Shown: positions 1 through 39,634 of the stretch, piece after piece | How the letters are laid out: each line of letters starts with the position of its first letter | Position numbering within the stretch: the stretch's first letter is position 1 | Assembly: GCF_006543045.1 (NCBI RefSeq) | Contig: NZ_RBZW01000004.1 | Coordinates: forward strand, 1 to 39,634 | DNA: 39,634 nt | Source of the DNA: Salinadaptatus halalkaliphilus | GTDB lineage: Archaea > Halobacteriota > Halobacteria > Halobacteriales > Natrialbaceae | Direction of reading: 5' to 3' | Made by a program: the position numbers and the translations under genes | Notes under the pieces: generated by a model | Told to the model about the DNA's origin: nothing | The model's input: the letters and a program-made list of their open reading frames with translations, nothing else | The model's database searches: none

Positions 1-651
1 ACCTTCGGCCTTCTCGACGGCGCTGCGGCGTTCACCCTGTGCCTCGAGGATCATCGCACGGCGTTTGCGCTCGGCGGAGGTCTGTTGTTCCATCGCAGCC
101 TTGACGTCTCTCGAGGGCGTCACTTCGCGGACTTCGACGCTCTCGACGCGGATCCCCCACTCGTCGGTGGGTTCGTCGAGTTCCTCGCGGATGCGAGCGT
201 TGATCATCTCGCGGCGACTCAACGTGTCGTCGAGTTCCATGTCACCCAGGACGGCACGCAGGGTGGTCTGGGCGAGGTTCGAGACGGCTCGTTTGTAGTC
301 GTCGACCTCGAGAAACGCCCGTTTGGCGTCCATCACGCGGATGTAGACGACGGCGTCGGCGGTTACCGGCGAGTTGTCCCGCGTGATCGCCTCCTGGCTC
401 GGGACGTCGATCGTCTGTGTCCGCATGTCGAACGTATACACTCTCGAGACGAACGGCGGGACGATATTCAGCCCCGGCTCGAGTAGCTTGCGGTACTCCC
501 CGAAAACGGTCAGTGCGCCCCTGTCGTAGGCGTCGACGATCTCGACCATCGACCAGACGGCCGCGACGACGAGCACCAGTGCGAGTGCACCGACGATCAA
601 GAGCGGATCGCCGATGTCCACTTGCAGCGGCACGAATGCGAACGATTCCAT
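1..651 (-). CDS. SPFH/stomatin-prohibitin family membrane protein (partial, 3' end outside window)
   Basis: The minus-strand frame opens at ATG 651 and runs off the left edge (217 codons seen). A hydrophobic segment at about residues 13-32 anchors the protein. It is followed by an SPFH (band-7) domain: PGLNIVPPFV, DMRTQTIDVPSQEAITRDN, an RAVLGDMELDD-type segment and the AEVxxREVTPSRDVKxAME region, then the start of a charged coiled coil (AERKRRAMILEAQGERR). In this family such proteins form membrane-associated oligomers tied to protease control or membrane microdomains. The start was chosen because a membrane segment follows directly and nothing coding lies upstream. The NfeD-like partner often found beside it would be off the window. 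Family assignment is firm; the specific role is not. Confidence 0.9.
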   Translation of the reverse strand, partial: MESFAFVPLQVDIGDPLLIVGALALVLVVAAVWSMVEIVDAYDRGALTVFGEYRKLLEPGLNIVPPFVSRVYTFDMRTQTIDVPSQEAITRDNSPVTADAVVYIRVMDAKRAFLEVDDYKRAVSNLAQTTLRAVLGDMELDDTLSRREMINARIREELDEPTDEWGIRVESVEVREVTPSRDVKAAMEQQTSAERKRRAMILEAQGERRSAVEKAEG

Positions 652-723
652 CGTTTCCGCTACGGACTCTGATGGGATAACTCTTGGCAGGGTAGCGATC
701 GATTGTGCGGATCGAACCTGGGG

Positions 724-1176
724 TTAGCCGTCCTCGCGTAATCGCTCGAGGACTTCCTCGGCGTTCTCGACAGCCTGTTCCTTCTTGGCGGGATAGGCTT
801 CGACCTTCCCGCGGAAGGTGATGCCGTCGCCCAATCGAACCTCGCCTTCGAAGGCCGCCTGTTTGTCCAGTCGCAAGAACAGTTCCGTGTTGTCGGTGAC
901 GCGCTCGTCGAGTTCGTCGATCAGGTCGTCGAAGGTCTCGAGGTCGGCCAGCCGCGAGAGGACGTAGCGGACATCGTCGGCCGTCTCGACGCGGGCCGAG
1001 AGGACGAGAATTCGGTCGCCGTAGTGGCCTTCGCTCTCGACACGCTCGAGGTCGAACGGCTCTTCGTCCTCGCCGTCGGGAAGGAAGGTTCGCAGCGCCT
1101 CCTCGACGCGCTTTTGGTCCTCGGTGGCGTAGCAGAACGTCCGTAAATCGACGTAGTGAAGCGGGATCTGTGGCAT
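724..1176 (-). CDS. Archaeal RNA-binding protein, exosome-associated type (COG1325-like)
   Basis: A 150-aa protein beginning MPQIPLHYVDLRTFCYATED. The frame stays open upstream to 1326, but the upstream residues (basic, Pro-rich) do not look like this acidic protein, so ATG 1176 was chosen. The N-terminal part (HYVDLRTFCYATEDQKRVEEAL), the middle (EGHYGDRILVLSARVE) and the C-terminal ELFLRLDKQAAFEGEVRLG segment match the family of small archaeal RNA-binding proteins annotated as probable exosome or RNA-maturation factors. A role in RNA processing is inferred from the family only. It is followed on the same strand, after 55 bp, by the upstream small gene at 1232-1423, and the two may be cotranscribed. 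Confidence 0.75.
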   Translation of the reverse strand: MPQIPLHYVDLRTFCYATEDQKRVEEALRTFLPDGEDEEPFDLERVESEGHYGDRILVLSARVETADDVRYVLSRLADLETFDDLIDELDERVTDNTELFLRLDKQAAFEGEVRLGDGITFRGKVEAYPAKKEQAVENAEEVLERLREDG

Positions 1177-1231
1177 CTGCAGGCGAATATTCGCGGTCGA
1201 TTCGAGCGGCTGATCGGGGACAGCGACTCGG

Positions 1232-1423
1232 TTATTCGTCGTCTTCGGCGGCTGCCTCGAGGGCGTCCTCGGGGACGCCGGCCTCCTGGCCGTCCTCGAA
1301 GCTGATGGTATAGGTGACGTCGCCAAACATCGACTCCATCGTCTGGGTAACCGTTCCGGTTTCGCCGTCGAACTCGCTGTGCTCGTCGTGTAGGACGACG
1401 CGGTCGTCTTCCTCGAAGCTCAT
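1232..1423 (-). CDS. Small acidic DUF1918-like protein
   Basis: A 63-aa protein starting MSFEEDDRVVLHDEHSEFDG. The longer frame to 1540 adds 39 residues that lack the acidic bias, so ATG 1423 is preferred. The short beta-rich pattern (DRVVLHD, GETGTVTQ, VTYTISFEDGQEAGVPED) resembles the small SH3/KOW-like barrels annotated DUF1918 in haloarchaea. It lies just upstream of the RNA-binding gene at 724-1176 on the same strand, which hints at a nucleic-acid-related or translation-linked role. No function is established. Confidence 0.7.
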   Translation of the reverse strand: MSFEEDDRVVLHDEHSEFDGETGTVTQTMESMFGDVTYTISFEDGQEAGVPEDALEAAAEDDE

Positions 1424-1561
1424 ACTCGGCACTTCCCCGCCGTTGCGTAAAAAGGGACTGATTCTCGACCCGGGCAACTCGAGCGCTCGCCCCGTCTCGC
1501 TCGTGATTCGATCTCGAGGAGGTCGTGAGTTCGTCAGCAACGGACCGACAGCGGGCCGTCG

Positions 1562-1744
1562 CTAGACCATGTTTTCGAGGGCGACGACGGTATCGGACAT
1601 GAGCCAGGCGTGTTCGCGCTCGGCGTCTTCGATACTGAGTGCGTAGAACGACTCGCGACCGTCGTCGACGGTGATTCGATAACTGCGACTCTGTAACGGA
1701 GCGGGCTGGGCGTTCGCGTTCGGTTCTGCTGCGTCCACACGCAC
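1562..1744 (-). CDS. Small conserved haloarchaeal protein (DUF7331-like), GTG start
   Basis: A 60-aa frame that needs a GTG start at 1744 (or 1738), because the only upstream ATG (1900) lies inside the neighbouring DJ-1 gene. The C-terminal half (SFYALSIEDAEREHAWLMSD then TVVALENMV) resembles a family of ~60-aa haloarchaeal proteins ending in an AWL-x-SD-xxVxLE-xM motif, which I associate with DUF7331. It has no membrane segment or Cys motif. It lies 79 bp downstream of the DJ-1 gene on the same strand. Function is unknown and the start is uncertain. Confidence 0.55.
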   Translation of the reverse strand: MRVDAAEPNANAQPAPLQSRSYRITVDDGRESFYALSIEDAEREHAWLMSDTVVALENMV

Positions 1745-1823
1745 GTTCAGGTATCGGCGTGTATAACGCACTCGGTCCGAGAAACGACTGCGACAGTATC
1801 TCACGGTGTGATCGGCCAAGCGA

Positions 1824-2504
1824 TCACGAGTCGAGCTCCTCGAGTAGCGTCTCCGCGGCTGCACTCGAGGAGCCGGGGCCGCGGGCGGTGACGAGGTCAC
1901 CGTCGACGGTCACGCTCGTGTCGGCCTCGAGGTCGGCGTCCCAGGTACCCCCCGCCGCGACGACTTCGTCCTCGACCCAGTAGGGGAGTTTCCGGCCGCT
2001 TGGCATGCAGTCGTTGTCGTCGACGATGTCTTCCTCCCAGGCGTTGGGAAAGCCGGTCACGTCGCGGCCGTCGACGACGAAGCCGCCGTCGCTATCGCGG
2101 GTGAACGCGAGCAGGCCGACAGCGTGACAGACGACCAGTGCAGTCCCGCCGTCACCCTCGACCGTGTCTCGGAGCAGACGACGTGCATCGCTATCCTGGT
2201 TGACGTCCCACTCGGTGCCGTGTCCACCGGGGAAGACGACGGCGTCGTACTCGTCGGCCTCGGCCTGTGCGGTCGGGATCGGATCGTTCAACCGCTCGTC
2301 GGACTCGTGGACCTCCCGAACGTGCTCGGCGGTTTCCTCGCCGACCTCGTCCGGATCGACCGAACGCTCGTCGATCGCGGGCGGCGCCCCCGACGGCGTC
2401 GCGACTCTGATCTCGAGGCCCGCATCCGAGAGCGTCTCGAGCGGTTCGATACACTCCTCTCCCCAGTAGCCCTCCTCGCTGACGACGAACAGTGCAGTTG
2501 TCAT
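1824..2504 (-). CDS. DJ-1/PfpI family protein (Hsp31/glyoxalase III-like amidotransferase fold)
   Basis: A 226-aa protein, MTTALFVVSEEGYWGEECIE onward. The class I glutamine amidotransferase-like fold is shown by the VFPGGHGTEWDV loop and the nucleophile elbow ALVVCHAVG carrying the conserved Cys. The insertion NAWEEDIVDDNDCMPSGRKL before PYWVEDEV is the extra segment seen in the Hsp31-like branch (chaperone / glutathione-independent glyoxalase) rather than short PfpI proteases. ATG 2504 was chosen over the longer frame to 2879, which overlaps the Hsp20 gene. The gene is divergent from Hsp20 across a 141-bp spacer, so the two may share a stress-responsive promoter region. A rc TATA-like GTTTTATC lies about 25 bp before the start. 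Confidence 0.88.
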   Translation of the reverse strand: MTTALFVVSEEGYWGEECIEPLETLSDAGLEIRVATPSGAPPAIDERSVDPDEVGEETAEHVREVHESDERLNDPIPTAQAEADEYDAVVFPGGHGTEWDVNQDSDARRLLRDTVEGDGGTALVVCHAVGLLAFTRDSDGGFVVDGRDVTGFPNAWEEDIVDDNDCMPSGRKLPYWVEDEVVAAGGTWDADLEADTSVTVDGDLVTARGPGSSSAAAETLLEELDS

Positions 2505-2645
2505 AGCCGGAGTATACGGTTCCGGAGATAAAACGTGACTCCCATGGGTGTGCTGTCGCCGTCGAATTGGTCGATCAGGCTGGTGATTCCGTCGGTCGGA
2601 GATGCCTTTTTCGCCCTCGAGCGCCTCCCTACGAACGGTGGTTCC

Positions 2646-3104
2646 ATGGACGACAGATCCAACCCCGTCGACGACATCCAGACGCTCCTTTCCAGACTGG
2701 CGATCCAACTCGAGTCGGCTGCGCGATCCTGGGAGGGGGAACTCGACAACCGGAGTCGTCTCGATTTCTCGGGTGGTGGTGGCGCGACGAGTCTCGACCT
2801 CGCGGATCGGGACGACGCGTTCGCCGTCACGGTTGACGTGCCGGGGTACGAGTCCGACGACCTCGAGATTCGGCTCCACGGCGCGACGCTCTCAATCAGG
2901 GGCGAACGCGAGCGCGAGCGAGGCCACGATTCCGACCAGTACATTCGACGCGAGCGGTCGATCCAATCGTTCAGTCGACAGCTACAGTTGCCCGAGCCCG
3001 TCGACGCCGACGCGGTCGATGCGAGCGTGAACAACGGCATCCTGACGGTCGAGCTCCCGAAAGCCGCGATGGACGAGGGCGCCACGGCGATCGATATCGA
3101 CTGA
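2646..3104 (+). CDS. Hsp20/alpha-crystallin family small heat-shock protein
   Basis: A 152-aa protein starting MDDRSNPVDDIQTLLSRL. The alpha-crystallin domain occupies about residues 50-145: DAFAVTVDVPGYESDDLEIR, LHGATLSIRGERE, RRERSIQSFSRQLQLPEPVD and the terminal VDASVNNGILTVELPKA, the family's A-x-x-x-NGIL-x-V signature. ATG 2646 is preferred over the in-frame start at 2535 because homologues begin near the helical N-terminal arm. A cytosolic ATP-independent holdase for unfolding proteins is the expected role. It diverges from the DJ-1 stress protein gene. Confidence 0.93.
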   Translation: MDDRSNPVDDIQTLLSRLAIQLESAARSWEGELDNRSRLDFSGGGGATSLDLADRDDAFAVTVDVPGYESDDLEIRLHGATLSIRGERERERGHDSDQYIRRERSIQSFSRQLQLPEPVDADAVDASVNNGILTVELPKAAMDEGATAIDID

Positions 3105-3177
3105 TACGGCCCGTTGTCGTTCGGTACCGGTGATCGCTATCCCGTTCGAGCGGTCACCGGTAAGACAACCCGTCCGA

Positions 3178-4182
3178 TCACCGATCGTCGTCGAGGTTCA
3201 GGGCATGGAAAAACCGGCGTCTGATCCGATGGCCAGCGAACTCGAGTAGCGCCTGCGCATCGTCGTCGCCGTCGGCGAAGAGGCCGAGTTCGATCCGTCC
3301 GCCAGCCATGTCGTGGTGGCCACCGACGGCGCCAAACCGGGAAAACCCCTCCTCAAGCGTCTCGCCAATGTGGATGCGCGGGTCGATCGATCGGCCGCTC
3401 AACCGGATCGCGTCGTCGACGATGCCGTAAACGAGGACGGTGTCGACGCCCTCGAGGTTGAGCAGAAAGTCGGCGGCCTGGGGCAGCGCGTCGGTTTCGG
3501 CGGTCGTGGCGACGCTCGCGACGAGCGAGGAACCACGACGGGTTCGCGTGTCGATCGCTCGACCGATCGCGTCGATCGTCCCCGGCGAGAACGCACTCCC
3601 GTACAGCTGCTCGAGCGTGTCGAAATCCGCGTGGGGATAAATCGACAGCGCCGCCTCGTACTCGCGTCTGGTCGGTTGGCGAACGAAATCGAGGCGTTCG
3701 CGGTGTAAGGCAAAGAGCAACGCGGAACCGAGTCGCGCCGTCATTTCCACCTCGAGGTCGTCGATATATTCGACGAATATCGTCGCCGTCGCCCCGTATT
3801 TCGTCCGGACATCGACGAACCGAGCGTCGGCCGGCTCCCCGGGATGGTGGTCGACGACGATCGTCGGTTCGATGGTAGGGGCTACTTCAGTGTTTGCACC
3901 CGGCTCGCTGTGATCGACGAACGCGATGGCGTCGAACGACTCGAGATCAATCTCCGCGACGGGCTCGAGATCGATCTCGAGCATGTTGACGAACGCGCGG
4001 TTTTGCTGGTGGGAGATGTCGCCGCCGTAGACGATAGTCACTGTCGCGACCGCCTGTTGGTGTGCGATCGCCTCGAGTGCGAGTGCACTGGCGAGACAGT
4101 CGGGGTCGGGATTGTCGTGACAGACGATCGCGAGCGTGTCGGCGGTCTCGAGGACGGATGCAAGTTCGACCGCGCGTGACAT
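3178..4182 (-). CDS. DHH/DHHA1 family phosphoesterase (NrnA/RecJ-like)
   Basis: A 334-aa protein with all DHH-family metal motifs intact: CHDNPDPDCLAS (motif I), AFVDHSEPG (motif II), IVVDHHPGEP (DHH motif III) and a C-terminal DHHA1 domain ending GAVGGHHDMAGGRIELG. This arrangement is that of oligoribonuclease/pAp phosphatase-like enzymes, which hydrolyse short oligonucleotides or related phosphodiesters in the cytoplasm using Mn/Mg. The start at ATG 4182 gives the usual MSRAVELASVLETADTLAIV lead-in. It is monocistronic here and divergent from nirK. The substrate cannot be told from sequence. Confidence 0.88.
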   Translation of the reverse strand: MSRAVELASVLETADTLAIVCHDNPDPDCLASALALEAIAHQQAVATVTIVYGGDISHQQNRAFVNMLEIDLEPVAEIDLESFDAIAFVDHSEPGANTEVAPTIEPTIVVDHHPGEPADARFVDVRTKYGATATIFVEYIDDLEVEMTARLGSALLFALHRERLDFVRQPTRREYEAALSIYPHADFDTLEQLYGSAFSPGTIDAIGRAIDTRTRRGSSLVASVATTAETDALPQAADFLLNLEGVDTVLVYGIVDDAIRLSGRSIDPRIHIGETLEEGFSRFGAVGGHHDMAGGRIELGLFADGDDDAQALLEFAGHRIRRRFFHALNLDDDR

Positions 4183-4478
4183 ACTGTCGTCGGTCTACGG
4201 AGTCGAGTTGCTTGAAGCTCCTGTCTCTCCGAACGGGCGACGCGACGAAAGTACCGATTGCCGTCGGATAACGCCTACCTACTCGTGTACGTTGGGCCTC
4301 GAGATCTACCCCAATATATACTCCCGCCTTGTGTCGGCTCGCGACGGCCCGCCTGTACGGTTCGGTTCGCGTTCTCGACTGCCAATAATGCCGCTACACG
4401 CATGCAGAACCGTTCTCAGTCGGGAGGAGCCGTCTGGACGTTACACTATGTGGAAGCCACAATCCGACACTGTAGACA
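4183..4478. other. Intergenic region upstream of nirK
   Basis: 296 bp between the divergent DHH gene and nirK. It holds no convincing ORF. There is an AT-rich TATA-like stretch (CCAATATATACT, about 4310-4321) far from the nirK start and a short inverted repeat AGAACCGTTCT at 4406-4416. No match to the CGAA-N4-TTCG motif found at other promoters of the island was seen here. Confidence 0.5.
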
Positions 4479-5585
4479 ATGACTCCGATCAACCATCCCC
4501 GACGGCGGTTCTTACAGACGATGGGTGCGACCGGCGTGTTGGCGGTTGCTGGCTGCCTTGAGGGAGACGCCAGCGAGGAATCGAACGAGGCGGAGACGGA
4601 CCAAAACGAGGGTGGCGACGACGGGTTGCCACCAGCCGAGACGCCCGACATCGAGACGATCGCTGCCGATCCGACCGATGTCCCGGATCCGGTCGATTGG
4701 AACGAGCCCCGCACACACGAGTGGCACATCCAGACCGAAGAGCACGTCGCCGAGATCGAACCCGGCGTGACGACGCGGTTCATGACGTTCGAGGGGCAGG
4801 TTCCCGGCCCGTTCTACCGGTGTCGCGTCGGCGACACCATCCGATTGACCTTCGATGTCCCCGAGGAGTACAACGCGGATCTCCACAACATCGACTTCCA
4901 CGCGGTCTACGGACCGGGTGGCGGTGCGGTCGATACGACCATCGCACCCGGCGAGGGCGAGGAGACGATCGAGTTCACGACGAAGTACCCGGGTGCACAC
5001 ATCTACCACTGTGCACCGGGCAATCACGACCAGCACATCAGCCTGGGGATGTTCGGCACCATCCTCGTCGAACCCGAAGGCGGGTTACCCGAGGTCGACC
5101 GCGAGTTCTACCTGGGCCAGCACGAACTCTATCTCGACGGTGAGACGGGCGAGGACGGCCACCACACCTTCGACTTCGACGAAGCGGCCACTGAAAACCC
5201 GACCTACGTCCTCTTCAACGGCGAGGTCGGCCGGTTCGCCGACGGTGGTGAGGAAGGACCGCTCCACGCCGAAGTCGGCGAGACCGTCCGGGTGTTCTGG
5301 TGTAACGGCGGCCCCAACCTCCTCAGCGGACCCCACCCGATCGGCAACGTCTGGTCGAAGTGGTATCGAGACGGCGACGTCCTCTCGGATCCGGCCCAGT
5401 ACGTCGAAGGCAGCGCCGTTCCAGCGGGCGTCACCGCGATCGGCGAGATGGAGATGGAAGTCCCAGGCCCGATCACGCTGGTCGATCACGCGCTGAGCCG
5501 CGTCGTCCAGAAGGGACTGATCGCCCACATCGACGTCGAGGGCGAGCCAAACCCAGATGTCTTCAACCCCGATCCGGAGCCGTAG
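4479..5585 (+). CDS. nirK: Copper-containing nitrite reductase NirK (Tat lipoprotein)
   Basis: A 368-aa protein. It starts with a twin-arginine signal (RRRFLQTMGATG) and a lipobox-like AVAGC, so it is exported and lipid-anchored. Two cupredoxin domains follow. Domain 1 has HNIDFH (H136 type 1 Cu, D139 catalytic Asp, H141 type 2 Cu) and HCAPGNHDQHISLGM (H177 type 2; C178, H186, M191 type 1). Domain 2 has GGPNLLSGPHPIG (H286, catalytic His position) and LVDHALSR (H337, third type 2 ligand). All NirK ligands are therefore present, which excludes a laccase-type multicopper oxidase. It reduces nitrite to NO outside the membrane. The next gene, 41 bp downstream, is a cupredoxin and a likely electron donor. 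Confidence 0.9.
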   Translation: MTPINHPRRRFLQTMGATGVLAVAGCLEGDASEESNEAETDQNEGGDDGLPPAETPDIETIAADPTDVPDPVDWNEPRTHEWHIQTEEHVAEIEPGVTTRFMTFEGQVPGPFYRCRVGDTIRLTFDVPEEYNADLHNIDFHAVYGPGGGAVDTTIAPGEGEETIEFTTKYPGAHIYHCAPGNHDQHISLGMFGTILVEPEGGLPEVDREFYLGQHELYLDGETGEDGHHTFDFDEAATENPTYVLFNGEVGRFADGGEEGPLHAEVGETVRVFWCNGGPNLLSGPHPIGNVWSKWYRDGDVLSDPAQYVEGSAVPAGVTAIGEMEMEVPGPITLVDHALSRVVQKGLIAHIDVEGEPNPDVFNPDPEP

Positions 5586-5626
5586 AACCAGCGACCCAGC
5601 CGACCCGTCCCTTCCACACCATTCCC

Positions 5627-6223
5627 ATGACCCACACACGACGCCGGACGCTCGAGGTCGCGACAACGGCTAGTATCACGGCACTCGCCGGCTGTCTCGG
5701 CGGTCGCGACGCAATCCGGCGCGGAGGCGACGATGGCGATCCCGGTTCGCCGGAGGGCTCGAGCGGCGACGGCACGCTCGGTGACCCCGCCGCTGCCGTC
5801 GAGGTGACCGTCGTCACGCGTCCGAGCCCGCAGTTCGAGCCGGGACTCGTCCACGTCGAACCCGGTGGCACCGTCCGGTGGCTCGTCGAGGGCCCTCGAC
5901 ACGACGTGACAGCCTACCACTCGGATGTCGATCGACCCCAGCGAGTTCCCGACGGGACCGACGCCTTCGAGAGCGGACTGCTCCGGGAGGGCCACGAGTT
6001 CGAGCACACGTTCGACGATCCCGGCGTCTACGATTACGTGGATACGCGCCGACTCTGTGGCTCCCACGAGGCCCTCGGTGCTGTCGGCCGCGTCGTCGTC
6101 GGTTGGCCGGAGCTCGAGACCGAACCCGCACTCGAGCACGACGTTTCGGGGCTCCCGAGTCGCGCCGAAACCGTCATGGCGGCGTACGACGAGCGAACCC
6201 GCGAGGCACTGGCGGAAGTGTGA
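5627..6223 (+). CDS. Halocyanin-like cupredoxin with an altered type 1 copper site
   Basis: A 198-aa protein with a Tat signal and lipobox (RRRTLEVATTASITALAGC), a Gly/Asp/Ser-rich linker and a plastocyanin-like domain (about residues 65-165). Copper ligand positions RHDVTAYH and LCGSHEALGAVG supply His, Cys and His. The residue five after the second His, normally the axial Met (EALGMVG), is Ala. A ~30-residue tail follows. Position 41 bp after nirK in the same direction suggests it passes electrons to NirK or to the CuA subunit downstream. ATG 5627 was chosen because the signal peptide follows at once; the open frame continues upstream into nirK without coding sense. The altered site may shift the redox potential. 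Confidence 0.85.
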   Translation: MTHTRRRTLEVATTASITALAGCLGGRDAIRRGGDDGDPGSPEGSSGDGTLGDPAAAVEVTVVTRPSPQFEPGLVHVEPGGTVRWLVEGPRHDVTAYHSDVDRPQRVPDGTDAFESGLLREGHEFEHTFDDPGVYDYVDTRRLCGSHEALGAVGRVVVGWPELETEPALEHDVSGLPSRAETVMAAYDERTREALAEV

Positions 6224-6354
6224 CGATCGAGAGAACCTCGATGACGGTTGCATCGGACCGTTTCTCGAATCCACACCGGTCAGCGGACGGTGTGTTCTCC
6301 CCGGTGAGCGAGGCCGACACCGCCGTCGACGAGCAGTTGCTCACAGCCCCACTC

Positions 6355-6366
6355 CGAACACATTCG
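6355..6366. promoter_or_regulatory. CGAA-N4-TTCG palindrome upstream of the heme O synthase gene
   Basis: CGAACACATTCG lies 115 bp before the ctaB start. Its exact reverse complement is found at 10446-10457 before the oxidoreductase operon. From memory, the haloarchaeal denitrification regulator NarO is linked to a CGAACATGTTCG-type semi-palindrome, which this resembles at the arms. Binding is inference. Confidence 0.4.
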
Positions 6367-6480
6367 GGACCGGAGATAGGCTCCGTCGTCATCACCGTAC
6401 ACGTACGGACGTACAGATCGGTGAACCGGGACGACCCCGTCCGACCGAGACGCGCGAACGGCTCGAGCCAACCACCACTC

Positions 6481-7944
6481 ATGACATATCACTTCGACCG
6501 ACGACGGTTCAGCACCCTCCTTGTCGGCACGGCGATCGCGGCGTACGTACTGATCGCACTCGGGACGGCGACCTCGACGACGGCGAGTGCAAGCACCTGT
6601 ACGACGTGGCCAAGCTGTTCGACCGGCTGGACGGTCGGCCCGCTTACGAGTGGCGACCTGCTGTTCTGGGGCCACCGGGCCGTCGCGCTCGTGACCGGCC
6701 TCCTGCTCGCAGCGGCCGCGGTCGGCGCGTGGCGTCTCGCGGTCGACCGGCGAATCGCGATTCCCCTCTGGCTCGCCGTTGCACTGTATCCCGTGCAGGT
6801 GGCATTCGGCGCGGCGATCGTCGTCGCCGGCTCGACGCGTGCGAGCGTCGCCCACCTCGCACTCGCGATGGTCATCTTCGCCAGCCTGCTCGTCGCACTC
6901 GTCGTCACGCTCGAGGAAGATGCAGCAGCCGACGAGTCTCGAGCGACGCATCCGGCGGTCCGCGACGGCGGTGTCGACCTGAATGGAGGCGACAAACCGA
7001 ACGCGGCATCCGAACCGGCGTCCGCTACGACCGATTCGTCACCGACGCTCGCCACGGGTGGGTTCGCCCGACTTCGGCAGGTCGCCGGCGCCTACCTCAC
7101 GCTCACCAAGCCCAAGCTGATGTGGCTGCTCTGTCTCGTCGCGGTCGCCGGGATGGGGCTGGCGACGCTGACCGGCGAGTCGGTCGAACTCGGCGTCGTG
7201 GTCGCGACGCTGGTCGGCGGGGTCCTCGCGATCGGTGCCAGCGGGACGTTCAATCACGTTTACGAGCGCGACCGCGACCGGAAGATGGACCGCACGAGCG
7301 ATCGGCCGCTCGTCCACGATCTCGTGCCCGTTCGCAACGCCGTCGCGTTCGGCGCGGCGCTTGCGGTCGGGTCGGTCGCGATCGTCGCCGCGTGGGTGAA
7401 CCTCCTCGCGGCGGCGCTGACGTTCGCGGCGATCCTCTACTACGTCGTCCTCTATACGATCGTCTTGAAGCCGAACACGGCCTGGAACACCGTCCTGGGC
7501 GGCGGCGCCGGCGCACTCCCGGCGCTCATCGGCTGGGTCGCCGTGACCGGCAGCGTCGGCCTCCCGGCGCTCGTCCTTGCGGGCGTGATCTTCCTTTGGA
7601 CGCCGGCGCACTTCTACAGCCTCGCGATCGCCTACCGCGACGACTACGCTCGCGGCGGCTTCCCGATGTTCCCCGTCGCCCGCGGCGTCCTCGCGGCTCG
7701 TCGACACGTCATGCTCTACCTGGGTGCGACGTTGCTCGCGGCGAGCCTGCTCGGCTGGGTCGCCGGCCTCGGGTGGCTCTATGCCCTCACGTCGATCGCG
7801 CTCGGGGCCGTCTTCCTTCGCTCGGTCGTCCGCCAGTACCGCACCGAGAGCGACGACGCCGCCCTCCGGTCGTTCTACGTCTCGAACTACTACCTGGGTG
7901 CGATCCTGGTCGCGATCGTCCTCGAGACGTTCCTCTTTGCCTAA
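6481..7944 (+). CDS. ctaB: Heme O synthase (protoheme IX farnesyltransferase) with CtaA-like N-terminal domain
   Basis: A 487-aa polytopic membrane protein. Residues ~1-150 form a four-helix half-CtaA-like unit (WGHRAVALVTG and VAHLALAMVIF carry the His residues). A hydrophilic linker follows, then the UbiA-type prenyltransferase from LTKPKLMWLLCLV. The catalytic motifs are NHVYERDRDRKMDR and the second Asp-rich loop AYRDDYARGGFPMFPV. It farnesylates heme B to heme O for heme-copper enzymes. ATG 6481 follows 257 bp of non-coding DNA; the open frame upstream to 5878 overlaps the cupredoxin gene and is not coding. Its presence in the island fits supply of heme O/A to the oxidoreductase at 10660-13003. 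No separate full CtaA is in the window. Confidence 0.92.
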   Translation: MTYHFDRRRFSTLLVGTAIAAYVLIALGTATSTTASASTCTTWPSCSTGWTVGPLTSGDLLFWGHRAVALVTGLLLAAAAVGAWRLAVDRRIAIPLWLAVALYPVQVAFGAAIVVAGSTRASVAHLALAMVIFASLLVALVVTLEEDAAADESRATHPAVRDGGVDLNGGDKPNAASEPASATTDSSPTLATGGFARLRQVAGAYLTLTKPKLMWLLCLVAVAGMGLATLTGESVELGVVVATLVGGVLAIGASGTFNHVYERDRDRKMDRTSDRPLVHDLVPVRNAVAFGAALAVGSVAIVAAWVNLLAAALTFAAILYYVVLYTIVLKPNTAWNTVLGGGAGALPALIGWVAVTGSVGLPALVLAGVIFLWTPAHFYSLAIAYRDDYARGGFPMFPVARGVLAARRHVMLYLGATLLAASLLGWVAGLGWLYALTSIALGAVFLRSVVRQYRTESDDAALRSFYVSNYYLGAILVAIVLETFLFA

Positions 7945-7970
7945 TGCAGTCTGGGCGACAGGCTCGGTCT

Positions 7971-8083
7971 TCATACTGTTGGACAGAACTATTCAACGAT
8001 CGGTCGCAGTACTGCGGCCGTCACCGTAAGGACGGCCGCGAATTCGCGACCGACGTGTCACTGACTGCTGTCCGACAGTATCA
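7971..8083. repeat. 107-bp palindromic miniature element (family 2) with TCA duplication
   Basis: The core at 7974-8080 has terminal inverted repeats TACTGTTGGACAG and CTGTCCGACAGTA (12 of 13 paired). Nested inside are TCGGTCGC/GCGACCGA and a perfect GCGGCCGTC/GACGGCCGC stem (8014-8022 with 8031-8039). TCA stands on both sides (7971-7973, 8081-8083), as expected for a 3-bp target duplication. It has no coding capacity. It sits 26 bp after ctaB and could also act as a transcription stop. Confidence 0.7.
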
Positions 8084-8138
8084 GCTGCGACCGCCTGCTC
8101 GACGGATTCCGTTTTCGCGACATCGTCTCCGAAACGAT

Positions 8139-8223
8139 TCATACGGATTGCTGTAACGATTTACCGGCGAAACCGCAGACGGGTCGCGGTTTCGGCGGTA
8201 ACGACTTACAGTAAACCGTATCA
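8139..8223 (+). repeat. ~80-bp palindromic miniature element (family 1), copy A
   Basis: The core is 79 bp (8142-8220). It begins TACGGATTGCTGTA and ends TACAGTAAACCGTA, with an internal near-perfect stem around CGAAACCGC/GCGGTTTCG. TCA flanks both ends (8139-8141 and 8221-8223). Related copies lie at 21502-21587, 25969-26054 and 26835-26920. It lies in the non-coding gap between ctaB and the SCO gene, 59 bp after the family 2 element. Confidence 0.85.
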
Positions 8224-8268
8224 GGGCGCCCCCTGTCGAGCGCCGGATCGGGTACTTCAATCCCCCGA

Positions 8269-8280
8269 CGAACTGGTTCA
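8269..8280. promoter_or_regulatory. Partial CGAA-N4-TTCR palindrome upstream of the SCO gene
   Basis: CGAACTGGTTCA, 76 bp before the SCO start, keeps GAAC and GTTC arms with the same spacing as the motifs at 6355 and 10446 but ends in A. It is a weak candidate for the same regulator. Confidence 0.25.
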
Positions 8281-8355
8281 GGTGCCTTCCTGTCGATCGA
8301 GAATCCGAGGGACGTATTAGCCGGTCGCCCGGCAACGTCCGCTCGAGAGCACACT

Positions 8356-9123
8356 ATGAGGGATACGTCACGAGCCGTCGACAGGCGAACGGTCCTCCGG
8401 TCGACAGCAGTTGCTGGCCTCGTTGGCGTCGCCGGGTGTACCGGCCTCGGCGAGGATGGCAGCGACGAGGTCGTCCTCCCGCCGCCGGATGGGTACGATC
8501 CGGATGTCGCCGCAGCGACGGTCCACCCGACCTACGGCGAGGCGGTGCCGGAACTCACCGCGCCGGATCCGATTCGGGACGTGACGGTCACGACTACCGA
8601 CTTCGTCGGCGAGCGCCACACGCTCTACACCTACGTCTTTACGCGCTGTCCGAGCGCCTGTCCCGGCCTGGTCGGGAACCTCCGACACGTCCAGGACGAT
8701 TCCGTCGAGTCGAGCTACGCCGACGACGTAGCGCTCCTGAGTGTCACGTTCGACCCGGCACACGACACCGCCGACGTGCTCGAGGCCTACGAGGACGACC
8801 ACGGCGTCGACCGGAACGCGAACAACTGGTACTCGCTGCGTCCCGAGACTCCGGCAGACGCTCAGACGGTCGTCGAGGGGGGATTCGGCGTCGCGTTCGA
8901 AGAAACCGAAAGCAACGATCACGACGAGGACAACTACGAGGGCGACGGCGAGAACGGCCACGACGAGGACGACCACGATCACGAGGACGACATGGCGTTT
9001 GCCCACACCAACCTCGTGTTGTTCGTCAACGCCGGCGGCTACGTCGAACGCGCCTATCAGGGCGAGGTTCCCACGCCCGCGGATGTCCTCGAGGACGTCC
9101 AGACGGTTGTCGAGGGGTGGTAA
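8356..9123 (+). CDS. SCO1/SenC family copper chaperone (Tat lipoprotein)
   Basis: A 255-aa protein. The N-terminus has a signal of Tat character (DRRTVLRSTAVAG) and lipobox VAGC. The thioredoxin-fold SCO domain carries CPSAC (C98, C102) and the third copper ligand His in FAHTNLVLF (H217). A strongly His/Asp/Glu-rich insertion (about residues 187-214) precedes that His and may add metal binding. SCO proteins deliver copper to the CuA site of subunit II, here encoded at 10660. The TlpA-like gene begins two bases after the stop, so the pair is cotranscribed and probably works together: the thioredoxin would reduce the cysteines for metallation. Confidence 0.92.
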   Translation: MRDTSRAVDRRTVLRSTAVAGLVGVAGCTGLGEDGSDEVVLPPPDGYDPDVAAATVHPTYGEAVPELTAPDPIRDVTVTTTDFVGERHTLYTYVFTRCPSACPGLVGNLRHVQDDSVESSYADDVALLSVTFDPAHDTADVLEAYEDDHGVDRNANNWYSLRPETPADAQTVVEGGFGVAFEETESNDHDEDNYEGDGENGHDEDDHDHEDDMAFAHTNLVLFVNAGGYVERAYQGEVPTPADVLEDVQTVVEGW

Positions 9124-9124
9124 C

Positions 9125-9658
9125 ATGCGACGGCGTGACTGCCTCGCTGGGGTCGCCGCAGTCGGCGCGAGTGGTATCGGTGCCGCCTACGCCCTCGGCG
9201 GCATCGACCGGTTCGGCGACGACGGTATCGACTCGTTCGAACTCGAGACCCTCGCGGCGCCCGGTAGCGAGGCCGGAATGGCGACCGTCCCGGAGCCGGG
9301 CCGGGTGACGTTTCTCGAGTTGTTCGCGACGTGGTGTGACGTCTGCGAGCGATCGATGCCGGCGAAAGGCGACGCGTACGAGACGGTCGAGGATCGGGAC
9401 TGCCAGTTCGTCTCGGTCTCCAACGAGCCGATCGGCAACACGGTCACCCGCGACGACGTCGCCGACTGGTGGGCGACCCACGACGGCCGCTGGCCGCTGG
9501 CGATCGACGACGACCTCGAACTCACGGCGGCCCTCGACGCGACGGGCGTCCCCTACGGGTTCGTCCTGGACGAGGCCAACGTCGTCACGTGGTCCCATCG
9601 CGGCGAGACGGCGGCCGACGAGCTACGCGAGGCGCTCGAGCGACAGCTGTCGAAGTAA
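9125..9658 (+). CDS. TlpA/ResA-like thioredoxin, exported
   Basis: A 177-aa protein with an N-terminal signal (MRRRDCLAGVAAVGASG) and a thioredoxin-like domain holding WCDVC (C71, C74) after ELFAT, plus the cis-Pro region ATGVPYGFVLDE. This is the extracytoplasmic thiol-reductase type used in cytochrome c and CuA maturation. It follows the SCO gene by one base and precedes ccdA by 59 bp, giving a coherent SCO-TlpA-CcdA set in which CcdA relays reductant across the membrane, TlpA carries it and SCO inserts copper. The start at 9125 is fixed by the tight junction and the signal peptide. Confidence 0.87.
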   Translation: MRRRDCLAGVAAVGASGIGAAYALGGIDRFGDDGIDSFELETLAAPGSEAGMATVPEPGRVTFLELFATWCDVCERSMPAKGDAYETVEDRDCQFVSVSNEPIGNTVTRDDVADWWATHDGRWPLAIDDDLELTAALDATGVPYGFVLDEANVVTWSHRGETAADELREALERQLSK

Positions 9659-9717
9659 ATTGCCAACCCATTCCGAACGGTGGCGAGAGCACCGACCAAA
9701 ACGCAGGCGCGATCACG

Positions 9718-10380
9718 ATGACCGGTGAACTCCTCGGCGCGGCGACGTTCGCGTTCGCGATGGGAGTGACGACGTTTTTCTCCCCGTGTTCGTACGCGCT
9801 CTTGCCGGGCTACGTCGGCTACTACGTCTCCGCGACCGGCCAGGAGACCCCGCCGCTTGGCGGTGCTTTCGCTCGTGGCCTCGCGGCGGCGGCTGGTGCC
9901 GTTACCGTCCTCCTCGCGCTCTCGGGCGTCGCACTCGTCGCCGGCGAAGCCCTCGAGCGAACGCTGCCCACGCTCGAGTACGGCGTCGGAGTCGCGTTGA
10001 TCGCCGCGGGCGGGTGGATTCTCTATAACGGTCCGGGTGCCGTCCACGCCATGTTACCGAAGCGGCGAGCGAGCGTCTGGGGCTTTTGCGTGTTCGGTGC
10101 GATGTACGCCGTCGCGGCGACGGCGTGCGTGTTACCGCTGTTTCTGGGCGTCGCGCTACAGTCGATGACCATGCCAGGCCACGAGGCGGCGCTCGTGCTC
10201 GGGGCGTACGCCGGCGGCTTCGGGGCGTTGATGGTGTCGGTCACCGTCGCGACGGCAATCGGTCACAGCCTCGGCGCCAGCGTCCTGTCGGGACACGTGG
10301 ATCGACTCGTCCGTCTCGGTGGCCTGGCGTTGGTTCTCGCCGGCTTCGGTCAACTCTACGTCGCGTTCGCGATGGCGTAA
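9718..10380 (+). CDS. ccdA: CcdA/DsbD-type transmembrane thiol reductant transporter
   Basis: A 220-aa protein with six predicted membrane helices. The family motifs are present: FSPCSYALLPGYVGYY in helix 1 and the second cysteine region AVAATACVLPLFLG in helix 4, giving the two redox cysteines. CcdA moves electrons from cytoplasmic thioredoxin to outside thiol proteins such as the TlpA-like protein encoded just upstream. ATG 9718 was picked because the first helix begins directly after it. It ends the SCO-TlpA-CcdA gene set. Confidence 0.9.
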   Translation: MTGELLGAATFAFAMGVTTFFSPCSYALLPGYVGYYVSATGQETPPLGGAFARGLAAAAGAVTVLLALSGVALVAGEALERTLPTLEYGVGVALIAAGGWILYNGPGAVHAMLPKRRASVWGFCVFGAMYAVAATACVLPLFLGVALQSMTMPGHEAALVLGAYAGGFGALMVSVTVATAIGHSLGASVLSGHVDRLVRLGGLALVLAGFGQLYVAFAMA

Positions 10381-10445
10381 TCGCTGCTAAATATCTTCTC
10401 GACCGAGTACAAAATTAATTGAATATAGATTACTATCTGATCCAT

Positions 10446-10457
10446 CGAATGTGTTCG
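10446..10457. promoter_or_regulatory. CGAA-N4-TTCG palindrome in the promoter of the heme-copper oxidoreductase operon
   Basis: CGAATGTGTTCG is the exact reverse complement of the site at 6355-6366. It lies 60 bp before ATG 10506 and just downstream of the AT-rich stretch 10388-10437 (AAAATTAATTGAATATAG), which should contain the TATA box. This suggests an operator for an oxygen- or nitrogen-oxide-responsive Bat/NarO-type regulator; that is inference. Confidence 0.45.
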
Positions 10458-10505
10458 GGAGAATCAATAGGTGACTAAGGTACCGACCGTCGGATGAAGC
10501 CAACC

Positions 10506-10655
10506 ATGACGACCACAGATTCCGGCGCGGAGATTCCGTTCATGCAACGGTTGTACAACCGTATCTGGCTCCTGGCGGTGGCATCGCTCGTGTTCTTTGC
10601 GGTGTCGTACGTCGCCTGGGGGCTGATCGACGTGCTCACGCTACCGACGGTGTAA
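10506..10655 (+). CDS. 49-aa single-helix membrane peptide of the heme-copper oxidoreductase operon
   Basis: Short frame MTTTDSGAEIPFMQRLYNRI followed by one membrane helix (WLLAVASLVFFAVSYVAWG) and a short tail. An in-frame ATG at 10494 would add four residues. It ends 4 bp before subunit II and shares its promoter region. The position recalls the small cbaD subunit that precedes subunit II in the Natronomonas pharaonis ba3 oxidase operon (order D-B-A-C), so it is probably a small structural or assembly subunit. Homology to CbaD cannot be shown from this length. Confidence 0.7.
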   Translation: MTTTDSGAEIPFMQRLYNRIWLLAVASLVFFAVSYVAWGLIDVLTLPTV

Positions 10656-10659
10656 GACA

Positions 10660-11202
10660 ATGACGTCACCAATCAAACCGCCCGAAGGAAACTGGTGGGA
10701 TCAACCCGTCAACAGACGTGAATCGATCTGGCTCGGTCTCGGCGTCGGCTGGGCGCTCGTCCTGTTCGGGTGGATGAGCGCGTTCACCCGGATCGGCGAC
10801 CAGAACCCGATCGGCGAGACCTATCGCGTGACCAGCGAGGAGTTACAGGAACGGGTCGACGAATTCGAGGCGGCCGCCGAAGAACGCGACGACGGCGCGC
10901 TCGTCCCCGCCGGCGACGACATCTACGTCGTCGGCTACCAGTTCGACTGGGACGGCCTCCCGGTGGTCCTCGAGACGGGTCGGGAGTACGACTTTCATCT
11001 CGGCTCCTACGACGTGCAACACGGCTTCTCGATCCGTCCGGAACACGCCTACAGCCAGCAGATCAACTTACACGTGACACCGGGCAAGGAGTGGGTCGTC
11101 CCGATGGAGTTCGACGAACCGGGCACGTACCACGTGCTCTGCAACGAGTTCTGTGGCGAGGGCCACAGAGGCATGCACAATACGATCATCGTGGAGGACT
11201 AA
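10660..11202 (+). CDS. Heme-copper oxidoreductase subunit II with CuA site
   Basis: A 180-aa protein with one N-terminal membrane helix (WLGLGVGWALVLFGWMSAF) and an outside cupredoxin domain. The complete binuclear CuA set is visible: H121 in VQHGFS, then CNEFCGEGHRGM with C161, E163, C165, H169 and M172. The short length and single helix are typical of B-type (ba3) subunit II. It accepts electrons from a soluble or lipid-anchored cupredoxin, plausibly the protein encoded at 5627, and passes them to subunit I, whose ATG lies one base after this stop codon. Confidence 0.93.
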   Translation: MTSPIKPPEGNWWDQPVNRRESIWLGLGVGWALVLFGWMSAFTRIGDQNPIGETYRVTSEELQERVDEFEAAAEERDDGALVPAGDDIYVVGYQFDWDGLPVVLETGREYDFHLGSYDVQHGFSIRPEHAYSQQINLHVTPGKEWVVPMEFDEPGTYHVLCNEFCGEGHRGMHNTIIVED

Positions 11203-11203
11203 C

Positions 11204-13003
11204 ATGAGCCACGCACTCGACGTCTTCGGCTGGTTCGACAACGAGTACGACGGGGAGGGGTTCCGAACCTGCTCGGTGACCAGTTTCGACGTCCATCGCT
11301 CCGTCGAAAACTACGTCAAACTGTACGGCGTCACCGCCGTCGTCTTCCTGCTGATCGGCGGCATCTTCGCGTTCACAATCGCGATGACCCGCTGGGAAGC
11401 CATCGGCCTCCTCGAGCCCGGCGACTACTACCGCCATCTGAGCATGCACGCCTGGAGTATGCTGATCTTCTGGATCATCTTCATGGAGATCGCCATCCTC
11501 TACGTTGGCGGGCCGATGGTCCTCGGCCGCAAGCTGCCCGCAAAGTGGGCGGCAGCGGCCGGCTACGTGGTCATGCTCGCCGGGTCGGTCTTGATCTACT
11601 ACTCGATCTGGACGGTTTCGGGCGATCCGACCTCGGACAACGCGCCGCTGTTGACGGCCTATGTCCCCCTCGAGATCAATCCCCTGTTCTACGTGTCGGC
11701 GATCGTCTTCCTGATCGGCGTCACCTTAGCCGCGTTGCCGTTCCTGCTGACGCTCTGGGACGAAAAGCGTGAGAACCCGGGGAAGACGCTGCCGCTTGTC
11801 ACGTTCGGTGCCTTCGTCGCCGCGATCATCGCCGTCCAGTCGATTCTCGGCGGACTGATCGCGTTCGGCGGGGCCCTGGCCTGGCAGCTCGGCTACGCTC
11901 CCTGGTTCGACGCCAGCATCTACCGACAGTGGTTCTGGATCATCGGCCACGGCACCCAACAGATCAATCTCGTGGCGATGATCGTCGTCTGGTATCTCGT
12001 GACCCACGTCATCGGCGGTGCCGAGGTCGTCAGCGAGAAAGTCTCTCGGACGGCCTTCATCCTCTATCTGTTCTTCATCGTGATGGGGGCTGCCCACCAC
12101 CTGATGGTCGATCCCGGCCTGTCGGCCGGCTGGCGCATCTGGAACACCTCCTACGCGTTCTACGGGGCGACGTTCGCGAGCCTGATCCACGCCTTTACGA
12201 TCCCGGCCGGCCTCGAGGCGGGTCGACGCAAGCGCGGGAAGGGCGGCGGCCTCTTCGGCTGGCTGACCTCCGCGCCGTGGCGGAACCCGGTCTTCGCGAG
12301 TTCGATCTTCGCGATCATCCTCTTTGGGTTCCTCGGCGGAATCACCGGCGTGCTCATGGGCCAACTCCAGCTCAACATGAGCTGGCACAACACGTTCGCG
12401 ACGGTCGGTCACTTCCACAGCACGGTCGTCCTCGGGACGACGCTGACGTTCATGGGCGTCGTCTACTTCGTGATCCGGACGATGTTCATGCGCGAGTTCG
12501 TCTCGCCGAAGCTGACGACGCTGCAGCCCTACCTCTACAGCGGCGGCATGGCGCTGACGGCGCTGATGATGATGTACGTCGGCATCCTCTATGGCATCCC
12601 GCGCCGCACCGCTGAGGTCGTCGAGAACATCCCCGGCACCGACTTCAGCATCGCCGGCGCCGCGCCGCTTTTCGACGTCTTCGGACTCGTCGCTATCTTC
12701 GCCATCGGCGGCGGGGCCTTGTTCGTCCTGCTCGCCGTCGGCTCGCTACTCTTTGGCGATCGTATCGAACCGGGCGACGGCGACCTCGCCCCGGACGGCG
12801 GGAGCACGACACAGCAGGCCACCGACAGCCGGACGATTGCGCCGCGAAACGACCTCGAGCAGGCCGAGGACCCGGACGATCCGGTCCACGCCTACGAGAT
12901 GCGGGGCACGTTCGTCCTGTGTCTCATCTTCCTCGCCGTCTTCGTCGTCGCGTACATCCTGAACTGGTTCCTGCTCACCCAGCTGTGGTCGATCGGCGCG
13001 TGA
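11204..13003 (+). CDS. Heme-copper oxidoreductase catalytic subunit I, putative CuA-type NO reductase (eNOR-like)
   Basis: A 599-aa protein with about 13-14 membrane helices. Metal ligands are all present: H82 in SMHAW (low-spin heme), H249 in IIGHGTQQ (CuB), H298 and H299 in AAHHLMVDPG (CuB), H403 and H405 in VGHFHS (active-site heme and low-spin heme). The residue four after H249, the cross-linked Tyr of O2-reducing A/B-type oxidases, is Gln253. Loss of that Tyr is known from NO-reducing members of the superfamily; as I recall, the eNOR family has Gln there and a CuA subunit II. Linkage to nirK supports NO reduction to N2O. The alternative is an unusual ba3-type oxidase. A long charged loop (about 530-570) precedes the last helix. 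Confidence 0.85.
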   Translation: MSHALDVFGWFDNEYDGEGFRTCSVTSFDVHRSVENYVKLYGVTAVVFLLIGGIFAFTIAMTRWEAIGLLEPGDYYRHLSMHAWSMLIFWIIFMEIAILYVGGPMVLGRKLPAKWAAAAGYVVMLAGSVLIYYSIWTVSGDPTSDNAPLLTAYVPLEINPLFYVSAIVFLIGVTLAALPFLLTLWDEKRENPGKTLPLVTFGAFVAAIIAVQSILGGLIAFGGALAWQLGYAPWFDASIYRQWFWIIGHGTQQINLVAMIVVWYLVTHVIGGAEVVSEKVSRTAFILYLFFIVMGAAHHLMVDPGLSAGWRIWNTSYAFYGATFASLIHAFTIPAGLEAGRRKRGKGGGLFGWLTSAPWRNPVFASSIFAIILFGFLGGITGVLMGQLQLNMSWHNTFATVGHFHSTVVLGTTLTFMGVVYFVIRTMFMREFVSPKLTTLQPYLYSGGMALTALMMMYVGILYGIPRRTAEVVENIPGTDFSIAGAAPLFDVFGLVAIFAIGGGALFVLLAVGSLLFGDRIEPGDGDLAPDGGSTTQQATDSRTIAPRNDLEQAEDPDDPVHAYEMRGTFVLCLIFLAVFVVAYILNWFLLTQLWSIGA

Positions 13004-13064
13004 TCGACCGGCTCACCCACGACCACCGCCTCGAGGGCGGTTCGCGATACACGACCCCAAGACG

Positions 13065-13778
13065 ATGACAAACACGAACGCTTCCGACGGTTCCCAGCCC
13101 GGCTACGTCCGGCGAACGCTGCGTCAGGCCTGGCGCGACCTGTTGAGTGTCTACTACGCCAACACGACGATCTGGCGCTACCTGAAAAGCGGGGCGTTGC
13201 TCTGGTTCGGCCTGATGATCTGGGCGTTCTCGAACTTGCTGCTGTCCTATCGCCCGGAGTGGACCGTATTGTACGTCGTGATGGCCTACGGGTTCGTCCT
13301 CGTGCTCTGGGGGCCGCTCACCCACTTCGTCGTCGTCCCGCTCGTGATCCGGCTCCGCCGGGAGGGCGACTCGTCGCTCGCCCGAACGGTCGCTCGCCAC
13401 GGCTCCAAGCTCAACCTCACGGTGTTTTTCACCATCGTGATCCTGCTCGCCGCGTTACCGTTCGGCCCGATGGTCCTCGAGTTCCAGCCCGGCGCGGTCA
13501 CCGACGGCGACGACAGTCCCTCGCCCACCGCCGACCTCGAGTGTGTGATCGACGACGACGTGGTCCAGTGTGCACTCACCGACGAGGTGGGCTACGACCA
13601 CGTCGCGGTCATGAGCGACGGCGAGGATATCATGATCGTCACCGACCCACCCTACGCGTTCGAGCTCGAGGCCGACGACCACGACCAGTTCGTCGTCGAA
13701 CTGCGTGACGAAGACGGCGCGATGCTCGATCGGTTCGTCGAACGTACTGCCGGCCTCTCCGAGGCCGAGACGAGTTAG
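13065..13778 (+). CDS. Membrane protein of unknown function in the oxidoreductase operon
   Basis: A 237-aa protein. An N-terminal amphipathic part (TLRQAWRDLLSVYYANTTIW) leads to three or four membrane helices (WFGLMIWAFSNLLL, VLYVVMAYGFVLVLWGPL, FFTIVILLAALPFGP). An outside domain rich in Asp/Glu follows, containing LECVIDDDVVQCALTD with two cysteines 10 residues apart. The two Cys could form a disulfide or bind metal. It begins 61 bp after subunit I in the same direction, in the position of cbaC in the N. pharaonis operon, though it is longer than I would expect for CbaC. An accessory or assembly role is inferred from location only. Confidence 0.8.
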   Translation: MTNTNASDGSQPGYVRRTLRQAWRDLLSVYYANTTIWRYLKSGALLWFGLMIWAFSNLLLSYRPEWTVLYVVMAYGFVLVLWGPLTHFVVVPLVIRLRREGDSSLARTVARHGSKLNLTVFFTIVILLAALPFGPMVLEFQPGAVTDGDDSPSPTADLECVIDDDVVQCALTDEVGYDHVAVMSDGEDIMIVTDPPYAFELEADDHDQFVVELRDEDGAMLDRFVERTAGLSEAETS

Positions 13779-13800
13779 ACAGCCGATCACCGAATTCACA

Positions 13801-13914
13801 ATGATGTCCGACACCACGGTCGACCGACGACGGGACGACGGTTCGGAGAGCCGATACGCCGACCGAACGGCCGACTTTCGCCGTCGATTCGACGGCGGGG
13901 GTGAGCGACGATGA
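13801..13914 (+). CDS. 37-aa basic peptide translationally coupled to the copper ATPase gene
   Basis: Short frame MMSDTTVDRRRDDGSESRYA, then a polar Arg-rich end (RTADFRRRFDGGGERR). Its TGA (13912-13914) overlaps the ATG of the ATPase (13911), the ATGA junction typical of coupled haloarchaeal genes. That and the absence of other explanations for the spacing support it; there is no recognisable domain. It could serve only to deliver ribosomes to the ATPase start. Confidence 0.45.
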   Translation: MMSDTTVDRRRDDGSESRYADRTADFRRRFDGGGERR

Positions 13915-16400
13915 CCACGTGTACGCTCTGTGAGCTGCCGGTGTCGGACGACCCCGTGACGGCCGCGGGCGTCGACGGTACCTTCTGCTGTCGGGGCTGT
14001 CTCGAGATCAACGAGGCCCTCGCGGATGTCGAGGGCCTCGAGCAGACGGATCTCGAAGCGCCGACCGACGAATCGACCGACCGGACGGTCCCCGAGGACG
14101 CCGAGGAGACGTTTCTCACCATCGATGGGATGCATTGTGGGACCTGCGAGGGCTTTCTCTCCTTGCTCGGCGAGCGTGAATCCGGGATCATCGAACTCGA
14201 GGCCAACTACGCGACGGATACGGCCCGCGTGGTGTACGACTCCGAGGTGGTGTCACGGGAGGAGCTACCGACACAGCTGTCCGGACACGGATACAGCGCC
14301 CGGTTCCCGGACGAGGAGGGCGACACGCGTCGGCGAGACGACGCCATCATGCAGCGGCTGGTGATCGGCGCCATCATGACGCTACTGATCAAGCCGTGGT
14401 ACCTGTTCTTCCTCTATCCGAGCTACGTGGGGATCGAGACGGGGATCTTCGAGGTCGACGCGACCACCGTCTTCGGGATGTACTTCCCGCTGGTGATGAT
14501 CGCGCTGATGACGACCGTCGTGCTGGTCGTCACGGGCTATCCGATCCTTCGGGGCGCCTACGTCAGTCTTCGGGTCGGCCAGCCGAACATGGACCTCCTG
14601 ATCGCGATCGCCGCCGTCGCGGCCTACGCCTACAGCACGGTCGCGCTCGCGATGGGGAGCACCCACCTCTACTACGACGTTACCGTCGCCGTCGTCATGG
14701 TCGTCACGATCGGCACCTACTACGAGCGCAACGTAAAACAGCGAGCGACCGATCGCCTCTCCGAACTAACCGCCGCTCGAGCCCGCGAGGCGACCCGACG
14801 CACGGCCGCGGGCACCGAGACGGTGTCGGTCGAGGACCTCGAGCCGGGCGACGAAGTGCTTGTCCGGCCCGGGGACCGGGTGCCGATCGACGGCACCGTG
14901 CTCGAGGGGACCGCGGCGGTCGACGAGTCGGTGCTGACGGGCGAGTCCCTCCCGGTCACGAAAGGCGTCGGCGACGACGTCGTCGGCGGTGCGATCGTCA
15001 CCGACAACGCGCTCGTCCTCGAGGTCGGTGCGGACGCCCAGAGCACGCTCGATCGAATCGCGACGCTGCTGTGGGAGATCCAAAGCGCCACGCCGGGGAT
15101 CCAGCGCTTTGCCGACAAACTCGCGACGATCTTCGTCCCGCTGGTGGTTACCATCGCGACGATCGTGACGGCGTATCACCTCCTGACGGGTGCGCCGATC
15201 GCCGACGCGTTGTTGGTCGGACTGACCGTCCTGGTCGTCTCCTGTCCCTGCGCGATGGGGTTGGCGACCCCGCTCGCGGTCGCGTCGGGACTTCGAGATG
15301 GCCTCGAGCGCGGGATCGTCGTCACCAACGTCGCGCTGTTCGAATCCGGCCCGGACGCCGACACCGTCGTCTTCGACAAGACGGGGACGCTCACCGAGGG
15401 CGAGATGGAGGTCCTCGAGACCGCTGGCGAGACCGACGCGATCCGAAAGGCCGCGGCCGTCGAACAGTTCTCGGCGCACCCGGCCGGGGCGGCGCTCGTC
15501 GACTTCGTCGACAGCGGACTCGAGTCGGACACCGATCGAGGCGACGGCGACCCGGTGGCGACCGACGGCGGAATCGCGACGGCAGCGCCCGCGGGCGGCG
15601 AACACGTCACCGCCGAGCCGACCGACTTCGAGCGCCATCCCGGCGAGGGAGTCAGCGCCGTCCTCGAGGGCAAACGGGTCGTCGTCGGCACGCCGACACT
15701 CGTGGAGCGACTCGTCGGTCCCGTTCCCGGCGACCTTCGCGAGACCGTCGACGCGGCCCACGAGCGCGGGCGGCTCCCCGTCGTCGTCGGCTTCGACGGC
15801 CGCGCTCGAGCGGTCGCGGTCGTCGGCGATCGGGAACGCGACGAGTGGCGCGAGGTTTTCGAGCGCGTCGAGGATACGGAGGTCGTCGTCCTGACTGGCG
15901 ACGACGAAGCTGCTACCGCGAGCTTCCGGGACCATCCGGCGGTCGATCGCGTCTTCGCCGGCGTTCCCCCGGACGGAAAAGTCGAGACGATCCGACGGCT
16001 GACCGGGACCGGTGTGACGACGATGGTCGGCGACGGCACCAACGACGCGCCCGCGCTTGCGGCCGCCGATGTCGGCATCGCACTCGATACCGGCACCGCT
16101 CGAGCGGCCGATGCGGCCGACGCCATCGTCACGAACGGGTTGGACGACGTTCGGGCCGTCTTCGACCTCGCGAGCGGCACGCGCCGACGGATTCGCGAGA
16201 ACGTCTGCTGGGCGCTGTTGTACAACGCGGTCGCGATCCCGCTGGCGGCGCTTGGCCTGATCAACCCGCTGTTTGCCGCCCTCGCGATGGCGGCGAGTAG
16301 CCTCATCGTGGTCAAAAACTCTTCGCGTCCAGTGCTTCGAGAGGCCACGACTCGCACTCGTGAATCGACAACCACACGACCCGGTTCAGAGAACCCATGA
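13911..16400 (+). CDS. Copper-type P1B-ATPase (CopA/CcoI-like)
   Basis: An 829-aa protein. The N-terminus has a Cys-rich metal-binding domain (CTLCELPVSDD, then FCCRGC) of the type found in CcoI/FixI oxidase-assembly ATPases. An HMA domain with GMHCGTC follows at about residues 74-80. Eight membrane helices, the CPC translocation motif (SCPCAMGLATPL, ~443), phosphorylation motif DKTGTLT (D~489), the nucleotide-domain HP (SAHPAG) and GDGTNDAPAL (~706) are all intact. It exports Cu(I), most likely to metallate CuA/CuB and NirK rather than only for detoxification, given the genes around it. Start and coupling to the 37-aa ORF are fixed by the ATGA overlap. Confidence 0.93.
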   Translation: MTTCTLCELPVSDDPVTAAGVDGTFCCRGCLEINEALADVEGLEQTDLEAPTDESTDRTVPEDAEETFLTIDGMHCGTCEGFLSLLGERESGIIELEANYATDTARVVYDSEVVSREELPTQLSGHGYSARFPDEEGDTRRRDDAIMQRLVIGAIMTLLIKPWYLFFLYPSYVGIETGIFEVDATTVFGMYFPLVMIALMTTVVLVVTGYPILRGAYVSLRVGQPNMDLLIAIAAVAAYAYSTVALAMGSTHLYYDVTVAVVMVVTIGTYYERNVKQRATDRLSELTAARAREATRRTAAGTETVSVEDLEPGDEVLVRPGDRVPIDGTVLEGTAAVDESVLTGESLPVTKGVGDDVVGGAIVTDNALVLEVGADAQSTLDRIATLLWEIQSATPGIQRFADKLATIFVPLVVTIATIVTAYHLLTGAPIADALLVGLTVLVVSCPCAMGLATPLAVASGLRDGLERGIVVTNVALFESGPDADTVVFDKTGTLTEGEMEVLETAGETDAIRKAAAVEQFSAHPAGAALVDFVDSGLESDTDRGDGDPVATDGGIATAAPAGGEHVTAEPTDFERHPGEGVSAVLEGKRVVVGTPTLVERLVGPVPGDLRETVDAAHERGRLPVVVGFDGRARAVAVVGDRERDEWREVFERVEDTEVVVLTGDDEAATASFRDHPAVDRVFAGVPPDGKVETIRRLTGTGVTTMVGDGTNDAPALAAADVGIALDTGTARAADAADAIVTNGLDDVRAVFDLASGTRRRIRENVCWALLYNAVAIPLAALGLINPLFAALAMAASSLIVVKNSSRPVLREATTRTRESTTTRPGSENP

Positions 16401-16575
16401 TTCACCGATACGCATGGCTGTCACAGACACGTCGAGAACCAAACCGTGATCTGACGGTGAGCGTGGTCGAACGCGCCAGTGGCGTCCCACGCCTGTACCG
16501 GTGGGCGAACTCATGCGGTGAGTATCGATATTGCTCAGCAGTCGACAGTTGGGAAGGAACTACCGGTGATAGGCG

Positions 16576-16944
16576 ATGAGCAGTGAAACCGACGAGAACG
16601 GGTTACGACTCACAGTGGCGGTGCCGGACGAAGAGACGGCGCTCGAGCTCACCGAAACCGTCGACGAGGTGCTCGATATCAGCGTCGAGGACGGCTCACC
16701 AGTCGAGCACCCGCGTCAGTCGGCGATCGCCGTCGATATCGGTACGTTGACGCCAAAACAGTGGAAAGCCCTGAAATTAGCCTACGACGGCGGCTACTAC
16801 GACCAGCCACGCTCGACCGATCTCGAGACGATCGCGGCGGAGCTCTCGATCTCGAAGTCGGCGGTATCACAGCGCCTTCGGGCCGCTGAGGCCACTATCG
16901 TCGAAGGTGTCCTGGAGGGAATCCGGGCTCGAGCCGAGAGCTGA
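16576..16944 (+). CDS. Short bacterio-opsin-activator (Bat) type HTH regulator
   Basis: A 122-aa protein. Its C-terminal half is the HTH_10 domain of Bat-family regulators: LTPKQWKALKLAYDGGYYDQ, then STDLETIAAELSISKSAVSQ and RLRAAEATIVEGVL. The N-terminal ~55 residues (LRLTVAVPDEETALELTETV) are too short for the PAS/GAF sensor usually present. It lies 175 bp after the copper ATPase in the same direction, a gap in which no gene was found. The NarO regulator of haloarchaeal denitrification belongs to the same broad family, so this is a candidate local regulator of the respiratory island. That link is inference. It has no Cys cluster for an iron or redox centre. Confidence 0.85.
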   Translation: MSSETDENGLRLTVAVPDEETALELTETVDEVLDISVEDGSPVEHPRQSAIAVDIGTLTPKQWKALKLAYDGGYYDQPRSTDLETIAAELSISKSAVSQRLRAAEATIVEGVLEGIRARAES

Positions 16945-17133
16945 GACGATCTAGGTACCGACGTTCCGGTAGCTCCCCACCGAAGTGCGGTTGCGGTGGG
17001 ACTGATCGACAGCAGTTCGTGTGACAGCGTCCAGCCAGCGGTCCGGTAGTTGCGTGCCGTCGGTCGTCGTTTCGCCGCGGTATGCGAAGACTTCACGGAA
17101 CTTATTTCACACTGGGCAGCCCGACCCTCGAGT

Positions 17134-18312
17134 ATGCGAGACGCGTATCTCGTCGGCGCGGGGCAGTCGGACTACGGGGCTTTTCCGGACGAAAGCTACC
17201 GGTCGCTGTTCCGGACGGCGTTCGATGCAGCGACAGACAGCGTACCGAACGGGATCGGACCAGCCGACATCGACGAAGCGTTCGTCGGCACGCTCGGGGT
17301 CGGCGGTCGCCAGCTCGGACTCCCGGGCCCGGCCGTCACGGAACACGTCGGCCTCGATGGCGTCCCCTGCACCCGGGTCGAAAACGCCTGTGCGGCGAGT
17401 GGCTTCGCGACGCGACAGGCCGTCCAGGCCGTCAAGTCGGGAATGGCAGATGTCGCCCTCGCGGGCGGCTTCGAGGTCATGTCGGACATGAGCTCCGACG
17501 CGACCAAATACTGGCTCGGCGTCTCCGGCGAAACCGAGTGGGAACGCCTCTCCGGAACGACCTTCTCCGGCGTCTACGCCCAGATGGCAAGCGCCCATAT
17601 GGAGGCCTACGGCACCACCCGCGAACAGCTCTCACGGGTCGCCGTCAAGAACCACGCAAACGGCGCGAAGAACCCACACGCACAGCTCGGCTTCGAGTGC
17701 TCACTCGAGGACGCGATGGGTGCGCCGGTCGTCGCGGATCCGCTGAACCTCTATCACTGCTGTCCGACCTCCGACGGCGCGGCCTGTGCGCTGATCGTCA
17801 GCGAGGACGTCGTCGAGGAGTACACGGAGGATCCGATCCGCGTCGCCGGCGTCGGCGCCGGCAGCGACACCGTCGGACTCTTCCAGCGCGACTCCTACAC
17901 CGGCGTCCCGGCGAGCCAGCGAGCCGCCGAGACGGCCTACGAGATGGCCGGTGTCGGTCCCGAGGACCTCGACTTCGCGGAGGTCCACGACTGCTTTGCG
18001 ATCGCCGAACTGCTCGCCTACGAGGATCTCGGCTTCTGTGAGACCGGCGACGCAGGCGAGTTCATCGAGTCCGGCGCGACCGAACTCGGTGGCGAGTTGC
18101 CGGTCAACACCTCCGGCGGCCTCAAGTCGAAGGGCCACCCGATCGGCGCGACCGGGGCCGGCCAGATGGTCGAAGCGTACAAACAGCTCTCGGGCAACGC
18201 GGGCGACCGACAGGTCGAAGATCCCGTCCGCGGGCTCACGCACAACGTCGGCGGCAGCGGCGGCGCGTCAGTCATTCACATCTTCGAAAAGGAAACGGAG
18301 GTGAGCGCCTGA
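17134..18312 (+). CDS. Thiolase (SCP-x type acetyl-CoA C-acyltransferase)
   Basis: A 392-aa protein beginning MRDAYLVGAGQSDYGAFPDE. Thiolase motifs: nucleophile Cys in ENACAASGFATRQA, HDCFAIAELLAYE, and the catalytic His in GGLKSKGHPIGATGAGQM. The C-terminal THNVGGSGGASVIHIF lacks the second Cys of biosynthetic bacterial thiolases, as usual for archaeal SCP-2-like thiolases. It condenses or cleaves acyl-CoA thioesters in the cytoplasm. Its TGA overlaps the ATG of the next gene (TGATG), so the two are coupled. The pairing matches the archaeal rule that such thiolases work in a complex with a DUF35 (Zn-ribbon/OB) protein. The TATA-like CTTATTT about 30 bp upstream marks the promoter. Confidence 0.9.
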   Translation: MRDAYLVGAGQSDYGAFPDESYRSLFRTAFDAATDSVPNGIGPADIDEAFVGTLGVGGRQLGLPGPAVTEHVGLDGVPCTRVENACAASGFATRQAVQAVKSGMADVALAGGFEVMSDMSSDATKYWLGVSGETEWERLSGTTFSGVYAQMASAHMEAYGTTREQLSRVAVKNHANGAKNPHAQLGFECSLEDAMGAPVVADPLNLYHCCPTSDGAACALIVSEDVVEEYTEDPIRVAGVGAGSDTVGLFQRDSYTGVPASQRAAETAYEMAGVGPEDLDFAEVHDCFAIAELLAYEDLGFCETGDAGEFIESGATELGGELPVNTSGGLKSKGHPIGATGAGQMVEAYKQLSGNAGDRQVEDPVRGLTHNVGGSGGASVIHIFEKETEVSA

Positions 18313-19739
18313 TGACGGGTGCAATTTCCGGCGTCGGCGCGTACGCCCCGCGATTTCGCATCAGCGCCGACGCCTTCGAAGACGCCTGGGGACAGTTCCA
18401 GGCCGCCGGAGTGACCGAAAAAGCCGTCGCCGGTGCCGACGAAGACGCCCTGACGATGGCCTACGAGGCCGCGACGCGAGCTCTCGAGGCCGCGGCCGTC
18501 GATCCCGCAACCGTCGACTGGCTCGGCTTCGCCTCGAGTCGCCCACCGGTGGCGGAAGAGGATCTGACCGCCCGACTCGGCGAGATGGTTGGCCTCGACG
18601 AGGCGGCGAGTCGGCAGGTCTTCACGGGCAGCACGCGAGCCGGCACGCGAGCGATCTGGGCCGGATTGGACGCCCTCGAGGCCGACGCGACGACTGGACT
18701 CGTCGTCGCAGCCGACGCCCCGAAAGGCGACCCCGACCACGGTGTCGATCACGCCGCCGGGGCGGGCGCAGCGGCGTTCGTGCTCGAGGGCGACGGGCCG
18801 GCCGAAATCGTCGATCGCGCCGAGTACGCGACCCCCTATCCGGGCACGCGGTTCCGGTCCACCGGCGCGGACGAAACCCAGGCACTCGGCGTCACTCAGT
18901 ACGACCGGCAGGCATTCTCCGAGACGATCGGTGGCGCCGTCTCGGGGCTCGAACTCGAGGCCGATCCCGAAGCGGCCGCGATTCAGGCGCCCGACGGCAA
19001 GTTGCCCTACCGCGGGGCGGGCGCGGCCGGCGTCGGCACCGACGAGATCCAGGCCGCCGCGACGGTCCACGAGCTGGGCGACCTCGGCGCGGCGAGCGTC
19101 CCCGTCTCGCTCGCTAGCGCGCTCGCCGACGGCTACGAGTCGATCCTCGGGGTCGCTTACGGCAGCGGTGCCGGCGCTGACGCACTCGTCCTCGAGACCG
19201 ACGGGGACGTACCGGTCGAAAGCGCGCTCGAGGGCGGCGAGTCGCTCTCGTATGCCGAGTACCTGCGCCAGCGCGGGGTCGTGACGACCGGCCCGCCGTC
19301 CGGCGGCGGTGCCTACGTCAGCGTCCCCTCTTGGCAGCGCTCGATTCCCCAGCGCTACCGCCTCGAAGCGGGCCGGTGTCCGGAGTGTGGGGCGCTCTCG
19401 TTCCCGCCGGAAGGTGCCTGTGGTGACTGTGGCACACTCGCCGAGTACGAACCGGTCGAACTCCCCGGCGAGGGGACCATCGAAGCCGTCACGACGATCG
19501 GACAGGGCGGCGCGCCGCCGGAATTTTCCGAACAGCAGGCCCGTTCGGGCGACTACGCGGCGGCAATAGTCGACCTCGAGGGGCCCGACGGCTCCGAGAC
19601 GGTCAGCGTCCCGGCGATGGGGACCGACGCCGCTCCCGACGCGTTCGGCGTCGGCGACCGCATCGAGACGACGATCCGCCGGATCTACACGCAAGAAGGC
19701 GTGACGCGGTACGGATTCAAGATTCGGCCGGCAGAATAG
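18312..19739 (+). CDS. Fused pseudo-HMG-CoA synthase / DUF35 Zn-ribbon-OB protein
   Basis: A 475-aa protein. Residues ~1-340 have the HMG-CoA synthase (thiolase-like) fold: ISGVGAYAPRFRI start, FTGSTRAGTRAIW and AIQAPDGKLPYRG. The catalytic positions are changed: the Cys of the FACKAGT-type motif is Thr108, the His of HQPNGK is Gln225, and the Glu of the SES-type motif appears as Ser. Residues ~350-475 are a DUF35 domain with zinc cysteines C356, C359, C370, C373 (CPECG, CGDCG) and an OB-fold. In methanogens thiolase, HMG-CoA synthase and DUF35 form one complex; here the last two are fused, and the synthase half is probably a scaffold or acyl carrier interface. It is coupled to the thiolase upstream. 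Confidence 0.85.
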   Translation: MTGAISGVGAYAPRFRISADAFEDAWGQFQAAGVTEKAVAGADEDALTMAYEAATRALEAAAVDPATVDWLGFASSRPPVAEEDLTARLGEMVGLDEAASRQVFTGSTRAGTRAIWAGLDALEADATTGLVVAADAPKGDPDHGVDHAAGAGAAAFVLEGDGPAEIVDRAEYATPYPGTRFRSTGADETQALGVTQYDRQAFSETIGGAVSGLELEADPEAAAIQAPDGKLPYRGAGAAGVGTDEIQAAATVHELGDLGAASVPVSLASALADGYESILGVAYGSGAGADALVLETDGDVPVESALEGGESLSYAEYLRQRGVVTTGPPSGGGAYVSVPSWQRSIPQRYRLEAGRCPECGALSFPPEGACGDCGTLAEYEPVELPGEGTIEAVTTIGQGGAPPEFSEQQARSGDYAAAIVDLEGPDGSETVSVPAMGTDAAPDAFGVGDRIETTIRRIYTQEGVTRYGFKIRPAE

Positions 19740-19774
19740 CCGCCGGACCCGTCGGTAATTTTCGCCGTCTCCGT

Positions 19775-20773
19775 TCAGATATCGGACATCGCTTCGCTCG
19801 CGGGTTCGATATCGACGGTCGTTCCCAGGCCGGCGTCGCGGCCCTTCTCGTAGAGCATGTACGCCGCGGCGACCGTCTCGATACCCGTCCCGCCGCTGTC
19901 GAAGACGGTAATCTCGTCGTCGCCCGTTCGCCCCGGAGCCTCGCCCGCAACGACCTCGCCGAGTTCCGCGTGAATGTCGTCTTCGCTCACGTCGCCTTCC
20001 TCGCAAGCGAGCAGGAACGAGCCGGCGTCGAACGTCGCTCGCTCGCGCAGGTCCGGGACGTAGGTCGCGCGTTCGACCGTCGTCGTATCGAGTTCGCGTT
20101 TGTCCGTCGTATACTGGCCCATCGCCGTAACGTGGGTGCCGGGCTCGAGGTCGTCGCCGTCGAAGACCGGCTCGCTGGCGCGAGTCGCCGTGATGACGAC
20201 GTCGGCGTCGGCCAAGGCCTCGGCGCTCGAGTCGACGGGGAAGACATCGGCGTCGAGGTCCGCGTCGAAATCGTCGGCGAAGGACTCGCGATTATCCGGC
20301 GTCGGCGAGTAGACTCGGACCTCGGCGAAGTCGCGGACGGTCGCAGTCGTCCGCAACTGACCCCGGGCCTGCGAGCCGCTCCCGATGATGGCGAGCGTGT
20401 CCGCGTCGGCTCGAGCGAGTTCGTCGACGGCGACGGCGCCGGCGGCACCGGTCTTGTAGGGGTTCATGCTCGCACCGTCGACGAGCGCCAGTGGGGCGCC
20501 GCTGTCGGCGTCGAAAAGCGGCGTCATGAACCAAGCGTCGCCGGCGCCGAAGCCAGCCGTGTACATGTATCCGCCCATCGCACCGGTCTCTGGGAGGACG
20601 GCGGCGTACGTGGTGAGCATTCCTTGGGGGTCGTCACGACGGAATTTCGATCGAGGCTGTGCCGCTGCGCCCTCCCCTCGCTGTCGGTAGCCGTCGCGAA
20701 CGACCTCGACGTACTCGGCGGCTGTCGCAAGGTCGTCGACATCGGAACTGGAAAGAAACAGTGTGTCAGTCAT
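19775..20773 (-). CDS. Ornithine cyclodeaminase / mu-crystallin family NAD(P)-dependent enzyme
   Basis: A 332-aa protein with the family's architecture: N-terminal MTDTLFLSSSDVDDLATAAE, substrate-binding RSKFRRDDPQGMLTTYAAVL, Rossmann motif AIIGSGSQARGQLRTT and RVYSPTPDNRESFADDF. Members act as ornithine cyclodeaminase, alanine dehydrogenase or related imine reductases; the substrate cannot be assigned here. It lies tail to tail with the thiolase/DUF35 operon (35 bp gap). A small membrane-protein gene lies 68 bp upstream on the same strand. The start at 20773 gives the family's usual length. Confidence 0.87.
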   Translation of the reverse strand: MTDTLFLSSSDVDDLATAAEYVEVVRDGYRQRGEGAAAQPRSKFRRDDPQGMLTTYAAVLPETGAMGGYMYTAGFGAGDAWFMTPLFDADSGAPLALVDGASMNPYKTGAAGAVAVDELARADADTLAIIGSGSQARGQLRTTATVRDFAEVRVYSPTPDNRESFADDFDADLDADVFPVDSSAEALADADVVITATRASEPVFDGDDLEPGTHVTAMGQYTTDKRELDTTTVERATYVPDLRERATFDAGSFLLACEEGDVSEDDIHAELGEVVAGEAPGRTGDDEITVFDSGGTGIETVAAAYMLYEKGRDAGLGTTVDIEPASEAMSDI

Positions 20774-20841
20774 AGCAGAAAGGCGAACGCGAGCCGAGAT
20801 AAAAGATTGGGAGACGGAAATTCGACCGGAGAGAGCCCCGC

Positions 20842-21057
20842 CTAGTCGGCGTTGATCGGCGGGCGCGGCGACTGCGTGTCGTCGTTGGTTTCGGCGGGTG
20901 AGTTGACGAACATCGCGTGGCCGATGATCGCCATGGCAACGAACGCGCCGACCGGTATCGCCGCTGTCAGAGACAGTCCCACGAGCAGGAGGGCAGCGGT
21001 GATACCAAGCAGTGCGACTGGGATGAGGCCAAGAACAATGTCGTAATATCCAGTCAT
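20842..21057 (-). CDS. Small two-helix membrane protein
   Basis: A 71-aa protein, MTGYYDIVLGLIPVALLGIT, with two closely spaced membrane helices (IVLGLIPVALLGITAALLL and AAIPVGAFVAMAIIGHAMF) and an acidic polar tail ending RPPINAD. I do not recognise a named family, though short proteins like this occur widely in haloarchaea. It precedes the ornithine cyclodeaminase family gene on the same strand. Function is unknown. Confidence 0.7.
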   Translation of the reverse strand: MTGYYDIVLGLIPVALLGITAALLLVGLSLTAAIPVGAFVAMAIIGHAMFVNSPAETNDDTQSPRPPINAD

Positions 21058-21501
21058 AATCTAGTCGATTCTATGTCGGATGACCACATAAGTGTTTCCC
21101 GTAATTAGCTGATACTGAATTCATTCCAGATTCGTATTTGTAGCCGTGGCCACACAAATTATTTCTATAACGTATGAGTATCCTATCGAAACCTCAGTCT
21201 CGAGAATCGGGATACGAACTCGAGTTCGATAAGTAATGTTTGGTTTCGGTTCCGGTTACAACTGTAGCTGTAAACGAGGTTTTGCCGAACTCTAGTAACC
21301 GTATGTCCGAACACTTTCATTGTGAACAGTAAACACAGGGGCGAAGGCGGACGGATAGCAATACAAAATCTGATAGCTATCACGACAGCGAGGAACGAAC
21401 CGCGAGCGTCGAGCCGAATGATCCGCACAGAATCGACAAGATATAAGTCGGTTGTAACCGGCCGTCGACGCGACGAACGGCGTGTCCGTTCTCGCCGTTT
21501 C
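21058..21501. other. AT-rich intergenic region with short palindromes
   Basis: About 440 bp of clearly lower GC than its surroundings. It contains perfect palindromes CGAACTCGAGTTCG (about 21215-21228) and TGATAGCTATCA (about 21370-21381), and a TATA-like AAGATATAAG near 21440 followed by CGGTTGTAACCG. An 81-codon minus-strand frame (21183-21428) lacks protein character. It could hold a promoter for the small membrane gene at 20842-21057, a decayed element or a small RNA; nothing firm can be called. Confidence 0.4.
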
Positions 21502-21587
21502 TCATACGGTTTACTGTCGGTCAGTTCCGGCGCACCCGCGACCCGGGCGGCGGGTGCGCCGGTACATCGGTACAGTAATCCGTATCA
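21502..21587 (-). repeat. ~80-bp palindromic miniature element (family 1), copy B
   Basis: The core at 21505-21584 is 80 bp. Read on the minus strand it starts TACGGATTACTGTA and ends CAGTAAACCGTA. Its stem contains CGGCGCACCCGC and GCGGGTGCGCCG. TCA on the plus strand flanks both ends (21502-21504, 21585-21587), so on the minus strand the duplication is TGA/TGA. The TGA at 21587-21585 is also the stop codon of the DUF3054 gene, so the insertion sits exactly at a stop codon and preserves it. Confidence 0.88.
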
Positions 21588-22007
21588 CTGCACCCAGTTT
21601 CGCCACGCAGTATAACATAGTCGCCACCCGACGAGGACGACCAGTCCCGTGGCGGTTATCACGAGGGCAAACGGCCAGCTGGCCCCGCCGTCGAACGCCG
21701 GCGAAGATCGGAGGATGAGGCCGATATTCGCCGCAGCGAGCCAGGTGATCGTCGTCAGGCGCAGGACTCGAGACGGAGACATGTTTCGCGTGTAGAGGCC
21801 CGCCAGCACGGCAGCGACGATCCACCCAGCTAGAAACGGGAACACCGTCTCGATAGTGGCGAGCGGATCGGCGATCGGATCGATACCGTGTGAGCGCTGT
21901 CCGACGAGGAGGAGACAGATGACGAGGGTGATATCGACGACAGCGAGCGACAGCGACGTTCGGTCGAATCGATCCGATCGCCCGTCGACACCGGTGGCCG
22001 CGTTCAT
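21585..22007 (-). CDS. DUF3054-like membrane protein
   Basis: A 140-aa protein with four membrane helices: LAVVDITLVICLLLVGQ, VFPFLAGWIVAAVLAGLY, TITWLAAANIGLILRSS and FALVITATGLVVLVGWRLCY. The pattern D-ITLVI-x-LLLVGQRSHG with FPFLAGW matches DUF3054 proteins. Function is unknown. Its TGA stop is formed at the border of the family 1 repeat copy B, which lies immediately downstream. It diverges from the trp operon across 117 bp. Confidence 0.8.
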   Translation of the reverse strand: MNAATGVDGRSDRFDRTSLSLAVVDITLVICLLLVGQRSHGIDPIADPLATIETVFPFLAGWIVAAVLAGLYTRNMSPSRVLRLTTITWLAAANIGLILRSSPAFDGGASWPFALVITATGLVVLVGWRLCYTAWRNWVQ

Positions 22008-22094
22008 ACCTGCTGCTGTGCAGCGAGTGCCTATTTGTGTCCCGATTTGATGCCGCCTCGAGGGGCGCGGCGCTGTCGGGATGACGCAAGACTT

Positions 22095-22122
22095 TTGTAC
22101 ATATGAGTACGTCGATGTACAA
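22095..22122. promoter_or_regulatory. Paired TGTACA operator overlapping the trp promoter
   Basis: TTGTACAT (22095-22102) and ATGTACAA (22115-22122) form an inverted repeat with TGTACA cores spaced exactly 20 bp (two helical turns). It ends two bases before the trpC ATG. TGTACA is the TRP-box sequence bound by TrpY in Methanothermobacter thermautotrophicus. The left half falls about 25-30 bp before the start, where a TATA box of a leaderless gene would be, so a bound repressor could block initiation. Regulator identity is inferred. Confidence 0.6.
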
Positions 22123-22124
22123 CA

Positions 22125-22904
22125 ATGAACTCCGAAACGGAGCTCGCACCCGCGGTCAAATCGATCCTCGAGGCGGCCCGGGAGCGATCGGGCCCTGACG
22201 GTCGCGTTTCAATCGAGGCACGGTCGTTGCCCGCAGCGATCGAACGCGCAGCCGCCGCGGGTCGCGATCCGGTCATCGCGGAAGTGAAGCCGACGAGTCC
22301 AACCGCCGAGGGGACTCGAGACGACGACCCCGCCGAACTCGCCCGGGCGATGGTCGAGGGGGGTGCGGCTGGGATTTCCGTGCTGACGGAGCCGACCCAC
22401 TTCGACGGGTCGCCGGACGCACTGACCCGCGTCCGCGAGGCCGTCGACGTCCCCGTCGTTCGCAAGGACTTCGTCCTCGAGCAATCCCAGTTGGATGTCG
22501 TCGAAGCCGATCTCGTCCTGTTGATCGCCCGGTTCGTCGACGATCTCGCGGGGCTCCTCGAGGCGGCTCGCGAGCGCGGATTTCAGGCGCTGGTCGAGGT
22601 TCACGATCGCGACGAACTCGAGACTGCCCTCGAGGCGGGCGCGACGATTATCGGGATCAACAACCGGGATCTGGCACGACTCGAGGTCGACCTCGAAACC
22701 TTCGAGTCCGTCGCTCCCCACGTTCCGGAGGCTGTCACGCTGATTGCCGAAAGCGGCGTGTCGGCGCCGGCGGACGTTCGACGGATGCGCGAGGCGGGTG
22801 CTGACGCCCTGTTGATCGGCAGCGCGATCATGGATCACGGCGCGGGCGAGACCGACGTGACGGCGAACACGCAGCGACTGACGCAGGCGACGGCGGAGAG
22901 ATGA
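22125..22904 (+). CDS. trpC: Indole-3-glycerol phosphate synthase
   Basis: A 259-aa (beta/alpha)8-barrel protein. Active-site motifs: [14 protein letters not shown] (Lys), [13 protein letters not shown] (Lys), [12 protein letters not shown] (Glu), IIGINNRDL (Asn) and [13 protein letters not shown] (Glu, Ser). It closes the indole ring from CdRP in tryptophan synthesis. The first gene of trpCBA; its TGA overlaps an ATG at 22901 but trpB more likely starts at 22937. The start at 22125 lies two bases from the operator, suggesting a leaderless or nearly leaderless transcript. Confidence 0.95.
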
Positions 22905-22936
22905 GAGATGAGACGAGACCTATACGGAGTGAAACG

Positions 22937-24202
22937 ATGAGCACAGATGACCACGAATCCGACACTCGACGCGACGCGGACGGGACGTTCGGCGAGTACG
23001 GCGGCCAGTACGTCCCCGAAGCCCTGATGCCGGCGCTACAGGAACTCGAGGATGCCTACGAACGCTACGTCCTCGACAACGAAGACGGCTTCATGGACGA
23101 GTTTCGAGAACGCATGCGCGACTTCGGCGGTCGGCCGACGCCGCTACAGCGCGCTGATCGACTGAGCGAGCGCTACGGCCGTGAAATCTATCTCAAACGC
23201 GAGGATCTCCTCCACGGCGGCGCCCACAAACTCAACAACGCGCTCGGGCAGGTCCTGCTGGCGAAGTACATGGGCAAAGAGCGCATCATCGCCGAGACCG
23301 GCGCGGGCCAACACGGTACCGCGACGGCGATGGCCGCAGCCCATCTCGAGATGCCCTGTGAGATCTACATGGGCCGAACCGACATCAACCGCCAGCGGCC
23401 CAACGTGTACCGGATGCGGATGAACGGCGCCGAAGTGAATCCAGTGACCGCCGGTTCGGGCACCCTGAAAGAAGCGATCAACGAGACGATGCGCGACTGG
23501 GCGACGACGGTCGAACGCACCCACTACGTCATCGGCTCGGTCGTCGGCCCCCACCCGTTCCCGAAACTGGTTCGGGAGTTCCAGTCGGTCATCGGTGCCG
23601 AAGCCCGTAAACAGGTTCGCGAGCAGGCCGGTCGGCTGCCCGACAGCGTCGTCGCCTGTGCCGGCGGCGGCTCGAACACCATGGGTTCGTTTCACGAGTT
23701 CGTCCCCGACGAGAGTGTGGCTCTGTACGCGGTCGAGGCCGGCGGCTCGAGTCTCGAGATCGACACCGAATCGGGCGTTGCGCCAAACTCCGCGACGCTC
23801 TCGACGGGTACCGACGGCGTGCTCCACGGGGCGATGACGAAACTGCTCCAGAGCAGAGAGGGGCAAATCGTCGAGTCTCACAGCGTCAGTGCGGGCTTAG
23901 ACTACGCCGGCGTCGGTCCGGAGCTCTCTCACCTCGTCGATACTGGGCGCGTGACGCCCGCAAACGTCGACGACGACGACGCCCTCAACGGCTTCCACCG
24001 GCTCTCGGAACTCGAGGGGATCATCCCGGCACTCGAGTCGAGTCACGCACTCGGCTATCTCGAGGAATACCACGACGATCTCGGCGACCTCGTCGTCGTC
24101 ACCGTCTCCGGCCGCGGTGACAAGGACTTAGAAACCGTCCTCGAGGAAACCGAGAAACGCGATCTCGAGGCCGCACCCGACGTGGAGGTGTTCGACCGAT
24201 GA
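22937..24202 (+). CDS. trpB: Tryptophan synthase beta subunit
   Basis: A 421-aa protein starting [20 protein letters not shown]. TrpB signatures: [23 protein letters not shown] lysine in [25 protein letters not shown] and the phosphate loop [12 protein letters not shown]. It joins indole and serine. An upstream in-frame ATG (22901, ATGA overlap with trpC) would add 12 residues; 22937 is preferred because the sequence then begins as other haloarchaeal TrpB proteins do. Its TGA overlaps the trpA ATG (24199). Confidence 0.95.
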
Positions 24203-25149
24203 CGCCCGAGCCGACGGCACCAGCGTTCGATAGCGATGTCGAAGCCGCAATCCGGGAGAACCACCCCGCACTCATCACCTACATTACCGCGGGCGATCCG
24301 TCACTCGAGGACACGAAAGCATACGTCGAAGCCCTCGATCGTGGTGGCTCGGATCTGATCGAACTCGGCCTCCCGTTTTCCGAACCAATCGCCGAAGGCC
24401 CGACCATCCAGGGAGCGATCAACCGCGCGCTCGAGGCCGGAACGACGCCGGCCGGCTTCTTCGACCTGATCGACGACCTCGAGACCGACGCGCCGCTGCT
24501 GGTGATGACCTACTACAACATGATACTCCAGTTCGGGAATAGCGAGGCGCCATGCGCCTCGAACAGTAATAGCGAGGCGCCACGCGCCTCGAACAGTGAC
24601 GCGGCATCGCTGCGGAACGAACCCACGGTCGGGCCGTTCGTCGAGCGCGCGGCCGAGGCCGGTCTCTCGGGGATCATCGTCCCCGACCTCCCCGCCGAGG
24701 AGGCCGATCCGCTTCGGACGGCCTGTGACGAGCACGGGATCGATCTCGTCTTCATTGTCGCACCGACGACCGAGGGCGAGCGTCTCGATCGGATCATGTC
24801 CCAGGTCTCGGGCTTTGCCTACGTGCAGGCCCGGCTCGGAACGACGGGCGCTCGCGCGAACGTCTCGACGGCGACCCACGAGAGCTTGAGCCGGCTGTCG
24901 GACTACGACGTCCCCAAGGCAGTCGGCTTCGGCGTCAGCGAAGGCGACCACGCCGCCGAGATCATCGAGGCCGGCGCCGACGGCGTCATCGTCGGCAGCG
25001 CGCTCGTCGATATTATCGCCGACCACGGAGCCGGTGGCGCCCCCGCAGCGGACGCCCTCGAGTCGAAAGTTCGCGAACTCAAACGCGGTGCGGTGCGCGG
25101 TGGCGATGCGACGACCGACGAAGAGCAGCCGGAACCAGAACACCCATAA
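24199..25149 (+). CDS. trpA: Tryptophan synthase alpha subunit with an in-frame repeat insertion
   Basis: A 316-aa protein, longer than the usual ~270-280. Catalytic region [19 protein letters not shown] keeps the Glu (E49 of E. coli); the Asp60 position is Glu. The YYN motif of strand 4 ([11 protein letters not shown]) is followed by about 30 extra residues (113-143: [10 protein letters not shown] then [19 protein letters not shown]) before the expected [19 protein letters not shown]. The extra part is encoded by two tandem 30-bp hairpin units. Later motifs ([19 protein letters not shown]) are normal. An acidic C-terminal tail follows. ATGA overlap with trpB. Activity is likely if the insert forms a surface loop. 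Confidence 0.93.
24538..24597. repeat. Two tandem 30-bp hairpin repeats inside trpA
   Basis: Units 24538-24567 and 24568-24597 differ at one base (T24553/C24583). Each holds an 8-bp stem CGAGGCGC/GCGCCTCG around a 3-base loop. They add 20 codons in frame, with another ~10 unusual codons after them. Confidence 0.9.
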
Positions 25150-25173
25150 CCACAAGCTTGTTACTGATCCGCA

Positions 25174-25971
25174 ATGACTACGACAGGACTCGACGCACGA
25201 CTCGACCGAATCGGTACAGACGGCACATACGTCATCGTTCCTATGGATCACGGGCTCACGATGGGCGCTGTCACGGGACTGAAAGACATCGAATCGACGA
25301 TTGACGGCGTCACCAGCGGCGGGGCAGACGCCGTCCTCACGCAGAAGGGGATCGCACCTCGCGTCCACGAGCACAAGAACGGGAAAGGCTACATCGTCCA
25401 TCTCAACGGCTCGACGACGATCGGTCCCGACGAGAACGACAAACGCCTGACCGGAACCGTCGAGGAAGCGATCCGTGTCGGCGCCGACGCCGTCTCGTTC
25501 CACATCAACGTCGGCTCCGACCACGAGCCCGACCAGCTCTCCCAGCTCGCAGAGCTCACCGACGACGCGACGCGATTCGGAATTCCCGTACTGGCGATGG
25601 CCTACGCTCGCGGGCCGGGCGTCGATTCGACGGATGCCGAGTCACTCGGCCACGCCGTCCGCCTCGCCGAGGAACTCGGTGCCGACATCGTCAAAACGGG
25701 CTACAGCGGCGACGCCGCGAGTTTCGAACACGTCGTCGAGTCGACCCGGCTCCCGGTCGTCATCGCCGGTGGCTCGAAAGGGACCGACCGCGAAACGATC
25801 GAGATGGTTCGTGGCGTGATGGACGCCGGCGGCGCGGGCGTCTCGATGGGGCGGTCGATCTTCCAGCACGAGGATCCGGAAGCCATCGCCACCGCCGTCG
25901 CCGGCGTCGTCCACGACGACCTCGAGGCGACCGAGGCGCTCGCAGAAGCCGGTCTCGCACTCGAGGCTTGA
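25174..25971 (+). CDS. aroA': 2-amino-3,7-dideoxy-D-threo-hept-6-ulosonate synthase (class I aldolase type)
   Basis: A 265-aa protein of the archaeal DhnA/FBA class I family: VPMDHGLTMGAVTGL, TQKGIAPRV, Schiff-base Lys in DIVKTGYSGD, and VVIAGGSKGTDRETIEMVRG phosphate site. It performs the first step of the archaeal route to dehydroquinate, feeding aromatic amino acids. Its location 24 bp after trpA fits co-regulation with tryptophan genes. The partner dehydroquinate synthase (aroB') is not in the window. The TGA stop is also the left target duplication of the miniature element that follows directly. Confidence 0.9.
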   Translation: MTTTGLDARLDRIGTDGTYVIVPMDHGLTMGAVTGLKDIESTIDGVTSGGADAVLTQKGIAPRVHEHKNGKGYIVHLNGSTTIGPDENDKRLTGTVEEAIRVGADAVSFHINVGSDHEPDQLSQLAELTDDATRFGIPVLAMAYARGPGVDSTDAESLGHAVRLAEELGADIVKTGYSGDAASFEHVVESTRLPVVIAGGSKGTDRETIEMVRGVMDAGGAGVSMGRSIFQHEDPEAIATAVAGVVHDDLEATEALAEAGLALEA

Positions 25972-26054
25972 TACGGATTGCTGTACCGATTTACCGGCGC
26001 AACCGCCGTCAGGGTCGCGGTTGCGCCGGAAATGAGTTACAGTAAACCGTATGA
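25969..26054 (+). repeat. ~80-bp palindromic miniature element (family 1), copy C
   Basis: The core is 25972-26051 (80 bp), TACGGATTGCTGTA to TACAGTAAACCGTA. The internal stem uses CCGGCGCAACCGC and GCGGTTGCGCCGG. TGA flanks both ends (25969-25971 and 26052-26054); the left TGA is the stop codon of aroA'. It could also end transcription of the trp operon. Confidence 0.9.
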
Positions 26055-26143
26055 GCCACTGTTTGCGTTGAATCACGAGACGTGTCCCGTGAGCGCCGAA
26101 CACCCACCATCGAGCCACGGCGCTCTCGGATCGACCGGAGATC

Positions 26144-27036
26144 CTACCGAGGCGCGTCCGCCTCGAGGTCGTCGACCCACGCCGGCGTTGGATCGGCTGG
26201 TTCGTTATCGCGGTCGTACTCGATCGTAACGGTCCATCCCTCGTCGCCCAGTCGCGCGCCGAGGTAGTCGCCCCAGGTTTCGGCTTCGACCCCCTCGAGA
26301 GTCACATTCGATCGCTGCAGCGCCCCATCAGCGTCGACGGCCAGTTCGCCGGAGGCGTCTTCGTAGTACATCGATTCGGCCTGTCCATCGGACCCCGGAG
26401 CCACGGTCGTCCAGCCCGATGTCGGCTCGTAGATATCGACCTCGGTACCGTCGATCGAATCGGTTCGAACGTGCTCGTAGGCGGCCATCTCGAGTTGTGA
26501 GTGAACGAGACGATCGGGATCGGTCGTCCGGTCGGGCCGGTCGGCCGGATCGACGTCGTCGGTTTCGATGATCGCGACGTATTCGCTTCGGTCTCGCTCG
26601 AGTATCTCACCGGACCGATCCGCAGTCGCCTGCTCGAAGGTATCCGCGTCCGTCGCCGTCAGTTTCGTGTAGCTGCGTCCGTCGCCGGTCCAGTAGTGGT
26701 CGTACGTGATGTCTTCGAACGCCAGTCGCTGTCGCTGGGCGTTCGTCTCCGCATCGATCGTCGTCTTCCGTTCCACGAAGACGATCTCCTCCTCGAGTAG
26801 AATCCGTTCCGTCACAGTCCCCTCGTCGGTCGTCTGATACGGTTTACTGTAAGTCATTGCCGGCGCACCCGCGACCCGGGCGGCGGGTACGCCGGTAAAT
26901 CGGTACAGCAATCCGTATGAGTGGTCGTCACCGGCGTCGAGGCGCCGGCCGCAGCAGGCGAGTAGAAGCCGAGGGTGCCAGCCCCCAGCGCGCCGAAGAC
27001 GACAATCATTCCAAAGAGAATCCATACGCGTTTCAT
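26144..27036 (-). pseudogene. Secreted/membrane-anchored protein gene interrupted by a miniature element
   Basis: Upstream part: ATG 27036, MKRVWILFGMIVVFGALGAG, a signal/anchor helix, continuing to GASTPVTTT at 26920. Downstream part in another frame from 26836: QTTDEGTVTERILLEEEIVF to the stop at 26144. Between them lies family 1 element copy D. Removing 83 bp (80-bp core plus one TGA duplicate) joins the two frames as ...PVTTT-QTTDEG... and gives a 269-aa protein. The mature part is acidic, contains TYDHYWTGDGRSYTKL, SMYYEDASGELAVDADG and a DEGWTVTIEYD end, and resembles haloarchaeal extracellular lipoprotein-like proteins, but it has no lipobox Cys. Function unknown. A GTG or internal start could still express the downstream part. 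Confidence 0.85.
26835..26920 (-). repeat. ~80-bp palindromic miniature element (family 1), copy D, inside a gene
   Basis: The core is 26838-26917 (80 bp), on the minus strand TACGGATTGCTGTA to CAGTAAACCGTA. TGA on the plus strand flanks both ends (26835-26837, 26918-26920). Its centre (CGGCGCACCCGC, GACCCGGGCGGCGGGT) is almost identical to copy B. It breaks the reading frame of the gene around it. Confidence 0.92.
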
Positions 27037-27183
27037 ACTACGTGACAATCCACTGTACGTATCAGTATATGATATTATCGGTTTCAGGAATCGATCGATC
27101 TTCGAACGGCTTCGAATAGGCACGAGAGACACGTGATGGCCACATTTCGACAGTTACAGGGGTTGATCTACATATACTGACCC

Positions 27184-27196
27184 GTCGATATAAACT
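27184..27196 (+). promoter_or_regulatory. TATA-like element upstream of the PAS kinase gene
   Basis: GTCGATATAAACT about 50-60 bp before ATG 27246 is the best archaeal TATA box in this divergent spacer. A second AT stretch (GAATATATTAGG, about 27211-27222) lies closer to the gene. Confidence 0.4.
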
Positions 27197-27245
27197 CTCG
27201 CTGATATCCACGAATATATTAGGTTCAGAACCGTCTCGATTGCTG

Positions 27246-29417
27246 ATGGGGAGCGATCACGCCGGAGAGCGATCCGCTAGTGGACTCACTGGTGTCTCTG
27301 CCAGCCAGTTCTTACAGACCGTTCCACAGCCGGTCGTCGTCGCTGATCGGGACCGGAACCGTATTCTCGATGTCAACAATGCCGCCGAAGCGCTTCTCGA
27401 GCGGTCACAGCAAGCGCTGATCGATCGACACTTACTCGACCTTCACCCGTCGTCCCGTCGGGAAGCCTACCGACGAGCACTCGCCGGATCCACGAGGGTG
27501 AAACGGCTCGCTGACGGTTCCCGAACCGCGGTCGAAACACCTGCCGGCGAGGAAATACCGGTCACGGTGACGACCGAATCGATCGATCTCGAGGACCGAA
27601 CGGTGTTGTGTCGGTATTTCGATCCCGTATCGACCACCGAGCAGCGTCCCGCCGACTCACGTCGGGCGGTGCTCTTCGAGAAGACCCAAGAGATGGCAAC
27701 CGTCGGTGCTTGGGAATATACCGTTCAGACAGACGATATTTGGTGGAGTAGCTACGTCCGGGAGATTTTCGGCCGAGACATCGACACCGAGACGACCGTC
27801 ACCGAGATATTCGACCACTACCAGTCGGCCGATCGCGAGGCGATCGAGACCGCCTTCGAGCGAGCGCTCGAGGCCGGCGAGTCGTACGACCTGGAGTCCA
27901 AAATCGAGACGGCCGCGGGGGAGACGCGGTGGGTGCGGACGAAAGGCGAACCACAGTCTCGAGACGGCGAGATCGTTCGCGTCCGCGGGACGATCCGTGA
28001 TATCACCGAACGCAAAGAGCGCGAGCGGGAACTCGAGCGCCATCGGGAACGACTGCAGGTGCTGTTCGACGAGGCGCCGAACGTGATCATCGTCCACGAC
28101 ACCGACGGTCAGATTCTCGACGTGAACGACAAACACGCCGACAATCTCGGCTATACGCGCGAGGAACTACTTTCGATGGACGTCAGCGAGTTCGAGGTAG
28201 GCGCCGACCCCGACGCACTCGCTCGATTGTGGGCGTCGATGGAGGTCGGCGCTCACCGGCGCGTTTCGGGTCGACATCGGCGCAAAGATGGCTCGACGTT
28301 CCCCGCAGAGATCTGGCTCAACAAGATCGAAATCCACGGTGAAGAACAGATCCTCGCCGTCAGCCGTGACGTGACCGAGCGGGTCACGCGCGAACAGGAG
28401 CTACGACGATTTCGGCGCGCAATCGAGGCGGCGGGACAGGCAATATTCCTGACAGAACGGGACGGAACGATCACGTACGTCAACCCGGCCTTCGAGGAGA
28501 TCACCGGGTACAGTCCGACGGAGGCGATCGGCGAGACGCCCTCGATCCTGAACTCCGGTCAGATGTCACAGCGGTACTTCCAGGAACAGTGGTCGACGAT
28601 TCTCGCCGGCAAGGAGTGGTCCGAGTACATCACCAACCGGCACAAATCCGGGACGATCTATCACGCACACCAGACGATCGCCCCGATCACCGACGACGCC
28701 GGGACCGTCCAGGAGTTCGTCGCGATCCAAACCGACGTCACCGACCGAAAAAAACAGGAACAACAACTCGACCGCCTGGATCGGGTGTTCAGACACGATC
28801 TCCGCAACGAACTGAACGTCATCGATGGCCACGCGGAACTCCTTACAGCCCAATCCGACGATCGGGTCGTCAACCAGGCTCGACGTATTCTCGAGAGCAC
28901 CGAGAACTTGCTCGAAACGGCGAAAAAAGGTCGCAAAATAACCGAACTGCTCTCGAATTCACCCCAACAGACCCCGATCGACGCCGTCGAGGTCCTCAAG
29001 CAAGCGGTCACGACTGTCCACGAAGGTGACCGCAAACCGAAATTTACCGTCGACACACCCGATCGAGCGCTCGTCGTCGCGACCGACCAGATCCACGATG
29101 CGATCGTCGAACTACTCGAGAACGCGATCCGCCACGCCGACGACTCCGCACCGACGATCGAAATCTCCCTCTCGGTCGTCGAGGACCGGGTTCGGATACG
29201 GATCGCCGACGACGGGCCGGGCATTCCGGAGATCGAACGCGAGAGCCTCGACGAGACGGGGGCCATCGACGAGCTTTCCCACGGCAGCGGGCTGGGGCTG
29301 TGGTTCGTCAAACTGGTCGTCAGCCGCTCACACGGCACCCTCGAGTTCGAGACACGTGAGTCGGGTGGCACCATCGTCACGATCGAACTCGAGCAGGCGC
29401 TGTCGGGAGATTCGTAG
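27246..29417 (+). CDS. Multi-PAS sensor histidine kinase
   Basis: A 723-aa soluble kinase (a TTG at 27240 could add two residues). Domains in order: PAS (~20-105, FLQTVPQPVVVADRDRN), PAS/PAC (~145-260, with the VRVRGTIRDITERKE end), PAS (~270-390, LQVLFDEAPNVIIVHDTDG), PAS/PAC (~395-510, ITYVNPAFEEITGYS). The HisKA-like segment has the phosphorylated His in FRHDLRNELNVIDGH, followed by the ATPase domain with LLENAIRHA (N box), ADDGPGIP (G1) and GSGLGLWFVKL (G2). It has no membrane helix or receiver, so it senses a cytoplasmic or diffusible signal. It converges on the kinase at 29450-31672 with a 32-bp gap. No cognate regulator lies next to it. Confidence 0.9.
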   Translation: MGSDHAGERSASGLTGVSASQFLQTVPQPVVVADRDRNRILDVNNAAEALLERSQQALIDRHLLDLHPSSRREAYRRALAGSTRVKRLADGSRTAVETPAGEEIPVTVTTESIDLEDRTVLCRYFDPVSTTEQRPADSRRAVLFEKTQEMATVGAWEYTVQTDDIWWSSYVREIFGRDIDTETTVTEIFDHYQSADREAIETAFERALEAGESYDLESKIETAAGETRWVRTKGEPQSRDGEIVRVRGTIRDITERKERERELERHRERLQVLFDEAPNVIIVHDTDGQILDVNDKHADNLGYTREELLSMDVSEFEVGADPDALARLWASMEVGAHRRVSGRHRRKDGSTFPAEIWLNKIEIHGEEQILAVSRDVTERVTREQELRRFRRAIEAAGQAIFLTERDGTITYVNPAFEEITGYSPTEAIGETPSILNSGQMSQRYFQEQWSTILAGKEWSEYITNRHKSGTIYHAHQTIAPITDDAGTVQEFVAIQTDVTDRKKQEQQLDRLDRVFRHDLRNELNVIDGHAELLTAQSDDRVVNQARRILESTENLLETAKKGRKITELLSNSPQQTPIDAVEVLKQAVTTVHEGDRKPKFTVDTPDRALVVATDQIHDAIVELLENAIRHADDSAPTIEISLSVVEDRVRIRIADDGPGIPEIERESLDETGAIDELSHGSGLGLWFVKLVVSRSHGTLEFETRESGGTIVTIELEQALSGDS

Positions 29418-29449
29418 CCAACGAAGCGTTTGCAACAGGCTGTGGGACG

Positions 29450-31672
29450 CTACCGCTGCAATTCGTCGTCGATGGCAAATTCGAACCGCGCGCCGCCAGC
29501 GTCGCTATCGGTGAGGACGACCGTCCAGCCGTGTGCCGTAGCGATCTGTTCGACGATCGCCAGCCCGAATCCGGTTCCGTCGTCGGCGGTCGTAAAGCCG
29601 CGATCGAACACCTGCTTCCGGTCGTCTTCGACGATACCGGGACCGTCGTCTTCGACGAAGAAGCCGTCCGCGAAATCGAGCGGACCGACGCGAACGGTGA
29701 CATCGTCGCCGGCGTGTTCGAGGGCGTTTCGAAACAGGTTCGAGAGCATCTCTCGAAGGCGGTCGGGGTCTGCTTCTATCGACGCCTCGTCGACTATCAG
29801 GTCGGCGTCGGCCGTCTCGAGTTGGTCCCAGGCGACTCGCGTCGTCGTCTCGAGAGAAATCTCTTCGGCCGACAACACCAGCTGTCCCTGTTCCGCCATC
29901 GTCAGCAGATCGTCGATCAGCGTCCGCATACGCTCGACGATGGCCCCGATTTCGTCACATTGTCGTTGGACCGAGTCGACGTCGACGGCGCCGTCTGCCC
30001 GGTCGGCGGACAGCCGGAACTGCTCGAGTTCAGCCTCGAGCAACGTCAACGGGTTGCGAAGGTCGTGGGCGACAGTCTGTCCGTACTGTTTGAGCCGTTC
30101 GTTCTGGTTCTCGAGGTCGCGTTCGTAGGCTTTGAGCTTCGTGATGTCACGGTTGATTGCCACGAATCCCTCGATCGTCCCGCCGTCGGTGATCGGCGCG
30201 ATCGTCTGATCGACCACGTACTCGCTGCCGTCCTGTCGTTCGTTGACGACTTCCCCGTGCCAGACATCGCCCTCGAGGATCGTTTCCCAGAGCTCCTGGT
30301 AGAAGGCGGGGTCGTGTTCGCCGGAGTTGAGCAGCGCCGGCGTTCGACCGACGGCTTCGGCTGCGGAATAGCCGCTGGTCGCTTCGAACGCCTCGTTGAC
30401 GTATTCGATCGTCCCGTCGGTGTCCGTAATCATGACGCCGTGGCCGGCGTGTCTGACCGCACTTCGAAACCGCTCGAGTTCCTGCTGGCGCTCTTTCCGA
30501 TCGGTGATGTCGCGGTTGATGGCGACGAAGCCCTCAATGGCTCCCGCGTCGTCGGTGATCGGGGCGATCGTCTGGTCGATAACGTACTGGCTCCCGTCGC
30601 GTCGTTCGTTGTGTACCTCGCCTTGCCAGATCTCGCCGTCGCGGATCGTTCCCCAGAGGTCCTGGTAGAACGCGCGGTCGTGGGTGCCGGATTTGAGCAG
30701 CGCCGGCGTCTCACCGATCGCCTCCGTCGCACTGTACCCGGTGATCTCCTCGAAGGCCGGATTGACGTATTCGATCGTTCCGTCGGTGCCAGTGATCAAG
30801 ACGGCGTGACCGGCGTGCTCGACGGCTTGCTCGAACCGTCGCCGTTCGCGCTCTCGCTTTTTTCGGTCGGTGATATCGCGATTGATCGCGATGAACCCCT
30901 CGATAGTTCCCGCCTCGTCGGTGATCGGGGCGATCGTCTGGTCGATAACGTACTGGCTGCCGTCGGGTCGTTCGTTGTGGACTTCCCCCGTCCAGACGTC
31001 GCCCTCGAGTATCGTCTCCCAGAGGTCCCGATAAAACGCCCGGTCGTGTTCACCGGAGCCAAGCAGCGCCGGCGTCGCGCCGAGGAGCTCGTCACGGTCG
31101 TAGCCCGACAGCGTCGTCATCGTCGCATTCGCATCGACGATCGTCCCCTCTCGATCGGTGACCATCGTCGCGTGGCCGGCGTCTTCGAGTGCGACGTAGA
31201 GATTCTCGAGTTGCCGGCGCTGTCGGCGCAGGCCCACACAGCTTTCGACGCGCCTGGCGAGCAGTTCGTATCGCGTCTCGCCGGTATCCTTCTGGAGGTA
31301 GTCGGTAGCGCCCGTTCGAATCGCTTTCCTGGCAACCGCTTCCGATCCCTGCCCCGCAAACAACACGAACGGAATCGACGGATACCGCTCGGTCACCGTC
31401 TCGAGGAACTCGATCCCGTCCATCTCCGGCATCCGGTAACCGCTGACGATACAGTCGATGCTCTCGGTCTCGAGGCGCTCGAGTGCCTGGGACGGTGATG
31501 TCTCTGTACGCGTTTCAAAGCCGTATTCGCGCTCGAGGTAGTCGGCCACGAGCTCGAGGAACGATCCGTCGTCGTCGACCAGCAAGACGGTAACAGTCGC
31601 CGAGAAGAGCTGGTCGTCGACATCGGCAGCGATGGTCCCGTCGACCAGTTCAAACGAGGGAGTCGGCGTCAT
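29450..31672 (-). CDS. Receiver-PAS-PAS-PAS histidine kinase with a degenerate receiver
   Basis: A 740-aa protein. The receiver-like domain (~25-140) keeps the acidic pair (LLVDDDG) and Lys (YLQKDTG, K128), but the phosphoacceptor position is Gly78 (IVSGYRMPEMDG) and the Thr/Ser position is Ala106 (LFAGQGSE). Three PAS/PAC units (~160-275, 283-398, 406-520) are near copies, each with a Y-VIDQTIAPIT segment (Y-VVDQTIAPIT in the third) and FxAINRDIT; the similarity extends to DNA. HisKA has AHDLRNPLTLLE; the ATPase domain has LFRNALEHA, DDGPGI and GTGFGLAIVEQ. No membrane helices. It probably forwards signals by its own kinase without phospho-input at the receiver. Tail to tail with the other kinase. 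Confidence 0.9.
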   Translation of the reverse strand: MTPTPSFELVDGTIAADVDDQLFSATVTVLLVDDDGSFLELVADYLEREYGFETRTETSPSQALERLETESIDCIVSGYRMPEMDGIEFLETVTERYPSIPFVLFAGQGSEAVARKAIRTGATDYLQKDTGETRYELLARRVESCVGLRRQRRQLENLYVALEDAGHATMVTDREGTIVDANATMTTLSGYDRDELLGATPALLGSGEHDRAFYRDLWETILEGDVWTGEVHNERPDGSQYVIDQTIAPITDEAGTIEGFIAINRDITDRKKRERERRRFEQAVEHAGHAVLITGTDGTIEYVNPAFEEITGYSATEAIGETPALLKSGTHDRAFYQDLWGTIRDGEIWQGEVHNERRDGSQYVIDQTIAPITDDAGAIEGFVAINRDITDRKERQQELERFRSAVRHAGHGVMITDTDGTIEYVNEAFEATSGYSAAEAVGRTPALLNSGEHDPAFYQELWETILEGDVWHGEVVNERQDGSEYVVDQTIAPITDGGTIEGFVAINRDITKLKAYERDLENQNERLKQYGQTVAHDLRNPLTLLEAELEQFRLSADRADGAVDVDSVQRQCDEIGAIVERMRTLIDDLLTMAEQGQLVLSAEEISLETTTRVAWDQLETADADLIVDEASIEADPDRLREMLSNLFRNALEHAGDDVTVRVGPLDFADGFFVEDDGPGIVEDDRKQVFDRGFTTADDGTGFGLAIVEQIATAHGWTVVLTDSDAGGARFEFAIDDELQR

Positions 31673-31974
31673 CGTCGGCCCGTGTGGCCGTCACGCTCAC
31701 GAGCCGTCCTCGCGAACCGGTGGCGGGTGCTCGACGACGTACTGCCTGCCACCCGTGTGTGTCTCTCGATCATGCGTCGGTCACTCCGAGCGAACGTATA
31801 AATATGCATCGCTCCCCAATCCCGTCCGATCATCGGCGCTGGACACGTATGAAAACAACGGCCACCAGCCGGTGGGTTGGTGTTTTTGCCAGTGGCCACG
31901 ACAGCGCTGCTCGCACGATAGCCGTCCGGTAGGTATGTGATCGGGCTGCTCGTCGCGCCATCTCGAGCACAACG
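31673..31974. other. Intergenic region with a strong TATA-like element
   Basis: About 300 bp upstream of the receiver-PAS kinase. TATAAATA (about 31797-31804) reads as a TATA box in either direction; on the minus strand it would give a ~100-nt leader for the kinase. On the plus strand a 27-codon frame (31849-31932) follows at a fitting distance, but it has no protein features and runs towards the end of the opposite gene. No other gene was seen. Confidence 0.4.
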
Positions 31975-32400
31975 TTACGTGCGCTCTCGGGTGTCGGCCG
32001 TAAGCGCCGCGACGCAGATGATCGCTGTCGTCACGTGCATGCTCATCAGCCCGACGACACCGCCGGCGGTCGCGGCCGGATCGAACAGGAACAGGCCCAC
32101 GTTTGGACCGAACGAAAGCACGAGAACGGCCCCGGCGACGACGGTAAACGTTCGGTCGGGCCTCCCGGAGAGAGCGTCGACGATACGATAGACGACGACC
32201 GCGCCGATCACACCGACAGTCGTCCACAGCGTCACCGGGCCGAACTGGAAGTACTCGAGGGGGCCGACGAGTGCCGTCGCTCGGACCGCTGCCACGATAC
32301 CCCAATTGACCAACAACGAGCCGCCGACGGCGATCCCACCGCGCCTGAGCAGCGCTCGCAGCGGTCGTTTCGTCGGCGTTCGTTCGACCGGTGGCTCCAT
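31975..32400 (-). CDS. Four-helix membrane protein (DUF6069-like)
   Basis: A 141-aa protein with a basic N-terminus and four membrane helices: [60 protein letters not shown] and [20 protein letters not shown]. The arrangement with a conserved MHVTTAI helix and FGP before it fits the DUF6069 group of small membrane proteins; this is a pattern-level judgement. It diverges from truD. Function unknown. Confidence 0.7.
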
Positions 32401-32561
32401 TGCGTTGTGACCCTCGATATCGGTATTTCACGACAGAACGGCCTAATAGTTCGTGTCGGGGCGGAAGTCTGCGTTCGATCGAGCGTGGGCCAAGTGCGTG
32501 GCTCGCTCGAGCGCGAGAACGAACCGATTTACCGCCAGCACCCGAATCGCCACCAACGAGC

Positions 32562-33935
32562 ATGCGCCCGGCACATCCCACAGAGCAGACCGTCGGTATG
32601 GAGTACTACGTCAGCGAGACCGATGGCGTCGGCGGCTCGCTTCGCGCCGACAACGATTACTTTCGCGTGCGCGAGCGCGAGCGTTTTTCGACCGAACCCG
32701 TCGACGCCTCGACGGACGCTTATCCCCACCTCGTCTTCCGGGCGACGCTTGCGGGCTGGGATACGAACGATTTCGCCGGTCGTCTGTCCGATGCGCTCGG
32801 CATCTCCCGCGAGCGCGTCAACTGGGCCGGGACAAAAGACAAGTACGCCGTGACGACTCAGCTGTTTTCGGTCTACGGCGCCGATCCCGAGGATCTCCCC
32901 GCGATCGACGGTGCCGAGATCGAAGTCGTCGGCCGCGCCGGTCGCAACCTCGAGTTCGGCGATCTGGCGGGCAACGAGTTCGAACTGGTCGTGAGCGAGC
33001 CCGATCGGCCCGACGCTGCGGGGTCGATCACCGCGGAACTCGCTCGGTTCGGCGGGCTCGAAGACGACTCCGAGAGTCGCGTCGACGACGCGGGAACGGC
33101 GACGGCAACGGTCGGCGTCCCCAACTACTTCGGCCAGCAACGCTTCGGGAGTCGCCGTCCGGTCACCCACACGGTCGGCCTCGAGATCGTCCGTGGCGAC
33201 TGGGCGGGCGCGGTCATGGCCTACCTGGGGAATCCGACCGACGCCGAACCGGCGGGTACCCAGGAGGCCAGGGCCTTCGTCGAGGAAACCCGCGACTGGC
33301 AGGCCGCGCTCGAGCGCTTCCCCTATCGGCTCGGCTACGAGCGCTCGCTCCTACACGAGCTGGCCGACCGCGACGGCGAGCCCGGCCCCGACGCGTTCCG
33401 TGCCGCCCTCGAGCGACTCCCCTCGAATCTCCAGCGGCTGTTCGTCCACGCGGCGCAGTCCTACGCGTTCAATCTGATCCTGAGCGAGCGACTCGAACGC
33501 GGGTTACCGTTCGATCGCCCCGTCGCCGGCGACGTCGCCTGTTTCGCCGATACCGACGCACCCGCAGGGATCGAACTCCCCGATACCGACCGTCTCCAAC
33601 GCGTCGACCAGCGCCGCGTCGACTCGGTGACGCGTCACTGCGAACGCGGTCGCGCCTTCGTGACCGCACCGCTGGTCGGTACCGACACCGAACTCGCCGA
33701 CGGCGAGCAAGGCGAGATCGAGCGTGCAGTTCTCGAACGCCTCGACCTCGAGCCGAGCGACTTCGATCTCCCGGGTGAGTTTCACTCGAGTGGCACCCGA
33801 CGAGCGATCCTCGTGCGGACGACACTCGCGGTCGAGCAGGCGCCGCTTACGCTGTCGTTTGCGCTCCCGAAAGGCTCGTACGCGACGGCGGTCGCTCGAG
33901 AGTACCTGAAAGTGGATCCGATCGATCTCGGGTAG
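32562..33935 (+). CDS. truD: tRNA pseudouridine(13) synthase TruD
   Basis: A 457-aa protein with the TruD catalytic motif [20 protein letters not shown] (nucleophilic Asp) and the family's second conserved motif [21 protein letters not shown]; the TRUD insertion domain lies between them and the C-terminal [16 protein letters not shown]. It isomerises U13 of certain tRNAs. ATG 32562 precedes [16 protein letters not shown]; a second in-frame ATG (MEYYVSE) lies 12 codons on and could be the true start. It converges on the ribosomal gene at 33997. Confidence 0.94.
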
Positions 33936-33996
33936 GTGACTGCCGGCGCTCGCGATAGGGCAGACGGGCAAAAAACGAGGCGTGTCGTCCGCGCAA

Positions 33997-34620
33997 TCAG
34001 TCGTCGCCGACGTCGACGGAGGTTGCTTCCTCTTCGGCGACTTCCTCGGGGTGGGCCTCGAGGGTCGTCTTCTGGATCTCGACGCGGCGAAGCGGGTAGA
34101 TCGTCTTGGCGTCGCCGTAGATCGCCGAGGAGAGTCGCCCCTCGACGACGCTGTCGATGAGCTCCTCGAAGGATCGCTCTTCGGCAGCTTCTTCGATCAT
34201 CTGGACCATCTGTTCGCGGATGGCCTTCTCCTGGCTCGCATCGGCCTTCTTGGTCGTGAAGGCGACGGGCTGGATCTGGACGCGGTAGTCGTCGGTCGTC
34301 AGGACCGTGACGTAGGCCTCGATCTTCGAGGCACCGCGGCGGACGAGCGATCGCAGGTAGTCCCGCGTCAGCGAGTGCTCGACGAACTCCGTGTACGCCG
34401 AGTCGCTGCCGACATCGTTGATCTTGAACGTCAGCTTGGTGTTGTTCTCGCTGGCGTTGTTGTTGAGTTCGCCGAGCGTGGTTTCGATGGTCCGTCCGTA
34501 GACCTTCTCCGGTTCGTCTGCGGGTGTCTCACCGAGTTCCTGGCGGTCGAACTGCTCGGGTGCCAGGACGGTGTACCACCGCTTCTCCTGTTTCGCGCGT
34601 GAAACTGATCGTTCACTCAT
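33997..34620 (-). CDS. rps3ae: 30S ribosomal protein S3Ae (eS1)
   Basis: A 207-aa protein matching archaeal S3Ae/eS1: MSERSVSRAKQEKRWYTVLA, PEQFDRQELGETPADEPEKV, YGRTIETTLGELNNNASENN, KLTFKINDVGSDSAYTEF and the DYLRSLVRRGASKIEAYVTV core, with an acidic haloarchaeal tail. It sits near the mRNA exit of the 30S subunit. ATG 34620 overlaps the end of pcc1 (stop 34613-34615), so it is translated from the rps15-recJ-pcc1-rps3ae operon. The longer frame to 34845 overlaps pcc1 and is rejected. Confidence 0.96.
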   Translation of the reverse strand: MSERSVSRAKQEKRWYTVLAPEQFDRQELGETPADEPEKVYGRTIETTLGELNNNASENNTKLTFKINDVGSDSAYTEFVEHSLTRDYLRSLVRRGASKIEAYVTVLTTDDYRVQIQPVAFTTKKADASQEKAIREQMVQMIEEAAEERSFEELIDSVVEGRLSSAIYGDAKTIYPLRRVEIQKTTLEAHPEEVAEEEATSVDVGDD

Positions 34621-34987
34621 TGTTGGTAGTGTTGTCGTCGGACGCTGCTCCCGCGTCCGCTGGGTGATCGGGTCGGTTCGGCTGGCTGGAGTGGTCGCAA
34701 CTGGTCGTTCCTGCGGTGTCCACAGGGATCGTCGCATCGGCCCGCGCCGTGGTATCGTCGGCTCGAGTTCGGCCGGCCGCCTCGAGGACATCGATCGCCA
34801 CCTCGAGGTTGACCACGTAGTCGTCGACCGTCGCCTGGAGTCCACTGGTCGTCTCGCGATCGATCGTCGTCACGACCGTACCGTCCTCGACGCGGGTCTC
34901 GATCTCGTCGGTATTGTCCGGCGCGATCGCGCTCGCGAGGTGGGTCGGCTCGTCGTGTGCCGTCCGAATCGTCGCGCGTCGACTCAT
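34613..34987 (-). CDS. pcc1: KEOPS complex subunit Pcc1 with a low-complexity C-terminal extension
   Basis: A 124-aa protein. The first ~75 residues are Pcc1: TIRTAHDEPTHLASAIAPDN and TTSGLQATVDDYVVNLEVAI, the L-x-ATVDDY-VNL signature. KEOPS makes the t6A modification of tRNAs that read ANN codons. The remaining ~50 residues (GRTRADDTTARADATIPVDT and after) are Thr/Asp/Ala-rich and not part of the domain. Its start overlaps the RecJ-like stop (ATGA, 34984-34987) and its stop overlaps the rps3ae start. Confidence 0.9.
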   Translation of the reverse strand: MSRRATIRTAHDEPTHLASAIAPDNTDEIETRVEDGTVVTTIDRETTSGLQATVDDYVVNLEVAIDVLEAAGRTRADDTTARADATIPVDTAGTTSCDHSSQPNRPDHPADAGAASDDNTTNNE

Positions 34988-36234
34988 CGGACCTCCCTCA
35001 CAATGTCGACGAGAGTCGATCGCTCGAGCTGGCCGTCGTAACGCAGGTAGCCCCGCGTCCGGCCGACATCGTAGTCGACGCCGGACCGATCGGTCAACGT
35101 CTCGAGTTCGCCTTCGAGCGCTCGAGCGATCTGCTCGAGTGCCGTCGCCGAGAGCGGGTCGCGCGTCGCGATCGCCGTCTCGCCGGCAGTGTGGGTGTCG
35201 GCCCCGGCGTCCGTCGCGTCGCCGGACGCGTCCTCGGCGGCCGCGTCGGCGACGACGAGTACCGTCGGCTCCGGCGAGCGGTAGGCGAGTGCGACGTCCG
35301 CGACGCCCTCGACCGGTCCGTCGTCGATGTCGAGGACGTAGAGGCCGTCGTACCGGCGGGTCGAGGCCGTCTCGAGCGCGTCGTGGGTGCGCGTGCCGTA
35401 GGTACGCCAGGCCTCAAGGGCGGGCTCGCGGGCCGCGTGGCCCATCGCGAGTGTCGCGCCCGTGCCCGGCTCGATTCGGGCCGTCGCCTCGAGGACATCG
35501 GCGTAGCCGCCGATCGTCTCGAAGGGCGACGCTGGCGTAGCGTCGGGTTTGAGCACCCGCTGGATCGCGTCGGCCGCGTGGGTACTCGCATCGTCGGCAC
35601 CAACGGCGTCGAGAGCGACCAGCGAGCCGATCGCCCGGTGGTCGTCCTCGGCGAGTGCAGCGGCGTCGGTATCGATCGACTCGAGTGCCTCGGCCGTCGC
35701 CTCGCGGTCGCCCGACCACGGCGCTCGCAGTCGCGTCGAGTGGGCGAGGCCGTCGATCGGATCGGCGGTCGGGACGGTGACGCCCGGTCGTCGCTCGAGC
35801 AGGTCGCGCTCGCGTGCGCTCTCGAGGAGCCACTCGCTCTCGCCAGCGCTCGGCTCGAGGCCGGCAGCGACGAGCCCGGCGAGTGCGAGGACGGGATCCG
35901 GCGTCGCCCCGAGTGCCTGTGCGAGATCGACCGCCTCGAGCGTCGCCGGGCGATCCGGGTCGTCGAGTCGGGTGGCGTCGCCGTCGATCGCACCGATGGC
36001 GAGCACCATGTCGTCTGGATCGTCGTCGGCCAGCGCCCCGCGGCGAGTGCGTTCGCCGACGGTTCGGCCGACGGTCACCTGAAACGGCGTCTCGCGCTCG
36101 GCGAGCGCCCGGGCGACGATGCCACTCGCGGCGAGGGCGTCGCCGTCCGCTCGCGACAGAATGCGAACGAAGCCGGCGCTCTCGACATCGGGGTGGCCTG
36201 CCGTCGCGGCAGCGGGACGACTCTCGGTGGACAT
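34984..36234 (-). CDS. RecJ-like DHH-family protein with degenerate catalytic motifs (GAN/Cdc45-like)
   Basis: A 416-aa protein in the position of the archaeal RecJ-like gene between rps15 and pcc1. The N-terminus VRILSRADGDALAASGIVAR corresponds to the DHH motif I region (HxDxDG in active enzymes), but the metal ligands are largely gone, and later motifs are likewise weak (MVLAIGAIDGD in place of an Asp-rich strand). The C-terminal DHHA1-like part (TLAMGHAAREPALEAWRTYG, YDVGRTRGYLRYDGQL) lacks the GGGHxxAAG glycine motif. Archaeal relatives include the GINS-associated nuclease and Cdc45-type replication proteins. A structural replisome role is inferred rather than nuclease activity. Confidence 0.8.
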   Translation of the reverse strand: MSTESRPAAATAGHPDVESAGFVRILSRADGDALAASGIVARALAERETPFQVTVGRTVGERTRRGALADDDPDDMVLAIGAIDGDATRLDDPDRPATLEAVDLAQALGATPDPVLALAGLVAAGLEPSAGESEWLLESARERDLLERRPGVTVPTADPIDGLAHSTRLRAPWSGDREATAEALESIDTDAAALAEDDHRAIGSLVALDAVGADDASTHAADAIQRVLKPDATPASPFETIGGYADVLEATARIEPGTGATLAMGHAAREPALEAWRTYGTRTHDALETASTRRYDGLYVLDIDDGPVEGVADVALAYRSPEPTVLVVADAAAEDASGDATDAGADTHTAGETAIATRDPLSATALEQIARALEGELETLTDRSGVDYDVGRTRGYLRYDGQLERSTLVDIVREVR

Positions 36235-36244
36235 GTGGAGTCAG

Positions 36245-36712
36245 TTACTCGTCGACGATCTCGAGTGCGACTTCGTACTCGTAGGTGAAATCCGGCTCGA
36301 GCTCGTCACCGCGGTAGTAGTCGACGAGTCGGCGAACTTTCGCCTCCGTGTTCTGCAGGGCGCGCTTGTTCTGGGCGTCCTGTGGGTGCTGTTGCATGTG
36401 CTTGCGCAGGCCCACGGCTCGCTCCAGCAGGTTGTAGAGGTCCTCGGGAACGTCGGACTTGGCGTCGTTTTCCTCGAGGATCTCCGTGATCTTCTTGCCC
36501 GTCGCCAGCTTGACGTCGGGGATCGGCGTGCCCGTGACGCCCTCGTCACGCAGCTTGATGCCGATCTGGCTTGGCTCGTGACCCTGCTCTGCCAGTTCGA
36601 CGACCCGCGACTCGATGTCGTCGGGGTCGACGTCGCTCCACTCCGGTGGTTCGTCTGCCGCCGGCTTGTCCGATCCGGACGAGCCGCGACGGCGTGTATG
36701 CATTCGTGCCAT
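36245..36712 (-). CDS. rps15: 30S ribosomal protein S15
   Basis: A 155-aa archaeal/eukaryotic-type S15: MARMHTRRRGSSGSDKPAAD, PPEWSDVDPDDIESRVVELA, GHEPSQIGIKLRDEGVTGTP, then the S15 core ERAVGLRKHMQQHPQDAQNK and TEAKVRRLVDYYRGDELEPD. ATG 36712 gives the canonical MARMHTRRRG start; the longer open frame to 36853 is not conserved. It is the first gene of the cluster, 10 bp ahead of the RecJ-like gene on the same strand. Confidence 0.97.
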   Translation of the reverse strand: MARMHTRRRGSSGSDKPAADEPPEWSDVDPDDIESRVVELAEQGHEPSQIGIKLRDEGVTGTPIPDVKLATGKKITEILEENDAKSDVPEDLYNLLERAVGLRKHMQQHPQDAQNKRALQNTEAKVRRLVDYYRGDELEPDFTYEYEVALEIVDE

Positions 36713-36970
36713 TGTCGAGGATAGGAACCGCACTGACCGCGACAGTCCTGTGAGAGTCCACGACGGACTCCCGATGCACTTCCGCAATCCCAAGCCACCC
36801 TGAATAGTGGATGGCACAGTCAGATTTGCGGCCGTGCGCTTCCCATCGGTCATCTGGTGAGCGTGGACTAAAACGTTGCGTCACAGACTCGCGTTCTCGA
36901 AGACAGATTCACGATCTCGAGCAGATACTCACGTCCTCGAGTCGACGAACGGATTCGGATGGTGGTCCAA

Positions 36971-37115
36971 CACTCCCGAAAGCCCCCGAGCGCTCGACCG
37001 GTTGCGACTCGCTGTCGTTCGAAAGATCTTCGATCTTTCGTGATGACGAAACGTCGAAGACGGCGAGGAGCGAAGCGAGCCCCTCGAGCGGAGCCGGCAG
37101 GGGCTTTCGGGAGTG
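36971..37115. repeat. 145-bp element with 16-bp perfect inverted ends
   Basis: CACTCCCGAAAGCCCC (36971-36986) pairs perfectly with GGGGCTTTCGGGAGTG (37100-37115). Inside is GAAAGATC/GATCTTTC (37021-37039) and repetitive GGAGCGAAGCGAGCCC. No clear target duplication flanks it and no ORF in it looks real. It lies in the 512-bp gap between rps15 and the DUF5789-like gene. Confidence 0.7.
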
Positions 37116-37224
37116 GTAGATCCGCTAGCGCAGTCGTCGATTTCCTCACGAGAGAGCGTCATTCACCGCAGTTGATAGACCCACAGACGTTTGTAAGTCG
37201 CTGGTGTATAGCTCACGATCGACG

Positions 37225-37551
37225 ATGACAGACTCAAACAGCGTGCCGCGTCGAGAACTCGGTGTCGAATTCGGTGAGCTCGCGGGCCAGATCGAGGACC
37301 ACTCGTATCCGAGTACGAGCGACGAACTCGTCGAGGAGTACGGCGACTACGTCCTCGAGTTGCCAAACGGGACGGAGTCGGTTCGGGACATCCTCGAGCC
37401 CGCCTCGAGCGACACCTACGAGTCGCCGGGCGAGGCACGGCAGGCGCTGTTCAACATGGTTGACAGCCGAGCGATCGGGCGGCGGTACTACTCCGATCGC
37501 ACGCCGCCCGCCCTCGGTGAGCGACGGGAAGACCAACAACTCTCCTTCTGA
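37225..37551 (+). CDS. DUF5789-like small haloarchaeal protein
   Basis: A 108-aa acidic protein: MTDSNSVPRRELGVEFGELA, SYPSTSDELVEEYGDYVLEL, PNGTESVRDILEPASSDTYE, then ARQALFNMVDSRAIGRRYYS and DRTPPALGE. The YPSTxDELxxEYGDYxLELPNGTE block and xFNMVxSxAxGR-x-YSDR end are those of the DUF5789 family. No catalytic motif or membrane segment. ATG 37225 is chosen over 37204, which adds seven unrelated residues. Function unknown. Confidence 0.82.
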   Translation: MTDSNSVPRRELGVEFGELAGQIEDHSYPSTSDELVEEYGDYVLELPNGTESVRDILEPASSDTYESPGEARQALFNMVDSRAIGRRYYSDRTPPALGERREDQQLSF

Positions 37552-37602
37552 GACGGTGCCGTGGGGCCTCGAGTCGGGACGCGACTCGGTTCACCCGATC
37601 AC

Positions 37603-37746
37603 CTAAAACGAGTTGGCCTCGAGTTGGCTGACCCGACAGCCACAGGGCTGGGCGTAGTGGTCGTGCGGGCCGGTGGAGGTCACGCCGACCATCGGTCTGC
37701 CACACGTCGGGCAGTACGCCGGCGGCTCCGGTTCGTCGTCGGTCAT
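37603..37746 (-). CDS. 47-aa CPxCG-type zinc-finger protein
   Basis: MTDDEPEPPAYCPTCGRPMV, followed by HDHYAQPCGCRVSQLEAN and stop at 37603. Two Cys pairs (CPTC and CGC) plus nearby His residues make a compact zinc site. Such tiny zinc-finger proteins are abundant in haloarchaea. A TATA-like GATATAAAC on the minus strand (about 37799-37807) lies about 55 bp before the ATG. Partner or function unknown. Confidence 0.7.
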   Translation of the reverse strand: MTDDEPEPPAYCPTCGRPMVGVTSTGPHDHYAQPCGCRVSQLEANSF

Positions 37747-37800
37747 CGTGGCTGGCCTCCGTGGTGGGCTCGCTGGCGATGCGACTGGCTTGCGGGACGT

Positions 37801-37929
37801 TTATATCGCCCACTGAGTAACGTAATCATGGCTTCGAGCAGACCGCTTGGAAGCCACGTCTCGGGTGTCCTCGCACCCGGGGCATTTCAGCGCATGCCCC
37901 CTGCGTCCGATTGGATCAGTAGCTTCCAT
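37801..37929 (-). CDS. Possible 42-aa protein with a single CPGC motif
   Basis: Open frame MEATDPIGRRGHALKCPGCE, then DTRDVASKRSARSHDYVTQW and AI-stop. A TATA-like CTATAAGTTAG sits about 30 bp before the ATG on the minus strand. Only one Cys pair is present, so a zinc site would need His ligands or dimers. It could be non-coding. Confidence 0.3.
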   Translation of the reverse strand: MEATDPIGRRGHALKCPGCEDTRDVASKRSARSHDYVTQWAI

Positions 37930-38014
37930 CCGTTACGTGTCTGCATACTAACTTATAGCTACTGGATTGGCCGACTCGAGCGTGTGAGGGTCTTACGGGG
38001 CTCGCGTATTTCGA

Positions 38015-38030
38015 GGGGTTTATCTATCCG
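38015..38030 (+). promoter_or_regulatory. Promoter element of tRNA-Ala
   Basis: AGGGGTTTATCTATCC (about 38015-38030) gives a TATA-like TTTATCTA about 35 bp before the mature tRNA 5' end, the distance expected for an archaeal tRNA promoter. Confidence 0.4.
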
Positions 38031-38056
38031 CCCCGGGAACTGGAGGATGCACTCGA

Positions 38057-38128
38057 GGGCTCGTAGATCAGTGGTAGATCATCCCCCTGGCACGGGGAAG
38101 GCCCGGGGTTCAAATCCCCGCGAGTCCA
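38057..38128 (+). tRNA. tRNA-Ala (anticodon GGC)
   Basis: Full cloverleaf: acceptor GGGCTCG/CGAGTCC with a G3-U70 wobble (the alanine identity pair), D stem GATC/GATC, anticodon stem TCCCC/GGGGA with loop CTGGCAC (anticodon GGC), T arm CGGGG-TTCAAAT-CCCCG and discriminator A at 38128. No intron and no encoded CCA. It decodes GCC/GCU. The DNA directly downstream looks like an integrated element, and tRNA 3' ends are common integration targets. Confidence 0.97.
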
Positions 38129-38299
38129 TTCGCATTCCTTCGTTTTGCGAGTGGATCTAAATCCCGTAGTGAGGCCTTCTCTTTAGCGTTTTCCGAAGAA
38201 TCGCAGTTAGAAAATCTCCATCTAAAAGAGAGTTCAACCGGGGGCCTTGTGGACCCCGATGCTGTCTTGCGGTCGATTGAGGGTGGTGAGGCCGCATGA
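38129..38299 (+). other. Open frame without a standard start directly after tRNA-Ala
   Basis: One plus-strand frame is open from the tRNA 3' end to TGA 38297-38299 and ends LENLHLKESSTGGLVDPDAV then LRSIEGGEAA. Its TGA overlaps the ATG at 38296, as for coupled genes. Only a GTG at 38249 could start it, giving 16 aa, so it may be the tail of a gene cut by integration. Base composition is lower in GC than the flanking chromosome. Confidence 0.3.
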
Positions 38300-38418
38300 T
38301 TTCGCCTGAACAGCGGACTCAGTCGTTCCAAGCTCCGATTTGTCGGTTTTGCGGCCTCGAGATCGAGTCGGTCGAGGAGCAGTGTCCTGCGTTGGATAAC
38401 GGGGTGTGTCGCCCATGA
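38296..38418 (+). CDS. 40-aa zinc-finger-like protein of a putative integrated element
   Basis: MISPEQRTQSFQAPICRFCG, then LEIESVEEQCPALDNGVCRP. Four cysteines in CxxC-x10-C-x7-C arrangement suggest a zinc finger. The stop codon overlaps the next ATG (ATGA at 38415). Tiny coupled zinc-finger genes are typical of haloarchaeal viruses and integrative elements. Confidence 0.6.
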   Translation: MISPEQRTQSFQAPICRFCGLEIESVEEQCPALDNGVCRP

Positions 38419-38519
38419 TGCACCTCGAGCAGTCCCGAGGTCTGTCTCGCTGTTTGACCTGTGGGAGCCACGTCACGCCGCAGTTCCGTCGTGGCTACGG
38501 CGATGGTGACGATCGCTGA
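38415..38519 (+). CDS. 34-aa DUF7563-like peptide
   Basis: MMHLEQSRGLSRCLTCGSHV, then TPQFRRGYGDGDDR. The CxxCGSHV-x-xxFRR-x-YGD pattern resembles the short haloarchaeal zinc-finger proteins I associate with DUF7563, which normally carry a second CxxC pair; that pair is missing here, so the copy may be truncated. It overlaps both neighbours (ATGA upstream, 17 bp downstream). Confidence 0.5.
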   Translation: MMHLEQSRGLSRCLTCGSHVTPQFRRGYGDGDDR

Positions 38520-38634
38520 TCCGCTCGACGACCCGACTCGATTCAACTCGACGCTCGAGGATCTACCAACGCAGGTCCGGTCGGTGATCGAATCTCGAGC
38601 CGTCGCGACTGACGGGGGTGAGGACCGTGCGTGA
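38503..38634 (+). CDS. 43-aa hypothetical protein in the element
   Basis: MVTIADPLDDPTRFNSTLED, then LPTQVRSVIESRAVATDGGE and DRA. It overlaps the previous frame by 17 bp and the next by 17 bp. The amphipathic middle looks protein-like, but no family is recognised. Support comes mainly from the tight packing of frames. Confidence 0.45.
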   Translation: MVTIADPLDDPTRFNSTLEDLPTQVRSVIESRAVATDGGEDRA

Positions 38635-38959
38635 CAGCAGTCACTGCTCGGACGGGACTGTTCGCATCGAGGACGAACGGGAATGTCCCGATTGCGGTGG
38701 TCGCCAAATTCTACAATCGGTGGGCAGACAGCCTAACGGGTCTCCTCCATCCGCTTTCGTCAAAACTGGAGAGACTTGGATTTGCACTGATTCGTGGTGT
38801 GACTGCCGTGATGTCCACACGGGTACTAGCCGCGAACCCGGTACGGAGGGTAAGGAGGATGCTCGGCCTCCTTCTGATCCCGCTGGTCGTCTACGCGTGT
38901 ATCAAAATCGACCTGTGGTCTCGAGAGTGTGCGAGACAGGCCCAAATCGATCGTCTTAG
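38618..38959 (+). CDS. Putative zinc-binding protein in the element (GTG start)
   Basis: A 113-aa frame. RIEDERECPDCGGRQILQSV and GETWICTDSWCDCRDVHTG give two clusters of cysteines in a zinc-ribbon pattern, which supports this frame up to about 38830. After that the sequence looks less like protein and another frame (38811-38984) carries a membrane helix. The true protein may therefore end earlier in evolution or be fused by frameshift. The start at 38618 (GTG) is uncertain. Confidence 0.5.
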   Translation: MRTVRDSSHCSDGTVRIEDERECPDCGGRQILQSVGRQPNGSPPSAFVKTGETWICTDSWCDCRDVHTGTSREPGTEGKEDARPPSDPAGRLRVYQNRPVVSRVCETGPNRSS

Positions 38960-38984
38960 CGGCGGTGACTCGAGCGATGAGTGA
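38811..38984 (+). CDS. 57-aa single-helix membrane protein in the element
   Basis: From ATG 38811: MSTRVLAANPVRRVRRMLGL, then the helix LLLIPLVVYACIKIDLW and a polar tail SRECARQAQIDRLSGGDSSD. The frame is open further upstream (to 38631) but antiparallel to zinc-finger coding sense there. The end overlaps the next ATG by 8 bp. A viral membrane or structural protein is possible. Confidence 0.4.
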   Translation: MSTRVLAANPVRRVRRMLGLLLIPLVVYACIKIDLWSRECARQAQIDRLSGGDSSDE

Positions 38985-39324
38985 CGACGAGATGCCGGGC
39001 GCCGGTCCGGAGGATCTTCCAGAGGGAACCGAGGGCCTCGAGCAGCTGGTCGAGGGCGAGATCATCGAGTTAGTGCTGTCGCCGTATCTCGACGTGCTCG
39101 GGCCAGTGTTCGCGGTCGTCCTGATCGGCGGGATCTTCACGATGCTGTGGATCTGGGCCGGCGACATTTCGTTGCCGATCGTCGTCGGCATCGTGCTGTC
39201 GGGGCTGTTGGTGACGGTGCTGCCGTGGCAACTCGTCGGGCTCCTCGAGGACCTGCTCATCATCGGGATGGCCGTCGCGCTGTTCAGTGCGTGGTGGATG
39301 CGAACCGGTGGAGGGCTTCGATGA
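38977..39324 (+). CDS. Membrane protein of the putative integrated element
   Basis: A 115-aa protein. An acidic N-terminus (MSDDEMPGAGPEDLPEGTEG) and amphipathic LEQLVEGEIIELVLSPYLDV lead to three hydrophobic segments: VFAVVLIGGIFTMLWIW, SLPIVVGIVLSGLLVTVL and LEDLLIIGMAVALFSAWWM. This layout is common in haloarchaeal virus and provirus membrane proteins. It is coupled to frames on both sides. Function unknown. Confidence 0.7.
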   Translation: MSDDEMPGAGPEDLPEGTEGLEQLVEGEIIELVLSPYLDVLGPVFAVVLIGGIFTMLWIWAGDISLPIVVGIVLSGLLVTVLPWQLVGLLEDLLIIGMAVALFSAWWMRTGGGLR

Positions 39325-39449
39325 GAGTCGTTCGACGGTCGGTATCGGTCGGTATCGACTGGCTGCAGGTCGTCTCGATTTCGCTGTTGTTCCCGTGGGG
39401 TACTGCTGCACGAACTAAGTCACCCCGTCGCTGCGCTCCCCTGGAGTGA
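39321..39449 (+). CDS. 42-aa hypothetical protein, possibly truncated
   Basis: MRVVRRSVSVGIDWLQVVSI, then SLLFPWGTAARTKSPRRCAP and LE. The ATGA overlap with the upstream gene supports a real start. The basic, low-complexity end and the GTCACCCC/GGAGTGAC hairpin at about 39420-39450 suggest the original reading frame was broken there. Confidence 0.4.
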   Translation: MRVVRRSVSVGIDWLQVVSISLLFPWGTAARTKSPRRCAPLE

Positions 39450-39550
39450 CAGCATACCGGTATCGATCTACCCGCCTCGAGCGTCCGTTTCGTTCGCGCG
39501 CTCGAGTCGGTCCATCCTGGCCGTGGTTGGACTCGCGCCGACGATAATGA

Positions 39551-39634
39551 TCAAGATAACTTTTGCAAATATGGACTGAGGAACTGGTCGATCCAGGACT
39601 TGGCAAATCCAAGTCGATCAGTAAGGGTGTTGAA
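39551..39634 (-). CDS. Possible 3' end of a minus-strand gene at the window edge
   Basis: The minus-strand frame entering from the right edge reads FNTLTDRLGFAKSWIDQFLS, then PYLQKLS and TGA at 39553-39551. The residue mix is protein-like, but only 27 codons are visible and the DNA is AT-rich. It overlaps a 7-bp hairpin GACTTGG/CCAAGTC. Weak support. Confidence 0.25.
   Translation of the reverse strand, partial: FNTLTDRLGFAKSWIDQFLSPYLQKLS

Follow-up and report, generated by a model that had tools for sequence, protein, structure and literature searches.

A CuA-bearing heme-copper enzyme encoded near nirK in Salinadaptatus halalkaliphilus is a likely eNOR-type nitric oxide reductase

A two-gene locus of the haloarchaeon Salinadaptatus halalkaliphilus encodes a CuA-bearing heme-copper enzyme with the ligands of a ba3 oxidase and a glutamine in place of its active-site tyrosine, which raises the question of whether the enzyme reduces oxygen or nitric oxide. 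The window analyzed is the whole stretch of 39,634 nucleotides from assembly GCF_006543045.1 (contig NZ_RBZW01000004.1, positions 1–39,634, forward strand), and all genes located within it below are on the plus strand. The initial annotation had placed the enzyme at 10506–13003; this span does enclose both subunits, but positions 10506–10659 are intergenic and subunit II starts at 10660.

Active site and CuA domain of the subunit pair

Subunit I (11204–13003, 599 amino acids) was assigned as the heme-copper catalytic subunit by a PF00115 match (198 bits), alignment, phylogeny, and Foldseek. The six metal ligands claimed in the initial annotation, H82, H249, H298, H299, H403, and H405 (numbered from the ATG at 11204), are all present. 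The claimed substitution was also borne out: helix VI reads WIIGHGTQQIN, and residue 253 of the motif H249-G-T-Q252-Q253 (11948–11962; codon 253 at 11960–11962) is Gln at the position of the cross-linked Tyr, a residue that the oxygen-splitting cycle requires. When 46 Gln-type proteins were aligned with 21 B-family oxidases (20 haloarchaeal and one from Thermus thermophilus), position 253 was Gln in 46/46 and Tyr in 21/21, and position 252 was Gln in 46/46 and Val in 21/21. Since every one of the 46 homologues, which span haloarchaea, Chloroflexi, Spirochaetota, Myxococcota, and Planctomycetota, carries Gln253, the residue is neither a chance substitution nor a sequencing error, and a local mutation was ruled out. 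Q252, I254, N255, H329, E95, Y288, and Y317 were likewise invariant in the 46 Gln proteins and absent from the 21 B-family members; Q252, N255, H329, and Y317 appear to be further family-specific residues near the active site or the K-type proton path.

The roles of K-path residues are established for ba3 oxidases. When Thermus ba3 numbering was mapped through an alignment in which helix VIII carries a gap of one residue, Y264 corresponded to Tyr248, S326 to Ser309, and E21 of subunit II to Glu15, the K-channel entry Glu, all of them kept, and Thr312 of the Thermus K channel was replaced by His329. By sequence comparison, E21 of subunit II and Y264, S326, and H329 of subunit I are all invariant in the eNOR proteins. 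The AlphaFold model had a mean pLDDT of 76.9 and a pTM of 0.79, and Foldseek returned Thermus ba3 oxidases as the closest solved structures, as the fold is shared.

Directly upstream lies the gene for subunit II (10660–11202, 180 amino acids), which comprises one transmembrane helix and a CuA cupredoxin domain. The CuA site is complete, as had been stated, with H121, C161, E163, C165, H169, and M172 as ligands and the motif C161-NE-F-C165-GEG-H169-RG-M172 encoded at 11140–11175. Each of the six ligands is conserved without exception (23/23 relatives), and subunit II is matched best in the PDB by Thermus ba3 CuA domains (E ∼4e-15).

Family placement and relation to known enzymes

A scan of genome contigs recovered 27 loci, and a class-wide search of haloarchaea found 32 genomes with relatives of at least 59% identity, separated by a clear gap from ba3 homologues at ∼32%. 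In a maximum-likelihood tree of 75 heme-copper proteins, in which the B-family branch is almost entirely haloarchaeal, the 34 sampled Gln proteins formed one clade (SH-aLRT 100) sister to the B-family clade (SH-aLRT 94) and apart from the A, C, and NOR-like groups. Alignment and tree, the check proposed at the outset, thus place subunit I beside and not inside the O2-reducing B-family. The clade includes members from Chloroflexi, Spirochaetota, Myxococcota, and Planctomycetota, and because the closest relative of subunit I outside the archaea is a Chloroflexi protein (49% identity), gene transfer between a Chloroflexi lineage and haloarchaea is suggested by these sequences.

A Rhodothermus eNOR was reportedly shown biochemically by Murali in 2024 to reduce NO, and the family is said to have been treated by Hemp and Gennis in 2008. 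The published diagnostic for eNOR is a Gln at the Tyr position together with a cupredoxin subunit II encoded upstream (PMC8756737); the same work records eNORs from Natronomonas and further Halobacteria, many of them mislabeled as cytochrome oxidases. The prediction that standard annotation would misname the present enzyme agrees with this, its homologues being labeled “b(o/a)3-type” or “cbb3-type” oxidase. With the diagnostic Gln, the upstream CuA subunit II, the separate clade, and the linkage to nirK, the reading of the locus as an eNOR-like NO reductase is supported, and the pair at 10660–13003 is, with high probability as judged from sequence, a haloarchaeal eNOR, a CuA-bearing NO reductase of the heme-copper superfamily. 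It shares with the family the six conserved His residues, the Gln, the cupredoxin subunit II, an occurrence in Halobacteria, Chloroflexi, and Proteobacteria, and a NirK neighbor as in the eNOR-NirK operon of Ardenticatena (PMC4653789). The haloarchaeal branch differs in having its own small membrane protein (13065–13778) and copper and heme maturation genes; no difference excludes membership. As eNOR, its Gln diagnostic, its occurrence among Halobacteria, and operons that pair it with NirK have been published, and the class is already applied in genome annotation (PMC12569097, PMC13274419), the enzyme of the window extends a known family by one member. New here are the haloarchaeal eNOR-nirK linkage and the disagreement with a survey of denitrification in these archaea, according to which haloarchaea have no NOR class other than qNOR (PMC8400030). 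No published activity was found for any haloarchaeal eNOR.

With B-family ba3 oxidases (T. thermophilus 1EHK and haloarchaeal CbaA) the enzyme has in common the fold, the ligands, the one-helix CuA subunit II, and the K-path Glu, Tyr, and Ser equivalents, but it lacks the cross-linked Tyr, has His329 for Thr312, shows only ∼31 to 32% identity, and falls in a separate clade. Haloarchaeal qNOR (NorZ) belongs to the same superfamily and is likewise predicted to convert NO to N2O; in qNOR, however, a single fused chain includes a cytochrome-c-like domain (PF22085), quinol is the electron source, and CuA is missing, whereas eNOR is a two-subunit CuA enzyme. The Bacillus CuANOR (bNOR), an NO reductase, also receives its electrons through CuA but, as contrasted by published listing, has Asn at the active site (PMC8756737 Table A4) where eNOR has Gln, and cNOR combines an active-site Glu with a cytochrome c subunit (NorC), in contrast to the Gln and CuA subunit II found here. 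Identity with the ba3 oxidase purified from N. pharaonis in 1997 was also considered and ruled out, as that enzyme is NP_2966A, the product of cbaA, which has an orthologue in Haloferax volcanii (PMC8305020). A second N. pharaonis pair, coxA3/coxB3 (NP_4296A/NP_4294A), is described as related to Thermus ba3 (PMC8305020), and we infer that it is the Natronomonas eNOR.

Gene neighborhood and co-occurrence with nitrite reductases

Upstream of the pair, nirK (4479–5585) encodes a 368-amino acid AniA-like copper nitrite reductase with a lipoprotein-type N terminus (TIGR02376, 328 bits versus a cutoff of 296; AniA-type NirK match in the PDB, E = 1e-73) in which the copper-ligand and catalytic motifs NIDFHA, YHCAPG, QHISLGM, GPHPIG, and VDHA are present. 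The adjoining gene (5627–6223) encodes a halocyanin-like blue copper lipoprotein of 198 amino acids (PF00127 above cutoff) that is kept beside eNOR in several relatives and is the likely electron donor to eNOR. The presence of nirK and the halocyanin in the window, not remarked on in the initial annotation, is the strongest functional evidence for the NO reductase reading. Between these genes and the pair lie a CtaA-like/CtaB fusion for heme O/A synthesis (6481–7944; TIGR01473, 296 bits; PF02628 slightly below cutoff), which shares the genome with one other full-scoring ctaB copy, and three genes that are syntenic in relatives: a SCO1/SenC copper chaperone for CuA assembly (8356–9123; PF02630), a TlpA/ResA-like thioredoxin (9125–9658; PF08534, NF002854), and a CcdA-like multi-transmembrane protein (9718–10380) named by context, having no family match. 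Downstream, the small membrane protein noted above (237 amino acids, ∼3 transmembrane helices, no family match) lies 3′ of subunit I in most haloarchaeal loci examined (35–67% identity) and has no counterpart in the bacterial loci examined, making it a candidate haloarchaeal accessory subunit. It is followed by a Cu-type P1B ATPase for copper supply or efflux (13911–16400; TIGR01511/TIGR01525 above cutoff; syntenic, on a varying strand) and by an HTH_10 regulator of 122 amino acids (16576–16944; PF04967) that possibly regulates the eNOR cluster. Natronoglomus and Natronobiforma (L008 and L009) have almost the same order, ctaAB-nirK-halocyanin-sco-tlpA-ccdA-II-I-orf3-ATPase, with the ATPase on the opposite strand, and in a Chloroflexi locus (L021) nirK and ctaAB likewise adjoin the eNOR gene.

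Across 194 haloarchaeal genomes, of which 103 have nirK, the gene was found in all 32 eNOR carriers versus 71/162 noncarriers (Fisher p = 1.6e-10, uncorrected for phylogeny), and the pattern held within the family of the window's own species (18/18 carriers versus 9/32 others, p = 4e-7). In 13 of the 32 carriers nirK is within 10 kb of eNOR. PF14537 proved a poor proxy for qNOR, and PF22085 was used instead; by this marker qNOR is present in 21 carriers and absent in 11, in which eNOR is the only recognized NOR. Of the 103 nirK genomes, 27 are without qNOR, and eNOR is present in 11 of those 27. NosZ is absent in 17/32 carriers, and over the 194 genomes the association of eNOR with NosZ was weak (p = 0.06) and that with qNOR not significant (p = 0.08). 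Among nine bacterial genomes or metagenome-assembled genomes with an eNOR gene, NirK or NirS was found in seven and both were undetected in two metagenome-assembled drafts. On T. thermophilus plasmids, an eNOR-like pair annotated as ba3 or cbb3 oxidase adjoins nirS or a NirK-like multicopper oxidase, an Rrf2 regulator, and a DUF542 protein; strain NAR1 has the same pair and no norCBH, and use of NO has been speculated on independently (PMC7694296).

In the plasmid-borne eNOR-like subunit I genes of four T. thermophilus strains (L134:8983-10668, L137:2983-4668, L138:83-1768, and L139:6025-7707) the product reads GHFK, placing Lys at the low-spin heme axial His (H405), where every other sequence inspected has GHFH or AHFH; the four proteins retain the remaining ligands and the QQ motif.

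Competing readings and proposed nitrogen oxide chemistry

A true O2-reducing oxidase would have to draw its active-site Tyr from elsewhere, with Y317 of helix VIII or Y288 of helix VII replacing that of helix VI. Helix VII does supply the active-site Tyr of cbb3 oxidases, both candidate tyrosines are invariant in 46/46 proteins and missing from the B-family, all metal ligands and the K-type path are kept, the nearest folds are Thermus ba3 oxidases, and the homologues are annotated as oxidases. The position that we take to be that of the cbb3 Tyr (six residues before the His of helix VII), however, is Ile in subunit I, the protein lies outside the O2-reductase clade, and the association with nitrite reductases is strict. 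The genome moreover encodes a separate aa3 oxidase (HPEVY) and a separate ba3 oxidase (HPVVY), both with Tyr, so the eNOR gene is not needed for O2, and we regard an oxygen-reducing function as very improbable. Still less credible, to the point of being negligible, is the reading of Gln as a degenerate mutation in a decaying, functionless ba3 paralogue: the substitution itself is all that speaks for it, and it is refuted by conservation, given the intact frame, a motif invariant across bacteria and archaea, and the kept gene cluster.

A bifunctional NO/O2 scavenger, serving mainly low-oxygen NO detoxification and not respiration, deserves more weight and is nonetheless unlikely. It would fit the co-occurrence of qNOR in most carriers, where eNOR may do something additional, the frequent lack of NosZ, and the truncated pathway of the S. 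halalkaliphilus genome, in which NarG and NosZ were not found by the models used (TIGR01580 and TIGR04244). Against it, a respiratory, energy-coupled role is indicated by the CuA site, the K-type path, the halocyanin, and the maturation genes for heme and copper, and in 11/32 carriers eNOR is the sole recognized NOR. This genome also carries nirK a second time, on a different contig, and has no PF22085 match anywhere; with NirK present and qNOR, NosZ, and NarG absent by these models, it is predicted to convert nitrite to N2O. Contig C41 of this genome also carries, on the minus strand (L004:490-2046), a gene for a 518-amino acid membrane protein that matches COX1 weakly (6.5e-4) and is possibly NnrS-like or heme-copper-like.

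For the eNOR itself, family membership and the nirK neighbor make conversion of NO to N2O very probable. In the proposed scheme, the coencoded NirK would reduce nitrite to NO, and the halocyanin-type copper protein would feed electrons to CuA of subunit II, from which, by ligand homology, they would reach the heme (H403)-CuB (H249/H298/H299) center by way of the low-spin heme (H82/H405). At that center two NO molecules would be joined to give N2O and water, with the invariant Gln occupying the place of the cross-linked Tyr. Protons would arrive from the cytoplasm through the remodeled K-type path (E21 of subunit II; Y264, S326, and H329 of subunit I), so that NO reduction may be electrogenic. 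Tentatively, and with slightly more doubt than conviction, we propose that a good number of haloarchaea, which surveys would class as stopping at NO, have as their sole respiratory NO reductase a proton-coupled CuA eNOR of this kind instead of qNOR, its K-type path remodeled around the invariant H329 that replaces Thr.

Where qNOR is held to be the only haloarchaeal NOR (PMC8400030), species with NirK alone are counted as NO emitters; the eNOR carriers among the qNOR-less nirK genomes (11/27) are expected to make N2O, a greenhouse gas, rather than emit NO. Annotation of the gene as a ba3 or cbb3 oxidase, in turn, makes aerobic respiration look more frequent than it is and leaves N2O production unnoticed. 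A clean setting for studying an eNOR is offered by culturable archaea that lack qNOR; Halobiforma nitratireducens gave no PF00115 match of the qNOR type, and Natronobiforma cellulositropha (L009/G104) has no PF22085 match.

Further redox proteins were also noted. In Halobiforma nitratireducens (L006:1853-3715, minus strand), a NirS-like cytochrome d1 propeller (PF02239, E = 8e-72) is fused to an N-terminal CuA-type cupredoxin (YECTLYCGDGHAQM) that replaces the cytochrome c domain. The fusion, also seen in G004, G005, G025, G034, G049, G085, G091, G092, and G144, occurs in 9/194 haloarchaea, eight of them eNOR carriers, lies ∼2 to 6 kb from eNOR in L006, G085, and G144, and is possibly a CuA-d1 nitrite reductase. 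In Myxococcales and Planctomycetota genomes (L027, ∼4590–6210; L028, ∼4230–6000), a second, divergent heme-copper-like membrane protein (∼24% identity) is encoded upstream of eNOR subunit II, with GGGHVLQVA or GGGHILQVA and PAHYHA motifs and no HH pair. Two Planctomycetota genomes (G201 and G202; L102 and L103) encode NOR-like heme-copper proteins (DYVVGHAHLALFG, GAHHYLFSP) alongside eNOR and beside several further heme-copper genes.
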